NCBI GenBank assembly: GCA_022822005.1
Contig: JAJECO010000040.1
Span: forward strand, 64,090-128,089
Source of the DNA: Candidatus Poribacteria bacterium
GTDB taxonomy: Bacteria > Poribacteria > WGA-4E > PCPOR2b
Length of the DNA stretch: 64,000 nucleotides
Reading direction: 5' to 3'
In this document: positions 1-64,000 of the stretch, piece after piece
Numbering within the stretch: position 1 is the first letter of the stretch
Layout of the letters: every line of letters starts with the position of its first letter
Position numbers and translations under genes: made by a program
Notes under the pieces: generated by a model
Told to the model about the DNA's origin: nothing
The model's database searches: none
The model's input: only the letters and a program-made list of their open reading frames with translations

Positions 1-1776
1 CTCAGCGGACCGATATGGGGTAATCGGCTGACTTTCTCGTTCGCTAGCCAGTTGCGACAAGATGAAAGCTTTCTACCCAATAGTAATGGGACAGGATACA
101 CCTTTCAGGGCAAGCTAAAGTTCGAAGTGACACCCGAAATTAAGCTTACCGCAAGCGGGCTTTTCGATCAGCGGGAATCGTACACCTATGGTGGCAGTCT
201 ACGCTTCTTGCCGAGCGCAACCCCCGTGACAGACAGAGACGGACGGGGCCTTTCCGTGCAACTGTCACATAACCTCAACTCCGGCACCTTCTACACGCTG
301 ACGGTCGGGCAATTTCACCGTTCCTTAACAAGTCATCAACCGGACAAACTGTGGGATCCATTGCATAAAACGTTTGATGAGAACGCTTGGGATCCTGAAA
401 AATCCTTTGAGGAAAACCAAGAAGAAGGAAGGATAAGGAACCCAACCCAACAGGCGTACAACGACACAACCTATTACATTGCAGGCGATGATAATGCTTG
501 GACTGACCGCAATTCGACGACGTCAATAGTAAAAGCAGATTTTGCCAGCCAAGTCACGGAAAATCACCAGATCCAGACGGGTGTTGGCGTTACGCTGCAG
601 GATATCTATAATCTTGGCACAACCAACTGGGGGAATTCAAACCTCTACATGGAGTTTTATGATGTAGCGCCCAGCTCCATGAGCGCGTACGTGCAGGACA
701 AGATGGAATATGCAGGAATGATCGTCAATGCGGGGTTGCGGTATGATCTGTATAGTCCAGATGGGGTCTCGCCCGAAGATCCGCTGGACCCGCTTGAACT
801 CAATCCTGATGGGACAATCAAGCTGGATAAAAGCGTCTACAAAGTTGGGCTGCCGGTCATCAAGAATCCAGTTGAGGCTTCCGCCAAGCAGACACTCTCT
901 CCACGCCTTGGGATTTCGTTCCCAGTAACAGATCGGGCGAAGCTGCACTTCACGTATGGACATTACTACCAGATCCCACGCGGCGATGACCTCTATGAAA
1001 ATCTCAACTTTGATATGCGGGGTGCAATCCGTAGAAGAGGAAATCCCGACTTAGAGCCGGAGAAAACTATTGCTTACGAGGTTGGAATTGCACAGCAGTT
1101 CACCGACGACCTAACGGCTGACATCACCGGATTTACCAAGGATATCGACAATCTAGTGAGTAGTGTGCATGTAGACATCACCAATGATTACAGCTATTTC
1201 ATCAATGATATCTACGGACGGGTTCAAGGATTTGAGTTGACAGTTCGCAAGTGGCGCACGGGGGAGAGTCCGGTTTCCGGGATGCTCAGTTATACCTATT
1301 CCGTTGCAAAGGGAAAGGGTTCAAGTCGAAACTTGGGCTACCTGACCTATTATCGGCAACAACCTGAAGTGACTGAAAGCCATCCCTTAGACTGGGATCA
1401 GCGTCATATTGTTTCTGGAACGTTGGATATTCAATTGCCCTTCGATAGTGCCGTCAACCTGATCGGTCGCTACGGCAGCGGCTTGCCCTACACGCCAAAT
1501 CCGAGCGCACCGATTAAACCTGACGTGAACTCGAAGCGTTATCCGCCGACCTACAATGTTGACGTGCTACTTAGCAAGCGAAGCCGGATTGGGGAGTTGA
1601 CGTATACGCTTTTTGCGGACATTCGGAACATCTTCAACACGAAAAATCTGGACGATCTGCTGGATCCGGTGACTTATGACCGGTACGGTCTCCCGCTTAC
1701 CGCCAGAAAGCATTCCACCCCGCTCTCGTGGAGTTCGCCGCGGTTGGTTATGATTGGCGTGAGTCTGGATTTTTAG
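1..1776 (+). CDS. TonB-dependent outer-membrane receptor, 3' part
   Basis: The reading frame is open from base 1, so the N-terminus (signal peptide, plug and any carboxypeptidase-like domain) lies outside the window; about 591 residues are present. The visible part is built of alternating amphipathic strands rich in Tyr, Gly and Asn. It includes the stretch LEPEKTIAYEVG, typical of TonB receptor barrels, and ends in GVSLDF with the terminal Phe needed for barrel insertion. Members of this family carry out energised uptake of chelates, sugars or peptides. The substrate cannot be inferred. No TonB, ExbB or SusD-like gene is next to it. Confidence 0.85.
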   Translation, partial: LSGPIWGNRLTFSFASQLRQDESFLPNSNGTGYTFQGKLKFEVTPEIKLTASGLFDQRESYTYGGSLRFLPSATPVTDRDGRGLSVQLSHNLNSGTFYTLTVGQFHRSLTSHQPDKLWDPLHKTFDENAWDPEKSFEENQEEGRIRNPTQQAYNDTTYYIAGDDNAWTDRNSTTSIVKADFASQVTENHQIQTGVGVTLQDIYNLGTTNWGNSNLYMEFYDVAPSSMSAYVQDKMEYAGMIVNAGLRYDLYSPDGVSPEDPLDPLELNPDGTIKLDKSVYKVGLPVIKNPVEASAKQTLSPRLGISFPVTDRAKLHFTYGHYYQIPRGDDLYENLNFDMRGAIRRRGNPDLEPEKTIAYEVGIAQQFTDDLTADITGFTKDIDNLVSSVHVDITNDYSYFINDIYGRVQGFELTVRKWRTGESPVSGMLSYTYSVAKGKGSSRNLGYLTYYRQQPEVTESHPLDWDQRHIVSGTLDIQLPFDSAVNLIGRYGSGLPYTPNPSAPIKPDVNSKRYPPTYNVDVLLSKRSRIGELTYTLFADIRNIFNTKNLDDLLDPVTYDRYGLPLTARKHSTPLSWSSPRLVMIGVSLDF

Positions 1777-1836
1777 AGAGAATGGCGATATTCGCTCCTT
1801 TGCCGATAATAAAAAGCAGCCGCGGTGCGAAAGGTG

Positions 1837-1880
1837 TATAGAAAGCCTGACGAAATCACTTCGCTTTTTCTATAGGAAGA
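1837..1880 (+). promoter_or_regulatory. Leader hairpin touching the ribosome binding site, copy 1
   Basis: The arm TATAGAAAGC (1837-1846) pairs with GCTTTTTCTATA (1863-1874) with a two-base bulge. The 3' arm runs into the AGGAAG ribosome binding site of the gene at 1887. The same layout recurs with different arm sequences before the genes at 2657 and 3632. A role in translation control is inferred. Confidence 0.5.
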
Positions 1881-1886
1881 ACGAAC

Positions 1887-2498
1887 ATGAAACCCGATTT
1901 ATATAACATGCTGTTTCCAAGTTCGTTATCAATTGCATCTGGAATTATGGCAATCTTTTTCTTGACCGTTGGGCTTCGGGGCATCTTGACTAAGCGGCCC
2001 TTCTTGATCTCACAGAGATGGTTGCTTTTGATTGTGTTTGTCGCTTGTATTCCAACATCCATACTATGCTCCTTAGCGCGGTTCCCCGGCGGTTCCAATT
2101 TAATGAGTTGGTTGGCCCCGCTCCTATTTGGGTTTATTCTTCTAATGGTGTGGTATCAAACAAAGGGTTACACCGCATATGCTGTTACGGATGCGTCGTT
2201 TCGCGAGGCACTAGTTGGGGTGCTCCAAAAGCTACAATTGCCCTACGAGGAAAGCCTTTCTTTAATACGGTTTACATCTGTTAGAGTTGACTTACAAGTA
2301 TCTGTTCAGGGCTGGCTGGGAACGGGTATTATCAACGTCAAACAGCGTGCATACCATTTTATGCTTAGAGAGGTCGTTAATTCGATGAACGAGTACTTCC
2401 GCATGTCACCTGTACCTACTAATATGATTACCTGTGTTTTCTTTGTGGCTGCGGGAGGTCTTATGGTTATCGCTGCAATTGGTGTGTTATTCTTCTGA
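1887..2498 (+). CDS. Membrane protein of unknown function, tandem paralogue 1
   Basis: I do not recognise this 203-residue protein. It has three hydrophobic segments in the first half (about residues 12-32, 44-64 and 73-92), a soluble stretch (about 93-180) containing the pattern GYTAYAVTDASFREAL, and a last hydrophobic segment at the extreme C-terminus. It is closely similar, residue by residue, to the next gene at 2657, and the upstream DNA is also alike, so the pair arose by tandem duplication that included the leader. The start is supported by AGGAAG 7 bases upstream. No function is assigned. Confidence 0.75.
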   Translation: MKPDLYNMLFPSSLSIASGIMAIFFLTVGLRGILTKRPFLISQRWLLLIVFVACIPTSILCSLARFPGGSNLMSWLAPLLFGFILLMVWYQTKGYTAYAVTDASFREALVGVLQKLQLPYEESLSLIRFTSVRVDLQVSVQGWLGTGIINVKQRAYHFMLREVVNSMNEYFRMSPVPTNMITCVFFVAAGGLMVIAAIGVLFF

Positions 2499-2585
2499 AG
2501 CATCTTTTAACCAACTGGCGAAGCATAGGCGGCGGAGATGCAAATACGTTTGGTATCCTTACCTTGATGAACGCATCTGATTAAA

Positions 2586-2648
2586 GCACCAGTGGTGCGA
2601 AAGATGTATAGAAACCTAGCAAGACCACTTCACTTTTTCGCTAGGAGG
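2586..2648 (+). promoter_or_regulatory. Leader palindrome and RBS hairpin, copy 2
   Basis: A palindrome GCACCA-G-TGGTGC lies at 2586-2598, with a degenerate counterpart at 1816-1828 in the first copy. The arms CCTAGC (2615-2620) and GCTAGG (2640-2645) form a perfect stem whose 3' arm shares three bases with the AGGAGG site (2643-2648) of the gene at 2657. The palindrome could be an operator and the stem a translational control. Both are inferences. Confidence 0.5.
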
Positions 2649-2656
2649 AAACGAAC

Positions 2657-3268
2657 ATGAAACTCGATTTCCATGACATAGTGTTTCCAATTGTGTTTGG
2701 GATTGCAGCAATCTTTTTCTTCGTTATTGGACTTCGGGGCCTCTTGATTAAGCGACCTTTTTTGATTTCCCAGAGGTGGTTTCTCTCGATTATGTTTGCT
2801 GTTTTCATTCCAACAATCTTACAGTCCTTCTTCTTGCGGTTGCCCAGCGGTTTCAATTTGATAAATTGGCTGAACCCTCTTGTATTTGGGTTTATTCTTC
2901 TGACGATGTGCTATCAAATGAGGGGTTACACCGCATACGCTGTTACAGATACGTCATTTCGTGAGGCACTAATTGAGGTGCTCCAAAAGCTACAGTTGCC
3001 TTACGAAGAAAGTCTTTCTTTGATACGGCTTACATCTATTGAAGCTGATCTGCAAGTGTCTGTTCAGGGATGGATGGGAACGGGTCAAATCAAGGTCAAA
3101 CAGCGTGCACACGGTTCTGTACTTAGAGAAATTGTTAAGGCAATGAACGATCATTTTCGCATATCGTCTGTGCCTACAAATATGATTATCTGTGTTTTCC
3201 TTTTGATTATGGGAGGTTTTATGGTTATGTTCGCCATTGGCATATTATTTATTCCAAGCACCTTCTAA
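2657..3268 (+). CDS. Membrane protein of unknown function, tandem paralogue 2
   Basis: A second 203-residue copy of the protein at 1887, with the same topology: three N-terminal hydrophobic segments, a soluble region of about 90 residues and one C-terminal membrane segment. Conserved stretches include RPFLISQRW near residue 38, GYTAYAVTD near 94, LQKLQLPYEESLSLIR near 112 and VPTNMI near 175. A strong AGGAGG precedes the ATG. Divergence is spread over the whole length, including silent sites, so the duplication is not very recent and both copies look maintained. Function unknown. Confidence 0.75.
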   Translation: MKLDFHDIVFPIVFGIAAIFFFVIGLRGLLIKRPFLISQRWFLSIMFAVFIPTILQSFFLRLPSGFNLINWLNPLVFGFILLTMCYQMRGYTAYAVTDTSFREALIEVLQKLQLPYEESLSLIRLTSIEADLQVSVQGWMGTGQIKVKQRAHGSVLREIVKAMNDHFRISSVPTNMIICVFLLIMGGFMVMFAIGILFIPSTF

Positions 3269-3357
3269 TCAATTGAAAGCGCGTTTTCCAAGTTGATAAT
3301 ATGGAATTTGAATGACAACCTAAAAAAGCAACAAGTAATCTCGCTAAATATTAGAAA

Positions 3358-3555
3358 ATGGCTGATCTAACCGTACCTGATGACACATTGCGTTCCGAAT
3401 ACGATGACACAACCCTGAAAGATGGGGGTCGTGGGAAATATGCAGAGCAATATGCAGCTGGTACAAACATTGTCCGACTTGCGCCAGATGTTACCGCTGC
3501 TTTCCCCAGCGAGGAAGCTGTTAATGAAACTTTGCGATCTGTATTAAAAAAATAG
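3358..3555 (+). CDS. Small antitoxin-like protein, orphan
   Basis: A 65-residue soluble protein. The segment RGKYAEQYAAGTNIVRL followed by AAFPSEEAVNETLR resembles a widespread family of short proteins (typically EYD...RGKY...GTN.V.L.PDV...FPDSE.VNEALR) often annotated as antitoxin components or uncharacterised. No adjacent toxin-like gene is visible, since the next gene is a His-rich exported protein. The ribosome binding site is weak, so the start is less certain. The family assignment is from memory of the motif and should be treated as moderate. Confidence 0.55.
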   Translation: MADLTVPDDTLRSEYDDTTLKDGGRGKYAEQYAAGTNIVRLAPDVTAAFPSEEAVNETLRSVLKK

Positions 3556-3577
3556 GAGTAAGGAAGAATAGCCGTGT

Positions 3578-3610
3578 CGATAAATCTCGAAAACATTTAT
3601 CGCTAGGAGG
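3578..3610 (+). promoter_or_regulatory. Leader hairpin, copy 3
   Basis: CGATAAAT (3578-3585) and ATTTATCG (3595-3602) form a perfect 8-bp stem with a 9-base loop. It is followed directly by CTAGGAGGG, the same RBS-like block seen before the gene at 2657. The true start at 3632 is about 20 bases further on and has its own GAAGAGG at 3615-3621. The block looks like a third copy of the leader module. Confidence 0.5.
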
Positions 3611-3631
3611 GAGCGAAGAGGTAATAGACAA

Positions 3632-3937
3632 ATGATACGCTTGATGCTGTTACTTGTTATCGTCATCTGTGTGTTCGTCGGGTGCGGGTGCATAGGTTAT
3701 TACTTTGGCAACCATGAACATATCTCCTACCACAAGCACCTTACTCAGCCAGATGCAACGATTGCGTCATATGGACATACGCATTCGCACTGGCATAAAC
3801 ACGATAACAAACCGCACATTGATCTCAACGGGCTGACACCCGAAGAGAAGCGATTGTGGTTTGAGAAACATACGGACCACGGCTCAGATATGCTGGTGCA
3901 TGGTAAAGAAGCGGACGAGTTGGAACATAACCAATAA
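3632..3937 (+). CDS. Small His-rich membrane-anchored or lipoprotein
   Basis: A 101-residue protein. Residues 1-24 are strongly hydrophobic and contain VGC at 16-18, which could be a lipobox; otherwise the segment is an uncleaved anchor. The rest is hydrophilic with 14 histidines, nine of them between residues 28 and 57, including the alternating cluster HTHSHWHKH at 49-57. Such spacing suggests binding of Zn, Ni or Cu outside the inner membrane, but this is inference. It follows the two tandem membrane proteins and shares their type of leader hairpin, so co-regulation is possible. No named family recognised. Confidence 0.65.
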   Translation: MIRLMLLLVIVICVFVGCGCIGYYFGNHEHISYHKHLTQPDATIASYGHTHSHWHKHDNKPHIDLNGLTPEEKRLWFEKHTDHGSDMLVHGKEADELEHNQ

Positions 3938-4092
3938 ACCAACAGTAGGCCGGCAACCGTCCCTGCCAATCAGCATGAAAGAGAATTATAATGCCTACTG
4001 TTACAAAGATAGAGAGATCGATAATGAAGGGCATTGAAAGTCATAGCTGACACAAAGCAATTAGCCCGCCATTGCGATTGATAACGAGTTCT

Positions 4093-4130
4093 GGTAAACT
4101 TTTACCATATTTGTCCGATTCATCGGACAA
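4093..4130 (+). repeat. Two adjacent inverted repeats upstream of the FlgD-tail gene
   Basis: GGTAAA-CT-TTTACC spans 4093-4106. TTGTCCGAT-TC-ATCGGACAA (4111-4130) is a perfect 9-bp stem with a two-base loop. They lie 29 bases before the start codon at 4159. They may be operator sites or a dispersed palindrome: the core CGATTCATCGG recurs at about 41842 inside the MITE-like element. No clear promoter was identified here. Confidence 0.5.
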
Positions 4131-4158
4131 CTAAACTTTTCCGTAAGTAGGAGGAAAA

Positions 4159-7152
4159 ATGAAACATCCCAAACCGGGCGGACGTGCAGCACTGCCCTTG
4201 TTAGTATCCCTTATCTCTGGCCTACTGATTATAGCAATCCTGCCGGTGATGGCTGCCGTGGATTGGAAGGCACTGGATGTAGGTAATCTGTCATCTGCGG
4301 TCTACAACACCGCCGTTGTCGGCTTTCCCAGCAACCCGACCGCCAACCCCTCAGGTTGGTGGCCCGCAGGAACGAACGATTCGTACATCTATGAAGGTGA
4401 CATCTGGATCGGTGCTAAAAAAGCAGGAGAGATTGGTGTCTCTACGTCAGATGGCAGGTCAAGCGAAATTTGGCCCACCGACGATGTGCCTGAAATAATT
4501 TCGAACAAGCCCGGTGTAACGACAAAGGGAACACCAACGAGCCAATCGATCATGTTCAAGTGTAGCGATACGAACCCGGATGCGAATCAGGGATTGGTCC
4601 TCGGCTTAGAGCTTGAAGTCAACGGCTTTCAATGGAGTTATGCACCGCTCTACGATTTCTTTATTATAGAGTACAAGGTCAGAAACGTTGGCGGTGATAC
4701 GCTTGAAGACATATTTATGGCGTTCCGATATGACGTAGATGTCTCCAGCAATGAAACAGGCACAGCAAGCTATTCTGCGGATGACTTTATTGCATTAGAT
4801 GAGACACCGGACGCGCTTAACCCCGACGCACACCCAAATCGCTATCTCTCCTACGGGTTTTCCAATGCATCCGCTCCCGGCTACATCGGTTTGCGGGTGT
4901 TGGATGCGTTTGTGGGGAATGACCCCGAGGCTGCCGGGGCAAGAATACCTTTCACAGCGCACAAACGGATTACCATCAATACCGACCCAACAACCGATGC
5001 GGAGATGTACGCTTTGATTAGCGTTCCCGGCGTTGATCCGCTCCCGGCAAACTACGATGACCAACGCTTCGTCCAGTCCTACGGTCCTGTGGAATCGCTT
5101 GCCCCCGGACAGGAGTTCACCTTCGTTACGGCAGTGGCGATCGGTGAGGGCCTTGCGGGTCTCCAAGCATCTGCGGACTGGGCGCAGAAACTGTACGACG
5201 ACGGCTACGTTGCACCTGCCCCACCGCCGTCCCCGGTGGTATCCGCTTACCCCGCCAATGGACAGGTAACACTTGTATGGGAAAGTGAAGGACAGTGGTT
5301 AGGTAACAGTATTGAAGCGTATGTTGATCCCACCGATCCGGAGAAAATTTTTGAGGGCTATAGAGTTTACCGACGCGACACCTCCTACGATTCAGACACC
5401 GGCAGCCCCATGGAAGATTGGACGATGCTCATGGAATTTGATAGACCTAGCGCGACCGGTAATTTCTTCACCGTTGCACATGTGGGCAAGCAGTCGGACG
5501 CTACCATTGCAAGCGGGGGTGATGAACCGTTTTTTGCAGACTTCTTCAAAAATGCGGTCTACGCAATCAAATTCACTTCCAGCACAACCTTCGAGATAAT
5601 TAATACAACGCTCTGGGAGGTTATGGCGCATAATCCTCAATTTCCAGCGAACGGCGAGGGATATGTTATCGTCAAAGATCCGAACACAGGTGAAGCGTAT
5701 CCCGATGGAACCTACCGTTCTGGCGAGCTCATCTACTTCGGGGGATTGTATGTCACGATTACCGACGGCCCCTCAGGTCCCCCTGTGGCGGGTGATATTT
5801 TTCGTGTCGTCTCTACGCCTTCACAGGCGCTCGGCGAAGATGCAGGTATCAAGAATTTCTACACTGACGAAGGATTAACCAACGGGATTCAATACACCTA
5901 TGCAGTGACCTCGTTTGATAGCGGCAACCCAAAAACAGGGCTAATCTCAATGGAGAGCAGCCAGATTGAGACGATGCTCCACGTTGTTCCACGCGCGCAA
6001 CCCGCTGGATATCGAGAGGCGAGCGCTGACGTAGAAGGTCAAGGGATGGGAACTGTCACCGTTGAACCGATGGTACTTGCGCCGAATAAGGTGACAGGAC
6101 ACCAGTATAAAATTGTTTGGCAGGGCGCGACACAGACGGGACCCGCTGCGTATATCACAGGCCCCGGATATCAACCCCCCTCTTATGAGATTATCGACAC
6201 GACAGCAAATCAGACGGTAGTAGAACAGCAATTCTTTGATTGGTATGATCCGGAGCACGGCGAGGCGGTTGAAGTACTCTCTCCGATGTTTGATGGGATT
6301 GTCTTGAAGATAACGGGGGCTGATGTGAGTTACGGAAGTCCGAACGAAAACCCGATCAATAACGTCGAACTGGTCGATGGTACCGTTTCGGGATGGTCGG
6401 TGGATATTCAATCACCCGGCTTCGGTGAGAACACTTGGCCCAACATCTTCTGGGCAACATATTACCGTCCGCATAGGTACTCAATCACGTTTGTTGACGA
6501 TACGCATGTCAGAGTGGTGGATGAAGATACGGGCGAGGAGATTCCATTCAACGATCAGCGGGCCGAGGGCTACGCAATTCTGGGTGCAGGTTGGGTGGAT
6601 ACATATAGCCGGGAAGCCACACCGGACTTTTTCAGGATTTACATCCGGGGTGGGTACGTCTACATAAAAGATCCCAACCAAGAAATTTCCGCAGGCGATG
6701 TATTCATGGTTGAAATGGGCGGTATCAGTGCGCCGCGGGATGGCGACGAGTTTATGCTGATGACACAAGGCGAGTCCCTTGATCCTGAAGACATCAAAGC
6801 CGATTTAGACCGGATCCGCGTCGTGCCAAACCCTTACTTCGTCACGAACAGGGCTGTGACTGCTGCAGGAACGGACAAGATCTTCTTCACGCGCCTTCCA
6901 CCGCGGTGTACTATTCGGATTTATACGTTGGTGGGTGAATTGGTGCGAGAGATTGAACACGAGAGCTTCGCACCCTTCAACGCAGATGAACGTTTAGCAC
7001 AAGGCGACAAGGGTGGCACAGAGACATTTGATCTTCTTAATATTTACAATCAAGCCCTTGCAAGCGGAGTTTATATCTATCATGTTGAAGCACGAGATGA
7101 TAGCAATGATGTTATCGGGAACAAGATCGGTCGGTTTTCGATCATTCGATAA
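4159..7152 (+). CDS. Exported protein with FlgD/type IX-like C-terminal domain
   Basis: A 997-residue protein with a signal peptide (charged N-terminus, hydrophobic core about 12-30, cleavage near AA-VD at 33). The middle consists of beta-rich domains, with a fibronectin-III-like start near residue 352 (PPSPVVSAYPANGQVTLVW). The last 100 or so residues have the pattern RVVPNPYF...TIRIYTLVGELVREI...LASGVYIYHVEA, typical of FlgD-Ig or type IX sorting-like C-terminal domains. The gene for a PorV-type barrel follows at once, supporting outer-membrane export or surface display. AGGAGGAAAA precedes the start. The cargo function is unknown; no catalytic motif was recognised. Confidence 0.8.
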   Translation: MKHPKPGGRAALPLLVSLISGLLIIAILPVMAAVDWKALDVGNLSSAVYNTAVVGFPSNPTANPSGWWPAGTNDSYIYEGDIWIGAKKAGEIGVSTSDGRSSEIWPTDDVPEIISNKPGVTTKGTPTSQSIMFKCSDTNPDANQGLVLGLELEVNGFQWSYAPLYDFFIIEYKVRNVGGDTLEDIFMAFRYDVDVSSNETGTASYSADDFIALDETPDALNPDAHPNRYLSYGFSNASAPGYIGLRVLDAFVGNDPEAAGARIPFTAHKRITINTDPTTDAEMYALISVPGVDPLPANYDDQRFVQSYGPVESLAPGQEFTFVTAVAIGEGLAGLQASADWAQKLYDDGYVAPAPPPSPVVSAYPANGQVTLVWESEGQWLGNSIEAYVDPTDPEKIFEGYRVYRRDTSYDSDTGSPMEDWTMLMEFDRPSATGNFFTVAHVGKQSDATIASGGDEPFFADFFKNAVYAIKFTSSTTFEIINTTLWEVMAHNPQFPANGEGYVIVKDPNTGEAYPDGTYRSGELIYFGGLYVTITDGPSGPPVAGDIFRVVSTPSQALGEDAGIKNFYTDEGLTNGIQYTYAVTSFDSGNPKTGLISMESSQIETMLHVVPRAQPAGYREASADVEGQGMGTVTVEPMVLAPNKVTGHQYKIVWQGATQTGPAAYITGPGYQPPSYEIIDTTANQTVVEQQFFDWYDPEHGEAVEVLSPMFDGIVLKITGADVSYGSPNENPINNVELVDGTVSGWSVDIQSPGFGENTWPNIFWATYYRPHRYSITFVDDTHVRVVDEDTGEEIPFNDQRAEGYAILGAGWVDTYSREATPDFFRIYIRGGYVYIKDPNQEISAGDVFMVEMGGISAPRDGDEFMLMTQGESLDPEDIKADLDRIRVVPNPYFVTNRAVTAAGTDKIFFTRLPPRCTIRIYTLVGELVREIEHESFAPFNADERLAQGDKGGTETFDLLNIYNQALASGVYIYHVEARDDSNDVIGNKIGRFSIIR

Positions 7153-7176
7153 AGGGGGATGAACCAAGGTAAGCAC

Positions 7177-8280
7177 ATGCACAATACTATTTCTACAAAT
7201 CAAGCGATGTGGCGATTTTCCTCGATAATCTCTATTCTCTTAGTCGCTGTTCTATTTCTATGGACAGTTCCAAGTCATGCAACTACCAATGTCGGGACCG
7301 CTGGCGCACAGTTTCTGAAAATTGGGCCCGGTGCACGGGTGGATAGTTTGGGGGGCGCGTTCGGCGGGCTTGCCAACGATGCCACCAGTATCTACTGGAA
7401 TCCAGCCGGATTGAGTCAACTCAAACAGACCAGCTTTTCGGACACACACACGATATGGCTTGCCGATACCCGATATAACTATCTCGCGTTCGCCACGCCG
7501 GTAGAGAAGGTAGGCACCTTGGGCGCAAGTGTTACATTCCTCAACGTGCCGGATACGGAAATTACAACGCTTGCAAAGCCGGACGGGACGGGACTCTGGT
7601 ACTCTGCATGGGATGCCGCGGTATCAGTGGCGTATTCCAGACAGCTTTACGAGAAAGAGTCAGGAGTCAATCTTTCATTCGGTGTGAACGCCAAGTATAT
7701 CCACCAGCAGATTCACCGGGAAAGTGCTACAGGCGTTGCCCTTGATGTTGGAACTTTATATCACACAGGGTGGAGAAGTCTGCGGATAGGGATGTGTTTC
7801 TCGAACTTCGGTCCAGAGATGCGCTTCAGCGGTCCAGACCTTGCGACTGGGGCCGAAGAGGCTGGCGATTCCAGAAATGCAGAGTATCGTCCCTATCCAG
7901 ACACAACGAACCCGACGCGAAAGGCTGAATTGGAAACTGTAGAGTTTCCACTGCCGTCCAATTTTCGACTTGGTATCGCCTACGATCTGCTTGATTCTGG
8001 CGACAACCTCCTCACCGTAGCACTTGACGCCAACCATCCGAACGACAACAGCGAACGGCTAAATATCGGGTTAGAGTACTGGTATCGAAAGATGGCGGCG
8101 ATTCGTGGGGGCTATAAGTTCAGGTTGGGACCTGACAGGAGTAACGATGAAGAGGGGCTTACGCTCGGCTTAGGTATCCACATGAATTTTGCCGCAACAA
8201 TGCTGTCGCTGGATTATGCGTTCGCTGACTTTGGTACTCTGCAACGGGCACATCGTGTGAGCTTGGGCTTGAAATTTTGA
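7177..8280 (+). CDS. PorV/PorQ-like (UPF0164) outer-membrane barrel
   Basis: A 367-residue protein from the ATG at 7177, chosen because AAGG lies 9 bases upstream. The in-frame ATG at 7159 sits directly against GGGGG, leaving no spacing. A signal peptide ends near SHA. The mature N-terminus AGAQFLKIGPGARVDSLGGAFGGLANDATSIYWNPAGL is, in pattern, the hallmark of the PorV/UPF0164 family, and the C-terminus ends in LKF as barrel proteins do. In type IX systems PorV shuttles cargo at the outer membrane. Its position after a FlgD-tail protein suggests they work as a pair; the same arrangement recurs at 45-54 kb. Confidence 0.85.
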   Translation: MHNTISTNQAMWRFSSIISILLVAVLFLWTVPSHATTNVGTAGAQFLKIGPGARVDSLGGAFGGLANDATSIYWNPAGLSQLKQTSFSDTHTIWLADTRYNYLAFATPVEKVGTLGASVTFLNVPDTEITTLAKPDGTGLWYSAWDAAVSVAYSRQLYEKESGVNLSFGVNAKYIHQQIHRESATGVALDVGTLYHTGWRSLRIGMCFSNFGPEMRFSGPDLATGAEEAGDSRNAEYRPYPDTTNPTRKAELETVEFPLPSNFRLGIAYDLLDSGDNLLTVALDANHPNDNSERLNIGLEYWYRKMAAIRGGYKFRLGPDRSNDEEGLTLGLGIHMNFAATMLSLDYAFADFGTLQRAHRVSLGLKF

Positions 8281-8323
8281 GGACGTCTAACAAAATTCAC
8301 TGTTGGAGCAAAGGAGTAATACG

Positions 8324-9574
8324 GTGCTTTTTAACAAAACCCGCGCGCAGGAGTATATGCACCGCTGTGGCGTAGATGCCTTGATAGCAACCTCACCGGT
8401 CAATATCACCTATTTCTCGGATTATCGGTGTTGGATTGATCCGTTGTTCAAGGCGTATATGATGGCGCCGGGCGCACCGAGCGATCTCGATCCGACCGCC
8501 GCTTATGCAATCTTCCCACTGGAGGGTGAGCCCGCACTTGTGGTAAGCCCGACGTTCGCAGTAAATGCGTCTGAGCTGTGGGTGCAAGACGTACATATCT
8601 TCGGTGATCACGGGCTGGACGATTCCTTGGCGATGCCCGCGTTGTCCGATACAGAGCAACGGATCTTTGATATACTCCACAGACCGCAGCAAAATGCCAC
8701 ACCAACTGATGCGCTCCTAAGCGTTCTGAAGGCACGGGGATTGACTGATGCTCGACTTGGAATCGAGATGGAAGGTTTATCACCAAAGGCAAAAGACGCA
8801 ATCGAGGCAGGGCTACCGAAGGCACACATCAAGGATTGCTCAAACCTTATTCGCCTTATTCGGATGGTTAAGACCGAGGATGAATTGGCACGGTTGATTC
8901 GTTCAGCAGAGATCAGCGAAGCAGCAGCGACGGAAGCACTTGCACTTGCTCGACCAGATCAACAGATCGCCAATGTTGTCCAACACTATCGACAACAGAT
9001 CGCCAAGGACGGTGCGGATTTCGATCACTTCGCGTTCGGGATGCGCGGCTTGGGACTTGCAACAGAGCCAGACTATACCCTGACTGACGACGACATACTC
9101 TATGTAGACTATGGTTGCATTTATGAAGGGGCTTTCTCTGATAGCGGCACGACGCTGACGATGCAGGAACCGTCAGAGACATTGATTGCAAGGCATAGAG
9201 CGTTGCGGGAATGCGTTGAGGCGGGAGTGGAGGAGATGACGCCGGGGGCAAAAGCGTCTGCCGCCCAAGCTGCCATGTGGAAAACACTTAACGCCCACGG
9301 CATCACAGCCTCATCTCCACATGGACATGGGTTGGGTTTGGAAGTCCGCGATTATCCGATTATCGTTGCAGACAATGGGCAGCGGATTCATGATGGTTGT
9401 GTGGACATCCCTTCAGACCTACCGCTTGAAACGAACATGGTTCTCAATCTGGAAGCGATGATTTCGATGCCGGGGATTGGATCGCTACACATTGAGCAAT
9501 CGTTCCTTGTAACCCCTGACGGCAGCCGTCCACTGATTCCGCAAGATCGGACGCGTCCTGTGCGACCGAATTAG
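8324..9574 (+). CDS. M24 family metallopeptidase (Xaa-Pro aminopeptidase-like)
   Basis: A 416-residue cytoplasmic enzyme of the pita-bread fold. The N-terminal creatinase-like domain (MLFNKTRAQEYMHRCGVDALIATSPVNITYFSDY) is followed by the catalytic domain. Metal ligands are visible: Asp in VDYG, Asp in FSDSGTT, His in PHGHGLGLEVRDYP, Glu in NLEAMI and Glu in LHIEQSFLV. GTG at 8324 is preferred because AAAGGAG lies 6 bases before it, whereas the upstream in-frame TTG at 8303 has no ribosome binding site. It could be an Xaa-Pro dipeptidase or a creatinase-type hydrolase; the sequence alone does not decide. Confidence 0.85.
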   Translation: MLFNKTRAQEYMHRCGVDALIATSPVNITYFSDYRCWIDPLFKAYMMAPGAPSDLDPTAAYAIFPLEGEPALVVSPTFAVNASELWVQDVHIFGDHGLDDSLAMPALSDTEQRIFDILHRPQQNATPTDALLSVLKARGLTDARLGIEMEGLSPKAKDAIEAGLPKAHIKDCSNLIRLIRMVKTEDELARLIRSAEISEAAATEALALARPDQQIANVVQHYRQQIAKDGADFDHFAFGMRGLGLATEPDYTLTDDDILYVDYGCIYEGAFSDSGTTLTMQEPSETLIARHRALRECVEAGVEEMTPGAKASAAQAAMWKTLNAHGITASSPHGHGLGLEVRDYPIIVADNGQRIHDGCVDIPSDLPLETNMVLNLEAMISMPGIGSLHIEQSFLVTPDGSRPLIPQDRTRPVRPN

Positions 9575-9581
9575 ACAAGTA

Positions 9582-9623
9582 AGGGCGGAGTAATTCCGCC
9601 CCTACGGTTTCTTAACACGAGCG
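9582..9623 (+). repeat. Dispersed palindromic repeat, copy A
   Basis: GGGCGGA (9583-9589) and TCCGCCC (9595-9601) form a perfect stem with a 5-base loop, followed by CCTACGGTTTCTTAACACGAG. The 42-bp unit matches a second copy at 63718-63759 in 33 of 42 positions by eye. Both copies begin a few bases after the stop codon of a + strand gene. It may also act as a transcript-end hairpin, although it lacks a T-tract. Confidence 0.65.
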
Positions 9624-9630
9624 GATCTGT

Positions 9631-10518
9631 TTAGACGCGGGCAAACTTCTGGAACCGCTGTCCACGACCTGGTTCACCGATTTCGGCAACGTAGATGCTG
9701 CCCTCGTCATCCACACAGAGCCCATGCGCAGACTGGATGATACCGTTGTTTTCCGCACCGGAGAACCGACTCAGCCGCTCTCCTTCCGGGGTCCAAACGC
9801 TGACACGTGAACCCGCCCCCTGCTCGACCACATAAATCATATTGTCATCAGTTATCCACACATCGCCGGGAGCAACTACGTCCGTCCATGTTTCCATATG
9901 TTTTCCGTCCGGATCGAAGATTTGGATGCGGTTGTTTTCACGATCACAGACGATGACGCGTCCTGTTTTATCGCAGCCGATGTTATGAACCACTGCGAAC
10001 TCGCCCGGACCGCTCCCCGCTTCACCCCACGCGAGAAGATGTTCACCCTCTTTGGAATACTTGTGAACAAGACGATTACCGTATCCGTCCCCGACGTAGA
10101 TTTCCCCCTCAGGACCAAGTGCCACGCCAGTGGGCATGTTATACTCGCGTTTATGGTATGTCACACCAGCAACACCGCGTGTTCCCCATTCGCGCTCTAA
10201 GTCGCCGAGCAGCGTGTAACGACGCACGATATGCTGCCACGCATCGGTCAGATAGACTTCATCGTCAGGCCCGATGAATATTCCGTGCGATTGGCTAATC
10301 AGGTGCGGGGAGACACCGAAATCTCCATATCCCCACGAAGTGACGAAATTCCCCTCTTTGTCAAAAACAATAACCGGATGTACACCGCGAGTAAAAGCAA
10401 AGATGCGCCCTTTGGAATCGATCGCTGCATCCGACACCATAGAGAAAACCCAGCCTTCCGGTAGATTTGGCCATCCGTCAACTAATTCATATTTATAGTC
10501 GCCCTCACCTAGCGCCAT
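9631..10518 (-). CDS. NHL-repeat beta-propeller protein
   Basis: A 295-residue protein made of NHL-type blades with recurring patterns such as GVALGPEGEIYVGDGYGNRLVHKYSKEG, giving about six blades. There is no signal peptide, so a cytoplasmic location is likely. Relatives include the SMP-30/gluconolactonase-like propellers and the lyase domain of peptide-amidating enzymes, but no specific catalytic residues were identified. GGAGG lies 7-11 bases before the ATG, and a promoter-like pair precedes it. It is transcribed away from rpoZ's terminator region. Substrate unknown. Confidence 0.75.
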   Translation of the reverse strand: MALGEGDYKYELVDGWPNLPEGWVFSMVSDAAIDSKGRIFAFTRGVHPVIVFDKEGNFVTSWGYGDFGVSPHLISQSHGIFIGPDDEVYLTDAWQHIVRRYTLLGDLEREWGTRGVAGVTYHKREYNMPTGVALGPEGEIYVGDGYGNRLVHKYSKEGEHLLAWGEAGSGPGEFAVVHNIGCDKTGRVIVCDRENNRIQIFDPDGKHMETWTDVVAPGDVWITDDNMIYVVEQGAGSRVSVWTPEGERLSRFSGAENNGIIQSAHGLCVDDEGSIYVAEIGEPGRGQRFQKFARV

Positions 10519-10558
10519 GTTAGACCTCCAAAATTAGAGTTTGAAATGCTGTATTCTT

Positions 10559-10587
10559 ATTTTAGCACGTCTGCAGGTTTGGATCAA
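10559..10587 (-). promoter_or_regulatory. Sigma70-type promoter for the NHL protein
   Basis: Reading the minus strand, TTGATC (10587-10582), a 17-bp spacer and TAAAAT (10564-10559) lie 41 bases upstream of the start codon at 10518. Confidence 0.5.
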
Positions 10588-10613
10588 TAAGAAATCAAGA
10601 CATCTTAGGAAAC

Positions 10614-10669
10614 AAAAAAGGGGCTCACATGAGAATAAAGAACTTCATTCTTCTCTCATGCGAACCCCT
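10614..10669 (-). terminator. Rho-independent terminator after rpoZ
   Basis: On the minus strand a long imperfect hairpin (10669-10619, outer stem AGGGG/CCCCT, inner CATGAGA/TCTCATG) is followed by six T residues (10619-10614). It lies 134 bases after the rpoZ stop codon. The 130 bases in between hold only two weak overlapping inverted repeats (ATTGTCC at 10759 with GGACAAT at 10792; GATGTG at 10752 with CACATC at 10771). Confidence 0.75.
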
Positions 10670-10802
10670 GTATAATAAAGTGAGCTCATTTCTCAAAATG
10701 GTCTTTTACGCGGCGCGGTAATTTCCGAATATTAAAGGAGGCAAAATCTCAGATGTGAATTGTCCTGTCACACATCCCATCAAATAACGCCGGACAATGT
10801 TA

Positions 10803-11150
10803 TTACAACCCTTCTTCCATTTCATCCGGATCGATCACATCGCCCTCTTCGACGAGTTCTTCTGGCGGCAGAATTTCTTCCGTGGATTCGGCATCACCGT
10901 CCTCCTCCTCATCTATGGCAGGGAACGGTGACTCTTCGACGAGCTCTTCCGGTTGATCTAACTCCTCATGCTCAATACGCCCTGATCTAAGTTCCTCAAT
11001 TGCAACTGTTACAGGCTTTTCGGCATTAGGCATTAGCATTGGCAAACTGTTTTCGGCATTGATTTCACGTGCCCGTTTTGCTGCAATATTCACCGACAGA
11101 TACTTGTTACCGCCACGTTCCAAAATGTCCTCAAGATAGATAAGTGGCAT
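10803..11150 (-). CDS. rpoZ: RNA polymerase omega subunit with acidic tail
   Basis: A 115-residue protein. Residues 1-60 match the omega fold: MPLIYLEDILERGGNKYLSV, then NIAAKRAREI (the conserved AAKRAR core helix) and KPVTVAIEELRSGRI. Omega helps fold and assemble beta-prime. Residues 60-115 form an unusual tail in which about half the residues are Asp or Glu, with PEELVEE repeated at 67-73 and 96-102. The ATG at 11150 is preferred to the TTG at 11159, because GAGG lies 9 bases upstream of the ATG and touches the TTG. A near-consensus promoter and a strong terminator show it is transcribed alone. Confidence 0.85.
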   Translation of the reverse strand: MPLIYLEDILERGGNKYLSVNIAAKRAREINAENSLPMLMPNAEKPVTVAIEELRSGRIEHEELDQPEELVEESPFPAIDEEEDGDAESTEEILPPEELVEEGDVIDPDEMEEGL

Positions 11151-11206
11151 TCTGAGCAACCTCGCAATTTATTGGGTAATTTGGGTAAACTAAATTTGGG
11201 AGGTAT

Positions 11207-11235
11207 ATATTATCAGTGATTTCTCAAATTGTCAA
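11207..11235 (-). promoter_or_regulatory. Sigma70-type promoter of rpoZ, with overlapping palindrome
   Basis: On the minus strand TTGACA (11235-11230), a 17-bp spacer and TAATAT (11212-11207) lie about 60 bases upstream of the rpoZ start. The -35 box is inside a palindrome AAATTGTC-AA-GACAATTT (11226-11243 on the + strand), which could be an operator. Confidence 0.7.
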
Positions 11236-11373
11236 GACAATTTCTATCGCCCCCCTCATTATAACATCTCAGATCCCGATGTCGTTGATCTATCATCAAA
11301 TGGATAAACCAATTTCGTGCTGTTTCGTCCAAGTGTTAGGGTGGAATTCAGCACAAATGGGGGAGGAAAAGAA

Positions 11374-12678
11374 ATGAAAATTGGCGAAGGATTTTCAGTT
11401 GGGTTGACAGCAATTCACGCGAATAAAATGCGATCACTCTTGACGATGCTTGGGATTGTCATTGGCATCGCTTCCGTATTGGCAATGATCGCTATCGGTG
11501 ATGGAGCTAAGATGATTGTGCTTCAGGATGCCCAAAAAATCGGTGGTGCTAATCAGGTAACGTTATATCGGAGTGGCCATATCCGCAAGGGCGATCGCTG
11601 GGTGCGGAATCGCAGCAACGAATACTTTGAGTATGGGGATGTGTTGGCAATTGAAGCCGAATGTCCCTCCGTTGAGGGGGTCATCCCTCGTATCCCACAG
11701 TGGCGCGGGGTGCTTGTTCAAGCAGAAGGCGGCGCCGAAAAACGGACAGGGTATGAAGGGATTACCTCTTTCTACCAAATCGGGATGAACTGGGAGCCTG
11801 CAAAGGGACGTTTTATCTCAGAGGAAGATGTTGCGGATCGGTCTAAAGTCTGTGTGCTCGGATCGGATGTGGCGAACGAGCTCTTTGTGGGGCAAGATCC
11901 AGTTGGTAAAACAATCAAAATTGCACGCGGTGCTGGGAATAGGCGCCGTCGCTGGGAACAACGCAGCCAAGACAGGAGTATGGAACGGTTCACCGTTGTG
12001 GGCGTGATGGAGCCTCGTGGACGAAGTCTCCGTTTCGGGTGGAATCTGGATGACCGGGTTCTCCTGCCGCTAACAACTGTTCAGGAGCGATTTACCGGCA
12101 ATGACCGGGTGACAATGATTTCCGTCCAAGCAAAGAGCGTCGAATTGATTAACCAAGCGAAGGAAGAGGTTACAGAGGTGATACGGAAACGGCACCGCAA
12201 TCAGGACAACTTCTTTAACGTTTGGGAGATGAGGGCGGGTATGGAGCAGCTGTTCAAAATTAGCAAGGTTATCAAAATCGTGCTCGGTGTTATCGCGGGA
12301 TTTTCGCTGCTTGTGGGCGGCATCGGTATCATGAACATGATGTTGGTCTCTGTAACGGAACGCACACGAGAGATCGGTCTACGAAAAGCGGTTGGTGCCA
12401 AAAGTCGGGACATCCTCCTCCAATTCTTGGTTGAAGCAATTGCGATGTGTAGTGTCGGTGGACTTATAGGTATTGGGTTGGGCGTCGCCGCCGGGCATGG
12501 GATGGCAAATGTTGCGGTCAACATTGTTAAGATCGTCCCCGAGTGGCCCGCTGTCGTCTCCACAGAATGGATGATTATCTCGGTCGCCTTTTCGGCATTT
12601 ATCGGTATTGTCTTCGGCGTCTACCCTGCGGTAAAAGCTGCACAACTTTCGCCCATTGAAGCGTTGCGGACAGAATAG
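11374..12678 (+). CDS. MacB/FtsX-type ABC transporter permease
   Basis: A 434-residue permease. After a short cytoplasmic start (NKMRSLLTMLGIVIGIASVLAMIAIGDGAK) come one membrane segment, a large periplasmic MacB-PCD-like domain (about 45-290) and three C-terminal membrane segments. The loop SVTERTREIGLRKAVGAK between the second and third segments is the family signature. The ATPase domain fused in MacB proper is absent. ATG at 11374 is chosen because GGGAGG lies about 8 bases upstream. It is followed by a second permease and a lipoprotein adaptor, forming an export operon. No ATPase gene is nearby, so it must be supplied from elsewhere. Substrate unknown. Confidence 0.85.
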   Translation: MKIGEGFSVGLTAIHANKMRSLLTMLGIVIGIASVLAMIAIGDGAKMIVLQDAQKIGGANQVTLYRSGHIRKGDRWVRNRSNEYFEYGDVLAIEAECPSVEGVIPRIPQWRGVLVQAEGGAEKRTGYEGITSFYQIGMNWEPAKGRFISEEDVADRSKVCVLGSDVANELFVGQDPVGKTIKIARGAGNRRRRWEQRSQDRSMERFTVVGVMEPRGRSLRFGWNLDDRVLLPLTTVQERFTGNDRVTMISVQAKSVELINQAKEEVTEVIRKRHRNQDNFFNVWEMRAGMEQLFKISKVIKIVLGVIAGFSLLVGGIGIMNMMLVSVTERTREIGLRKAVGAKSRDILLQFLVEAIAMCSVGGLIGIGLGVAAGHGMANVAVNIVKIVPEWPAVVSTEWMIISVAFSAFIGIVFGVYPAVKAAQLSPIEALRTE

Positions 12679-12738
12679 GAACATTAAGAAATCGGTTCAG
12701 CATTCATTTGGACGAATGCACTAAAAGGAGCAAATCGC

Positions 12739-14454
12739 ATGAATCTCATCGAATGTATTATGATTGGACTTGCCAGCTTACGTCGTAATCCACTTCGTTC
12801 TGGATTGACGATTCTGGGCATTGCCATCGGCGTTGGTGCGGTGGTGAGTATGGTTTCAGTCGGCGACGGTTCACGTGCACTGGTTTTAGGCGAAATTGAA
12901 CGTACCGGTGGATTGACCATGATTGAGATTACTCGGGACGATTGGGATCGGCAATCAGGGACATTTAGCAGGAGGGCTGGACGCACCCTGAGACGTTGGC
13001 GTAAAAACCGTGCTGAACACTTGGAAACCGAAGATATATACCAAATCATGGAACGAGGAAGAGGTGTTGTCCACGTGGTTGGTGAAGATGACATGCCCGG
13101 CTGGAATGTATATCATGAGGGAGCTAGTAGGAACTCTAGGGTGGTCGCAGGGACAGCAGGATATGATCGATCACACAATTGGTATCCAGTCATGGGACGC
13201 TTCTTTACCGAGGAAGAGGTTGAAAGAGCGAGCACGGTTACCGTTATCGGTTATAAAATCTACGATGAAGTTTTCAAGGGTGAAAATCCAATCGGCAAGG
13301 AGATGAAGGCGACACGGACAACGAGTTGGGGACCCCGATATGACGTGCGCTTGACGGTGATTGGCGTGATGGAAGAAAAAGGCGATGCGATGGACACCGA
13401 GGGCTGGGATGAGCGTTTTATTATCCCCCTCACGACCTTTCAACAGCGCTTTACTGGACGGAAGGAGGTCGAGCGTATTCGTGTAGAGGCGGCAAGTCTC
13501 GATGAGGTTGAAATCGCGAAAGAGGAAGCGAAGCACATCTTGGGAAGGATGCACAACAACTCTGGAGAGGAGTATCAATACTGGACAGCACAAGAGGAAC
13601 TAGCAACCGCTGAAAAAATCGGGAACACAATGAAAGCCTTAATGGGTGGGATTGCGCTGATTGCACTCTTTGTGGCAGGCATCGGTATCATGAATATCAT
13701 GCTGGTCTCCGTCACAGAGCGTACAAAAGAGATTGGTTTGCGAAAGGCACTTGGGGCAAAGCGGCGCGATATTTTGACACAGTTTCTGATTGAGGCGTTA
13801 GTTTTGAGTATAACGGGCGGTATTTTCGGTGCGATTCTCGGTATTTTTCTCGGGAAGGGGAGTGCCATGCTAATCACCAAATTTGTGTGGGAAGGCAGCA
13901 ATTGGCCCTCGGTCATCTCTTACTCAACCATGCTCATCGCCATGGGTGTCTCTGTAAGCATTGGGGTTATTTTCGGATTGTATCCCGCCTATCGCGCAGC
14001 AATCCTAATGCCGATAGAGGCGTTGAGGGAAGTACCGGGAGATGAAAGTTTCAAAATTGACGGACAAGATTTTAAGCTTGCCTCGCTTTCAGGAAGATTT
14101 TGGGGACAGTTATTGGACAGTTTGGTCTACGCTGTCATAGTCGGTATTCCGTTCGGTGTGTGGATGCGGATGGGGTTAGAAGGCACCAATATTATGCTCT
14201 GGGTTGCTGCTTCTATTGCGTTATTGTATCTACTCTTTCAAGATGCCCTGAACGGACGAAGCATTGGCAAAAGACTTATGAAAATAAGAGTTGTTGATTC
14301 AAAAAGCGGGTTACCTTGCAAATGGTGGCAGTCTTTTCTCCGCAATCTGTCATTGCCGATACTCAGCGTAATTGACTGTATCTTCATCTTAGGAGAGAAA
14401 AAGCAGCGGCTGGGTGATAAACTTTCAAAGACACTGGTAGTCAGGATCACATAA
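12739..14454 (+). CDS. MacB-type permease fused to a C-terminal RDD domain
   Basis: A 571-residue protein. Residues 1-435 repeat the architecture of the preceding permease: NPLRSGLTILGIAIGVGAVVSMVSVGDGSR at the first membrane segment, SVTERTKEIGLRKALGAKRRDIL in the conserved loop, and YPAYRAAILMPIEALR at the end. From about 445 a second module follows that fits the RDD family: SGRFWGQLLDSLVY, then two membrane segments, DALNGRSIGKRLMKIRVVD, and RLGDKLSKTLVV at the C-terminus. The join is in frame with no stop. An AAAAGGAGCAAAT site precedes the ATG. The fusion is uncommon as far as I know, and the RDD domain's role here is unknown. Confidence 0.85.
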   Translation: MNLIECIMIGLASLRRNPLRSGLTILGIAIGVGAVVSMVSVGDGSRALVLGEIERTGGLTMIEITRDDWDRQSGTFSRRAGRTLRRWRKNRAEHLETEDIYQIMERGRGVVHVVGEDDMPGWNVYHEGASRNSRVVAGTAGYDRSHNWYPVMGRFFTEEEVERASTVTVIGYKIYDEVFKGENPIGKEMKATRTTSWGPRYDVRLTVIGVMEEKGDAMDTEGWDERFIIPLTTFQQRFTGRKEVERIRVEAASLDEVEIAKEEAKHILGRMHNNSGEEYQYWTAQEELATAEKIGNTMKALMGGIALIALFVAGIGIMNIMLVSVTERTKEIGLRKALGAKRRDILTQFLIEALVLSITGGIFGAILGIFLGKGSAMLITKFVWEGSNWPSVISYSTMLIAMGVSVSIGVIFGLYPAYRAAILMPIEALREVPGDESFKIDGQDFKLASLSGRFWGQLLDSLVYAVIVGIPFGVWMRMGLEGTNIMLWVAASIALLYLLFQDALNGRSIGKRLMKIRVVDSKSGLPCKWWQSFLRNLSLPILSVIDCIFILGEKKQRLGDKLSKTLVVRIT

Positions 14455-14499
14455 GCATCAAATCTACGTTTCAATCATCAACAAAGGAGCGATCAAATA

Positions 14500-16422
14500 G
14501 TGAAAAAGATAATAGGAACTGTTGCAATTTTCATTTTAGCGACAACCTTCGCGTCATGTGGATGGATTCAGGGGCGCGGGAAAAAAGACGGCGCAGCTGA
14601 GAAGCGGGTTGAAGTTGTCAGAACCGGAGATTTCCAGAAGTTAATTAGTGCAACAGGAAATCTCGAAGCACTCATTGATGTCGAGGTCAAAGCAAATGTC
14701 GCCGGCGAAATTATTGACCTGTATGTAGATGATGGGGACTATGTTGAGAAGGATCAGGTACTGTTAAAGATTGATCCAGAACAGTACGTAGAAGAACAGA
14801 AGCAGGCTGAAGCCGATGTCAAAGCTGCTGAAGCACAACTCATGCAGTCAAAACTCAACATCATATTGAAAACTGATGAACTTGAGAGTGCATACCAACA
14901 AGCGGAAGATAATGTCAAAATTGCCCAATCGAATTTGAGGACAACCGTAGCAGCTTCGCAAACCCAGATTACTTCGTTAGAAACGGACATCCAAACAACG
15001 AAGAACCAGTTGGCTCAAGATAACATTGCGCTGGAACAGGCAAATATCGAACTCAATCGGGCGAACATAAGGCTCGCAGAACTTGAGACAGAACTTGAGT
15101 CTGTAAAAGTGGAGCGGGATAACGCCGAATCTGAACGCAATCGAAACAAAGAACTCTTTGAGAAGAAGCTAGTTTCCAAAAAATCATTGGAAGAGGCGGA
15201 ATCGAGATACGCCAATGCAGATTCACAATATAAGACAGCGCTTAAGCGATTAGAGTCTCAGCAGCAAACTGTACAGTCTCAAGAGAAAACTATCGCTACA
15301 AGAAAGAGTGCAATTGCGAACCGCGAACTAACGCTGCAGTACCAAGACCTGAATTTGCAAGAACTCCGTAAAATGAGACAGGCGGAAGAAGAGGAGAAAA
15401 AACTCCAACTGCAAATCACCCAAACCCGCCTTACGGAGATTCGGGACACCCTTGATAATGAAAAAGCTGTTACTAAACAAAGCGAGGTGAGCGCGCAAGC
15501 GAATCTCCTGCGTCGTCGGAGTAGCCTGAAGAACCAAGAGGAACAGTTGGAATGGACAACCATCAAGGCACCGATGGCTGGCACTGTGACCCTACTCGAA
15601 ATTGAAGAGGGAGAGATTGTGACCTCCGGTCGTTCAGCATTCTCACAAAGTCCACCATTGATGACCATTGCAGATCTGTCAAAAATGGTGGTGAAAACTT
15701 ACATCAACGAAGTCGATATGGAACGGCTCAGGATGAATCAGCGGGCATCAATCAAGGTTGACGCATATAAGGACACACCGTATGAAGGGCGTGTCGCTGA
15801 AATCTCCCCAAGCGGAGAGGAGCGAGATAACATTATCACCTTCGAAGTGATGGTCGAAGTCGTCGGCTCACCCCCCGAGCTGCGCCCCGGAATGAGTGCC
15901 GATGTCGATGTCATCACCTATGAGGAGAAAGAGGTCTTAATGCTGCCGATTGATGCGGTCCAAGAGGAGAAATCTGCAATCGCCACGGCGACAGTCGGTG
16001 CAGATGCAGACGCTTTCAAAACGGATCAAGAGGTCGAACTCAAAACTTTAACCGGAAAGAGCTTCAAAGGAAAGGTAACCAGCATTAGCGGAAACCAATT
16101 GACAATCAATCTCGATAGCTCACAACGGGGTTTGCGTGATGGTGAACGTACCTTCACCATCCTTGTAAATGGTAAGCAGAAGGCGGACGGGGTCTCGACA
16201 AACATTAAAATCACGAAAGATAAGTTCGTCATGCTTGATGCAAACGGCGGCTCCGAGAAAGGAAACGGTAACTCAAAAGCACAGCAGGGCAAGCGTGTTT
16301 CTATTGAGACGGGCGAGCAGAACGAGACTGACGTTATCATCAAGAGCGGATTGATGGACAGCGACCGGGTGATTTTACCTGAACTAAGAAAACCTGAAGG
16401 CGGTCCTCCAGGCAGAGGTTAA
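14500..16422 (+). CDS. MacA/HlyD-type periplasmic adaptor lipoprotein
   Basis: A 640-residue lipoprotein with signal peptide and lipobox FASC (Cys20). A biotinyl-lipoyl-like half (VEVKANVAGEIIDLYVDDGDYVEKDQVLLKID) is split by an unusually long alpha-helical coiled coil, about residues 95-345, rich in Gln, Glu and Lys. The second half-lipoyl motif (TIKAPMAGTVTLLEIEEGEIV) and beta-barrel domains follow. The long hairpin should span the periplasm towards an outer-membrane channel. Two MacB-type permeases precede it, so the three form one efflux complex lacking a local ATPase. The start is GTG with AAAGGAGCG upstream. Near residue 505 there is a segment not usual in MacA (VELKTLTGKSFKGKVTSI), possibly an added beta domain. 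Confidence 0.85.
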   Translation: MKKIIGTVAIFILATTFASCGWIQGRGKKDGAAEKRVEVVRTGDFQKLISATGNLEALIDVEVKANVAGEIIDLYVDDGDYVEKDQVLLKIDPEQYVEEQKQAEADVKAAEAQLMQSKLNIILKTDELESAYQQAEDNVKIAQSNLRTTVAASQTQITSLETDIQTTKNQLAQDNIALEQANIELNRANIRLAELETELESVKVERDNAESERNRNKELFEKKLVSKKSLEEAESRYANADSQYKTALKRLESQQQTVQSQEKTIATRKSAIANRELTLQYQDLNLQELRKMRQAEEEEKKLQLQITQTRLTEIRDTLDNEKAVTKQSEVSAQANLLRRRSSLKNQEEQLEWTTIKAPMAGTVTLLEIEEGEIVTSGRSAFSQSPPLMTIADLSKMVVKTYINEVDMERLRMNQRASIKVDAYKDTPYEGRVAEISPSGEERDNIITFEVMVEVVGSPPELRPGMSADVDVITYEEKEVLMLPIDAVQEEKSAIATATVGADADAFKTDQEVELKTLTGKSFKGKVTSISGNQLTINLDSSQRGLRDGERTFTILVNGKQKADGVSTNIKITKDKFVMLDANGGSEKGNGNSKAQQGKRVSIETGEQNETDVIIKSGLMDSDRVILPELRKPEGGPPGRG

Positions 16423-16440
16423 CCCTTCAGTTCCAGACGA

Positions 16441-16471
16441 AAGCGTCTCGGGCAACTGAGGCGCTTTTTTT
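16441..16471 (+). terminator. Rho-independent terminator of the efflux operon
   Basis: AGCGTCTC pairs with GAGGCGCT (one G-U pair) around the loop GGGCAACT, followed by a run of seven T residues. It ends the operon 11374-16422. Confidence 0.75.
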
Positions 16472-16509
16472 ATGCCTTTTTGTAGCCTTCTGTCCGAGCT
16501 GTTTTTGTT

Positions 16510-16538
16510 TTGACAGAGAATTCTATCCGTGATAAAAT
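16510..16538 (+). promoter_or_regulatory. Near-consensus sigma70 promoter of the formaldehyde operon
   Basis: TTGACA (16510-16515), a 17-bp spacer and TAAAAT (16533-16538). Transcription should begin near 16545, giving a leader of about 55 bases to the ATG at 16600. Confidence 0.75.
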
Positions 16539-16599
16539 CCCGGAGAAGCGTATGGAGACTGAAAAAAGGCACGAGAATATCAAAAAAGATAATGACTGT

Positions 16600-17226
16600 A
16601 TGAAATTACAGCTCGCTTTGGACTCAAGCAATAGTCAGGAAGCCAAACGCATCCTTGAGAAGGTTAGCGATCTCGTGGATATTGTCGAGGTTGGCACCCC
16701 TCTACTCATGAAAGAGGGTGTAAAGGTTGTTACAGAGATTAAGGATGCCCATCCTCAGCTTGAGGTGCTCGCGGATCTCAAGATCATGGATGCTGGCGAT
16801 ATTGAGGCGAGAATTGGGCTTGAAGCGGGTGCCGATATTGTGACGGTGCTGGGCGTGGCGCATGACGTTACGATTCGCCGTGTCGTAGACCAAGCCCGCG
16901 CCCTGAGTAAACAGGTAATGATAGATTTGATAGCAGTGGGTGATATTCAGACGCGCATCAATCAACTCGACGTTATCGCCCCAGATTACTGCTGCGTCCA
17001 TACAGCCTTCGACCTCCAAGACCATGGCATGGACCCCTTGCGAGAAATTCAGCTTGTTCAATCTGCCCTGAATCAGACCCAAATGGCAGTGGCGGGTGGG
17101 ATAAATCCGGAGATTTTACCGGATATTATAGTCTATCATCCGGCGGTCGTCATTGTGGGCGGTTTCATCACCAACCATCCAGAACCACGTCGTGCTGCGC
17201 TCGAAATAAGAGAATTGCTGACTTAA
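16600..17226 (+). CDS. hxlA: 3-hexulose-6-phosphate synthase
   Basis: A 208-residue TIM-barrel enzyme of the OMP-decarboxylase superfamily that condenses formaldehyde with ribulose 5-phosphate. The family N-terminus MKLQLALD starts at residue 1, the catalytic D-x-K-x-x-D lies at 59-64 (DLKIMD), and the phosphate-binding AGGI and VGGFI lie near the C-terminus. ATG 16600 matches the family start and fits the promoter. An in-frame ATG at 16552 has a better ribosome binding site but would leave almost no leader. The isomerase gene follows 12 bases later, the usual partner. With sarcosine oxidase in the same run, its likely job is to capture formaldehyde. A weaker alternative is 3-keto-L-gulonate-6-phosphate decarboxylase. 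Confidence 0.85.
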   Translation: MKLQLALDSSNSQEAKRILEKVSDLVDIVEVGTPLLMKEGVKVVTEIKDAHPQLEVLADLKIMDAGDIEARIGLEAGADIVTVLGVAHDVTIRRVVDQARALSKQVMIDLIAVGDIQTRINQLDVIAPDYCCVHTAFDLQDHGMDPLREIQLVQSALNQTQMAVAGGINPEILPDIIVYHPAVVIVGGFITNHPEPRRAALEIRELLT

Positions 17227-17238
17227 AAAGGGAGATCG

Positions 17239-17799
17239 GTGAATATACAAACATATATCAGCCAAATACTTGACGAGTTAGGCGAGACTGTGGGACATGT
17301 CTGCGACAGCTCGGCGGAAAAATTGGTTGATGCGATTATGGATGCCCAGATGGTCTTTGTCGCCGGTGCTGGCAGATCCGGTCTGGCGATGAAGAGTTTT
17401 GCCATGCGCTTGATGCACATAGGTTTTGAGACCTATGTCGTAGGGGAAACCGTTACACCCAGCATCACGAACAAAGATGTGCTGTTGATTGGTTCAGGTT
17501 CAGGTTCAACCAGCAGCTTGGTGACCAGCGCCAGCAAAGCCGAAGCGATTGGGGCGACCATCTGCCTCCTCACCATTGATGAAAATTCACCGATTGGCAA
17601 ATTGGCGGACGTAGTGCTCACCATCCCCGCGCCTACCCCAAAGATTGACAGAGATCTCGGTTTTCGTTCGGTGCAGCCGATGGGGGCTCTGTTTGAACAG
17701 AGCCTTTTGCTGACCTTGGACGCAATTATCCTCCTGCTGATGGAGAAAACAGGGAAAACTCCGGAGTCGATGTTTAATAGACACGCCAATCTGGAGTGA
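17239..17799 (+). CDS. hxlB: 6-phospho-3-hexuloisomerase
   Basis: A 186-residue SIS-domain protein converting hexulose 6-phosphate to fructose 6-phosphate. Visible are VFVAGAGRSGLAMKSFAMRLMHIGF (about 35-59), LLIGSGSGSTSSLV (about 81-94), the sugar-phosphate-binding Ser-rich loop, and the C-terminal stretch GALFEQSLLLTLDAI typical of PHI proteins. The start is GTG with AAGGGAG upstream. Its position directly after 3-hexulose-6-phosphate synthase is the standard ribulose monophosphate pair. The downstream amidohydrolase start overlaps its stop codon by four bases. Confidence 0.88.
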   Translation: MNIQTYISQILDELGETVGHVCDSSAEKLVDAIMDAQMVFVAGAGRSGLAMKSFAMRLMHIGFETYVVGETVTPSITNKDVLLIGSGSGSTSSLVTSASKAEAIGATICLLTIDENSPIGKLADVVLTIPAPTPKIDRDLGFRSVQPMGALFEQSLLLTLDAIILLLMEKTGKTPESMFNRHANLE

Positions 17800-18746
17800 A
17801 GGTAAAGATAGACTTGCCTATGATTGTTGACGCACATTCCCATATCTTCCCCCAAGTCCAAGGATCGACAGGGCGCGGTCCCACCCGCGGACTGGGTTAT
17901 GGCCGCATTGCCGTCGGTGATGAAGAGATCCAGCTGTTACCCCCTTACAATGAAACAACCGTATTCACACCTGAAATGCTTATATCAAATATGGAGTGGG
18001 CGGGTGTTGACAAAGCGGTGTTGCTCCAGGGACCGTTTTATGGGGAGTGCAATTCGTATGTGCTTGACGCACTGGACCGCTATCCGGATCGCTTAGTCGG
18101 GGCAGCGTACTTCGATCCGTGGGGACCGGACAGCCGCCAAGAGTTCGAGACCATTATAGCATCATCCAAGTTTCGGGTGGTCAAACTGGAATGCTCTGAA
18201 GCGACCGGATTGTGTGGCTTGCATCCTAACGCTAGGCTCGATATGCGGGAAATTGTTTGGCTTTGGGATTCGCTGGAGCGTCGCGGATTGGTGTTGACCC
18301 TTGATTTGGGGGCTATAGGCAGCCGCTCTTATCAGACCGATGCCGCGCGTACTATTGCAGAGGTACATCCGGATCTGCGAATCGTTATCGCACATCTGGG
18401 TCAGCCGAATCCGTCGGCAGAAGCAGATGCGGAACGGTGGAGTTTATGGTGGGATCAGATCAACCTTGGACTGCTACCGAACGTATGGTTTGATACCGCT
18501 GCGTTGCCAGCCTATCTGCCGGACGAGGATTTCCCCTATCCGACGGCAGAGCGGTACCTCCACCTTGCGCTTGAGCGGATTGGACCGTCGAAAATATTAT
18601 GGGGTACAGATCTGCCGGGACTGCTGCGCCACCTAAACTATCCACAACTGGTGAGGTTGGCGGAACTGCACACGCAGTCGCTTTCACCCAATGCACAGGC
18701 AATGATCCTCGGAAAAAATGCGATGCGCGTCTACGGCGTTGATTGA
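17796..18746 (+). CDS. TIM-barrel amidohydrolase (amidohydrolase 2 family)
   Basis: A 316-residue cytoplasmic hydrolase or decarboxylase. The metal-binding motif VDAHSHIF lies near residue 12, a His in IVIAHLGQP near residue 206 and an Asp in WGTDLPG near residue 271, matching the amidohydrolase-2 layout. The GTG at 17796 overlaps the preceding TGA in GTGA, indicating translational coupling; ATG at 17820 is the alternative start. Within an operon that makes and captures formaldehyde it could hydrolyse a precursor that yields sarcosine or another N-methyl compound, but this is inference. Relatives include 2-pyrone-4,6-dicarboxylate lactonase and ACMSD-type decarboxylases. Confidence 0.78.
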   Translation: MKVKIDLPMIVDAHSHIFPQVQGSTGRGPTRGLGYGRIAVGDEEIQLLPPYNETTVFTPEMLISNMEWAGVDKAVLLQGPFYGECNSYVLDALDRYPDRLVGAAYFDPWGPDSRQEFETIIASSKFRVVKLECSEATGLCGLHPNARLDMREIVWLWDSLERRGLVLTLDLGAIGSRSYQTDAARTIAEVHPDLRIVIAHLGQPNPSAEADAERWSLWWDQINLGLLPNVWFDTAALPAYLPDEDFPYPTAERYLHLALERIGPSKILWGTDLPGLLRHLNYPQLVRLAELHTQSLSPNAQAMILGKNAMRVYGVD

Positions 18747-18784
18747 ACCGGTTGGCCGGGCGGGTAAGAAAAGGGAATAATGAA

Positions 18785-19903
18785 ATGCACCGAGATGTAG
18801 AGATTTTGGTCGTCGGATTGGGGGCGATGGGAAGTGCAGCGCTATATCACCTCGCCCGTCAAGGTGCAGCACCGGTTGGCATTGATCAATACGCTATTGG
18901 CCATGCGCAGGGCAGCTCTCATGGACACTCCAGGGCGTTCCGAGTCTTCTATAATGATCCCGTATACATAACCTTGGTGAAAGCCGCTCTGCCGCTGTGG
19001 CAGGAATTAGAGACACTTTCCGGCGAACAACTGCTCATCCCTAACGGCATGTTAGCCTTTGCCAAGCCGGAGAATGAGCGTTTAGATCAAAATATCCGCA
19101 TCATGCAGGACACGAAAACGTCGCACGAGGTGTTGACTGCTGAAGAGGTCGCCGCCCGATTTCCGGCACTGCGACTTCCGGGGAATACCGTCGCTTGCTA
19201 CACTCCGGACTCGGGCTTCCTAAACCCAAGCCGCTGCGTTCGTACCCATGTATCGCAAGCCGAGCGGTTCGGGGCAACAGTTCACAGCGGAGCAACCGTC
19301 CACCATATCGACCTCAGCAAAGAACATCCAGAAGTTGAGACATCAACAGGCAGTTATTGTTGTAGACGGCTCATCGTTGCCCCCGGTCCGTGGGCTTCGC
19401 AGCTGCTGAAAGATTTGTCGCTGCCACTTCAGGTAACGCGACAGCAGAAATTTTACTTCCAGCCGCAAGAGGTGACGGCACTGTACCAGCCAGACCGTTT
19501 GCCTGTCTACGCAGATTATGATCGGGCGTACTACGGATTTCCTTACTATGGTCCCGGCATCAAGGTGGCTGATGATGGGCATGGCCCCGTGACCTCCCCC
19601 GAAACGGTTGATCGGACGTTAGACTTAGACGTACAGAACGCGTTGGCGCAGTGGATCAAAACCATTATGCCCGAAGTCAATCCGTCCTTCATTGAAGGTG
19701 CCACCTGTATGTACACGCTCACACCGGATCACGACTTTCTTATCGGTGATCATCCGCTGAATCCAAACATCTTAGTCGGGGTAGGATTCTCGGGACATGG
19801 CTTTAAGTTTTCAACAATTGTAGGTAAGATTCTCGCTGAGCTCGCCACTGACGGCAAAACAGATTATCCAATCGACAAATTCCGACTGAACCGATTCGGA
19901 TAG
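18785..19903 (+). CDS. Monomeric sarcosine oxidase (N-methyl amino acid oxidase)
   Basis: A 372-residue flavoenzyme that oxidises N-methyl amino acids to the free amine, formaldehyde and H2O2. The FAD-binding GxGxxG lies at 11-16. GSSHGHSRAFR at 43-53 carries the Arg pair of the family. GIKVADDGHG supplies Lys260, equivalent to the O2-activating Lys, and Cys308 in CMYTLTPDHDF matches the residue that covalently holds FAD. ATG 18785 is chosen because AAAGGGA lies upstream; it starts 38 bases after the amidohydrolase. Its product formaldehyde is the substrate of the first gene in the run. N-methyltryptophan oxidase is the nearest alternative. No catalase gene is adjacent. Confidence 0.87.
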   Translation: MHRDVEILVVGLGAMGSAALYHLARQGAAPVGIDQYAIGHAQGSSHGHSRAFRVFYNDPVYITLVKAALPLWQELETLSGEQLLIPNGMLAFAKPENERLDQNIRIMQDTKTSHEVLTAEEVAARFPALRLPGNTVACYTPDSGFLNPSRCVRTHVSQAERFGATVHSGATVHHIDLSKEHPEVETSTGSYCCRRLIVAPGPWASQLLKDLSLPLQVTRQQKFYFQPQEVTALYQPDRLPVYADYDRAYYGFPYYGPGIKVADDGHGPVTSPETVDRTLDLDVQNALAQWIKTIMPEVNPSFIEGATCMYTLTPDHDFLIGDHPLNPNILVGVGFSGHGFKFSTIVGKILAELATDGKTDYPIDKFRLNRFG

Positions 19904-19911
19904 ATAGATAA

Positions 19912-19944
19912 ACCTCTCCTGTACTAAGGGTGGGGCTTTTATTT
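19912..19944 (+). terminator. Possible terminator after sarcosine oxidase
   Basis: CCTCTCC pairs imperfectly with GGTGGGG (one G-U pair, one mismatch), followed by CTTTTATTTT. Weak stem but correctly placed. Confidence 0.4.
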
Positions 19945-19988
19945 TCTGGAAAATCCTATAGAAAAACCACAACAAATGGAGGAAACCG

Positions 19989-21053
19989 ATGGATGCTAAA
20001 ACTTATCGTACCGGCATTATTGGCTGTGGTGGGATGGGGCGCGCACATTCGACTGCTTACACGCAAAACCCGGCGACAGAATTGGTCGCGGCGATGGATG
20101 TGAACGTGGAATCGGCGAAACGCCTTTCCGAAGAATTCTCTGTTCCCGCTGCATACACTGACTATAACGAGATGTTAGAAAAAGAGGCACTCGATATTGT
20201 CAGTATCACGACATGGCAGGGAGTCCGGGCCGAGATTACGGTTGCCGCGGCAAAGGCAGGAGTCAAAGGAATTATCGGTGAAAAACCGATGGCGGCATCC
20301 TTGGGTGAAGCGGACACGATGATTTCGGTATGTGAGGAACACGGTGCGAAGCTGGTTATTGGGCATAACGGACGCTTCAATCCGGCAAACACCGAGATTC
20401 GGAGACTGATCCAAGATGGTGCCATCGGACAACCAACGTTACTCCATCGGAGGTCAAAGCCGAATGCTGGTTTGCTCAATATCGGCACACACGCCATTGA
20501 TGGGATGCGATACCATCTGTCGGACCCGGAAACACTCTGGGTAATTGGTCAGGTTGCTCGAACCACGAACAGGTGGGAACGTCGTACGCTGTGCGAAGAT
20601 CTATGTATGGGGTTAATCTGCTTCGAGGGCGGTGCGCGCGGCATCTATGAAAGCGATCTTCCCGAACCCGCAATTTCGGCAGCGATAGTTTCTGGAACAG
20701 ATGGACAGATCAATATGGGAGAAGATGGGACTGTGCTCCTCCAGAATAACGGAGCGAGCGGCTGGCAGGAGATTCAGCCGCGTCCAGAACCGAGAGATCA
20801 GTACCAGGAACTCATCGACTGGATGGAGGGGAAGATTCCCAAACATCGAAGTACAGGGCGACAGGCACGGTATACAATGGAAATCATGATGGCGATCTAC
20901 GAGTCGTTACGGATCAAGAATGTGGTCACGATGCCACTTGAAACCAGCGAATCACCGCTTGAACTGCTGATAAAGGAGGGTGTTTTCCCGGACCTGACGG
21001 AGAACCCTTACGATATTCGGAGACCTTTCCCAGAACAGGAAAAGCGCGCATAA
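19989..21053 (+). CDS. Gfo/Idh/MocA family oxidoreductase
   Basis: A 354-residue NAD(P)-dependent sugar-type dehydrogenase. The Rossmann motif GCGGMGRAHS lies at about 11-20, the catalytic GEKP near residue 97 and GTHAIDGMRYH near residue 168, so both usual catalytic residues are present. GGAGG lies 8 bases before the ATG. A canonical PhyH gene follows 30 bases downstream on the same strand and is probably cotranscribed. The substrate is a polyol, inositol or sugar derivative in this family; it cannot be specified. Confidence 0.85.
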   Translation: MDAKTYRTGIIGCGGMGRAHSTAYTQNPATELVAAMDVNVESAKRLSEEFSVPAAYTDYNEMLEKEALDIVSITTWQGVRAEITVAAAKAGVKGIIGEKPMAASLGEADTMISVCEEHGAKLVIGHNGRFNPANTEIRRLIQDGAIGQPTLLHRRSKPNAGLLNIGTHAIDGMRYHLSDPETLWVIGQVARTTNRWERRTLCEDLCMGLICFEGGARGIYESDLPEPAISAAIVSGTDGQINMGEDGTVLLQNNGASGWQEIQPRPEPRDQYQELIDWMEGKIPKHRSTGRQARYTMEIMMAIYESLRIKNVVTMPLETSESPLELLIKEGVFPDLTENPYDIRRPFPEQEKRA

Positions 21054-21083
21054 ACCCACTGACTCATAATGTGGAGGTATTCT

Positions 21084-21923
21084 ATGAAACTCACCGAACA
21101 ACAGATCAATTTCTTCAACACCTTTGGCTACTTAGCGTTTCCCAACCTCTTCTCGGCTGATGAGGTTGCTTGGATTATCGAAGAATTTGACTTCTCCATC
21201 CAAAACTTTGGTGAAGGTAAAGCGCACGATGGTTCAAAGCGAACCATGTTTGGGGGTCCGATTGAGCATCGACCAAGGCTCTGTTCCTTGCTAGATGATC
21301 CACGTGTGCTTGGTGTTGCCGGTGGGGTTTTGGGTGAGGATTTCAACTATGCCAGCGGCGATGGGAATTACTATACTGGCGACACGGGTTGGCACCCGGA
21401 TGGCAACTGGGGACAACTCTTTTCCTGTAAAATTGCGTTCTATCTCGATCCACTGACAACCGATACCGGTTGCCTGCGAGTTATCCCCGGCAGCCAACGT
21501 CCGGACCATTTTGTAAGGGCAGAAGAGATAAACCCGAACGAATCGGAGGAACTTTTCGGCGTTCCACCACAGGAGTTTCCCGGCAGTGTTGCGTTGGAAA
21601 CGAATCCGGGTGATCTGGTCATTTTTAATCACGACACCTATCACGCATCTTTTGGGGGCGGCAGGCGGCGACGGATGTTCACCATGAACCTGACCCGCCA
21701 CTGCACCACTGAGCCGGACCTGGCGACTTTGCGTCGGTACTTGAGTATCCACTCTCCCGGTGGCTACAACGTTGACACCGGTGCCAGCATGTATTATCCA
21801 ACCATACTCGATACCGCCGACGATAACAGAAAAATCCATTTGTGGCAGTGTATCGAGATCCACGACGAGCTGTTTCCACATCTGGCTCAGAAGGCTTATT
21901 CAAACTTGCGCCCAATTTCTTGA
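21084..21923 (+). CDS. Phytanoyl-CoA dioxygenase family protein, canonical triad
   Basis: A 279-residue Fe(II)/2-oxoglutarate oxygenase. The facial triad is complete: His104 and Asp106 in TGWHPDGNW and His187 in HDTYHASFGGG. Arginines at 194-197 can bind 2-oxoglutarate. ATG 21084 is selected because GGAGG lies 6 bases upstream. The order gfo-phyH is seen again at 61.8-63.7 kb, where the protein is its closest relative in the window. The hydroxylated substrate is unknown; in this family it need not be phytanoyl-CoA. Confidence 0.87.
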   Translation: MKLTEQQINFFNTFGYLAFPNLFSADEVAWIIEEFDFSIQNFGEGKAHDGSKRTMFGGPIEHRPRLCSLLDDPRVLGVAGGVLGEDFNYASGDGNYYTGDTGWHPDGNWGQLFSCKIAFYLDPLTTDTGCLRVIPGSQRPDHFVRAEEINPNESEELFGVPPQEFPGSVALETNPGDLVIFNHDTYHASFGGGRRRRMFTMNLTRHCTTEPDLATLRRYLSIHSPGGYNVDTGASMYYPTILDTADDNRKIHLWQCIEIHDELFPHLAQKAYSNLRPIS

Positions 21924-21945
21924 GAAATCAATACAACATCTCAAG
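21919..21945. terminator. Inverted repeat between convergent genes
   Basis: CTTGAGA (21919-21925) and TCTCAAG (21939-21945) form a perfect 7-bp stem spanning the stop codons of two convergent genes. There is no clear T-tract, so the terminator role is tentative. Confidence 0.35.
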
Positions 21946-22459
21946 CCGCTTTAGGGAGGCATTGGGACAATAACTTATCAATGTCTTCGCGTTGGTCCCG
22001 TTGAAATTTGTACCCTTCAAGCCACTGTGGGAAGCTGTCACCCCGCACATGTAAGCCGAGGATATACGCTTCTGTCCCCAAGCCGAGTGTATAGTCCCCT
22101 TCCTCCTTCCATTGGAAGGCGTGTAGGTCTTTCCACGTTATAAATCGTGCTGCGTAGTAGAGGCCCTCTTCTGTGATTACAAAATGGTCTACGGAGAACA
22201 GAAAAAACAACCAAAACATTAACCCTGGCATTAAAAGCATCTGCGGTAAAGATGTCCAGCCGTTTTTTATCACCAACATGATTGGGACAAGAATAGCGCA
22301 GGTAGAAAAAACGATGCCAAGTCCCAAAGATACCTTGTAGAGTCTTGGGTAGAGTTTTGATGTGGGCAGATGGTACAAGATTTGTCCCTTTGTTTTCCGC
22401 TGCCACAATCGATAGCAAGGTACTGTCACCAAAATATCAAGCAAACGATTAACTGACAT
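21941..22459 (-). CDS. Membrane protein with PH-like C-terminal domain
   Basis: A 172-residue protein. Two membrane segments (about 46-66 and 72-92) are followed by a soluble domain with the pattern DHFVITEEGLYYAARFITWKDLHAFQW, which resembles the bacterial PH-like or DUF5673-type domains that follow paired membrane helices. A good AAAGGAGG precedes the ATG. It is convergent with the PhyH gene. Function unknown; the family resemblance is by pattern only. Confidence 0.6.
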   Translation of the reverse strand: MSVNRLLDILVTVPCYRLWQRKTKGQILYHLPTSKLYPRLYKVSLGLGIVFSTCAILVPIMLVIKNGWTSLPQMLLMPGLMFWLFFLFSVDHFVITEEGLYYAARFITWKDLHAFQWKEEGDYTLGLGTEAYILGLHVRGDSFPQWLEGYKFQRDQREDIDKLLSQCLPKAA

Positions 22460-22635
22460 AACTCGTACCTCCTTTAGCGATTGTCATTGGAATTCTGCTG
22501 CCATAGCAAGTTAGGCACAGCTTCTTCCATTTATCAATTGGTTTTAGTGTATCATAAAACTAGCTCAAATGGAGCGAAAAAAGATCACAAAGAACAATAG
22601 CAGCCAATGATGTGGACACAATAAGAGGAAAGGAG

Positions 22636-23376
22636 ATGCAGTTTTTTCCCCAACCCAAAAAGGGGATCTCCACTGCAAAGACTGGAATGAATTTTGAAAA
22701 TATTAGGCAGCGTCTGTTGGCACTCGACACTGCCTGCGTATGTGATGGCAATAAGGCAGGGCGAGCCGCCGACCCCACGGTTACGGAGCTAAGGGTTATT
22801 GATCCCTCTATCCGCCCTATCCGAACTGGACTTAAACTGGTCGGGCAGGCACACACGGTAACCTGTCATGAAGATTTTCTCACGGTGATCAAAGGGTTGC
22901 GGGATGCCGAACCGGGTGAGGTGCTTGTGATTGACACTCAGGGGAGTCGTCGTGCGGTGGCGGGTGAACTGTTTCCCACGGAGGCAGCACGGAAGGGATT
23001 GGCAGGCATTGTCATTGATGGTCCTTGCCGCGACACCAAAACGATCCGGACTCTGGATGTGCCTTACTATGCACGGTCTTTCAACCCGATCGCGGGGACA
23101 ACATCCAAGATCTTCGAGACACAGATCCCCATCACCTGCGGTGGTGTTATTGTGAATCCGGGGGATATTATCTTCGGCGACGATGATGGGCTTATTATTG
23201 GATCCATTGATGAATTGTCAGCAGCGATACCAATTGCTGAAGAGATTCAACGGAAGGAAGATCTGATGCTAAAGCAGATGGCAGCGGGTGTAAGTCTGTT
23301 TGAGATGTTGAATTTCGAGGAACATTACGCAGCGGTATGTGCCGGAGAAGAGAGCAAGTTAGAATTCACAGTTTAA
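22636..23376 (+). CDS. RraA-like / HMG-CHA aldolase family protein
   Basis: A 246-residue protein of the RraA/DlpA family (class II pyruvate aldolases and RNase E inhibitor relatives). Visible are LDTACVCDG near the N-terminus, VIDTQGSRRAVAGELFPTEAARKGLAGIVIDGPCRDT in the centre (the G-E-L-x-A-x-G-like and D-G-x-x-R-D motifs) and GDIIFGDDDGLII near the C-terminus. ATG 22636 is preferred, with AGAGGA 7 bases upstream; GTG 22612 lacks a site. In a catabolic context an aldolase on a 4-hydroxy-2-oxo acid is more likely than RNase regulation. It converges on a Gfo/Idh/MocA gene. Confidence 0.8.
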   Translation: MQFFPQPKKGISTAKTGMNFENIRQRLLALDTACVCDGNKAGRAADPTVTELRVIDPSIRPIRTGLKLVGQAHTVTCHEDFLTVIKGLRDAEPGEVLVIDTQGSRRAVAGELFPTEAARKGLAGIVIDGPCRDTKTIRTLDVPYYARSFNPIAGTTSKIFETQIPITCGGVIVNPGDIIFGDDDGLIIGSIDELSAAIPIAEEIQRKEDLMLKQMAAGVSLFEMLNFEEHYAAVCAGEESKLEFTV

Positions 23377-23389
23377 GCAAATCCGACGG

Positions 23390-24385
23390 TTACAGGGTAA
23401 TGACCGTATCGGTCTGGAACGATTTAATCGCTGCCTCAATGATTTCCTGCGCTGCGAGTCCTGCGGCACCAGAAGCGTCAATTTCACTAGGTGAAACCCC
23501 GTCCACAAGCTGTTGAATCCACGCGTCAATTCGTGTTGAGAAGGTATCTGCGAACGAGTCCATGTGCCCCTCCGCGCCCGGCGGTGGGTTGAAATACTCT
23601 TCGATCTCGTCACCCTTTCGAGGGAAGAATGTCAACTTCTCAAACACTCCATCAAGGACAAACTGTCCATTTGTTCCTGCAACCTCGCACCGCTCATTCA
23701 AACGCCCAGCGTCATAACTGCCGCTAAGGTGGCCGACCACATCGCTCTTAAACTTGAGGTTAATCGAGGCATTGCTCCAATTCTGCCGACCCGGCGCCCG
23801 GACAGCGAACGCATGTACCTTTTCCACTTCGCCGCAGAAGTACATCATCACGTCAAGCGAGTGTGGGTGCAAGGCTCTGAGATGAAAGAACGGTGAGGTT
23901 TCATTCGGGTTTTCGATCCATAACGCCATGTTGATGAAGAGCAGGTCCCCCAGCTTACCGTTCGTTACCCACTCCTTTGCTTGCATCGCTAATGGCGTGA
24001 AGCGGTGATTGAGGTTTGTCCCCAAGCAGATGTTCTTCCCCCTCGCTTTGTTGACCATCTCTCGTGCGCGAGCGACATCGTTAGACAACGGCTTTTCGCA
24101 CAATACATGCAATCCTGCTTCAAGTGCCTGCATCGCTGGCTCAAAATGAGCTGCACCGTTTTCAAAGCCCCCTGTCGCAACACTGACAGCATCGAGCACC
24201 TCATTTTCTAAGAGCGACGGAACGCTGTAATATGCCTTGACACCGAGCCGTCGTGCTGACTCGTCTGCACGCTCCCTGACCATATCACACACGGCAACCA
24301 ACGATGTTGCTGCATGTTCATGGTAGACGTCGGCGTGTGTGTTCCCAATTCCCCGCATCCCAATAACTGCCACGCGTAATGCCAT
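23390..24385 (-). CDS. Gfo/Idh/MocA family oxidoreductase
   Basis: A 331-residue NAD(P)-dependent dehydrogenase. The start ALRVAVIGMRGIGNTHA carries the nucleotide-binding loop, CEKPLS near residue 97 holds the catalytic Lys, and HPHSLDVMMYF near residue 180 the His region. ATG 24385 is used because GAAAGGA lies upstream; the frame extends 15 codons further without a ribosome binding site. It is divergent from another Gfo/Idh/MocA gene at 24620 and convergent with the RraA-like gene, and probably handles a related sugar acid or polyol. Confidence 0.84.
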   Translation of the reverse strand: MALRVAVIGMRGIGNTHADVYHEHAATSLVAVCDMVRERADESARRLGVKAYYSVPSLLENEVLDAVSVATGGFENGAAHFEPAMQALEAGLHVLCEKPLSNDVARAREMVNKARGKNICLGTNLNHRFTPLAMQAKEWVTNGKLGDLLFINMALWIENPNETSPFFHLRALHPHSLDVMMYFCGEVEKVHAFAVRAPGRQNWSNASINLKFKSDVVGHLSGSYDAGRLNERCEVAGTNGQFVLDGVFEKLTFFPRKGDEIEEYFNPPPGAEGHMDSFADTFSTRIDAWIQQLVDGVSPSEIDASGAAGLAAQEIIEAAIKSFQTDTVITL

Positions 24386-24525
24386 GCAAACCTTCCTTTC
24401 ACCGTTTACCAAGTTCAGTATGAAGTGCACGGTTGCTGTCTGGATAATATCACAGCAAGTTTATCATCTTTTGCTCTTGGAATGCAAGGGCTTGGTTACA
24501 GATTTCCGACCAGATCTGAATCGCT

Positions 24526-24554
24526 TTGACAAGACCCATAAATCGTGCTATAAT
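24526..24554 (+). promoter_or_regulatory. Consensus sigma70 promoter
   Basis: TTGACA (24526-24531), a 17-bp spacer and TATAAT (24549-24554): both hexamers are perfect. The leader to the ATG at 24620 contains a small stem AACCCG (24565-24570) with CGGGTT (24584-24589). Confidence 0.85.
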
Positions 24555-24619
24555 CGGTTTTTGCAACCCGCGGATTTTTAAGACGGGTTCAGCATTTTGA
24601 AATCGTAGGAGTTAATAAT

Positions 24620-25792
24620 ATGCCACTTGGAAGAAAAATACGTTACGGAATGGTCGGCGGCGGTCCAGACGCATTCATAGGCGCGGTACACCGCAAAGCT
24701 GCGGCACTCGATGGGGAAATCGACCTTGTTGCCGGAGCGTTCTCCGCATCACCTGAAAAATCGCAGCAACAGGGGGCGAAACTGTTACTTGACTCTAACC
24801 GCGTATACAATTCATATCAGGAGATGGCGGAAAAAGAGAGCGCATTGTCAGAGGGCGAGCGTATCGACTTCGTGTCCATTGTGACACCAAACCACGTTCA
24901 TTTCGATGTCGCCAAAACATTCATCAAAGCAGGATTTCATGTCGTTTGCGATAAGCCGATGACGACGACGTTAGAAGATGCGGAAGCACTCTGTGGACTG
25001 GTAAAACAGCACGATACAATCTTTGCGCTGACGCATAACTACACGGGTTATCCGATGGTGAAGCAAGCCCGTGAGTTGGTATCACAAGGGACGCTCGGAT
25101 CGGTTCGGAAAATTGTTGTGGAATATCCACAGGGGTGGTTAGCGACGTTCTTAGAGGGAGAGGGGGCAAAGCAGGCGGTCTGGCGGACAGATCCAAGCCA
25201 AGCGGGGGTTTCGTCCTGTATCGGGGACATTGGATCGCACGCAGAAAATCTTGCCCATTACATTACCGGTTTAGAGTTAGAGGAGATCTGTGCAGACCTG
25301 ACCACCTTCGTGGAAGGGAGACTGCTCGAAGATGATGGGAACATCTTAGTCCACTATAAAGGCGGTGCACGGGGAGTGTTGTACGCATCGCAAATTTCTG
25401 TTGGCGAAGAAAATAATCTTCGTATCCGCGTCTATGGTACGAAAGCTTCACTTGAATGGCACCAAGAGAATCCGAATTATCTCTCTGTCCGTTACCCCGA
25501 TGGTCCTGAGCATGTGTATAAGCGCGGTAATGATTACGTTGCCCCGATTGCGGCGCATAACTCACGCCTGCCATTTGGACATCCAGAAGCGTTCATAGAA
25601 GCGTTTGCAAATGTCTATGTCAACGCTGCACGTACGCTTGCCGCAAAACTTTCCGGCGAAACACCAGACGCGTTCGATACGGATTATCCAACGGTGCAGG
25701 ACGGTGCACGAGGCGTCCACTTCATTCATAAAGCGGTAGAAAGTGGAAATAAACGGGGATGGGTAGACGTGAGCTATACACCACCAGCATAA
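24620..25792 (+). CDS. Gfo/Idh/MocA family oxidoreductase
   Basis: A 390-residue dehydrogenase. The N-terminus RYGMVGGGPDAFIGAVHR is a variant of the Rossmann loop typical of a subgroup of this family. CDKPMT near residue 115 holds the catalytic Lys, and GDIGSHAENLAHYITG near residue 203 the His motif. TAGGAG lies 10 bases before the ATG. It stands alone between a perfect promoter and a strong terminator, so it is likely well expressed as a single gene. Substrate unknown. Confidence 0.86.
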   Translation: MPLGRKIRYGMVGGGPDAFIGAVHRKAAALDGEIDLVAGAFSASPEKSQQQGAKLLLDSNRVYNSYQEMAEKESALSEGERIDFVSIVTPNHVHFDVAKTFIKAGFHVVCDKPMTTTLEDAEALCGLVKQHDTIFALTHNYTGYPMVKQARELVSQGTLGSVRKIVVEYPQGWLATFLEGEGAKQAVWRTDPSQAGVSSCIGDIGSHAENLAHYITGLELEEICADLTTFVEGRLLEDDGNILVHYKGGARGVLYASQISVGEENNLRIRVYGTKASLEWHQENPNYLSVRYPDGPEHVYKRGNDYVAPIAAHNSRLPFGHPEAFIEAFANVYVNAARTLAAKLSGETPDAFDTDYPTVQDGARGVHFIHKAVESGNKRGWVDVSYTPPA

Positions 25793-25819
25793 AGTGAAAT
25801 GTAATATTTATCATCCTTC

Positions 25820-25857
25820 GGGGTTGGCAGATTTCTTACCAACCCCTTATTTTTTTA
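25820..25857 (+). terminator. Rho-independent terminator
   Basis: GGGGTTGG (25820-25827) and CCAACCCC (25839-25846) form a perfect 8-bp stem, followed by TTATTTTTTTA. It ends the monocistronic gene 24620-25792. Confidence 0.9.
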
Positions 25858-25881
25858 TGACCTAATACAAGGAGGAATAAG

Positions 25882-26880
<999 letters not shown>

Positions 26881-26998
26881 TCGTGCGCTATAATCAGCTC
26901 TCGGAAATAGATTTTCCATTTTGGCGGAAGAATGGAGGTAACGAGTCCTTCCAGTTTTCCAACCTCTTACGTCAATGACGATGGACAGGTAGAAAACA

Positions 26999-27820
26999 AT
27001 GACCAGTCAAGAACAGAAGAATCTGGTACTTGAACAGCGCAGCAGGCGCGGAGATCGGGAGGTTCAGCAGACCGTCCACTGGAATCCGCACCAAACTGGG
27101 CTCGTTATCTGTGACATGTGGGATGACCATACGTGCAAGAATGCGGCTCAACGGGTCGCGGAGATGGTGCCAACGATGAATCGAACCGTGTCAGCAGCGC
27201 GGGATGCCGGTGTATCTATCATTCATGCGCCAAGCGGTACGATGGATTTTTATGAGGAGACACCACAGCGTCACCGTGCCATTGAAGCACCGTTTGTCGA
27301 ATCTTCGGTAGAAATCCAGTGGAATTATTGGGATCCTGAACGGGAAGGGGAACCACTACCTTTTATACGGAATGGTGGCTGCGGCTGCATCGAACCGTGT
27401 TCCGGTTGGATTGCTGATGACGAAGGGGTTCGGCAATGGAAGGGCGGAAAGGTGCCTTGGACCCGGCAGATTGAGACTATCGAAATTGCTTCTGAGGATG
27501 CGATTAGCGATGACGGTCAAGAGGTTTACAATCTGGTGCAGGAGCGCGGCATCGACAACATAATACTGATGGGGGTCCATACCAATATCTGCGTTTCCGG
27601 TCGCCCTTTCGGTCTGAGGCAGATGGTCTACCACGGGAAAAATGTGGTGCTATGCCGCGACTTGACGGATTCGTTTTTTCAACCCACACCCCCGGAGTTT
27701 AATCACTTCCGCGGAACGGATTTGATCGTCGAACACATCGAAAAATGCGTGTGCCCGACGATCACCTCCACAGCATTCACCGGAGAAACCGCATTTCGCT
27801 TCAGGGAGAATGCGGTTTAG
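26999..27820 (+). CDS. Cysteine hydrolase (isochorismatase-like)
   Basis: A 273-residue hydrolase. The catalytic Asp lies in LVICDMWDDH and the nucleophilic Cys in MGVHTNICVSGR, with the cis-peptide-type VHTN before it. The protein is longer than nicotinamidases because of an insertion of about 60 residues that includes the Cys-rich stretch NGGCGCIEPCSG. This resembles a subgroup found beside sugar-catabolism genes. The ribosome binding site is weak. A perfect 10-bp stem covers its last codons. Amide substrate unknown. Confidence 0.8.
   Translation: MTSQEQKNLVLEQRSRRGDREVQQTVHWNPHQTGLVICDMWDDHTCKNAAQRVAEMVPTMNRTVSAARDAGVSIIHAPSGTMDFYEETPQRHRAIEAPFVESSVEIQWNYWDPEREGEPLPFIRNGGCGCIEPCSGWIADDEGVRQWKGGKVPWTRQIETIEIASEDAISDDGQEVYNLVQERGIDNIILMGVHTNICVSGRPFGLRQMVYHGKNVVLCRDLTDSFFQPTPPEFNHFRGTDLIVEHIEKCVCPTITSTAFTGETAFRFRENAV
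27786..27818 (+). terminator. Hairpin overlapping the 3' end of the cysteine hydrolase gene
   Basis: AAACCGCATT (27786-27795) and AATGCGGTTT (27809-27818) form a perfect 10-bp stem with a 13-base loop that includes the last codons and touches the stop. No T-tract follows, so it may stabilise the transcript end or act in both directions, as the next gene is convergent. Confidence 0.45.
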
Positions 27821-27844
27821 GCGAGCGAAGAAATAATCCCTAAT

Positions 27845-28246
27845 TTATACCGTTTCTGGAGGTTCCGGCTCCGGCAAACGATGAACCTCGCTTCCTTCCA
27901 CATTGGTCCCCAGCATAATTAGTTCGCAAGGTTCCTTTCCGAAGTTCCTAAAGATGTGGTACGCACCGGTTGGCTTAAAAACAGAATCACCCTGCTCGAT
28001 GTGATACCACTCCCCTTCAATATGGATATGGCACGAACCACTTAGTACGTAGAACCATTCTTCCTCTTTTGTATGGGTATGGTACTTCGTATTTGTTTCG
28101 CCTGCCGGAATTCGCGTCAGCCGGACTTCAAACTGTTCCGCAGCGTGCTCCTCCCATAGTGGCTTGAAGTCACCATACTGTTTCTCTTCACCGGGAAAGA
28201 ATTTCGGTTTCCACGGCATCTCTTTGGTTTTTACAATATATTTCAT
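27845..28246 (-). CDS. Cupin domain protein
   Basis: A 133-residue single-domain cupin. Motif 1 is KYHTHTKEEEWFYVLSG with the H-x-H-x(n)-E metal ligands, and motif 2 is GDSVFKPTGAYHIFRN with the last His. A GAGGAG site precedes the ATG. It lies downstream of a Gfo/Idh/MocA-PhyH-IolB-like run on the same strand, 84 bases after that dehydrogenase ends. It may be an isomerase, dioxygenase or sugar-binding protein; there is no sign of which. Confidence 0.8.
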   Translation of the reverse strand: MKYIVKTKEMPWKPKFFPGEEKQYGDFKPLWEEHAAEQFEVRLTRIPAGETNTKYHTHTKEEEWFYVLSGSCHIHIEGEWYHIEQGDSVFKPTGAYHIFRNFGKEPCELIMLGTNVEGSEVHRLPEPEPPETV

Positions 28247-28329
28247 AGGTAGCTCCTCAAAGTGATCGGTTGTTTCCGATTAGATTACACTATACGATCG
28301 ACGTTGGGTATTTGGTCCTACTGAATCTT

Positions 28330-29526
28330 CTACATCCACTCAGAGAGGTCAACCCGCTCACCCGTTTCAGCCGAAATATACGCCCCATAGCACACAGCGA
28401 GGATGTCGCGCCCCAATTCTACTGTGCTTTTGGGAGATCGCCCACAAGCGATAGCCTCGCAGAAGTCAGTAAGTTCGTGTGGGAAACCGTTCATCCAATC
28501 CTCGTCGGGATTGGTCAGTTGCCATCCAGCGCGGGTTTCCACCTTCTCCCGAATATAGGTATCACCCAAGACGTGATCGCTCGGTGTGTACGTCAACATC
28601 CCAGTGTTTGGATTGATGTTGCACTGCACCACAGCCTTGCTTGAATACACCGTCAGAACGTTCTGAATACCTCCAAGCACAATATCTGACGCGGTGATCT
28701 GTGCGATGGTGTCATCGTCAAACGTGATGATCATAGATCCCCAATCCTCGCAATCCTTCCAACCTTCCTTGATCCACTTCTCATCCTCATTGACAAAGCT
28801 TTCGATATGGGTCAGATTTGCGACCTCTGCGACCACACTCTTAGGCTTGATGGATTTCCCATACTTCCGCTGCCCTTCGTTGTATTTGAGATAGAGTGTC
28901 CCACCAACGGGGTGACAACCCTTGTTGTAAAGCGCACCGCCCCCGGAGTACCGCCACTCCTTTGCGTAATCGGAATGCGATCCACTATGCGACTCCTCAG
29001 CAATAATACGGAGAATGGTGTTGTCACTTTGTGCGAGGATGTCGTTTGCTTTCTGTATGCTCGGTGCGTGCACCCAATTTTCCCCATAGCAGAACGTTAC
29101 GCCGTTGCGTTTAACAGCATCTACCATCTCGTCCGCTGCCTTTAGCGCGGCTTCAAACATTGTGCGCCGAGAGGTCTCCCGCCCCACAAGCGTCTCCCCA
29201 CCATCACCAAAATAGCCTGTCAATGGCTTTTCACAGATGATGTGTTTCCCTGCCTCGGCTGCCTGAATGGTTAGCGGATAGTGTAGATAGTTGGGAACAC
29301 AGAGATCGACGACAGTTATTTCGTCATCCGCAAAAAGAGCTTCAACTGTGGGGTAAACCGTTTCCAGATTATGTTCTGCGGCAAAGGCGGTGGCACTCTC
29401 TTGGCTCCTCGCAGTTACTCCCTTAATCCGGAGGTCAATGCCGGGGACGCGCCGATAATTCTCGACATGGAATGTTGCGGAAAAGCCGGCACCGATCATG
29501 CCGATAACAATAGGGTTGGTATTCAT
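28330..29526 (-). CDS. Gfo/Idh/MocA family oxidoreductase
   Basis: A 398-residue dehydrogenase. IGMIGAGFSATFHVENYRR supplies the nucleotide loop, CEKPLTGYFG near residue 96 the catalytic Lys followed by an insertion of about 30 residues (DGGETLVGRETSRRTMFEAA), and NKGCHPVGGTLYL near residue 180 the His. AAGGAAAA lies before the ATG. It starts 38 bases after the PhyH gene and appears to be the last member of an iolB-like-phyH-gfo operon. Likely substrate: a sugar or inositol derivative. Confidence 0.85.
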   Translation of the reverse strand: MNTNPIVIGMIGAGFSATFHVENYRRVPGIDLRIKGVTARSQESATAFAAEHNLETVYPTVEALFADDEITVVDLCVPNYLHYPLTIQAAEAGKHIICEKPLTGYFGDGGETLVGRETSRRTMFEAALKAADEMVDAVKRNGVTFCYGENWVHAPSIQKANDILAQSDNTILRIIAEESHSGSHSDYAKEWRYSGGGALYNKGCHPVGGTLYLKYNEGQRKYGKSIKPKSVVAEVANLTHIESFVNEDEKWIKEGWKDCEDWGSMIITFDDDTIAQITASDIVLGGIQNVLTVYSSKAVVQCNINPNTGMLTYTPSDHVLGDTYIREKVETRAGWQLTNPDEDWMNGFPHELTDFCEAIACGRSPKSTVELGRDILAVCYGAYISAETGERVDLSEWM

Positions 29527-29564
29527 GGTATTTTTTCCTTACTTGAGTTATGTCATCTCGCTAT

Positions 29565-30332
29565 TCAATCCAACAACCCCCAGAGTTGCTTTCGTTCGTC
29601 GCTCCAGTCGTCCAATTTATCAGCGAAAATATACTTCAACGCCTCCGAATCGCGCTTTCTGCCTCCGGCAGGAAAGTAGTTCCAACCCATCGCCCGGCGG
29701 GGACCAGCAGCTGTCTTTATGCCTGTAGCGTGCCAGCAGCTCGGTGTCCAGACCAATGTCCAGCGTGGATCGAGGAGGACTTCAACCTCGGCGGGGTGCT
29801 TTGCGTAAAGTTCCTTCGGCGGGAGATCGTGTTGTCCTGTAGCGATTTCTAACTGTAACAGTTCTTCCCAAACTTCTTCCTTAGCGCGCAGATGACTGCC
29901 CGGCAAAACGCGCAATGGCGCATTCGTCGGGTCGTGTCGATCCAGTCCCGTCCGGAACGAAACCTGTTTCACATCGGGACCTCCATCGGCGTGCCAATAA
30001 ACTTGCGGGGGCGTACCTTGACTTTCGGAGATAACCTTCAGCGCATCACCCAACCCACAGGCTCCCACATGCACTTGATCACATTCCAGTAGGCGTTTAG
30101 CAGTTTCAACGAGCTGTGGTTGCTCTACAATCTGGAGAATTGGTTCACCTACCATAAGAAATTGGCAAGCCAGCTTATTGAGTCCATCTGGCCAATCTGT
30201 GCTCGTCCACTTTTCCACATTTTCCGCAGCGATCCGTTCAATTTGGCGCATCCGTTCTTCGCCAAACGGATTGGGTATAAAGAAAAACCCGTGTGTCTGA
30301 AAATGATTCACCTGTGCTGTGGTAACCTCCAT
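29565..30332 (-). CDS. Phytanoyl-CoA dioxygenase family protein, canonical triad
   Basis: A 255-residue Fe(II)/2-oxoglutarate oxygenase. His114 and Asp116 (YWHADGGPD) and His201 (SCWHATG) complete the triad, with Arg212-213 for the co-substrate. The protein is shorter than the two tandem copies at 37-38 kb and only distantly similar to them. ATG 30332 follows AAAGGAG; the upstream in-frame ATG at 30353 lacks a site. It begins 24 bases after the IolB-like gene's end. The substrate is unknown. Confidence 0.85.
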   Translation of the reverse strand: MEVTTAQVNHFQTHGFFFIPNPFGEERMRQIERIAAENVEKWTSTDWPDGLNKLACQFLMVGEPILQIVEQPQLVETAKRLLECDQVHVGACGLGDALKVISESQGTPPQVYWHADGGPDVKQVSFRTGLDRHDPTNAPLRVLPGSHLRAKEEVWEELLQLEIATGQHDLPPKELYAKHPAEVEVLLDPRWTLVWTPSCWHATGIKTAAGPRRAMGWNYFPAGGRKRDSEALKYIFADKLDDWSDERKQLWGLLD

Positions 30333-30356
30333 GATTGTTTCATCTCCTTTCATGGA

Positions 30357-31004
30357 TTACGAGCAACAAACCTGAAGACAATACAATCGATCCTGTGATT
30401 TCACAAGGTCGGCATGGTAGCCTTTGGGCAGTGCGAGTACGCTATTGTGACGGACGTTCACGGATTGTTCAAACAAACCTGCCTCGCTGTAGATGCGTTG
30501 AGATGCCTGCTCTTCAGGGAGCGCAAAACGGTAGAAACAGATCGCTTCACCAGAAATTGAGTGAGTCGGTGTTTCATTGACGATCAGCACATGTTCGTCA
30601 CGGTTGAAATCGTCGCCCGGCTCAAGGATGATAGCTGCTGTTTCAAGAAAAGAGGGGGTTTTACAAACGGCGACCTCAACAGGCTCGTCGTGCGCGAAAA
30701 TCTCGTAGGTTGTCCGATAGGGGATAGATGCACGATATGCTTCGCCGCCAAAGACATCTGCGCGCTCACCGATGAGTGCGTGGGCTTTATTCCCGTTATG
30801 CCCAACAAGCAGCTCGCACCGGCCTCCGAGTAGAACCAGCATAACCTCGTTATCCGCAGTATCTTCAAAGAAAGATTCGCCAACGTCAAGATTGACAATA
30901 CCGAACTCAAGATCCGTTATTCCCCGCTCGCCGCTTTCAACAATTCGAGTATATCCCTTACCCGGTTCGTATTTTCTGTATAGGTCTGTCTCTGATTTGC
31001 TCAT
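30357..31004 (-). CDS. IolB-like cupin lacking the metal motif
   Basis: A 215-residue protein resembling 5-deoxy-glucuronate isomerase (IolB). The N-terminal cupin half matches (FGIVNLDVGESF, LVLLGGRCELLVG, GERADVFGGEAY, VEVAVCKTPS), and so does the later part (ICFYRFALPEEQASQRIYSE, LALPKGYHADL). IolB proteins carry a NWSSYPPHKHD-type stretch between these halves that holds metal ligands; here the sequence passes directly from NETPTHSISG to EAICFYRF. The protein also ends at YCLQVCCS, before the usual C-terminal extension. It may be a non-catalytic or altered isomerase. It leads an operon with phyH and a Gfo/Idh/MocA gene. Confidence 0.65.
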   Translation of the reverse strand: MSKSETDLYRKYEPGKGYTRIVESGERGITDLEFGIVNLDVGESFFEDTADNEVMLVLLGGRCELLVGHNGNKAHALIGERADVFGGEAYRASIPYRTTYEIFAHDEPVEVAVCKTPSFLETAAIILEPGDDFNRDEHVLIVNETPTHSISGEAICFYRFALPEEQASQRIYSEAGLFEQSVNVRHNSVLALPKGYHADLVKSQDRLYCLQVCCS

Positions 31005-31108
31005 TTGCCTGATGATTGAGATGGCTCTCCCCGATGCCCGACACAGGGGGCCTGATAACGCTTATCGTGATTAGGCGGTCTTGATTACGGCTTACATATT
31101 TCAGGTGC

Positions 31109-31137
31109 ATTATACCACCAAAATTAATCGTGAACAA
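31109..31137 (-). promoter_or_regulatory. Promoter of the IolB-like operon
   Basis: On the minus strand TTGTTC (31137-31132), a 17-bp spacer and a perfect TATAAT (31114-31109), about 105 bases upstream of the start at 31004. The -35 is weak. It is divergent from the argJ promoter. Confidence 0.45.
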
Positions 31138-31202
31138 TCGAAAATGGAACTTGCTACCAATCGCTATATTTCTGATTCACGAGGGTCCTCCAGAATTGAG
31201 AA

Positions 31203-31231
31203 TTGACAATTCCGCCATGACTCGCTATAAT
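31203..31231 (+). promoter_or_regulatory. Consensus sigma70 promoter of argJ
   Basis: TTGACA (31203-31208), a 17-bp spacer and TATAAT (31226-31231). The leader to the ATG at 31301 is about 63 bases. Confidence 0.85.
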
Positions 31232-31300
31232 TGATCTACTAATTCGGGCTGCATAAGGAGCGGACAAGGAACCCAAATATTTACGCAATGGAGAACTGTG

Positions 31301-32506
31301 ATGAAACAGATTGATGGCGGAATAACAGCAGTACCGGGCTTGAAAGCAACCGGTGTCCACGCCGGACTAAAACCAGATAACGAGAAGGATGTCGCACTGA
31401 TAGCCGCAGACGCGCCAGCAGTTGCAGCGGGTGTATTCACGAAAAATCGTGTTTGTGCCCCGGTTGTTTTGGTGTGCCGCGAGAATATCAGTGATGGTAG
31501 GGCGCAAGCAATTGTCGTGAACAGTAAGAACGCCAACGCATGCACCGGCGAGATTGGCATGAAGAACGCACGACAGATGGCCTCGTTGGTGGGGGAATCG
31601 CTCGGTATAGACCCAAGCCTCGTATTGGTGGCTTCGACAGGAGTCATCGGGCAGCAGCTGCCGATGGATAAAATCAGTAACGGCATCCGTCTCGCTGCGC
31701 CAGCTCTGGAACCAGATGGCGGACATGATGCCGCCCTCGCAATCATGACAACGGATACGATCCCGAAAGAGATCGCTGCGGAGTTTGAAGTTGGGGGGAA
31801 AACCGCAAGGATTGGTGGGATGACGAAAGGGGCGGGAATGATTGCTCCGAATCTTGCCACGATGCTCGCTTTTCTGGCGACAGATATCAACATTGCCAGT
31901 CAACCGTTACAGCAAGCGTTACGCGAGTCTGCCGCCAAATCCTTTAATCGCATGACGATTGATACGGATAGCAGTACAAACGACACAGTGCTAATCATGG
32001 CAACCGGCACAGCAGGGAATCCAGAAATTTCTGATACAACCGGCGATGCCTACGAAGCATTCCGTGAGGGGTTAGATTTTGCCTGCATTGAGCTAGCAAA
32101 GAAAATTGCACGAGATGGAGAGGGCGCCACAAAACTGGTCGAAGTAGTTGTGAACAGTGCGAAGGATGAAGTGGAAGGGGAAATGGCAGCCCGCGCAATC
32201 GCAGAGTCCCCACTCGTGAAAACCGCTGTTTTCGGGACAGATGCAAACTGGGGACGCATTATGATGGCAGCTGGAAAATCGGGGGCGGAATTCGATCCAT
32301 ATCAGGTGAATGTCTGGCTCAGCAATTATCAACTGGTCAAGGATGGAATGGACGCAGGGTTTGATGAAGATAAGGCAACAGAACTCTTTTCCGAAGACAC
32401 CGTAACGATTACCGTCGATCTGAATGCCGGCGACGCCTCGGTCACCATGTGGACGTGCGACTATTCCTACGATTATATTAGCATCAATGCGGACTACCGG
32501 ACTTAA
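31301..32506 (+). CDS. argJ: Glutamate N-acetyltransferase / amino-acid acetyltransferase
   Basis: A 401-residue enzyme of the cyclic arginine pathway that transfers the acetyl group from N-acetylornithine to glutamate, in many species also using acetyl-CoA. The self-cleavage site and catalytic nucleophile Thr187 lies in GAGMIAPNLATML, and FGTDANWGRIMMAAGKSG in the C-terminal chain is equally characteristic. The C-terminus ends close to the usual SINADYRT motif. The ATG at 31301 follows GGAGA. No other arg genes are in the window, so it is transcribed alone from its own promoter. Confidence 0.93.
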   Translation: MKQIDGGITAVPGLKATGVHAGLKPDNEKDVALIAADAPAVAAGVFTKNRVCAPVVLVCRENISDGRAQAIVVNSKNANACTGEIGMKNARQMASLVGESLGIDPSLVLVASTGVIGQQLPMDKISNGIRLAAPALEPDGGHDAALAIMTTDTIPKEIAAEFEVGGKTARIGGMTKGAGMIAPNLATMLAFLATDINIASQPLQQALRESAAKSFNRMTIDTDSSTNDTVLIMATGTAGNPEISDTTGDAYEAFREGLDFACIELAKKIARDGEGATKLVEVVVNSAKDEVEGEMAARAIAESPLVKTAVFGTDANWGRIMMAAGKSGAEFDPYQVNVWLSNYQLVKDGMDAGFDEDKATELFSEDTVTITVDLNAGDASVTMWTCDYSYDYISINADYRT

Positions 32507-32529
32507 ATAGCTTCAACTTGTAATTTTCT

Positions 32530-33921
32530 CTACGACGTTTGATGCCCCTTCCTCAACTCCAGCGACACGCGGTATCCTTCCAAGCCCGGATCCGTATCAA
32601 GGAGCGTCTGAACAGCTTCAGCACTCCGGCGTTGGGCGGGAAAGTTATCAGTATTGGCGATCCGCAATGCCAGCCGTGCCGCCACCGCACTCCCTTTTCG
32701 CAGGTTTTCCAACTCCACTTTGTCCAGTGTATCATACGCTGTGTGTCCGTAGCCTCTGCCCGAAGGCGGGGCTTCGGCGTCCCCCATGTGGCCCGTCGGA
32801 ACACCTTTGAGGACAAAGGGGAAGTGGTCGGAATACGGATGCAGCTGTTGACCGATAGGTACGTTAGCTGCAAGCTCTTTAGCGGCATCCCGGAAGAACG
32901 GTACTAAATCTGGCCAACGATGCAGCACCACACCTTTTCGGCTCGTACCACCAGCCGCATCAAGATTATACATGAAACGGACCTTATCCAGTTCACCTTC
33001 ATGGGCATCCGCATAGCGAAATGCACCGGTTAAGCCGATTTCCTCGGTGCCGAAGCCGACAAATCGAACCGTTCGTCTGAGCTGCTTACCGGCATATAAA
33101 GCGAGCACGCGTGCAGCCTCGATAACGAGTACCATCCCCGACGCTGGATCGACAGCCCCTTGCGAAATGTCATGACCGTCATAATGACAACCCAGAATTA
33201 CCATCTCGTCGGGGTTCTCCTTTCCCGGCAGATCGGCAACGACGTTCCACGAGGTTCGGGGCTCGTTGACATCAGTTGTATTAAGACGTAGTTTAACTGT
33301 GCCCTTCCGCTCCATCAACCGCGTAAGAAATTCACCATCCTCTTTACATATCGAGATGCCTGGAATCGGGGCAGGTTGGTCGTTCTGTAGACTCCCCGTT
33401 TCGGGTCCGACGCCGGGGCTTTCACTGATAAAAATAAACGCGCTGGCACCGCCCAAGACAGATCGTTCATATTTCTCCTTGCGATGCACCCATCGTCCTA
33501 AGTCAGGGGGAGATGCGCTGCCCGCCATCACGATTCGACCTTTCATCGCATCACCTAAGCCCTCGTACTCTGCAGGGCTGCCGTAACCGACGGAGATCAA
33601 TTCTGCTGTAGTGTCGTCAGCAGGACAGTAGGGCAGTGAGATGCAGTGAAGCGACCTTTGGATTGGCTCGACGATTTCCAGCGTTGCCGGTCCTCGTGAC
33701 CACCCTGCGTAGGAATAGGATTCCAAGCGAGCATCTTTGAGGCCGTAACGGTTAAGAGTCTCGAAGATGAAGTCTGCAGCCCTACGCTCGTCTGGCGTAC
33801 CTGCGAACCTTGACCCGAAGTCGTCGCACAATACGGTGAGGTTGTCCATCACTTCCTGCGATGTATAAATGTCGCCAACCATCTGTTGATCCATCTGTAA
33901 ATATGGATTTTCTTGACTCAT
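32530..33921 (-). CDS. M28 family zinc aminopeptidase with PA-like insert
   Basis: A 463-residue peptidase. Zn ligands can be assigned: His in GCHYDGHD, Asp in GAVDPASG, the Glu pair in FGTEEIG, Asp in YNLDAAGG and His in GRGYGHTAYDTLD. A segment of about 150 residues before the catalytic domain (ISVGYGSPAEYEGLGDAMKGRIVMAGSAS in outline) looks like a protease-associated domain. There is no signal peptide, unusual for this family, so the enzyme may be cytoplasmic. AGGAG lies 5 bases before the ATG. Convergent with argJ. Confidence 0.85.
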   Translation of the reverse strand: MSQENPYLQMDQQMVGDIYTSQEVMDNLTVLCDDFGSRFAGTPDERRAADFIFETLNRYGLKDARLESYSYAGWSRGPATLEIVEPIQRSLHCISLPYCPADDTTAELISVGYGSPAEYEGLGDAMKGRIVMAGSASPPDLGRWVHRKEKYERSVLGGASAFIFISESPGVGPETGSLQNDQPAPIPGISICKEDGEFLTRLMERKGTVKLRLNTTDVNEPRTSWNVVADLPGKENPDEMVILGCHYDGHDISQGAVDPASGMVLVIEAARVLALYAGKQLRRTVRFVGFGTEEIGLTGAFRYADAHEGELDKVRFMYNLDAAGGTSRKGVVLHRWPDLVPFFRDAAKELAANVPIGQQLHPYSDHFPFVLKGVPTGHMGDAEAPPSGRGYGHTAYDTLDKVELENLRKGSAVAARLALRIANTDNFPAQRRSAEAVQTLLDTDPGLEGYRVSLELRKGHQTS

Positions 33922-34021
33922 ATCAACTCCTGATAATGAATTTGTTTCTTTTAGACGCTACCCCAACTGATAGCTGATGGCGTTCTAATAGTGTCAAGAT
34001 CATAGGACCTGCCTGCCGTCA

Positions 34022-34987
34022 TTACTCTTCCCGCACGACCGCCAACGGCAGCTCACCTTCCCACACCCGCTGAAGATTCTGGAACACAAATTCGCCCCTT
34101 CGCGTCCACGTATCGTAGGTTACACCCGCGACGTGCGGCGTGAGCAGCACATTATCCAACTTCAGCAGGGGATTGTCCGGGATCGGTGGTTCTTGGTCCA
34201 AGACATCAAGGGCGGCTCCGAGGATGCGCCCTTCGCTCAAGACTTCTGTCAAGGCAACTTCGTCTACAACGGGACCCCGACAAGTATTGACGAGTACGGC
34301 AGTGGGTTTCAGCAGAGAAAGCTCATGTTTGCCAATAATGCCACGGGTTTCGCCCGTAAGGGGTAGATGTACTGTTACAATGTCCGACTCTCGAAGCAGG
34401 TCTTCCAGTGCCATGCGGGTTACCCCAAGTTCGGATTCTATGTTCGGATCAGGCGGATACTGATCATAGTAGAGGAGGCGCGCCCCAAAGGCACGCAACA
34501 GGTGGGAGACGCGCCTTCCGATGTTCCCAAGCCCTACAATTCCGACCGTCTTTCCGTTGATAGTGTATGTCGAAGATCCTGTGTCAATATCACGCCATCG
34601 ATCCCCCCGAACATTGCGATCTAACCCTATCAGACGGCGATAAAATCCGAGTATGAGGCCGATAGTATGCTCTGCAACATCAATGGAATTCGCACCCCCA
34701 TTGTTGGCAACAGGAACGCCAAGCTCCTTGCACAGGCTCATGTCCATACTATCATACCCCGCAGCGACCAACTGAATTAGCTTGAGGCGGGGAGCGGACC
34801 GTAGGACCCGTTCTGAGATTAGGCCGGGAAAGAGAATCAGAAAATCCGCATCCTGTACGAGCGAAATTTTCTCCTCATCTGGCAGATCGCTCCTGTGCAC
34901 GCTGACCTCAAAACTGGCTGGGGCATATTGGGTAAGGAGGGGCGTTATTTCTGGAGATAGAAAAGTAAAGAATCTAACTTGGGGCAT
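34022..34987 (-). CDS. D-isomer-specific 2-hydroxyacid dehydrogenase
   Basis: A 321-residue NAD-dependent dehydrogenase. The Rossmann signature VGIVGLGNIGRRVSHLLRAFG is central. The catalytic Arg lies in NTCRGPVVDE, Glu in DVLDQEPP and His in LTPHVAG. ACT domains found in long SerA forms are absent, so it is closer to short phosphoglycerate, glyoxylate or hydroxypyruvate reductases. ATG 34987 is preferred to an in-frame TTG at 34993; neither has a clear ribosome binding site. Same strand as tsaB, which lies 91 bases upstream. Confidence 0.85.
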   Translation of the reverse strand: MPQVRFFTFLSPEITPLLTQYAPASFEVSVHRSDLPDEEKISLVQDADFLILFPGLISERVLRSAPRLKLIQLVAAGYDSMDMSLCKELGVPVANNGGANSIDVAEHTIGLILGFYRRLIGLDRNVRGDRWRDIDTGSSTYTINGKTVGIVGLGNIGRRVSHLLRAFGARLLYYDQYPPDPNIESELGVTRMALEDLLRESDIVTVHLPLTGETRGIIGKHELSLLKPTAVLVNTCRGPVVDEVALTEVLSEGRILGAALDVLDQEPPIPDNPLLKLDNVLLTPHVAGVTYDTWTRRGEFVFQNLQRVWEGELPLAVVREE

Positions 34988-35078
34988 ATTCAATAGATGG
35001 ACGATAATGATGCTTTGAACGCGACAGGGAGGACGGTGATGTTTAGTTCAGGTAGCGTCATACAGCGTACCGGACAAT

Positions 35079-35741
35079 CTACGTAACACTGTCGCGGACA
35101 TAATTAGGTGTCAGTGAAAAGTAATCATCAGATTCCCCGTTGAGCAGTTGGTTGTAGCCAATTCGTGCGATGCTTGCACCACGCGGCACGTTAAAGATTG
35201 GATCAGCGAGGGGCGCATTATCACCGAATTGTTCCTTAACAACGGGGGCGTATCGCTGCAAACCATCGCCAACAAAGATTGCAGCGTCGTCGATCTGACT
35301 CAGCAGCGTTTCAATCGGTACACAGAGATCATTCGACTGTCGTACGAGACTTTGTCCCCCACGAAAGACTGCTCCGTACACCTCGTCTTTCCGCGCATCG
35401 AGGATCGGGCAGATTAACTTGTCTGTGTAGCGGAGATTATATGCAATTGCTTCCAGCGTTGAGACACCGATAATCGGTTTCTTGAGGGCGTAGCAGAGCG
35501 ATTTAACTGTGCCTACCCCGATTCGGATGCCCGTAAATGATCCTGGACCTATCCCAACAGCGCATGCGTCAAGATCGTGTGCGGTCAGATCCGCCCACTT
35601 TAAGATCTGGTCTATAGCGGGCATGAGCCTCGATGAATGGGCTTTCACGATACTGAGTGTATGTTCAGCGACGAAACGTTCTCCATCAATCAAACCGACG
35701 CTGCCGATAGGGGTTGATGTATCAATGCCAAGAATTTTCAT
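35079..35741 (-). CDS. tsaB: tRNA threonylcarbamoyladenosine synthesis protein TsaB
   Basis: A 220-residue protein of the ASKHA fold that partners TsaD and TsaE in making t6A at tRNA position 37. MKILGIDTSTPIGSVGLID at the start and DACAVGIGPGSFTGIRIGVGTVKSL in the middle are diagnostic. ATG 35741 corresponds to the family start; upstream in-frame codons add 12 residues not seen in the family. It follows maf on the same strand with a gap of 131 bases that shows no clear signal. Confidence 0.92.
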   Translation of the reverse strand: MKILGIDTSTPIGSVGLIDGERFVAEHTLSIVKAHSSRLMPAIDQILKWADLTAHDLDACAVGIGPGSFTGIRIGVGTVKSLCYALKKPIIGVSTLEAIAYNLRYTDKLICPILDARKDEVYGAVFRGGQSLVRQSNDLCVPIETLLSQIDDAAIFVGDGLQRYAPVVKEQFGDNAPLADPIFNVPRGASIARIGYNQLLNGESDDYFSLTPNYVRDSVT

Positions 35742-35872
35742 ACTCAGAGCGCCATTAGCAACCATCGCCAAACACAATCAGAAACTCGGAATAGTGTGGG
35801 TATCTGTGTCCGTCTGAAAGGCGATAATTGCCTCTTTAGTTCATTACGTGCGTTTTTTGATCGATCCTTTTG

Positions 35873-36481
35873 TTAGCAGTCTGAATGGCTTTCAAACTGT
35901 TTTCGAAGCTGCACAATCAGACTTGCTAACGGAAGCCCTACCACGTTGAAGTAGCAGCCCTCGATTCGCTCAACGAAAGCGCCAGCTCTGCCTTGTATAC
36001 CGTAAGCCCCGGCCTTATCGGACGGTTCGCCGCTGCGGACATACGCTACGATTTCTGATTCATGCAATGTCCTAAAATAAACGGCTGTCTGTTCTGCCCA
36101 TACCACTTCGTTTTTTCGTTTGATATCAATTAACGCAACGCCAGTGATTACCTCATGTTGATTTCCACTGAGTCGCCTTAAGATTTGGACAGCGTGTGCA
36201 TCATTTTCCGGCTTACCGATTGGCTGCCCATCAATGACGACGACGGTATCCGCGCCGATCACAATCCCTGCATCGAACTTGGCAGCAACCGTTCTTGCTT
36301 TTAAAATGGCAAGTTCCTGGACAGCAATTGCTGGAGATGCTGTAATTTGCGGCTCTTCTATTTCGCTGGGGGATACTTCAAATTCAAGACCAATTTGCTT
36401 GAGCAAATCTGCGCGGCGTGGCGATTCTGACGCAAGGATGATATTTGGGAGGGTATTATCTGATTGGGGGCTTTCAATCAT
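35873..36481 (-). CDS. maf: Maf family nucleotide pyrophosphatase
   Basis: A 202-residue house-cleaning enzyme that hydrolyses non-canonical or excess dTTP/UTP-type nucleotides. The signature IILASESPRRADLLKQIGL is near the N-terminus, with IGADTVVVIDGQPIGKP and GEPSDKAGAYGIQGRAGAF further on. Its ATG overlaps the stop codon of the preceding small gene (ATGA), showing translational coupling. The last residues (RKQFESHSDC) are unremarkable. Confidence 0.92.
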   Translation of the reverse strand: MIESPQSDNTLPNIILASESPRRADLLKQIGLEFEVSPSEIEEPQITASPAIAVQELAILKARTVAAKFDAGIVIGADTVVVIDGQPIGKPENDAHAVQILRRLSGNQHEVITGVALIDIKRKNEVVWAEQTAVYFRTLHESEIVAYVRSGEPSDKAGAYGIQGRAGAFVERIEGCYFNVVGLPLASLIVQLRKQFESHSDC

Positions 36482-36759
36482 TTAAGTTGAAACCACCGGG
36501 TGTTGCGTTCGGTCCGTATATGGAGCAATCCGGCATCTATCAGTTCTGTGAATCCTTTCTCAATCTCCCACTTGGACAGACTGATCTGTTGCAGCCGTTT
36601 ATCTAACTGAGGCGCCCGGAACCAGCCATCCTTCATTGGGGATTGGTAGGTATCGCGAAAAACCTCCAGCGCACCATACAAACGCAGCGCTGTTGAGGAA
36701 AGCCCTACTAACGGGTTGATTGCGCTGTAGCGAGATAGTATTGCTTGTATCAGAGACAT
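36478..36759 (-). CDS. Small winged-helix-like protein upstream of maf
   Basis: A 93-residue protein with no clear family. The C-terminal half (APQLDKRLQQISLSKWEIEKGFTELIDAGLLHIRTERNTRWFQL in outline) has the helix-turn-helix-wing pattern of a small DNA-binding or replication-type winged helix, ending in two basic strands. ATG 36759 is preceded by AGGAGA. It is coupled to maf by a four-base overlap. Possible transcriptional regulator; not confirmed. Confidence 0.6.
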   Translation of the reverse strand: MSLIQAILSRYSAINPLVGLSSTALRLYGALEVFRDTYQSPMKDGWFRAPQLDKRLQQISLSKWEIEKGFTELIDAGLLHIRTERNTRWFQLK

Positions 36760-36821
36760 CGTTCTCTCCTGGCGTAACATCAATGTTGAGCTAACTCTTG
36801 CAACCCGTTATGCTGATTTAC

Positions 36822-36849
36822 ACTATACGGTTTTACGAAGGGCGCTCAA
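36822..36849 (-). promoter_or_regulatory. Promoter for the small regulator-maf pair
   Basis: On the minus strand TTGAGC (36849-36844), a 16-bp spacer and TATAGT (36827-36822), about 65 bases upstream of the start at 36759. Confidence 0.5.
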
Positions 36850-36956
36850 TACATTAGAACGTTCAACCAGAGAAAACCGTTTCAAAAACAGATATGTTGG
36901 ACTTTCTCCCCTCCTATTTTTTTTATAACCGGCGCAAAATTTCTATTTGGGCCAGC

Positions 36957-37817
36957 CTAATCATTCTCGACACGCACTGTGCCGTCTGCGTCCACCGCCA
37001 GCTTGCTGGAGTGGAGTGATGAACAAGGTCCATGCATAACGGCACGTTGCGCTTCTGTCATACCTTCCACAAGTTCCTCTCCCCAATAGATTTCCGGAGG
37101 TGCTATTTCCCGGGCTGCACCTGTCCGTACAGAGGTTCGGTCAGCGTATTTGAAGAGCACCGATCGCCGACGATGTTCAGCACGCCAAGGGAGTGTGCCG
37201 TGCGTTTGGGCACCGTCCATGAAGAAAATCACGTCCCCCGCCTTCAGTTCCGGTTGGAGGACCACCCCCATATCATCGTCGCAGGTTCGCACGCCGTGGG
37301 GCATGGCAAATCTCGATTTGTGGCTGCCGGGAACGCAGGCGAATCCCCCATCACCTGCGTTGATATCAGTGAGCTGCCAAGTTACAGTCACTCCACCGCA
37401 GTGCATCCTATTATTCTGATGATGGTAGGCAACGTAGGGTCTGTGCGGTTCACCCTGCCCGTGCAGGGTCAGCCCCTCGGTACCTTTCACACTATCGGTC
37501 ACCCAAGGGCCGTGATCGAAACGGAAGCCTGTTCCACACATTACATTGAGGCGCATAATGATCTGTGGATGCACGAGCATCTTGCGGAAAGGATCACAAT
37601 ACGGTTCTTCCAGTTCAAGTAGACCATGGAGGGTACGTGCTTCAGTGCCTCTCAGAGTCTGAGAATCCCGGGCGCCCTCGTTGGGGCCACCGACATAGAT
37701 TTGATCGGCACAGTGATCTATCGCTTCATTGGCTGCCGCAATTTCATCGGCGGTCAGTACATTTCTGAGGATAAGGTATCCGGTGAGGTCCCAGAAGTAG
37801 CGTTCACGTTTGTCCAT
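36957..37817 (-). CDS. PhyH-like protein with H-x-Q in place of H-x-D (tandem copy 2)
   Basis: A 286-residue member of the phytanoyl-CoA dioxygenase superfamily. The distal His206 (THGTLPW), the Arg cluster at 216-218 and the GDGGFACVPGSHKS core are kept. Where the H-x-D iron ligands should be, judged by distance to the PGSH motif, the protein has YHHQN at 131-135, so a Gln replaces the Asp. An alternative His is His119 in LHGQGE. The upstream tandem gene has the same change. ATG 37817 follows GAGAGG. It is either a non-canonical iron enzyme or a catalytically altered paralogue. Confidence 0.8.
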   Translation of the reverse strand: MDKRERYFWDLTGYLILRNVLTADEIAAANEAIDHCADQIYVGGPNEGARDSQTLRGTEARTLHGLLELEEPYCDPFRKMLVHPQIIMRLNVMCGTGFRFDHGPWVTDSVKGTEGLTLHGQGEPHRPYVAYHHQNNRMHCGGVTVTWQLTDINAGDGGFACVPGSHKSRFAMPHGVRTCDDDMGVVLQPELKAGDVIFFMDGAQTHGTLPWRAEHRRRSVLFKYADRTSVRTGAAREIAPPEIYWGEELVEGMTEAQRAVMHGPCSSLHSSKLAVDADGTVRVEND

Positions 37818-37876
37818 TTTACCTCTCTCCATTTGGCGGGTTATATCCGTGCGGCAACTGTGTTGACTCGGTTCTA

Positions 37877-38752
37877 CTATGTAACCCAAGTTTTCTTTCC
37901 GTCCGATTTAAGCAATGGAAGGTCGCCCCCTGTATGAACACCCGGACCGTAAAGTACGGCATACTGTTCGGGCGAGAGAGTCTTCGTCCAGTCGCCAAAG
38001 CGTGCTTCAGGGGTAAAAAATCGACCAACCGCGCGGGCAACGCCGCGAGACGCGTATTTGTAGAGTATGGAACGCCGTTCACCCTCACCCTTCCAAGGGA
38101 GCGTGCCGTGGGTGGCAGTTTCTGCAAAAAAGAGGACATCCCCTGCCTTCATCGATGGTTGCACAGCCAACCCCATGTCGTCTTCCACGCTCCGGACACT
38201 TTCAGGTGTGGGTTCGCAGGATTTGTGGCTTCCGGGAACAACTGCAAACCCTCCATCGCCTTCATTGACATCAGTGAGTTGCCATGCCACAGTAACACCT
38301 CGACAGTAGATAGTTCCGTTCTGCTGATGATACCAAACAGCCGCGCTGAACGGTTCGCCTGCTCCATGTAGTTGATGCCCTTCCGTTCCTGCTGTCGCTC
38401 CAATCATCAACGGCCCATGATCGAGCCGAAATCCTTTCCCGCACATTGCGTTTAGGCGGGAGACAACCACCGGATGGACGAGGAGATCGCGGAAAGGTTC
38501 TCGATAAGGTTTCTCCCACCCTAACATTCCCGTCAGTTCCAATCGTCCTGTTTGCCCCTGAAGTGTTGATGATCCGCGGGCAAGCCCACCATCATCAACC
38601 GAACGGGCTCGAATTTTCTCGGCATAGTGGTTAATTGCGGCATTACATATGTCAACCTCTTCTGGCGTCAGTGCACCACGAACGACGAGGTAGCCCGTAA
38701 GGTCGAAAAAGTACTTTTCCTCATCGGACATGACAAATTTATTGCTGTCCAT
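37877..38752 (-). CDS. PhyH-like protein with H-x-Q in place of H-x-D (tandem copy 1)
   Basis: A 291-residue paralogue of the gene that follows it. Shared blocks include DLTGYL near residue 17, FRLDHGP near 108, GTEG and LHGAGE near 122-133, YHQQN at 141-145, VAWQLTDVNEGDGGFAVVPGSHKS in outline, and THGTLPW with distal His215 and Arg226-227. No Asp or Glu follows the candidate iron-binding His142 at the +2 position. AGGAG lies 7 bases before the ATG, and an 8-bp inverted repeat lies just upstream. The two genes are 59 bases apart and very likely cotranscribed. Confidence 0.8.
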   Translation of the reverse strand: MDSNKFVMSDEEKYFFDLTGYLVVRGALTPEEVDICNAAINHYAEKIRARSVDDGGLARGSSTLQGQTGRLELTGMLGWEKPYREPFRDLLVHPVVVSRLNAMCGKGFRLDHGPLMIGATAGTEGHQLHGAGEPFSAAVWYHQQNGTIYCRGVTVAWQLTDVNEGDGGFAVVPGSHKSCEPTPESVRSVEDDMGLAVQPSMKAGDVLFFAETATHGTLPWKGEGERRSILYKYASRGVARAVGRFFTPEARFGDWTKTLSPEQYAVLYGPGVHTGGDLPLLKSDGKKTWVT

Positions 38753-38775
38753 GGAATTTTCTCCTAAGTCTTAAG

Positions 38776-38802
38776 TGAGATTCTGAACCATTTTGAATCT
38801 CA
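38776..38802 (-). promoter_or_regulatory. Inverted repeat upstream of the tandem PhyH pair
   Basis: TGAGATTC (38776-38783) and GAATCTCA (38795-38802) are perfect arms with an 11-base spacer, 24 bases before the start codon at 38752. This is a candidate operator or leader hairpin; no T-tract follows. Confidence 0.45.
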
Positions 38803-38861
38803 AGCCTCCGCCAGATAAACTCTGAGACGTTGCACAGGTCGGCAGGCGGAAGTCAGAACAC

Positions 38862-39488
38862 TTACAAACGTTCGATACGTTCAATGAGAAGCGTCGCGAG
38901 GGTTTCAACCTTCTCTTCACTCGAAACGCTCACATCTGCAAATTCCTTGCTCGGTTCAACCCAAGCAAAGTGCATAGGCCGCGTTGTTGCATAATACTGT
39001 TGGATGCACGAATCCACCGTGCGTCCACGCTCTTGGATGTCGCGCACCAATCGACGGATAAAGCGGATATCAGGAGGCACGTCAACGAATACTTTCAGAT
39101 CAAGCAGTGACCGGATAGAGTCAAATGCGAACAGTAGAATTCCTTCGATCAGGACAACCGCCTTGGGCTGAAGCGTGAGGGTTTCAGGGCGGCGCGTGTG
39201 CGTCGTGAAGTCGTAGCGTGGCACCTCAACGGCCTGTCCACATCTGAGTTGGCGTATCTGTTGAGTCAATAACTGGACGTCCAACGCGTCCGGATGATCA
39301 AAATTTACCTCTGCCCGCTCTCTAAGAGGAAGGTGACTGAGATCTTTGTAATAGGCATCAAGACTCAACACGACGGATCTATGCCCGCCGAGTCGTTTTT
39401 GAACCGCTGCGGCAAGTGTTGTTTTGCCAGATCCACTTCCGCCTGAAAATCCAACGAGGGTGGGTATCAATTCGAGTAGGGTATCCAT
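38862..39488 (-). CDS. udk: Uridine kinase
   Basis: A 208-residue P-loop kinase that phosphorylates uridine and cytidine. The Walker A GGSGSGKT lies at 16-23, DAYYKDLSHLP carries the substrate-binding Asp, NFDHPDALD is the family signature, and YDFTTHTR and EGILLF follow in order. The length is normal. The RBS is weak. It could in principle be a phosphoribulokinase relative, but the NFDHPDA motif favours uridine kinase. Confidence 0.9.
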   Translation of the reverse strand: MDTLLELIPTLVGFSGGSGSGKTTLAAAVQKRLGGHRSVVLSLDAYYKDLSHLPLRERAEVNFDHPDALDVQLLTQQIRQLRCGQAVEVPRYDFTTHTRRPETLTLQPKAVVLIEGILLFAFDSIRSLLDLKVFVDVPPDIRFIRRLVRDIQERGRTVDSCIQQYYATTRPMHFAWVEPSKEFADVSVSSEEKVETLATLLIERIERL

Positions 39489-39568
39489 AAGGTCATCGTC
39501 AACACCTACGCGAGGTAGCGTACTGTTCGCGGGTAATAACGAAAGACAACATGACCGTCGAAGCCAAA

Positions 39569-40081
39569 TTATACACCTGTATCCCTATCTAACTCAAAAT
39601 CCGCGAGGGCATCTCGTTCGTTTTGGTAGATAAACTTCTCCAGATTCGATGCTCCTAACTGATTGAAAATACGTGTGAGTGTTTCAGATAACCCGTAAAC
39701 TTTGAGGTCACCGCCGTTTTGTCTCAATTCATTAGATTTGCTGACCAAGATGCCTAATCCTGAGCTATCAATTCGGCGACTCCTACTGAGATTTACGATC
39801 ACTTTCATCGTGTTTCGCTCGATGAGCTCCTCAAGTATTTGGCGCAACTGAACCGATGAGAGTGCGATGAGGTCAGTATCGACATCAACAATTTGAATTG
39901 TTGCTTTTTGACGTTGGATCTGACGCCACGTATCGACCGCGATTTGCACCTCCGCACTCGACAAGGGATCAGCTAAGCCCATCACTTTATAAGAAGCGAT
40001 ATCATCCGGCGCCTCAGCTGATAAATCCAAGTCATGTTCTGGTGGAAGGTATTCGCGGATTGTAATTGATCTTGTTGCCAT
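39569..40081 (-). CDS. STAS-domain protein (anti-sigma factor antagonist-like)
   Basis: A 170-residue protein. The C-terminal 110 residues form a STAS domain with the diagnostic LSRSRRIDSSGLGILVSKSNELRQNGGDLKVYGLSETL in outline; the Ser in DSSGLG is the usual phosphorylation site. The first 60 residues (REYLPPEHDLDLSAEAPDDIA) are not conserved in simple antagonists. AAAGGA lies before the ATG at 40081. No anti-sigma kinase or phosphatase is adjacent. A terminator-like hairpin sits in its leader. Confidence 0.82.
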   Translation of the reverse strand: MATRSITIREYLPPEHDLDLSAEAPDDIASYKVMGLADPLSSAEVQIAVDTWRQIQRQKATIQIVDVDTDLIALSSVQLRQILEELIERNTMKVIVNLSRSRRIDSSGLGILVSKSNELRQNGGDLKVYGLSETLTRIFNQLGASNLEKFIYQNERDALADFELDRDTGV

Positions 40082-40101
40082 GAGAGATTCCTTTCTCGTA
40101 T

Positions 40102-40138
40102 AAAAAAACTTCCTCACTTCAACCCATTAGTGGGAAGA
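40102..40138 (-). promoter_or_regulatory. Terminator-like hairpin in the STAS leader
   Basis: On the minus strand CTTCC-CAC pairs with GTG-A-GGAAG (one bulged A), followed by seven T residues (40108-40102), about 20 bases before the start codon. No minus-strand gene lies upstream, so it cannot end another transcript; it could be an attenuator. Confidence 0.5.
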
Positions 40139-40288
40139 GGCTGGTTGTCCTTATTTTACCTTAGTTCCTCATGATAGGTCAAATAAAATCACTATGTCCT
40201 CTCGATCAAACCATGTTACAATGTGGACACTATAGCAGGTAGAAACCTTAGTGTTTATCCCTTATTTCAATTATCAAGGAGTCCTTTC

Positions 40289-41692
40289 ATGAACACCTCA
40301 AATCCGCCCAATATTCTGCTCATCATGTCCGACGAACATGCCCCGATGTACAGTGGCCCTTACGGACATCCTTTGGTCAAGACCCCGCATCTGGATCGCC
40401 TCGCTGCCGACGGTGTTACGTTCAGTAACGCCTACTGTAACTCTCCCCTCTGTATGCCTTCACGGATGTCCTTCATGACAGGTCGTTACATTCATCACAT
40501 CGGTGCTTGGGACAACGCAACCCCGCTCCCGTCTGATACTGTCACTTGGGCACATCTGTTGCGCGGCGTCGGTTACGATGCAGTCCTATCTGGAAAGCAG
40601 CACTTCGAAGGACCGGACCAACTTCACGGATTCCGCTCCCAACTTGCCCGTGATCTCCACGCCGAGAACGATCACGGTATCCTTGATTGGGAAAACGGTA
40701 CTCCCGCTGCAAACCGTCCATGGTATGGGCTTGAGGAGGCAGGTCCGGGAACCACCACGGAAATCGAAGTAGACGATCTGGCTGAGGAGCAGGCATTGAC
40801 CTACCTCCGCGATCCGGCGCGCAAGGATCAGCCTTGGGCACTCAACGTCTCTTTCATCGCGCCGCATTTCCCGCTCGTGGTGCCGCAACGATTTTGGGAT
40901 CTGTACCCTCTGGATAACATTGACCTTCCAGAGATTCCGGACGGACATTTAGAAAACCAGCATCCTGTCTTCAAGCGGATGCGGAGTATGTTTGGTTGCG
41001 TTGATTTTCCTGAAGAATTGGTACGGAGAGGCCGTGCAGGTTACTACGGTCTCATTACCTACCTCGACGAAAAAATCGGTCATCTTTTTGAAGCCCTCGA
41101 AGAGACTGGGCAGCTGGATAACACTGTAATTGTGTATACCAGCGATCACGGTGAAATGAACGGTGAGCACGGCATGTGGCGAAAGTCTAACTTCTATGAA
41201 GCCTCCGCTCGTGTCCCACTTCAAATTGCATGGCCCGGACATTTGCCTGCCGGACGTCGGGTCAATGAGGTTGTATCGCTTGTAGACCTTATTTCCACCG
41301 TTGTTGAGATCGCAGGCGCAACACCTATCACGCCTCTGGATGGCGATAGCCTGCTTCCTTTAATGCATGGAGAAGCGGAAGACTGGAAGGATGAAGCCTT
41401 TTCCGAATACTTGGCGCACGGTGTGCAACGTCCGGTCGCGATGCTCCGGCGGGGTAGGTATAAACTTATCTATAGCTTAGGCGACCCGCCCCAACTCTAC
41501 GACGTTGAAACCGATCCGAATGAATTCCACGACCTCGCTGGGGATAGCGCCTATCAGTCGATCCTCGAAGACCTACAGGCACAGCTGCTATCTGACTGGG
41601 ATCCGGTTGATTTAGAACAACGTGTACGACGCAGTCAGAAAGAACGGGCACTTATTAACGCTGCCACCGAGGGGGCGTGGCGAAAGTTTTAG
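40289..41692 (+). CDS. Sulfatase (formylglycine type)
   Basis: A 467-residue arylsulfatase-like enzyme. The FGly site CMPSR at 55-59 in SPLCMPSRMSFMTGRY fits the C-x-P-x-R code for Cys-to-formylglycine conversion. NILLIMSDEHAPM holds the first metal ligands and VIYTSDHGEMNGEHGMW the second. Size and the absence of a signal peptide resemble choline-sulfatase-like or iduronate-type cytoplasmic enzymes. ATG 40289 follows AAGGAG. No maturase (FGE or anSME) is in the window. Sulfated polysaccharide or small sulfate ester is the likely substrate. Confidence 0.9.
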   Translation: MNTSNPPNILLIMSDEHAPMYSGPYGHPLVKTPHLDRLAADGVTFSNAYCNSPLCMPSRMSFMTGRYIHHIGAWDNATPLPSDTVTWAHLLRGVGYDAVLSGKQHFEGPDQLHGFRSQLARDLHAENDHGILDWENGTPAANRPWYGLEEAGPGTTTEIEVDDLAEEQALTYLRDPARKDQPWALNVSFIAPHFPLVVPQRFWDLYPLDNIDLPEIPDGHLENQHPVFKRMRSMFGCVDFPEELVRRGRAGYYGLITYLDEKIGHLFEALEETGQLDNTVIVYTSDHGEMNGEHGMWRKSNFYEASARVPLQIAWPGHLPAGRRVNEVVSLVDLISTVVEIAGATPITPLDGDSLLPLMHGEAEDWKDEAFSEYLAHGVQRPVAMLRRGRYKLIYSLGDPPQLYDVETDPNEFHDLAGDSAYQSILEDLQAQLLSDWDPVDLEQRVRRSQKERALINAATEGAWRKF

Positions 41693-41749
41693 CGTACCTT
41701 GAGGGAATTACGGCACGGCGATCTTCCACATCCAGTGGAGGTGTGGGGT

Positions 41750-41933
41750 TTATAGTGAATTATAGAAATAAGTGGACCTGTACCAATAGCTCCGACCTTC
41801 GAGAAGTTTCCAAAGTCCCCCTGACAAGTGGTACATCCCGCCTGTCCCGATTCATCGGGGATTTATCGGGGGCGGGATTTAGGGGGTTAGTTGTACATCG
41901 AAAGTGTATAAGTAATTGTAGAATTCACCATAA
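41750..41933. mobile_element. MITE-like element with terminal inverted repeats
   Basis: The left end TTATAGTGAATTATAGAAAT (41750-41769) matches the reverse complement of the right end TAATTGTAGAATTCACCATAA (41913-41933) with about four mismatches. The 184-bp interior has no open frame but carries nested palindromes: TCCCGCC at about 41847 with GGCGGGA, and CCCGATTCATCGGG. This is the structure of a non-autonomous element; no transposase in the window would move it. Target-site duplication was not established. Confidence 0.5.
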
Positions 41934-41965
41934 TTGACTGTTTATAGGTCCGTCAGTCCAATTTT

Positions 41966-42823
41966 TTAGAGGGAGGCGGGATCATCAAGGCCCAGAAGTC
42001 CCAATGTATCACGATGCAAGATCTGGGATGGCAGATCTTCCGGCAGAGGGGGTAGTCGCATCTCTTGGGAGAGTTTAACAACATCATGTAGTCCCTTGAT
42101 GGATTCATCGAAAGTGGTTATAGGATAATCGGTGCCGAAAAGCAGCTTGTCGGCGACACCGTATTCGACCGCTAACCGCAGCGAGTTGTAGTATTGCCAA
42201 GGACGGTAGAATAGGGCGGAGATATCGGCGAAAACATTGGGTTGCTTGCGGATAAGGACAATGGCTTCGGCTTCCCAAGGGTGTCCGATATGGGCGATGA
42301 TCATCTTCAGGTCAGGATAACGAAGCGCAATATCTTCGAGCAGAACCGGATTAGCGTACTTGAGCGGTGCCTTCCGGGGATAGGTTGTGCCTTGATGCAA
42401 CATAATTGGCAGCCCAAGTTCCTCAGCACGCGCAAAGATTTTCAGGGCACGTGGGTCCAGCGGATCCCAGCCACCGTAGATTGGACTCATCTTCAGCCCA
42501 CGAAGCCCTAACTCTTGAACAGCCCGGTCCACCTCCTCAAGTGCGTGACCTTCAGTTGGGCAGATTGCCGCAAAGCCTATTAGTTTCTTCGGATCCGTGC
42601 GGATATATTCGGCTACGGTGTCGTTGACTGTAAGGAATCCAGTAAGCGGTGCGCGCAGTCCAAATACAATGGCACGGTCTGCTTTTGCCACAGCGGAGGC
42701 ATGCATCTCCGGTGTAATGTCCAAATCAACCTCTTGTTGACGCATGATGTAAGTTTCGCGAGCGAGTTCCTCGGTGAGTTCCGCTGGATATCGCCAGAAA
42801 TGGGTGTGACAGTCAATGATCAT
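41966..42823 (-). CDS. TIM-barrel amidohydrolase (amidohydrolase 2 family)
   Basis: A 285-residue metal-dependent hydrolase or decarboxylase. IIDCHTHFW carries the H-x-H pair, GLKMSPIYGGWDP and LPIMLHQG supply the mid-barrel residues, MIIAHIGHPW the His, and LLFGTDYPI the final Asp. It is only distantly like the amidohydrolase in the sarcosine oxidase operon. It is convergent with the sulfatase across a MITE-like element. Substrate unknown. Confidence 0.82.
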   Translation of the reverse strand: MIIDCHTHFWRYPAELTEELARETYIMRQQEVDLDITPEMHASAVAKADRAIVFGLRAPLTGFLTVNDTVAEYIRTDPKKLIGFAAICPTEGHALEEVDRAVQELGLRGLKMSPIYGGWDPLDPRALKIFARAEELGLPIMLHQGTTYPRKAPLKYANPVLLEDIALRYPDLKMIIAHIGHPWEAEAIVLIRKQPNVFADISALFYRPWQYYNSLRLAVEYGVADKLLFGTDYPITTFDESIKGLHDVVKLSQEMRLPPLPEDLPSQILHRDTLGLLGLDDPASL

Positions 42824-42971
42824 GGGTATCCCAACCTTTTAACGCTATGTCATGTAGCAATTTAGCTATTGAATCCCTGCTAATCTGAACCGAGCTGCAA
42901 GTGTACGTTGATTAAACTTTAAACCCTCTTTCGGCTCATACCGTACTATATTGGCTCATCAACAATAAATA

Positions 42972-43865
42972 TTAGTTCGTTTTCCTCGCAGCCTGAGAAT
43001 ACTCAACAGCAAACGCAATCATTGCCTCTGCGACCTTGATTCCGGTAACCGCTTCAATTTCTTCAAATCCCGGTGAAGGATTGACCTCCAACACCATCGG
43101 GCCCGCTTGTGTCTCCAACAGATCTACCCCCGCAATACTTAATTCCATAGCTTCCGTAGCCCGGATTGCCGTGTCGATATATTCGCTTTGAAGCTCCACA
43201 GGATGGCCTTGTCCCCCGCGGTGAACGTTTGATCGAAACTCGCCTTTCTGTGCCGTTCTTCTCATGGCAGCCACAACCTTTCCTCCGACGACAATCACGC
43301 GCAGATCGTTCCCCGCCGATTCTTCGATAAAAGGTTGGATGACATAGTCTTGATGGAGATCACACATTGCGCCGATCGCTGATGTAAGAGACCCCGGCGT
43401 GTCGAGCAGTAAGATTGCGTTGCCGTGGGTTCCCTCAAAGGGTTTCATTATGAAAGGATATTCACCGGTCTGCTCTGCAGACCGATCCACATGACGAGCT
43501 GAACCTGCAGCAAAGCTGGGTGGGACGGGCAGCCCATGTTGGGCAAGAATACGGAGGGTACGAAACTTATTTCGGGCGTTTACAATCGCGTATGATCGAT
43601 TGACCACCGGTGTATCATTCCACTCAAGATGTGCCACCACCTCCTCGCCATATCGCGCAGTTGTAGCACTCAGGCGTGGGAGTACGACATCGAAATCTGT
43701 GGCAGGGGTTTCTTCGTAGTAGATAGACGCCCTTGAACCGCCGATGTGGAGATAGAATCCAAATGGGTTGAGAACTTGCGGTATGTGTCCGGCTGCGAGG
43801 GTCGCTTCAGCCAAACGCCGCGTGGCATGGTTCTGCGTACCGAAGGAAATAATGCCAATTTTCAT
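42972..43865 (-). CDS. RimK-type ATP-grasp ligase
   Basis: A 297-residue ATP-grasp protein of the RimK family, members of which add glutamate to proteins, F420 or pterin cofactors. Seen are the N-terminal domain (DVVLPRLSATTARYGEEVVAHLE), EYPFIMKPFEGTHGNAILLL for nucleotide binding, DYVIQPFIEES, DLRVIVVGGKVVAAMRR, and the Mg-binding VLEVNPSPGFEEIE. ATG 43865 matches the family start. It lies 86 bases after the P-loop/deoxyribosyltransferase-like fusion gene on the same strand. The protein or cofactor substrate is unknown. Confidence 0.88.
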   Translation of the reverse strand: MKIGIISFGTQNHATRRLAEATLAAGHIPQVLNPFGFYLHIGGSRASIYYEETPATDFDVVLPRLSATTARYGEEVVAHLEWNDTPVVNRSYAIVNARNKFRTLRILAQHGLPVPPSFAAGSARHVDRSAEQTGEYPFIMKPFEGTHGNAILLLDTPGSLTSAIGAMCDLHQDYVIQPFIEESAGNDLRVIVVGGKVVAAMRRTAQKGEFRSNVHRGGQGHPVELQSEYIDTAIRATEAMELSIAGVDLLETQAGPMVLEVNPSPGFEEIEAVTGIKVAEAMIAFAVEYSQAARKTN

Positions 43866-43951
43866 GCTGGTATAGACTAAATCCTGACCTTGTTGGATTG
43901 TGCCAATGCTTACCAAACCGCACATTTCGCGATCCTAGGGTCGTCCCTCCA

Positions 43952-44986
43952 CTAAAGTCGCATCTGCTGATCTTCCAAAAAAGTTTCGAGTTCCTCAATG
44001 GAATCAAAGATTCGTTCACACAGATGCTCGAAAAATGGACTGCGTGCATGGGCGTATACAGCATAAACCGGTTTGTTATAGCGGGAAGCAAAGTTCATCT
44101 CACTCAAGACCCCAGGGGAGAGTTTATCGGTTGGATAGATAACAATAATAAAATCGCTCTGGTGGATGAATTGGTAGTCCCTGGAGATGGTGCGTGTCTT
44201 AATCTGGACATTGAAATCTTGATCGATATCACTTACAGTTGTAATTTCCCCGTCAGTTGTCTCCTCCTGAGGTGATTCCGTAGAATGAATCAGGTCCATA
44301 TCTGCAATGTCGAGCGGATCAAAGATGATAAAGTTTTTCCGCATCTTTGAGCCAAACTCTCGGATGCTTTGAATCTGATCCGGTGCGTCTTGGCGAAGAA
44401 GTGTGATCGGATAGCTCAGGTAGAATTTTTTCTTCTTTGAAAAGAGCAGGTCATAGAAGTTTTCCAGATTGTGCTGTCGAGCAACGGTATAGTGATTTTT
44501 TTCCTTGAGGTTCGCAAACTGCTTGGTCAGGAATTCTTCTTCATCGAGCCAGACATTAATTTCATCGCGTCGCATACCCGCCCACTGCGGATTATCTTCT
44601 ATACGTTGAGCAATGTCGGCAAGATTGTCAACCACATTGACGAACACGTCACCCGGGAAACCCTGCATATCCTTGAATGAGACACCTTCAACCAGTTTTC
44701 CATTCCAGCGGAAGCAAGCGTGCAAACCGACGAAGGTATGATCATAATCGTGCGCGATATTGGCAATCTCATAGAAAGCCGATCGGCGCGCCAACGAAAG
44801 GACAGCGGGATCCGAGTCAAGCACCTTGTCCGTGAATTGGATTCCGGAAGCTGCAGCCGCGTTGTGCATAAAATCGCCGACGTTGAAAAACCCAATCCGG
44901 ATTCCTTTATCGCGGCAGAGTGCTTTAAACTCTCCCATCAATTCTTTTCGCCCTGAACAACTGATTCCTGTGCAAATAATGTTCAT
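43952..44986 (-). CDS. P-loop kinase-like domain fused to a deoxyribosyltransferase-like domain
   Basis: A 344-residue protein. The N-terminal half starts with a P-loop variant, CTGISCSGRKELM (Gly-x4-Gly-Arg-Lys in place of Gly-Lys-Ser/Thr), and resembles adenylate-kinase-like ATPases, with GFFNVGDFMHNAA and FVGLHACFRWNGKL. From about residue 185 a second domain begins: FYLSYPITLLRQ, then FIIFDPLDIADMD, QSDFIIVIYPTDKLSPGVLSEMNFA and PVYAVYAHARSPF. This has the secondary-structure order and the GV-x-x-E motif of nucleoside 2-deoxyribosyltransferase-like folds. A good GGAG precedes the ATG. Neither domain's substrate is known; the gene neighbours a RimK-like ligase. Confidence 0.65.
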   Translation of the reverse strand: MNIICTGISCSGRKELMGEFKALCRDKGIRIGFFNVGDFMHNAAAASGIQFTDKVLDSDPAVLSLARRSAFYEIANIAHDYDHTFVGLHACFRWNGKLVEGVSFKDMQGFPGDVFVNVVDNLADIAQRIEDNPQWAGMRRDEINVWLDEEEFLTKQFANLKEKNHYTVARQHNLENFYDLLFSKKKKFYLSYPITLLRQDAPDQIQSIREFGSKMRKNFIIFDPLDIADMDLIHSTESPQEETTDGEITTVSDIDQDFNVQIKTRTISRDYQFIHQSDFIIVIYPTDKLSPGVLSEMNFASRYNKPVYAVYAHARSPFFEHLCERIFDSIEELETFLEDQQMRL

Positions 44987-45044
44987 TGGAATTCTCCGGT
45001 TGGGGTAGACCTAAATGTGTTTAGCGAGTAGAAGCAACTGACGT

Positions 45045-46016
45045 TTAGAATCGCAGGAGGAGAGAGACTCGGTGGGCATTTCCGACCGCTTGATCCGGAA
45101 CGAAGGCATAGTCAAACTGAAAATTGACATTTTCCAGAGAGGCTTCCCCAAGTCGACGCAATCCAAACCCGGCGGTCAATCCATTTTTGGGATTTTCTCC
45201 TTGACTAAAACTATATCCAACGCGAAGGGCAAGCATGTTATAGAACCAATTTTCTGCACCCAAATGGAAGGTGGGGAACCCGCCAACAATCGGGTAGTTG
45301 ATATCCGCAGCTAATGCCAAAAGGTCTTGCGACTGCTTAGCCGTTTCAGCATTAGGTTTAGTGCGGACGTGGTAAGCGATGCCAGTCCGTACATTCATCG
45401 GCAGATTTTCTCCTGTATCCAGAAAACCTAAGTTTTGTGCGGCGAATCCCAGGCCAAGCTGATTGTCTAGCATTCGTAATAGCACCCCAACATCGGCAGC
45501 ACCGCCTATTGAGTCTTCGACGTCGAGTTGCTGCGAAATTGTTTTCGCTGTGGCTCCAACTGACAATTGTGGGGATAAGATATATCCGATAGACAAGCCT
45601 GCAGCAAAACCTCCAACTGTGGCAGTACTGTCAGGCTCCTCCGTTGGTCGGCGGCGGCGTTCAATCTCTGTAAATGCACCGAGGAAACTCGCTCCCCAAG
45701 TGGCTTTTTCGCTGAATTTATTTGTATAGCCGAGGAATTGGTTACTAATATCTGCAATCGAGAAATTCTGCATCGCAGTAAATTGGCGTCCGCTCACCGC
45801 TGCCAAGCCAGCGGGATTCCAATATATGGTATTGACATCGTTAGCCAATCCTGCGAACGCGCCCCCCATACCAGCGGGACGGCTACCAGCCTCAATCTTG
45901 AGAAATGCAGCACCCACTGTGCCAGCGTCATCGTGAATATCTGCGGCAAAAGCGGGAAAGGCAATAATCGCAAAAACTATGACGCAGAATAACTTTAAAA
46001 TCTGTTTTAGGGACAT
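45045..46016 (-). CDS. PorV/PorQ-like (UPF0164) outer-membrane barrel
   Basis: A 323-residue protein with signal peptide (MSLKQILKLFCVIVFAII to about AFA at 24). The mature start GTVGAAFLKIEAGSRPAGMGGAFAGLANDVNTIYWNPAGL in outline is the UPF0164/PorV hallmark, and the protein ends in LLLRF. ATG 46016 is used because GGAG lies 8 bases upstream and the signal peptide starts there; longer in-frame starts would bury it. It follows the giant Ig-repeat protein by 78 bases, as the first PorV gene follows its FlgD-tail partner. Confidence 0.87.
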   Translation of the reverse strand: MSLKQILKLFCVIVFAIIAFPAFAADIHDDAGTVGAAFLKIEAGSRPAGMGGAFAGLANDVNTIYWNPAGLAAVSGRQFTAMQNFSIADISNQFLGYTNKFSEKATWGASFLGAFTEIERRRRPTEEPDSTATVGGFAAGLSIGYILSPQLSVGATAKTISQQLDVEDSIGGAADVGVLLRMLDNQLGLGFAAQNLGFLDTGENLPMNVRTGIAYHVRTKPNAETAKQSQDLLALAADINYPIVGGFPTFHLGAENWFYNMLALRVGYSFSQGENPKNGLTAGFGLRRLGEASLENVNFQFDYAFVPDQAVGNAHRVSLLLRF

Positions 46017-46094
46017 CCGTTTCTCCAATTCTTTATTTTGGTTCATAAATGAATGCCTTAACTCTTGACCTTTATCCAAATGGGGTACTCGCAC

Positions 46095-49000
46095 CTACTC
46101 CACCACGACAATCTTTCCAACCGCATTGGTGCGGTTGCTCGTTACAATATCCTCTGCTTCTAAACGGAAAATATAAATTCCACGGGCAACATCAGTACCG
46201 ACCTGATTGGTTAAATCCCACCTCACTTCATTATCGTTCCTGCCAGCGCCCAAGTCATTATATTCCTTTTCGTACACCAAGTCGCCAGCAAAGTCGTAGA
46301 TACTTAGGACAACTCGTGCCCCTTCGCCACCGGGAACGTTGACTTCAAAGGAGAAATGCGCAATTTCGTCGTTTGAACGTCTTGACAGGCTGAGTGGATT
46401 GGGCCAAACATATGTTGGTCCCTTGAAGATAAGTGACACTGAAAAATTGACAGTCACGGCATCATAAATACCAGCATTACCAGCGCGATCAGTGACGCGA
46501 ATATCGAGATTGTATTCACCAGATTGAGAAGGCAGAAAATCAACCGACCAACGCGTCCAAGGATCTTCCTCCCCTTCGCTGTCATCTTTTGCAGCAACCG
46601 GCTCAATCGGAAAACCATCGGGACCGGTACCAACAACTTCAACCAGGGCGACATCAGATGCGGGGATATCATCCTCGGATGGATCACGTGCAGTGCCTTG
46701 TAGTGGCAATGGTTCATCCTCAAAAGCTGTTTCTCCAACTAAATCTGTCAACTCAACAACTGGCTTGGTAGTCTCAAAGAGAAATTGTGTCGTGACCGAA
46801 TCGGTCGGTTGGAAACCAAGATTTGCAATGTCCAAGCCGACACTGGTAATCGTCACCTGGTAAAGTCCCTGCTCATCGAGTGGTCCGGATTTGAAGCGGA
46901 TGCTGTCAGTGCCATTCTGCGTTGTGGTCCCGCTGATCTCGTCTCCAGCAGGGGAACGCACAGTAATCGACGAATTAACTAGATCAGGTCCGAGACCCGG
47001 GCTGCCATCCGGATTGACATCGGAAAACTTCGCATCAATGGTGACACCGCCGCCCATGCTGGTCGCCGAAGGGTAATACGGATCGTTTGCGTCTGTGAAT
47101 AAAGGCTGCCCATCAATGAACAAGGATTCAGTGTCGATCGCTGGCGGACGTGTATCGTAGAAGAACAGGTATTCAACCGCCGGAGTAACATTTCCCGCGC
47201 GATCCTTCGGGGCAATTGTCAACTGATATATACCATCTTGACTTCCGTCGCTAGCAAGTGGCATAATCAGGTTTATCACGAGTGCCTGTTCTTCATCGGT
47301 GGCAAGTGTCCCGTCAATTTTCCGCTTTCGACTGATATCATCAAGCGTAATCCATGACAGATCGAGGTTATCCCAATCCACTCCGGAACCGGGTTCGTCA
47401 TCTGTGATGAGCGCACCGAGCGAAACCAGCGAATTATTGACATCCGGTTCGGCAACGATCAGTTGAATTGAGCCCGGCTCCACTTCAGGTGCAACCGTGT
47501 CATAAACAAAGGTAAACTGCTCCGGGGCACCTTGTCTGCCTGCGCTATTGACAGGTACTACCACAATGGTATAAGTGCCATCGTCGGATCCATCGGTAGC
47601 GAGTTCGCGCAAGAGTCGATAAATTAACATTTTTCCTTGACGCACCTGCTGGCCTGGAACGGTCATACCATCGGGGGCAAGCAATGCAATAGTAGAGCGG
47701 TTAACATCCCCATCGCTCGATTGGAGTTCGACCTCGACCTGACGGAGCGGTTCATTTGTAAATGCTTCCTCTACGGGCGTAGCTTTAGGAACGGTTGAAA
47801 CAACAACCGGCATACCTGATGAATAGGTGAAGTGCGTTTCAAACGGGGTGTTTAATCCGTTGCCGGCACGATCGATTGCATCTACACGGATTGTGTAAGT
47901 GCCGTCCGCTATAAGACCGTTGATTTGCAATGCCAGCTTTCGATTCCCATCGTTGCTCTGTACACCGTTAATTGAAGTCCCCGTTGGATCTAACAGCGTC
48001 AACGCGGAAGTGGCAAAATCGATACCACTATTGCCAGGGTCTCTCAGATTGGTTGTAATTATGGTGATATCGTCACTACGGAGATCACCATCGGTTGGAT
48101 CAGTGCTGACAAGGGTTGGGGCTTGGGTGTCGTAAACAAGTTGATGCGAAAGTAGATTCAGGTTGCCAGCCTCGTCTATCAACTCCAGGCTGACGGTATA
48201 TACCCCATCATTGCTCCCATCGGCTGTAAGCGGATGCGAAAGCGTCAGAAAAATTTGAGATTCCCCATCATCAGATTGAATCGCTGGTACGACGCTTCCT
48301 CCTGCATCAAGCAGTTGAAGCTGTTGCTCATCAATATTCAAACCCGCCGGTCCCACATCTTCAACTTGAGCAGCGATTTGGATAATCTGCTGACTGATGT
48401 AGGATAGCGGCTGGGTCAAATCTACTGGTGTTACTGAAGTCACTTCAGGCTCCTGTGTATCAAGCGTGAATTGATGCCGAGCAGGTATTCCCAGTCTGTC
48501 GCCACTATTGACAGGAGTAACCGTCACGGTGTAAACACCATCCGCTGAACCATCTGTGGCGAGTTGTAGCGGTCTCCATGCAATTTGGTTCCCTCCACGC
48601 GAGGTCTGCACCCCTTCGATCTCACCATTGGGACCAGTTACGGCAATTGTCGAACCCTCCAACGTCAAGTTCAAACCGGTGCCGCTGACATCTTCAAGTG
48701 TCGCAACTATTTCGTCCAGCCGGTTCACAAACTCAACCGGTGCCATTTGACCATCAATCATCACAGCAGAAACAGTTGAGCGCCCAAGTTCCAGATTAAA
48801 TGAGTACTCAATAGCATGGCTTGATACGTTTCCTGCCAGATCTTGTGGAGTGATTTCGAGCGTGTAAGTTCCGGCCTGACGCAGCGAGGCAAAACTGACA
48901 ATGACAGTATTTCTCCCATCAGCGCGGGTGTTGATACCAAGCAGCGCACTTCCTGGACCGAGTAGTTGGACACTTGTGCCAACCAAATCTACGCCACTTA

Positions 49001-52000
49001 CCGGTGTCGTTGCGCCATTTGCATCAGAAACCTTGATAGTCAGTTCTTCAAACGCCTGCCCAATGGCTGTTAATCCGTTTGCTGGAATGATTGTTGACGG
49101 ATTGGTGTTTGCTGTCACGGAGACGACAGTTGGAATAAGTGTGTCGTAGATGAGCTGATGTGACAGTGGATTCAGGTTGCCAGCCTTATCTGCCAAGTCT
49201 AGGTTGACAGTGTATTTCCCATCAGCGCTTCCATCAGTCGCAAGCGGTTGAGAAAGCGTCAGGAAAATTTGAGATTCCCCATCATTAGTCTGAATCGCTG
49301 GTACGACGCTCCCTCCTGCATCAAGCAGTTGAAGCTGTTGCTCATCAATATTCAAACCCGCCGGTCCCACATCTTCAACTTGAGCAGCGATTTGGATAAT
49401 CTGCTGACCGATGTAGGATAGCGGCTGGGTCAAATCTACTGGTGTTACTGAAACCACTTCAGGCTCCTGTGTATCAAGCGTGAATTGATGCCGAGCAGGT
49501 ATTCCCAATCTACCACCACTATTGACAGGAGTAACCGTCACAGTGTAAACACCATCTGTTGAACCATCTGTGGCGAGTTGTAGCGGCCTCCATGCAATCT
49601 GGTTCTCTCCACGCGAAGTTTGAACTCCCTCAACCTCACCATGGGGATCAGTTACGGTGATTGTCGAACCCTCCGATGTCAAATCCAAACCGATGGCACT
49701 AGCATCCTCAAGCGTTGCAACGATTTCGCCCAACCGATTCACAAACTCAACCGGTGCCATTTGACTACCAATCATCACAGCAGAAACAGTCGAGCGCCCA
49801 AGTTCCAGATTAAATGAGTACTCAATAGCATGGCTTGATACGTTACCTGCGAGGTCCCGCGGTGTGATTTCGATAGTGTAAGTTCCCGGCTGGTATAACG
49901 AGGCAAAGCTGACGATGATAGTATCCACTCCATCATCACGGGTGTTGACGCCGAGCAGTGTTTGTTCTGGACCAAGTAATTGAACCCTGGTCCCAGCCAG
50001 ATCTATGCCACCTACTGGTATCGTTTGACCATTTATATCAGAAATCTTGATAGTCAACCCATTAAACGAACTCTCAATGACTGTTAATCCATCTGACGGG
50101 ATAACTGTTGGCGGATCAGTGTTTGGCATTACAGAAACAATAGTAGGGATGAGTGTGTCGTAGATGAATGTATGCTCGATATCTACACTATTCCCCACTT
50201 TATCGACAAGCAGCAGTTGGATGGTGTATTCGCCATCCGCTGAACCATCTCGTGATAGAGGCTGGTTTAGTTGCCAAGTAATTGATGATTGTGCTTCATC
50301 TACCGTTTGATAACCAGGAATTGCCGATTGGTCTGGAGCGATTAAGCGAATTGAAGCGCGATCAAAATCAATACCCTCGCCGCTATGGTCTTGCAGCATC
50401 GCGTTGACTTCGGTGAGATCGGTGACGGCTGCAAATTCAGCCGGTGTTGTGGAAATAACTTCCGGTTTGCGCGTACCGTAGAAAAATTGGAATTCAACCG
50501 GGCTTGTGAGCGTGTTACCCGCTAAATCAGTGGGAGTTACTTGAATCCGATAGAATCCATCATCGGATCCATCTACACGTAATGAATTGAATGAAAGAAA
50601 AACTGTATCTACCCCATTATCAGTCTGGTTTGCGCCAACCGGCGTCCCTTCGGGTCCGATGAGGTTTATGGTCGTTCGCAAAAGATCCATACCGCTGCCC
50701 TCTCCATCGGAGAATCCCACGGTAATCTGATTGATTGAGAACGTAATCAATGGATTTTCCACTCCGAACAGTTCTATAGGTGTCCCATTGTTCTGTCCAG
50801 CGAGAGCGGTATGGATAGCGGGTGTCTGCGTGTCATAGCGTAGCACAAAGATCTTTTCTTCGACGTACCCAGCTTTATCAACGGCACTGACACGAAGCGA
50901 ATATAGACCATCAAAGTTGCCTTCGCGGGTAAGCGGGGTTGCTAACTCCCACCCAATTGTTGATTCATCATCATGATAGGGTGTGCCGGGGACAGTCTCA
51001 CCTGTGGCATCCAACAACTGAATTAGAGATTGATCGAAGTCAATGCCAGTACCAATATCACTAACGGTCGCTTCCACCCGCGCCAGAAGTTCGCTCACAT
51101 TAGAAACCGTTGCGGTTAATTCGATGTGACTTACTGCTTCAATCGTAGGCTCTTCAGCATCGTAGATAAGCGGCAGTGGGATACTACGGTTGCCCGCTCG
51201 ATCCGCCAGCGTAATAACGAGGATATACATGCCGCCCTCTGGAAGCACACGAGAGCGAAACGCAAATCTACCGGTACCATCGCTTGTTTGTGCACCGTCA
51301 ACCGTAGCACCGTTCACATCAAACAACTCAAAGGTTGAGGCGGAGGCGTCAAATCCACTTCCCTGTACACCTGCAAAATCATCAGTCACCTCAAATTGAA
51401 CTTCAATTCGCTCTGTAGTAAGGGGATTTGCAGTTTGGGGATGGGAGTCAATGGTGATTGTTGGAGGCTGGCTGTCAAAAGTCAGCATAAAATCCTCCGT
51501 GAGCGTTTCGCCGATGAGATCCGTATATTGGACGCTGACGGTGTATTCGCCGTCCGCCGAACCATCTCGAGGAAGGGATCTGTCAATTGTCCAGACCAGA
51601 CGCATATTATCTTCATCCACCATCACGGGTTTTGCTTCCACAACTATCCCATTCCTGCTGACTGTTATCGTTGACTCTGATTCAGCAAAATCAAGTCCCG
51701 GACCGATGTAGTTAAACAACTGTGCATCAATGGTTGTCAGGTTATTAATTCGGGTTTCAGTAGGAGTATTCAGGCGTATTCCCGGCATCCTCAATGCGAT
51801 GAAAAATTGGCGTCGAACAGTCGTCCCCACATTGTTTGCCCCGTCTACGGGAGAAATTTCAATGGTGTATGCACCGTCCTCTGATCCGTCGATTGCCAAC
51901 GGTTGCGCCAATGTTAGAGAAACTGTGTCTCTGCCGTTGTCGTGCGCTTGGGTATTCACTTCGCTTCCATCCGCACGGAGTAATCTCACGTCGGTGGCAG

Positions 52001-54041
52001 AAAAATCAACTCCACTGCCGGTATTTAGGACAACTGACACTTGTGAGAGGGCTGAAACAGTCTCAGTTTCAGCCGGAGTTGTCGAGACGATGGCAGGAAC
52101 CTGTGTATCGTAAGCAATATCAAAGTACTCCATCTGTGTATTGCCTGCTTTATCCGTCAATCTCACCTGAATGTGATAGATACCATCCTGACTTCCGTCA
52201 CGGTGTTCAAGCGGCTCTGTCAATCGAAAGTTTAGCGTGTCATTATCTTCATCAGACGTTAGCGTCCCTTGAACAGGCGCTGGAATTTCCACCCCAGCCA
52301 CCTGCGTGAAACCGAGCATCGTAATAGATGTTTTACTGAAGTCAATCCCACCACCATTTTCATCGTTAAAAGCCGCTGTCACCACGGATAGAGAACTGTT
52401 AAGGAAGGTCTTCGCTCCTTCCGGAGGGTTTAATTGAACCCCTGTCTGTGATGTAAGTGCAAGTAACTTAGGGGCTTGGGTATCGTAGATGAAAGGAATT
52501 TGGATTTCAACCTCATTTCCTGCACGGTCTCGAGATTCCACCGTGATGATATAACTTCCATCGTCAGAACCATCCGTCGCTAGCGGGAATCCCGGCGTCC
52601 AACGGATGCCATTTTCTCCAAATTGTCTCTGGACCCCGGCTACTGCAGCTCCGCTAAGCCTACTCAAACTAATTGTTGAAGCAGTATTCACCCGAGAGTC
52701 AATGTTATCCGCTAAAGTCACATCAACAAAAGTGAATTGTGTGGTAGTACTCGTATCGGGAGTCAACTCACCTGCATCGGTTGCAATGCTGGCTATTGTC
52801 GGTGCAATGTTGTCGAAGGTGAAATTGACTTCATCTTGGACGATATTGCCAGCTTTGTCTGCACCAGAAACATTGATTGTGTAAACGCCGTTATCATCGC
52901 TGGAGTTGAGTGGCCGATCAAGCGTGAGTGTGATGCGACCTGCCCCCTCATCATGACCGAGAATACCACTAATTTGCGCACCGTCCGCATGCTCCACGGC
53001 AATTTTCGTGGAGGTTGAGTCGACATCAATAAGACTCCCATCACCTACGTCGAATATTACTTCGATCTGTTCAAGTGTGTTTTGAAACGAGTTCCGATTT
53101 GGTGTTAGCTGCGCAATAGCAGGAGGTTCTGTGTCGATTTGGATAGTACCGATTCCAAAGGTACCTACATTACCGCCCTTATCAACTCCACGCAGTTGCG
53201 TAGTGTAGATACCATCACTCAGCGCGGTACCCAATCCATCAACCCCTATCCACGTGAATGAGTGGTTTCCCACCGTACGTCGGGCCATAGGGACCGCCGG
53301 TCGATCCGATGGTTCAGTAAATTGCAATTCAAGCTCCGCCAAACTCTCGGAAAGTCCGTAGCTAATTTTCGTTTTGTCTGTGATAGAATCTCCATTCGGT
53401 GAGAAATCCTGTTGCGAAACCGTAGCCGATAGTTGTGGAGGAGTATTGTCAATTATTGCTGCGAGTTCAACCGCACGGTATCCCGACTCCAACCGACTTA
53501 CCGCCTCGTTGGGAATAGCATCAATTTCGATTAGGATTCGATACCTTCTATCGTTGAGCAGACGTGGACTTTTATCTTCTTGCTGTCTGGAGAAGTCATT
53601 TCCGTTCCACGCTTCACGAATCGCTTTTGGCGGGTCATCCTCATCAATGTCAGGACCGAGCTCTCCTGTTATTACCCAATCCTCGTCAGCGCGAAAGTGG
53701 CCATCAGGTTTGCCAACCCCACTGGGACCATGGGTATCAATAGTGATGCGGAAATCACCGAAATCACCATCGGTAACGAAACTGATAAGGAGGATATCTT
53801 GGACACCATCTCCATTTGGACTAAAAATAGTATCCTCAGCGATGTCATCAATCGCTCGCGGTGCGGTTTGAAAATCTAGTGCCCAAACGAGTGATCCGCC
53901 TTGTACAAAAAAGAAGGACGGGAAAAATTGGAACAGAAGAATAAGTATGAATAAACAGCACCCATTTTTAGATAACAGCGCAGAAAGCCCTGCTTTTTTC
54001 GGGTACGGACGGTGTTGTTTAGTAGCTTTGGTAATTCGCAC
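46095..54041 (-). CDS. Giant exported Ig-repeat protein with FlgD/type IX-like C-terminus
   Basis: A 2648-residue protein. The N-terminus has a long positively charged stretch and a hydrophobic export signal (about 24-52). The first domain contains DTIFSPNGDGVQDILLISF, typical of bacterial surface adhesins. About twenty Ig-like modules of roughly 100 residues follow, each ending in a pattern such as DGSADGEYTI-x-V-x-x-x-DKAGN. The C-terminal domain (YVWPNPLSLS..., VVLSIYDFAGDLVYEKEYND, VARGIYIFRLEA) matches FlgD/type IX-like sorting domains. The start is GTG with AGGGGG upstream. A block of about 338 residues (1014 bp) is duplicated in tandem, approximately 50168-49155 and 49154-48141. Probably a surface or adhesion protein, exported with the adjacent PorV. 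Confidence 0.88.
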   Translation of the reverse strand: MRITKATKQHRPYPKKAGLSALLSKNGCCLFILILLFQFFPSFFFVQGGSLVWALDFQTAPRAIDDIAEDTIFSPNGDGVQDILLISFVTDGDFGDFRITIDTHGPSGVGKPDGHFRADEDWVITGELGPDIDEDDPPKAIREAWNGNDFSRQQEDKSPRLLNDRRYRILIEIDAIPNEAVSRLESGYRAVELAAIIDNTPPQLSATVSQQDFSPNGDSITDKTKISYGLSESLAELELQFTEPSDRPAVPMARRTVGNHSFTWIGVDGLGTALSDGIYTTQLRGVDKGGNVGTFGIGTIQIDTEPPAIAQLTPNRNSFQNTLEQIEVIFDVGDGSLIDVDSTSTKIAVEHADGAQISGILGHDEGAGRITLTLDRPLNSSDDNGVYTINVSGADKAGNIVQDEVNFTFDNIAPTIASIATDAGELTPDTSTTTQFTFVDVTLADNIDSRVNTASTISLSRLSGAAVAGVQRQFGENGIRWTPGFPLATDGSDDGSYIITVESRDRAGNEVEIQIPFIYDTQAPKLLALTSQTGVQLNPPEGAKTFLNSSLSVVTAAFNDENGGGIDFSKTSITMLGFTQVAGVEIPAPVQGTLTSDEDNDTLNFRLTEPLEHRDGSQDGIYHIQVRLTDKAGNTQMEYFDIAYDTQVPAIVSTTPAETETVSALSQVSVVLNTGSGVDFSATDVRLLRADGSEVNTQAHDNGRDTVSLTLAQPLAIDGSEDGAYTIEISPVDGANNVGTTVRRQFFIALRMPGIRLNTPTETRINNLTTIDAQLFNYIGPGLDFAESESTITVSRNGIVVEAKPVMVDEDNMRLVWTIDRSLPRDGSADGEYTVSVQYTDLIGETLTEDFMLTFDSQPPTITIDSHPQTANPLTTERIEVQFEVTDDFAGVQGSGFDASASTFELFDVNGATVDGAQTSDGTGRFAFRSRVLPEGGMYILVITLADRAGNRSIPLPLIYDAEEPTIEAVSHIELTATVSNVSELLARVEATVSDIGTGIDFDQSLIQLLDATGETVPGTPYHDDESTIGWELATPLTREGNFDGLYSLRVSAVDKAGYVEEKIFVLRYDTQTPAIHTALAGQNNGTPIELFGVENPLITFSINQITVGFSDGEGSGMDLLRTTINLIGPEGTPVGANQTDNGVDTVFLSFNSLRVDGSDDGFYRIQVTPTDLAGNTLTSPVEFQFFYGTRKPEVISTTPAEFAAVTDLTEVNAMLQDHSGEGIDFDRASIRLIAPDQSAIPGYQTVDEAQSSITWQLNQPLSRDGSADGEYTIQLLLVDKVGNSVDIEHTFIYDTLIPTIVSVMPNTDPPTVIPSDGLTVIESSFNGLTIKISDINGQTIPVGGIDLAGTRVQLLGPEQTLLGVNTRDDGVDTIIVSFASLYQPGTYTIEITPRDLAGNVSSHAIEYSFNLELGRSTVSAVMIGSQMAPVEFVNRLGEIVATLEDASAIGLDLTSEGSTITVTDPHGEVEGVQTSRGENQIAWRPLQLATDGSTDGVYTVTVTPVNSGGRLGIPARHQFTLDTQEPEVVSVTPVDLTQPLSYIGQQIIQIAAQVEDVGPAGLNIDEQQLQLLDAGGSVVPAIQTNDGESQIFLTLSQPLATDGSADGKYTVNLDLADKAGNLNPLSHQLIYDTLIPTVVSVTANTNPSTIIPANGLTAIGQAFEELTIKVSDANGATTPVSGVDLVGTSVQLLGPGSALLGINTRADGRNTVIVSFASLRQAGTYTLEITPQDLAGNVSSHAIEYSFNLELGRSTVSAVMIDGQMAPVEFVNRLDEIVATLEDVSGTGLNLTLEGSTIAVTGPNGEIEGVQTSRGGNQIAWRPLQLATDGSADGVYTVTVTPVNSGDRLGIPARHQFTLDTQEPEVTSVTPVDLTQPLSYISQQIIQIAAQVEDVGPAGLNIDEQQLQLLDAGGSVVPAIQSDDGESQIFLTLSHPLTADGSNDGVYTVSLELIDEAGNLNLLSHQLVYDTQAPTLVSTDPTDGDLRSDDITIITTNLRDPGNSGIDFATSALTLLDPTGTSINGVQSNDGNRKLALQINGLIADGTYTIRVDAIDRAGNGLNTPFETHFTYSSGMPVVVSTVPKATPVEEAFTNEPLRQVEVELQSSDGDVNRSTIALLAPDGMTVPGQQVRQGKMLIYRLLRELATDGSDDGTYTIVVVPVNSAGRQGAPEQFTFVYDTVAPEVEPGSIQLIVAEPDVNNSLVSLGALITDDEPGSGVDWDNLDLSWITLDDISRKRKIDGTLATDEEQALVINLIMPLASDGSQDGIYQLTIAPKDRAGNVTPAVEYLFFYDTRPPAIDTESLFIDGQPLFTDANDPYYPSATSMGGGVTIDAKFSDVNPDGSPGLGPDLVNSSITVRSPAGDEISGTTTQNGTDSIRFKSGPLDEQGLYQVTITSVGLDIANLGFQPTDSVTTQFLFETTKPVVELTDLVGETAFEDEPLPLQGTARDPSEDDIPASDVALVEVVGTGPDGFPIEPVAAKDDSEGEEDPWTRWSVDFLPSQSGEYNLDIRVTDRAGNAGIYDAVTVNFSVSLIFKGPTYVWPNPLSLSRRSNDEIAHFSFEVNVPGGEGARVVLSIYDFAGDLVYEKEYNDLGAGRNDNEVRWDLTNQVGTDVARGIYIFRLEAEDIVTSNRTNAVGKIVVVE
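48141..50168 (-). repeat. Tandem 1014-bp duplication inside the giant gene
   Basis: Two consecutive units of 1014 bp (338 codons, three Ig modules) are highly similar at DNA level; a stretch of over 200 bases near 48254-48500 and 49268-49510 differs at only a few positions. The period was measured between matching bases 48254 and 49268. Unit boundaries are approximate. Confidence 0.8.
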
Positions 54042-54286
54042 GCATTTCCCCCTACGATTGCTTAAATACTACCTTTGTTTTTTGCAGTTCAGAAAACAAC
54101 GATTAGCCAGTTAAAAACGGAAATTAAATCAATTCATTAGACTCGACTTGTGTTAGACGCAAAAATATCAGTTTGGTTGAGAGATTGGATGGGCTATGGG
54201 AGGGGAATTCTTGTAGGATCGACAACCAGACTATATTTGTGTACATTCAAGAGCGGGCAGGTTCATATTTGCTGGCTTCGGTGATG

Positions 54287-54538
54287 TCAGTTTTCTTCTC
54301 GCACTGTTTCATATTGCTTTTGCGTGAGCGATTTGAGGCGCAGATTTCGTGTTTCCAGACACTGTGGGCACCGAAGCGCGATGTAATATTCTTCACTGAA
54401 CATCTCATCGAGCCAATCATCTCCGATCGACGGTTCATCCCGCTTGGCTAGAAACTCATCCATCAGTTCATATTCGCGATCGCAATCAGGACACACCTTC
54501 AAATCGTGCCCAATTTGGATAACATCCAGCCAACTCAT
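54287..54538 (-). CDS. Small zinc-ribbon protein
   Basis: An 83-residue soluble protein with two Cys pairs, CPDC at 16-19 and CPQC at 57-60, separated by an acidic linker (SIGDDWLDEMFSEEYY), as in a zinc ribbon. ATG 54538 is preceded by AAAGGA. The longer in-frame GTG start at 54574 lacks a site. No function known; RNA, DNA or protein binding is possible. It sits between the giant protein and a Gfo/Idh/MocA gene on the same strand. The 245 bases between it and the giant gene (54042-54286) show no clear signal. Confidence 0.65.
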   Translation of the reverse strand: MSWLDVIQIGHDLKVCPDCDREYELMDEFLAKRDEPSIGDDWLDEMFSEEYYIALRCPQCLETRNLRLKSLTQKQYETVREEN

Positions 54539-54583
54539 ATCGATCCTTTCAAAGGGGTACCCAGTAACGCTCACATAATGCTT

Positions 54584-55552
54584 TCACTCCGCATCCGCGC
54601 AGAGTTGTGCGGCGTGCTGGATCCGGCGCATCACATCAGCATTCGCGCGGGGCTGACCGCCCGCATGGATGGCATCAAAAAACCCTTGTAGACTTTCACG
54701 CATACCCACGAATCCGTAGGCGGGCATAGAAGCGGGTGTGTGTTTGAGATGCCAATCACCCGTTTCACCGCGCCATCGCCATTCCCCCGTCTGTAGATCC
54801 GCGACAATCTCCCCTGACCGACAGGCAATGGCCAACTCAATGATGGTCTCTTGTGGCAGCACCAAGTTGAATTCCAACTGACCGATTCCTCCGTTAGGAT
54901 AAATCAGCGATGCCCAACCGGCATCCATTAGCGTGCCGTTACTGTAGTGGCCTCCCGCTACAGACGCTTGCCTTGCACGCTGTTTGAAGACGCAGTCCAG
55001 CGCATCGAGATACCAACACCCCAGCCAAAGGAAGAAGCTTTGTCCTTGAACTTCGTCATACCACTCACCGCCCCCGTAGCCCCAGTTACACCACAGACGG
55101 ATTTTCGCTATCAACGGTTCGCCAATCGTACCGGACTGGAGAAGTCCTAAAACAGCGTCCATCACCGGCAGGTATCGGAGTTCCAAATCGGCTTGAACCA
55201 CGCACTGATTTGCTGCAAGCGCGTCCAGTAGCGGAGCGGCTGTTTCCGCGTCCTCCGCGACGGGCGGCTCAAAAAATAGATGTTTCTGTGATGTCGCCGC
55301 TGCTTGAAGGACCGCCGCGTGAAAGGAATTAGGGAGCGCGATCAAGACAGCATCGACGGTTGGATCGTCCAACAGGTCGTGGTAGTCCGCAAACGTCTTC
55401 GTATCTGCGCCAAATGTCTGTTGTGCCAGAGATCTTGTGGTCTGACTGCGTGCAGAGATAGCTGTAACTCGGACCTGTGGAAACTCACCAAGCAGCGGTG
55501 TATAGGCTTGGCGAGCCCATTTGCCAAAACCGATGAGTCCAACATTTATCAT
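54584..55552 (-). CDS. Gfo/Idh/MocA-like protein lacking catalytic residues
   Basis: A 322-residue protein with the family's fold: GLIGFGKWARQAYTP for the nucleotide loop, AVLIALPNSFHAAVLQAAATSQKHLFFEPPVAEDAE in outline, and a C-terminal alpha/beta domain. The catalytic EKP motif is replaced by FEPPVA, so the Lys is missing. The later G-x-H-x-x-D-type motif reads GCWYLDALDC, without the His. It may bind but not oxidise its ligand, or use a different mechanism. The reading frame is intact with normal length. It is the only such case among six family members here. Confidence 0.8.
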   Translation of the reverse strand: MINVGLIGFGKWARQAYTPLLGEFPQVRVTAISARSQTTRSLAQQTFGADTKTFADYHDLLDDPTVDAVLIALPNSFHAAVLQAAATSQKHLFFEPPVAEDAETAAPLLDALAANQCVVQADLELRYLPVMDAVLGLLQSGTIGEPLIAKIRLWCNWGYGGGEWYDEVQGQSFFLWLGCWYLDALDCVFKQRARQASVAGGHYSNGTLMDAGWASLIYPNGGIGQLEFNLVLPQETIIELAIACRSGEIVADLQTGEWRWRGETGDWHLKHTPASMPAYGFVGMRESLQGFFDAIHAGGQPRANADVMRRIQHAAQLCADAE

Positions 55553-55587
55553 GGCAGTGTTCTACATTGACCCAAGTAAGAAGAAAC

Positions 55588-55775
55588 GGAACGCAGATCT
55601 GCGTTCCCTACGAATTAACTTCGTTGGATCGCTGAGTTCGGGCAAGATGCCCGAACTGCGGGTGCGGTGTTGGGTTTTACCTCGTCATCTATAAGGGCAC
55701 AGTGTCAAAAAGTAGAAACTCGATTGCCCTTGATAGCAAGACACTTGCAGCCGCTCAACCCAACCTACAATACTT
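55588..55775. repeat. Cluster of palindromic repeats between genes
   Basis: GGAACGCAGATCTGCGTTCC (55588-55607) is a perfect 20-bp palindrome. AGTTCGGGCA (55635-55644) and TGCCCGAACT (55648-55657) form a perfect 10-bp stem with loop AGA. TTGGGTT (about 55669) is mirrored by AACCCAACC (about 55761), enclosing some 85 bases. The phrase CCCTACGA after the first palindrome recalls CCCTACGG in the repeat at 9582. These look like small dispersed intergenic repeats. Confidence 0.55.
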
Positions 55776-55806
55776 TGTTGCAACTAATCTTCGATAGGCC
55801 TAACCT

Positions 55807-56124
55807 TCACTGGATCGGTGAGAAGGAGGTAGGAATGAGAGTGTTCGAGAAGACTTCCTCGACAATTGGCCCATTTGCCTCGGTTACTTCACGAGCTTTA
55901 AGCCATTCGGGATCTGCACGGAAAGCCTCCCATGCCGCTTCCATCGCTGCTTCATTTTCATATCTACAGATATACACCAATTCGTTGGCGTCAGATCGCG
56001 TCCAGAATCCGACACATTCTATGCCATGTCTGTCAAAAAGACCAAAAGTGATATTCTCGAATCGGCTGAGAATGTTCGGCATTTTGCCTTCTGGAATTCT
56101 ATAGGTACGAAGTTCATAAATCAT
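55807..56124 (-). CDS. NIPSNAP family protein
   Basis: A 105-residue protein of the NIPSNAP (dimeric alpha-beta barrel) family: MIYELRTYRIPEGKMPNIL at the start, ITFGLFDRHGIECVGFWT, ELVYICRYENEAAMEAAWEAFRADPEW in outline. AAGGAG lies before the ATG. The biochemical role of bacterial members is not established; they often accompany oxidoreductase genes, as here. Upstream on the same strand lies a lactonase-type propeller. Confidence 0.85.
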   Translation of the reverse strand: MIYELRTYRIPEGKMPNILSRFENITFGLFDRHGIECVGFWTRSDANELVYICRYENEAAMEAAWEAFRADPEWLKAREVTEANGPIVEEVFSNTLIPTSFSPIQ

Positions 56125-56237
56125 TGCTATTCTCCTTGTATAATATGTTAGTTATTCGGCGGCGTAAAGATGCGACACCGTCAATTGAAATCTGGTCTCG
56201 GTACAACAGATAATCGATACAACAAACTCAATCGGAC

Positions 56238-57266
56238 CTAACCCAACGGGGTGACCATAACCCAAAACGGTTGGCTCCCAACGGCGTAGTCCTGGAGCGG
56301 CTGCAGTTCACCGGTAGCACCATCCACACGATAGCAGGTCATGGTGTCTGCCGCTTCACCCGCGCCGTACAGATAGGTGCCCGTCGGGTCGATACTGAAT
56401 GACCGTGGACTTTCTGAGATAGGAAAATGTCCGAAGGTACTGAGCGATCCATCCGCAGCGACGTTAAACCCGACAATGCTGTCGTGACCCCGGTTGGATG
56501 CATACGCCCACCTTCCATTCGGGTGTACTTCCACGTGGGCAGTCGCCCCACCTTCTGTGTAGCCCGGTGGCAAGGTAGAGATGTTCTGGAAGATCTCAAG
56601 CGTTCCCTTTTCGGGGTTGTAGCGGTGCGCGGTTACTGTGTTGCCCTGTTCATTGACGATATAAGCAACATCCCCTTCGGGTCGAAAACAGATGTGGCGA
56701 GGACCCGTTTCGTCGTCAGGTGGCGCGAGCTCGGCGGGGTCATTGGACGTGAGTTGCCCCGACTCGCCATCAAATCGGAATTGAAAGGTCCTGTTATTTG
56801 GGCAGACGTGCGGCACGAAGACGAATCGATCTTCGGTCATTGCGAGGATTGCGTGCGCCTTCTCACCGGTATCGACATACTGCACCAGATCCCCGATCGC
56901 ACCGTCGTCGCCCAGCCGATGTACGGTTACGCCACCGCCGCCATAGTACGCGGTGAGCAGGAAGCGACCGTTCCTGTCTGTGGTAAGGTGTGCGGGAATG
57001 TCGACGCCTGTGTCTACCTTGTTGATGAGGGTGAGTTCGCCCGAACTGGTGTCAAGACGAAAACTGGCTAATGTAGTTGATCCCACATGACCATCATACA
57101 TTATCTCTCCAGATGGATGCAGACAGAGCGCGCCCGAGGGACCGTGGGCATTACTGGTCGATCGAAGCTGTAATGCGCCCGAATCAGGATCCATGTCGTA
57201 GCATTTTATCTGCTCGTCGCCCGTGAGTGACACAAATACGACGCAGCGTTTCTTATCAGTTTGCAT
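56238..57266 (-). CDS. Lactonase family beta-propeller (6-phosphogluconolactonase-like)
   Basis: A 342-residue seven-bladed propeller of the Pgl/YbhE lactonase family: HGPSGALCLHPSGEIMYDG, GVDIPAHLTTDRNGRFLLTAYYGGGGVTVHRL in outline, GPRHICFRPEGDVAYIVNEQGNTV, AHVEVHPNGRWAYASNRGHDSIVGF and SPRSFSIDPTGTYLYGAGE. It is probably cytoplasmic, as no signal peptide is seen. The substrate could be a sugar lactone such as 6-phosphogluconolactone, or the lactone product of a nearby Gfo/Idh/MocA enzyme. Confidence 0.85.
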   Translation of the reverse strand: MQTDKKRCVVFVSLTGDEQIKCYDMDPDSGALQLRSTSNAHGPSGALCLHPSGEIMYDGHVGSTTLASFRLDTSSGELTLINKVDTGVDIPAHLTTDRNGRFLLTAYYGGGGVTVHRLGDDGAIGDLVQYVDTGEKAHAILAMTEDRFVFVPHVCPNNRTFQFRFDGESGQLTSNDPAELAPPDDETGPRHICFRPEGDVAYIVNEQGNTVTAHRYNPEKGTLEIFQNISTLPPGYTEGGATAHVEVHPNGRWAYASNRGHDSIVGFNVAADGSLSTFGHFPISESPRSFSIDPTGTYLYGAGEAADTMTCYRVDGATGELQPLQDYAVGSQPFWVMVTPLG

Positions 57267-57500
57267 AATATTATGAACTCCTGTCCTGTCGTAATTTACG
57301 ATAATCTATACGAATCCATTCGGACAAAAAGAGGTGGCGCAAGGACTAACTAACCCCATTATTGTAGATATGATAGGGTCTCACACGCGCCAATCTCCTA
57401 CCCGAATAGCTCACATTCTACCATTTTGATTAACCTAATGCCAATCGAATTTTACACGGCTCGCAGTGGCCTCCTGAACTCCTCAACGTTACGGACAGAT

Positions 57501-59030
57501 CTATTCCGGGACCGACTGTGAGGAAACCAGCCACATCGTAACCTGCGGTGGATCCAGAGTCAAGGAGTAAAATTTGGCTCCCGGAGAGATATAAAATCGC
57601 AACTTGATGTAGAACTCTCTCTTGGGCAGATTGGGGTAGCTCGATTGACGTTCCTCGCTCACACCGGGCCAGTTGGAAACCCCATTCCACGATAATACGC
57701 CTTCGTGGGTATCGCCGCGGATAGGGTCGCAATCGGCGACGGTGAAGCCGGGGATGGGCGCACCCGTGTCTTCTAACACCTCATATCGCAGCTCGCCTGC
57801 CGTAGCGTCCACGTTAACTGTCACCCTTCCTCCTGATTCCTGACGGAAGCGATGTGTGGTCAGAACCCCCGGCGCATACGAATCCGCTTCCACGCTGACA
57901 TAACCATCGGGGCGGAGTTGGGCAACCCCGATTCCCGTCTGATGCTCTTTGGGGTTCAGTGCATATTGCAACTGTGGTGTATGGTTGTTGTGGGTTACAC
58001 CAACGCCGTTGTAGTAAAACCAAAGCTGCCCATCATGATGAATGGGACCAGCGGCGTAAATAGATCCCCAATCCCATGCACCGGGTTTGCCACGCGGAAT
58101 AAATGGATCACGGTACCGTTTCCATGAGACCGTATCACGGCTTACCGCCAGTTGCGGCTCAACGACCCCGTCCACCCGCGCTGCCAATGCAGGCGATCCC
58201 CCGGTGCGTGCCCAGTAAAGATCCGGTTGCTCAATAGCGTATGGTTCGGTCAAATCAGTAAAAAAGACATTGAGCATGATGATATGTAACCCGCCATCTG
58301 TCCGGTTCGCCATATCATGTCCTGCGGCATAAAATTCACTCCCTGGTGGGTCATCAAGGTCTTGGTCGATGACTGTACGCATGCCGGACCAATTGAGGCA
58401 GTCTTGACTATCGCGCCGCCCGAGAACACGGGTGCGACGGCTTGAGCCACGTTGACCATAGAGTATGTAGGGCGCGTCGGGATCTATGGGGCCGCCGAAG
58501 GTTTCTGCGGGAGAACCAAAGGCGAAGAGCTGTTTCTGATGATTGTGAGGACCGGAGGGATAGTGACACCAATTGTATCCATCCGCTGAGTAGAGTGCTT
58601 GCCAGACGCCGTCATGAGGCATAGTGGTTATCCGTTTCCAGCGATAGGTTTCGTCCGTTTCATGCGGGTCGTACAGGATGTGCCCGAGTGATGGACAGTC
58701 GCTGGGCCAACTGATAATGTTATTGTCTTTGGAACTCCCAAACTTGACGACCCCCAAATTAGGCCGCTCCCAATGAACCCCATCGCTCGATTCCACAACG
58801 CACACCGTGGAGTCTACACCCGGATAGTACATTCGAAAGGTGTTATTTTTTTCGTCGTAGATGATTGGCCCACGAACGGGTTCGCTCTCCCACGGTCGAT
58901 CTGGGTCAACTATGTGAAGAGGTTCGTCAATGGTAATTTTTTCTGGGCAATTGAGCACACGATGCACTCCGATCATCGATTCAATGAAGAAATCGTCTAT
59001 AAATGCGTGTTTTCCTGGATGCCTTTCCAT
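57501..59030 (-). CDS. Glycoside-hydrolase-like five-bladed propeller protein
   Basis: A 509-residue protein with the pattern of GH32/43/sialidase-like beta-propellers: HAFIDDFFIESMIGVHRVLNCPEK near the start, VRGPIIYDEKNNTFRMYYPGVDST, SSDGVHWERPNLGVV, YSADGYNWCHYPSGPH, and LAVSRDTVSWKRYRDPFIPRG in outline. Such proteins are frequent in planctomycetes and poribacteria. The C-terminal part from about 385 is a beta-sandwich-like module (YEVLEDTGAPIPGFTVADCDPI). No signal peptide is present. GAGGAAAA precedes the ATG. Glycan substrate unknown and catalytic residues not assigned. The 234 bases downstream (57267-57500) hold no clear signal. Confidence 0.75.
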   Translation of the reverse strand: MERHPGKHAFIDDFFIESMIGVHRVLNCPEKITIDEPLHIVDPDRPWESEPVRGPIIYDEKNNTFRMYYPGVDSTVCVVESSDGVHWERPNLGVVKFGSSKDNNIISWPSDCPSLGHILYDPHETDETYRWKRITTMPHDGVWQALYSADGYNWCHYPSGPHNHQKQLFAFGSPAETFGGPIDPDAPYILYGQRGSSRRTRVLGRRDSQDCLNWSGMRTVIDQDLDDPPGSEFYAAGHDMANRTDGGLHIIMLNVFFTDLTEPYAIEQPDLYWARTGGSPALAARVDGVVEPQLAVSRDTVSWKRYRDPFIPRGKPGAWDWGSIYAAGPIHHDGQLWFYYNGVGVTHNNHTPQLQYALNPKEHQTGIGVAQLRPDGYVSVEADSYAPGVLTTHRFRQESGGRVTVNVDATAGELRYEVLEDTGAPIPGFTVADCDPIRGDTHEGVLSWNGVSNWPGVSEERQSSYPNLPKREFYIKLRFYISPGAKFYSLTLDPPQVTMWLVSSQSVPE

Positions 59031-59081
59031 TTGGTTTTCCTCTCGGTCAATATCTACGCGCCGGACGTAGCATTAAATCCG

Positions 59082-59111
59082 TTGACAGGTTGCCTGTGGC
59101 TGTGTTACGAT
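59082..59111 (+). promoter_or_regulatory. Promoter for the PhyH-like gene at 59180
   Basis: TTGACA (59082-59087), an 18-bp spacer and TACGAT (59106-59111), about 70 bases before the start codon. The -10 is weak. The region is divergent from the glycoside-hydrolase-like gene. Confidence 0.5.
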
Positions 59112-59179
59112 GAAAATGTCTTCTGTGAAACTGTCCATTTGCTGCCTTTTAAGTATACAAAATTGAGGGAAAAGCGACA

Positions 59180-60304
59180 ATGAAGAACTCAAAGGACCAG
59201 AAACAAACCGATGATCCTGCACGAGCCGCTCGCGTGGGTAATCTGCTGCGTCCGGAGGTGTTGGAGGCCTTTGACCGCACCACCTTCGAACAGGAAGGAT
59301 TTTGGGTATGGGAGGGCGTGCTGACCGACGAAGGTCAAAAGCAGTTCACCGCCAGTCTACAGAAACTACAGCACATGAACGACTGTATCCTTACGGACAC
59401 AGACTGGGCTTCCATCGATTTTGAGAGTCGTGGATTGCCGCCGCCTCCGCCGGAGCAAATCACCCCGGAGTTCTTGGAGAGTTGTTGTGGTGGATCAGAA
59501 CAGATGCCCGGTTTCCTCAGATCAGAGGTGCGTGCATACATGCACGAGTATGGCCTCCTCGATCCCGAACCAGCATTGGTCACGCGCGGATACGAGTCGC
59601 TGGGTATGATGCCGGAATATTTTCCAGCGGGATACGATGACTTCATTATGGATATCACCACTGCCCATCCGCAGATGATGGAACTATTCAAGAAATTTTT
59701 CGGTGACCGTTTCGTGCTCGATCACTGCTTAATGCTCAACCGGGCAGCGAACTCGCGAGGAAGACGTTGGCACGCTCATCAGTATCGCGAGGGACAGTAT
59801 GAGGTCGAAGATCCTATTGGCACCGGTAAGGCATTAACCCCTGAATTTCTACAGCAGCAATGTATCCGGACGCTATGCTACCCAGAAGGGGCAGAGAGTG
59901 GAGATGGAGCGGAACTTGGCGTTATCCCAGGATCCCACCTTTACCGCATCCCGTTTAAGTGGAATACAGAGCGACTCGATGAAGACGCTGACATGCAAGC
60001 AAACTGGCTGAAGGGAAAGGTCCACGCTATCACGGGCAAGCCGTTGGAGATCGTACATCTATCAATACCACCCGGAAGTATGGTTTCGTTTGTTCACCAC
60101 ATGCCACATCACGTTCAACGCCGTCCGCCGGGGGCACCAACTCGGTGGGGACTGTTGATGGCGTATAGGACCCCGGACCCCGATGCCGCTCCAGCCAAGT
60201 GGACAGGCGGTATGCCCAGGCATTGGGTAGAGCGCACCGCGGCAGCAGGAAAACTTTCCGATGCGGAACGCCGTGTGTTTGAAGCGGACAACCCCCTTAA
60301 CTGA
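59180..60304 (+). CDS. PhyH-like protein with H-x-H in place of H-x-D
   Basis: A 374-residue protein of the phytanoyl-CoA dioxygenase superfamily, larger than the usual 250-300 residues because of an N-terminal extension of about 90 residues and an insert before the PGSH motif. The iron motif reads WHAH at 197-200, so the carboxylate is replaced by His. The distal His311 (PHHVQRRPPG) and Arg322 are kept. The core CYPEGAESGDGAELGVIPGSHL and HLSIPPGSMVSFVHH are shared with the convergent gene at 60309-61538, whose motif is WHSH. Function unknown; activity with an all-His site would be unusual. Confidence 0.78.
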   Translation: MKNSKDQKQTDDPARAARVGNLLRPEVLEAFDRTTFEQEGFWVWEGVLTDEGQKQFTASLQKLQHMNDCILTDTDWASIDFESRGLPPPPPEQITPEFLESCCGGSEQMPGFLRSEVRAYMHEYGLLDPEPALVTRGYESLGMMPEYFPAGYDDFIMDITTAHPQMMELFKKFFGDRFVLDHCLMLNRAANSRGRRWHAHQYREGQYEVEDPIGTGKALTPEFLQQQCIRTLCYPEGAESGDGAELGVIPGSHLYRIPFKWNTERLDEDADMQANWLKGKVHAITGKPLEIVHLSIPPGSMVSFVHHMPHHVQRRPPGAPTRWGLLMAYRTPDPDAAPAKWTGGMPRHWVERTAAAGKLSDAERRVFEADNPLN

Positions 60305-60308
60305 CCTA

Positions 60309-61538
60309 TCAAGGCTCTGAATCCACGGTCCGTCCGCCCGTCAACTCCTTGTCGTAGCTTGGTCGAAATAGCTCGGTGAGAAGGGATGGCAGTTCGCCCC
60401 GATGTGCCTTCATCGCCCATACCGGCGGAATCGAATGCGATGGCTGGGCATAACCGGTTACATCGCTCGGCTTCTTGTAGCAGAAAAGCGAACACCAACG
60501 GGTATCCCTGTCCAAGGCTTTGGGCGACACCGCATGGGCGGCGTGCGACAGACAGCAGACGACCGTTCCCGGCGGAATTGAGAGATGTTCAATCTGAAGC
60601 GGCTCGGAGGTAACGGGATGCACCCGGTCTGCCAACCACTCCTGCTGTATATCTTCGTCGGTATCAGCCCAGCACCCTCCCGGATCTCGAAAGAGATGGC
60701 TGCCCCGAATGATCTTCAGTCCTCCATCGTCCTCGGCTTCAAAGCCTTGAGGGTAACAGAGTGTGAGGTTGAAATTCGGTTGCGCTTGGTATTCTGACAG
60801 GCTCGCTACGCCGCAGTTATCTGCTCCAGCCCCAATTTTATGACTATGCCATGCACCACCGGGATAGCCTGGGGGCCTGGTTAATAACTGGTTGTGATCG
60901 AAATAGATGTCATCGCTGCCAAGGCTCATCCGCTGCAATTGGAGCATCTGCGGATGTGTGAGGACGTTCATTAAGTACGGGACATGGCCTGCCGGAAAAT
61001 ACTCAGCGAAAACACTGTGCTGCCGCAATGTTTTTACGCCCGCCTCATCGTCTGACTGCGGTGCCTTCTGGCTCCCTCCGAGCGCGTTACTAATCTCCTC
61101 AACGGTGAGAGATTTTGTCGGCGGCGTTCGACCAAGGACCTCCCAATCAATTTCTGACCAGTCTGACTTGAGCAATCTGTCGTTGAGTTCCTGACCATAT
61201 TTCAGCGCCGCTGTCCACACTTCGACAGTTTTGGGTGTCATAACTTCTCTCAGCACCGCATATCCATCCCTCAAAAAACTTGCATGGTCGAATTGTGCAG
61301 TGACCGCTGACATGTCAAATAAAGGTTCACGATTGGATTCTAACCCGTCCCAATCGCTGGGAGACCAGTGCACAGGGGAGTGTTCATTGGCGAGTAAACT
61401 GGGACGGGTAGCGTCTGCAAGTTCGCCGGTTGAGCGCAGCAGGAGACGGGTGAGCGCCGGATTTGATGAGTCGGAGGCGAGGAGTGGATTCTGTGGCAGT
61501 GTGGGGGCAGAATCAGGAGATAACGTACTTTTCTTCAT
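60309..61538 (-). CDS. PhyH-like protein with H-x-H in place of H-x-D (convergent paralogue)
   Basis: A 409-residue paralogue of the preceding protein. WHSH lies at 230-233, CYPQGFEAEDDGGLKIIRGSHLFRDPGG in outline near 261-288, HLSIPPGTVVCCLSHAAHAV near 318-337, with distal His335 and Arg347. The first 75 residues are Ser/Pro-rich and poorly conserved. ATG 61538 follows GAAAGA. The two genes end only 4 bases apart. They are divergent enough to be old duplicates, so selection has kept H-x-H in both. Confidence 0.78.
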   Translation of the reverse strand: MKKSTLSPDSAPTLPQNPLLASDSSNPALTRLLLRSTGELADATRPSLLANEHSPVHWSPSDWDGLESNREPLFDMSAVTAQFDHASFLRDGYAVLREVMTPKTVEVWTAALKYGQELNDRLLKSDWSEIDWEVLGRTPPTKSLTVEEISNALGGSQKAPQSDDEAGVKTLRQHSVFAEYFPAGHVPYLMNVLTHPQMLQLQRMSLGSDDIYFDHNQLLTRPPGYPGGAWHSHKIGAGADNCGVASLSEYQAQPNFNLTLCYPQGFEAEDDGGLKIIRGSHLFRDPGGCWADTDEDIQQEWLADRVHPVTSEPLQIEHLSIPPGTVVCCLSHAAHAVSPKALDRDTRWCSLFCYKKPSDVTGYAQPSHSIPPVWAMKAHRGELPSLLTELFRPSYDKELTGGRTVDSEP

Positions 61539-61676
61539 GACCGATCTTTCTTCGCAAAAGCTACGAGCGGATTTCCTGAGAAAATCCAATTGGTGACATA
61601 TTGACTTTACCGTTTAGATCATTCAAGTAGATAATGTCCTTGATTTGTCTGACCGATAATGATACTATCTTGCTGC

Positions 61677-61705
61677 AGTTTAGCACCTTGCGGACAGACT
61701 GTCAA
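61677..61705 (-). promoter_or_regulatory. Possible promoter for the H-x-H PhyH paralogue
   Basis: On the minus strand TTGACA (61705-61700), a 17-bp spacer and TAAACT (61682-61677), about 140 bases upstream of the start at 61538. The same gap holds an inverted repeat CTGAATT (61777-61783)/AATTCAG (61790-61796) 38 bases before the divergent gene at 61834. Confidence 0.45.
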
Positions 61706-61833
61706 GCGGAAAAAAATCACGCGGTGTAGGGCACCGGAGTTCGCATAACTTATCTCTCCAGAGTCTGAATAACTCCCTGAATTCCCATAAATTCAGTCAC
61801 GCATAAATCAAGAAAGGAGCAGATCAGGATCCG

Positions 61834-62826
61834 ATGATGGTAAACATTGTAATAGTCGGTGCTGGAGGGATTTCCAGAACACATAGCAGTTCATTGATGC
61901 GTATCGCCACGGCAAATATAGTTGGCGTCGTTGACCCGAATGAGGAGCGCGCTCAAACCCTTGCGAGTGCGGTTGGAGCATCAGTTTATAAGAACTTAGA
62001 GGACTGTGTGGATAGAGCCGATGTGGTGTACATCCTCACGCCACCTTCTACCCATCGGGAATTGGCACTGACAGCGATTAACGCTGGAAAGCATGTCGTT
62101 TGTGAAAAGCCGATCTCCATCTCCTTGGACGATGCTGAAGCCATGGTGCAATCCGCTAAACAAGCAGATGTAAAACTGATGATTGCCTTTAACAATCGGT
62201 TCAGAAAGGGATTTAATCGTCTCAGGGAAATGGCTAACTCCGGCACACTGGGCAAAATCATCAATATGTGGAGTCAACGGATCGGACCGGGAATTCCTCA
62301 AGGGTACAACTGGCGGACCGATCCGCAACTGATGTGCGGTATGAGTATTGAATCCCTTTCGCACGATATTGACCTTATTCGCTGGACAGCGGGAGAAATT
62401 GTCGATGTCCGCGCAAATATTGTCGCCTCCAACCCGGATCTAAAGGGTTTTGACGACAATGCACATGTAGTTCTGACCCTCTCCAATGGAGGTACAGCTG
62501 TAATCCATGCGAGCTGGTCTTCTCACCTCGGCATGAACACCCGTGGGGTGATTGGAACTCTCGGCACGGCGGTTGTGGACGGTCCGGGACTCTGGGATGG
62601 AAGGCATTTCCGCTGGAAGACCTGTGAGATGACAGACGAACACATCGAAGTGATCAACGATTCCTATGCCACTTCAGATTGCTACGAGCTGGAAAATCGG
62701 CATTTCCTTGATTGTGTTACCAACGACCTACCCCCGACGATTACGGGTGCCGATGGCTTGGCAGCCCTCAAGGTCTCGCACGCTATACTCGATTCTCATT
62801 ATAAAAAAACGGTGATTTCCTTGTAA
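61834..62826 (+). CDS. Gfo/Idh/MocA family oxidoreductase
   Basis: A 330-residue NAD(P)-dependent dehydrogenase with all expected signatures: VNIVIVGAGGISRTHSSSL, VVYILTPPSTHRELALTAINAGKHV in outline, CEKPISISLDDAEAMV with the catalytic Lys, FNNRFRKGF, and SLSHDIDLIRW with the His-Asp motif near 174-180. AAAGGAG lies upstream of the ATGATG start. A canonical PhyH gene begins 64 bases later, repeating the gfo-phyH order seen at 20-22 kb. Confidence 0.87.
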   Translation: MMVNIVIVGAGGISRTHSSSLMRIATANIVGVVDPNEERAQTLASAVGASVYKNLEDCVDRADVVYILTPPSTHRELALTAINAGKHVVCEKPISISLDDAEAMVQSAKQADVKLMIAFNNRFRKGFNRLREMANSGTLGKIINMWSQRIGPGIPQGYNWRTDPQLMCGMSIESLSHDIDLIRWTAGEIVDVRANIVASNPDLKGFDDNAHVVLTLSNGGTAVIHASWSSHLGMNTRGVIGTLGTAVVDGPGLWDGRHFRWKTCEMTDEHIEVINDSYATSDCYELENRHFLDCVTNDLPPTITGADGLAALKVSHAILDSHYKKTVISL

Positions 62827-62890
62827 TGGAAGCGACCTGAATTGACCACGATATGACGTCAATCACTTGTGGACAGACGCGGAGGGAAAG

Positions 62891-63703
62891 ATGCTTACCA
62901 AACAACAGCAGCAGCATTTTGATGTGTTCGGATTTCTCGTGCTTCGGCAACTGTTCTCGCCGGACGAAATGGCTATCGTCAGCCGAGACTTTGAAGCGGC
63001 GATGCTTGAAGACCGAGATGGTGAACCGTTCGATGGTAAGACACGCCAACAGGTGAACGACTGGTATCTTGGACGACCTTGTGCCGAGCTGCTGATTGAC
63101 AGCGAACGCATCTGGAAGCCAATTGGACAACTGTTAGGTCCTGGCTATACATTTAAGCAGGGGAACGACGGGAACTTTTATGTGGGCAATACCGGTTGGC
63201 ATCCGGATCTGGGATGGGACCCGCACATTCCGGAGGGCGAAAACGATCCCAACCGAAACGTCGCACAGTGGCAGTATCATTACTGTCCGAGCATTAAGGT
63301 TGCGTTCTACCTGGATCCGGTCAGTAAGGATAGCGGATGCCTACGTGTTATACCGGGCGCACATCGGAACCCGTACCACGATCAGCTGTGGTCGCTCCAT
63401 CTAAATGTCCCTGCCGCAGTATCCGAAGATGACACCTATAAGTTCGAGAATGTGCGTCCAAAACTCCTTGAGATGTGGGAACAGGCGACCGGCGATGAGG
63501 AAGGTGCGGAACGATTCCTGTCAGACCCCGATACGAACCACTTTGGAATAGCACCGAGCGACATTCCAAGTTTCCCCATTGAATCTGAGCCGGGTGATGT
63601 CGTATTCTTCAGTCATCAGCTTTGGCATGCGTCGTTCGGAGGACGCGTGGGCAGACGGATGTTCACGCTAAACTTTCGAAGCGCGCCGGCTGATGATGGG
63701 TAG
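62891..63703 (+). CDS. Phytanoyl-CoA dioxygenase family protein, canonical triad
   Basis: A 270-residue Fe(II)/2-oxoglutarate oxygenase. His104 and Asp106 lie in TGWHPDLGWDP, His246 in HQLWHASFGG and Arg255-256 follow, so the triad is complete. It is the closest relative in the window of the protein at 21084 (same residue numbers for the first two ligands and the same WHASFGG/YHASFGG ending). GGAGGG precedes ATG 62891. Its gene pairing with a Gfo/Idh/MocA enzyme suggests that both act on one substrate. Product unknown. Confidence 0.87.
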   Translation: MLTKQQQQHFDVFGFLVLRQLFSPDEMAIVSRDFEAAMLEDRDGEPFDGKTRQQVNDWYLGRPCAELLIDSERIWKPIGQLLGPGYTFKQGNDGNFYVGNTGWHPDLGWDPHIPEGENDPNRNVAQWQYHYCPSIKVAFYLDPVSKDSGCLRVIPGAHRNPYHDQLWSLHLNVPAAVSEDDTYKFENVRPKLLEMWEQATGDEEGAERFLSDPDTNHFGIAPSDIPSFPIESEPGDVVFFSHQLWHASFGGRVGRRMFTLNFRSAPADDG

Positions 63704-63717
63704 TACTATAGGATATA

Positions 63718-63759
63718 GGGGCGCAGTAACCCCGCTCCTACGATTTCTCAACATGAGTG
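63718..63759 (+). repeat. Dispersed palindromic repeat, copy B
   Basis: GGGGCGCAGTAACCCCGCTC is the stem region, followed by CTACGATTTCTCAACATGAG. It matches copy A (9582-9623) in 33 of 42 positions and likewise sits just after a + strand stop codon. Confidence 0.65.
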
Positions 63760-63777
63760 TTATCAGAAAGGCCTATT

Positions 63778-64000
63778 ATGGAATATCGTGAATTTGGAAG
63801 AACAGGGATGCGGTTGAGTGTTATAGGGACGGGCGGTCTTCTTGCGCACTATTGGGAAGGAGAATCTGGTCACCCGCCACCCGAAGAGAAGCGACGGATC
63901 TATCTGCGCGCAGCCGAAGCCGGCATAAATCTATTCGATATGGGCTACGGGGATGAGATCCATATCCCGGAGGAGCTGAAGGGGAATACGGACGAGCGTT
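63778..64000 (+). CDS. Aldo/keto reductase, 5' part
   Basis: The reading frame starts at ATG 63778 and is open to the window end; 74 residues are visible. MEYREFGRTGMRLSVIGTGG is the classic start of aldo/keto reductases, and AAEAGINLFDMGYGDE has the N/D-x-F-D...Y-G pattern of the catalytic Asp and Tyr region in an altered form (NLFDMGYG for NFFDTAxxYG). The rest lies beyond the window. It is on the same strand as the PhyH gene upstream, separated by a dispersed repeat. Confidence 0.75.
   Translation, partial: MEYREFGRTGMRLSVIGTGGLLAHYWEGESGHPPPEEKRRIYLRAAEAGINLFDMGYGDEIHIPEELKGNTDER

Follow-up and report, generated by a model that had tools for sequence, protein, structure and literature searches.

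Why would a bacterium keep two formaldehyde-fixing enzymes in a row with a flavin amine oxidase? The question is raised by a 64,000-nucleotide stretch of a Candidatus Poribacteria genome (hereafter, the window), in which the first-pass annotation recognised four genes, encoding 3-hexulose-6-phosphate synthase (HPS), 6-phospho-3-hexuloisomerase (PHI), an amidohydrolase, and sarcosine oxidase. All four are found on the plus strand, in that order, among the open reading frames (ORFs) of the window. From their sequences, predicted structures, and conservation in related genomes, we lean, with modest confidence, towards a transcription unit for oxidative demethylation in which the formaldehyde is captured in place.

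Results

Organisation and extent of the transcription unit

The region comprises the following features:
16441..16471, plus strand: intrinsic terminator, a 9-bp stem plus T run, at the end of the ABC/MFP unit that lies upstream (read from the sequence; not among the pattern-scan predictions)
16510..16538, plus strand: sigma-70-type promoter, TTGACA-17-TAAAAT with TG before the -10 box (11/12 consensus, pattern scan)
16600..17226, plus strand: HPS (hxlA), by TIGR03128 and HPS-type diagnostic residues
17239..17799, plus strand: PHI (hxlB), by TIGR03127; best PDB match B. subtilis YckF/HxlB, 1m3s
17820..18746, plus strand: Amidohydro_2 protein (AHY), COG3618-like lactonase or ACMSD-like decarboxylase, by PF04909 and fold, from the conserved ATG 17820
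18785..19903, plus strand: MSOX/MTOX-family FAD amine oxidase (SOX), by NF008425, PDB and fold matches (7exs, MSOX), and residue alignment
19989..21053, plus strand: Gfo/Idh/MocA-family oxidoreductase (GFO1), probable fifth gene, by PF01408 and a position kept in six species
21084..21923 (ORF from 21069), plus strand: PhyH-family Fe(II)/2OG dioxygenase (PHYH) with an HPD...H triad, probable sixth gene, by PF05721 and motif
21941..22459, minus strand: small ORF within a lineage-specific insertion interrupting the ancestral unit; of the species compared, only those of the window and G021 have the insertion
22687..23376 (ORF from 22612), plus strand: RraA-like aldolase (RRAA), ancestral seventh gene, by PF03737 and its position in relatives

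The six species of the genus share both promoter boxes (TTGACA and TAAAAT) without a single change, across a spacer that varies, and the terminator just upstream keeps its stem core and T run in the same six. Because the boxes and the adjacent terminator are both invariant, we regard the promoter as more than a chance match, in agreement with the near-consensus promoter proposed at first pass. HPS starts at ATG 16600, and position 16510 is the -35 box misread as a TTG start.

The genes are closely spaced, with 12 bases between HPS and PHI. A four-base overlap had been described between PHI and AHY, but it needs a GTG start at 17796 that is not conserved (one species has a 1-base deletion at that codon); with the conserved ATG 17820 as start, the two genes are 20 bases apart. 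Four-base translational coupling of the two genes is ruled out, since the overlap is not conserved. In the window the AHY stop lies 38 bases before the SOX start, an interval in which one other species carries an insertion, and 85 bases separate SOX from GFO1.

The pattern scan predicted no strong plus-strand terminator from SOX to PHYH, and GFO1, PHYH, and RRAA lie downstream of SOX on the same strand in every species with a complete region. Three relatives lack the insertion, and in these RRAA begins about 30 bases after PHYH, whereas the window and G021 have the insertion, with its minus-strand ORF, between the two genes. The four-gene operon first described therefore keeps its shared, conserved promoter but probably not its end at 19903, since GFO1, PHYH, and RRAA follow. 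The operon probably extends to seven genes, which would be carried on a single transcript.

HPS and PHI are predicted to fix formaldehyde

HPS scores 239 bits against the TIGR03128 equivalog model (cut-off 200) and PHI scores 238 bits against TIGR03127 (cut-off 160). HPS was further compared with 3-keto-L-gulonate-6-phosphate decarboxylase (KGPDC) by alignment to 3ajx, 3f4w, and SgbH, judged by Table 1 of PMC5980557, in which KGPDC-type enzymes have Glu112, Arg139, and Thr169, and HPS-type enzymes have a Pro after GT, Asp109, Ala164, and no Arg at 137. At the diagnostic positions the window protein has a GTP motif, Asp, Phe (no Arg), and Ala, and is thus HPS-type; a KGPDC identity, the outcome against which the first-pass annotation had warned, is ruled out by these residues. 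With curated cut-offs passed and HPS-type residues present, both annotated identities hold, and assignment of the pair to the formaldehyde-fixing type is supported by sequence.

The pair resembles Bacillus subtilis hxlAB, the HxlR-regulated formaldehyde response, in that HPS and PHI of the same families are adjacent, and PHI is closest to YckF. To our knowledge, the B. subtilis operon contains no oxidase genes. No HxlR gene was seen beside the window operon.

The oxidase combines a conserved catalytic set with an altered pocket

The oxidase scores 357.6 bits against the NF008425 equivalog for N-methyl-L-tryptophan oxidase (cut-off 257), a match that does not by itself fix the substrate, and 278.5 bits against soxA_mon (TIGR01377), below the curated cut-off of 479.65. 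Its nearest solved structures by sequence and fold (structure model pLDDT 84) are the sarcosine oxidases of Thermomicrobium roseum (7exs) and Bacillus. The covalent-FAD Cys is residue 308 counted from ATG 18785 (codon 19706-19708), exactly as first annotated. In alignment, the equivalents of the MSOX/MTOX set (the covalent-FAD Cys, Lys265, Arg52, Tyr55, and Lys348) are all conserved, and Arg52, Tyr55, Lys348, Lys265, and Tyr254 are kept in 9/9 oxidase orthologues. Lys265 is the O2-activating residue. In fold, covalent Cys, O2-activating Lys, and carboxylate-binding Arg/Tyr/Lys, the window oxidase thus agrees with monomeric sarcosine oxidase and with SolA (N-methyl-L-tryptophan oxidase); it is 26-36% identical to them and differs from them in the substrate pocket.

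The sarcosine oxidase active site consists of Arg52, Tyr55, Phe100, Met245, Tyr254, His269, and Lys348, with the substrate carboxylate bound by Arg/Tyr/Lys, and a residue swap at 245 shifts the preference between sarcosine and N-methyl-tryptophan (PMC12582975). Among the MSOX pocket residues Phe100, Met245, Tyr254, and His269, the window oxidase keeps Tyr254 alone (F100R, M245A, H269D). These substitutions recur in the orthologues: His269 is replaced by Asp in 9/9, Met245 by Ala or, in two of the nine, by Gly or Ser, and Phe100 by Arg in 8/9, where the alignment is loose around residue 100. Since the pocket residues differ, we infer a substrate other than sarcosine, and the enzyme is probably an MSOX/MTOX-family oxidase that prefers a bulkier N-methyl amino acid. 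The sarcosine oxidase of the first-pass annotation accordingly stands as far as the catalytic set is concerned, whereas sarcosine as the substrate is unsupported. The same three pocket changes leave some doubt that the reaction is a demethylation.

AHY resembles lactonases and decarboxylases

AHY matches PF04909 only, and no solved structures with a sequence relationship to it were found. Its structure model (pLDDT 90) gives 4i6k, 4dlf, LigI, and ACMSD as the best folds, and matches COG3618 amidohydrolases (the closest being COG3618 lactonases), 2-pyrone-4,6-dicarboxylate hydrolase, and ACMSD-type decarboxylases. The label "amidohydrolase" denotes the superfamily and is in itself no evidence that the protein hydrolyses amides. 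Family and fold comparison did not place AHY in creatininase or hydantoinase-type families, and hydrolysis of creatinine or N-methylhydantoin, both suggested at first pass, was rejected, as neither family nor fold supports it. The broader proposal that this protein makes or tailors the N-methyl substrate is also unsupported, given its resemblance to lactonases and ACMSD-type decarboxylases and the different context of a 64% identical relative in G016, which adjoins an HpcH/HpaI aldolase and an SDR, with neither HPS nor a window-type oxidase present in that genome. A scan of a genome collection with AHY returned one close relative (93% identity), from a Candidatus Poribacteria genome that matches G021 and carries the same cluster, and one distant, unrelated match.

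A PhyH dioxygenase as a candidate second source of formaldehyde

The PHYH gene was overlooked as a candidate formaldehyde source in the first-pass annotation. Its product contains the Fe(II) triad HPD...H, and FJS, a member of the PhyH family, demethylates 2'-O-methyl nucleosides with release of formaldehyde (PMC12709175); judged by family and motif, PHYH is a possible second source. It resembles the 2'-O-methylnucleoside demethylases FJS and PHYHD1 in being a PhyH-family Fe/2OG enzyme, but probably belongs to another subfamily. Among PDB sequences it had no detectable match to PHYHD1 and a weak match to ectoine hydroxylase alone.

These features bear on an alternative that we consider unlikely, in which the PhyH dioxygenase, by oxidative O- or N-demethylation, is the main supplier of formaldehyde, and the oxidase, with a secondary amine or cyclic imino acid as its substrate, supplies none. 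The Fe(II) triad and the FJS precedent favour it, as do the altered oxidase pocket and the slow activity that sarcosine oxidase can show on proline and other cyclic imino acids (PMC12582975). In G060 and G013, moreover, a 62% identical oxidase relative lies near a 68% identical PHYH relative in the absence of HPS. This proximity is nevertheless weak evidence, because PhyH genes are very numerous (about 120 candidates in the window's genome), and the missing PHYHD1 match, the weak match to ectoine hydroxylase, and the passing of the N-methyl-tryptophan oxidase model by SOX all count against this alternative.

Distribution in related genomes

The operon order is the same in 6/6 species of the genus, although contigs break in G020 and G019. 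HPS over the cut-off occurs, within the order, only in these six species and in G017, and all seven genomes encode an oxidase of at least 70% identity; at a threshold of at least 60%, G060 and G013 (62%) are added, both without HPS. PHI over the cut-off was confined to the six congeners in a sample of ten genomes. G017 has a PHI of 73% identity adjoining its HPS, followed by a luciferase-like FMN monooxygenase, possibly another formaldehyde producer, and a flavin reductase; its oxidase lies on a different contig from the pair. HPS-oxidase linkage is thus seen in one genus only within the order examined, and, counted by genus, the association is only suggestive. The search for the four-gene order that the first-pass annotation had recommended finds it kept in six species, but outside the genus, within the order, its parts are separate.

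Unrelated flanking genes are also syntenic within the genus, where protein identity is high. The cluster could accordingly be a set of inherited neighbours only, with hxlAB, a pair for protection against formaldehyde, adjoining catabolic genes that are unrelated to it and not coupled to it in function, and the separation of the parts in G017, G060, G013, and G016 would fit such a history. We find this improbable in view of the short same-strand gaps with no strong terminator, the position of the genes behind a conserved promoter and terminator, and the second HPS-PHI lineage, G017, in which an oxidative enzyme again adjoins the pair.

Metabolic context

Genes for G6PDH, transketolase, and a transaldolase-family enzyme are present in the genome, so that the cell can regenerate ribulose 5-phosphate and HPS need not run in reverse. 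A profile search found no glutathione-dependent formaldehyde dehydrogenase over the cut-off in the genome, and no heme catalase was found by PF00199, which covers the heme type alone. Also improbable is a role for HPS/PHI in sugar metabolism (aldol chemistry on sugar phosphates, or the reverse reaction to ribulose 5-phosphate as in archaea) alongside dehydrogenases, RraA-like, and TIM-barrel genes, with the oxidase incidental: HPS-RraA fusions do occur in related members of the class, one of them beside Gfo/Idh/MocA and TIM-barrel genes, and the window cluster likewise keeps company with RraA-like, Gfo/Idh/MocA, and TIM-barrel genes, but identity to the fused forms is only ~37%, no PHI was seen with them in the stretches examined, G6PDH makes the reverse direction unneeded for pentoses, and RuMP chemistry fits both the HPS-type residues and the adjacent PHI.

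Discussion

The sequences show what the genes are, which catalytic residues they encode, and that promoter and gene order are conserved; the reading to which we lean, as the most economical, is oxidative demethylation coupled to formaldehyde capture. The flavin oxidase would oxidise an N-methyl amino acid, probably one of greater bulk or polarity than sarcosine, yielding an amine, formaldehyde, and H2O2; HPS would condense the formaldehyde with ribulose 5-phosphate, and PHI would convert the product to fructose 6-phosphate. We infer the substrate, the release of formaldehyde, the single transcript, and the parts played by the four remaining genes. The lactonase/decarboxylase-like AHY, the dehydrogenase GFO1, PHYH, and RRAA would probably deal with what is left of the substrate, and PHYH may contribute a second oxidative demethylation. 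A wider proposal seems to us distinctly unlikely: that all seven genes encode a single, hitherto undescribed pathway for the breakdown of a methylated amino-acid conjugate, with two distinct O2-dependent demethylases, the PhyH dioxygenase and the flavin oxidase, both releasing formaldehyde, and HPS/PHI returning it to sugar phosphate.

The first-pass annotation held that this is not a described module, and no paper describing a linkage of HPS with sarcosine oxidase was found in the literature examined. HPS/PHI trapping during demethylation, however, is known: in Burkholderia cepacia TM1, a non-methylotroph, HPS/PHI dispose of the formaldehyde from demethylation during growth on vanillate (reviewed in PMC8879981). 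Formaldehyde disposal by HPS/PHI, here predicted, is common to both systems, whereas the source in TM1 is vanillate O-demethylation and here would be the flavin amine oxidase, with or without the dioxygenase, of the same unit. What is new is the combination of HPS/PHI with an altered-pocket MSOX/MTOX-family oxidase behind one conserved promoter; the principle of HPS/PHI detoxification is known.

If this reading is right, an uncultured lineage has linked an amine demethylase directly with a means of trapping formaldehyde, and N-methylated amino acids would be a likely food source. The operon context would then provide a genetic handle on the substrate of a pocket-diverged oxidase.

Insertion and downstream promoter

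The junction between the PhyH-family dioxygenase and RraA-like aldolase genes is interrupted by an insertion found, among the species compared, only in the window species and in G021, a related genome. A pattern scan of the window returned a 12/12 promoter match (TTGACA-17-TATAAT, 24526-24554) preceding a group of Gfo/Idh/MocA (24620), TIM-barrel and isochorismatase-like genes.

Insertion and related loci
21930-22650: insertion with a 172-aa ORF on the minus strand
L099:7068-9955 (own genome, G000:C20): creatininase-family/PhyH/oxidase cluster
L114:8439-11328: same cluster type
L115:8744-11625: same cluster type
L116:6327-7613: HPS-RraA fusion
L117:5549-6835: HPS-RraA fusion
L041:3257-6167 (genome G017): HPS-PHI, then luciferase-like monooxygenase and flavin reductase

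Paralogues and related neighbourhoods

A second oxidase paralogue (37-40% identity) is more widely distributed than the operon oxidase. It is housed in the creatininase-family/PhyH/oxidase cluster (three genomes), and residue alignment indicates that the copy in G000, the window's genome, retains the MSOX pocket residue His269. Whole-genome counting gave about 120 PhyH-family candidates in G000, a 6-Mb genome.

Elsewhere in the phylum, HPS is fused to RraA at two loci; no PHI adjoins either fusion, and TIM-barrel and Gfo/Idh/MocA genes adjoin one. The luciferase-like monooxygenase of the related genome G017 could be an additional formaldehyde producer.
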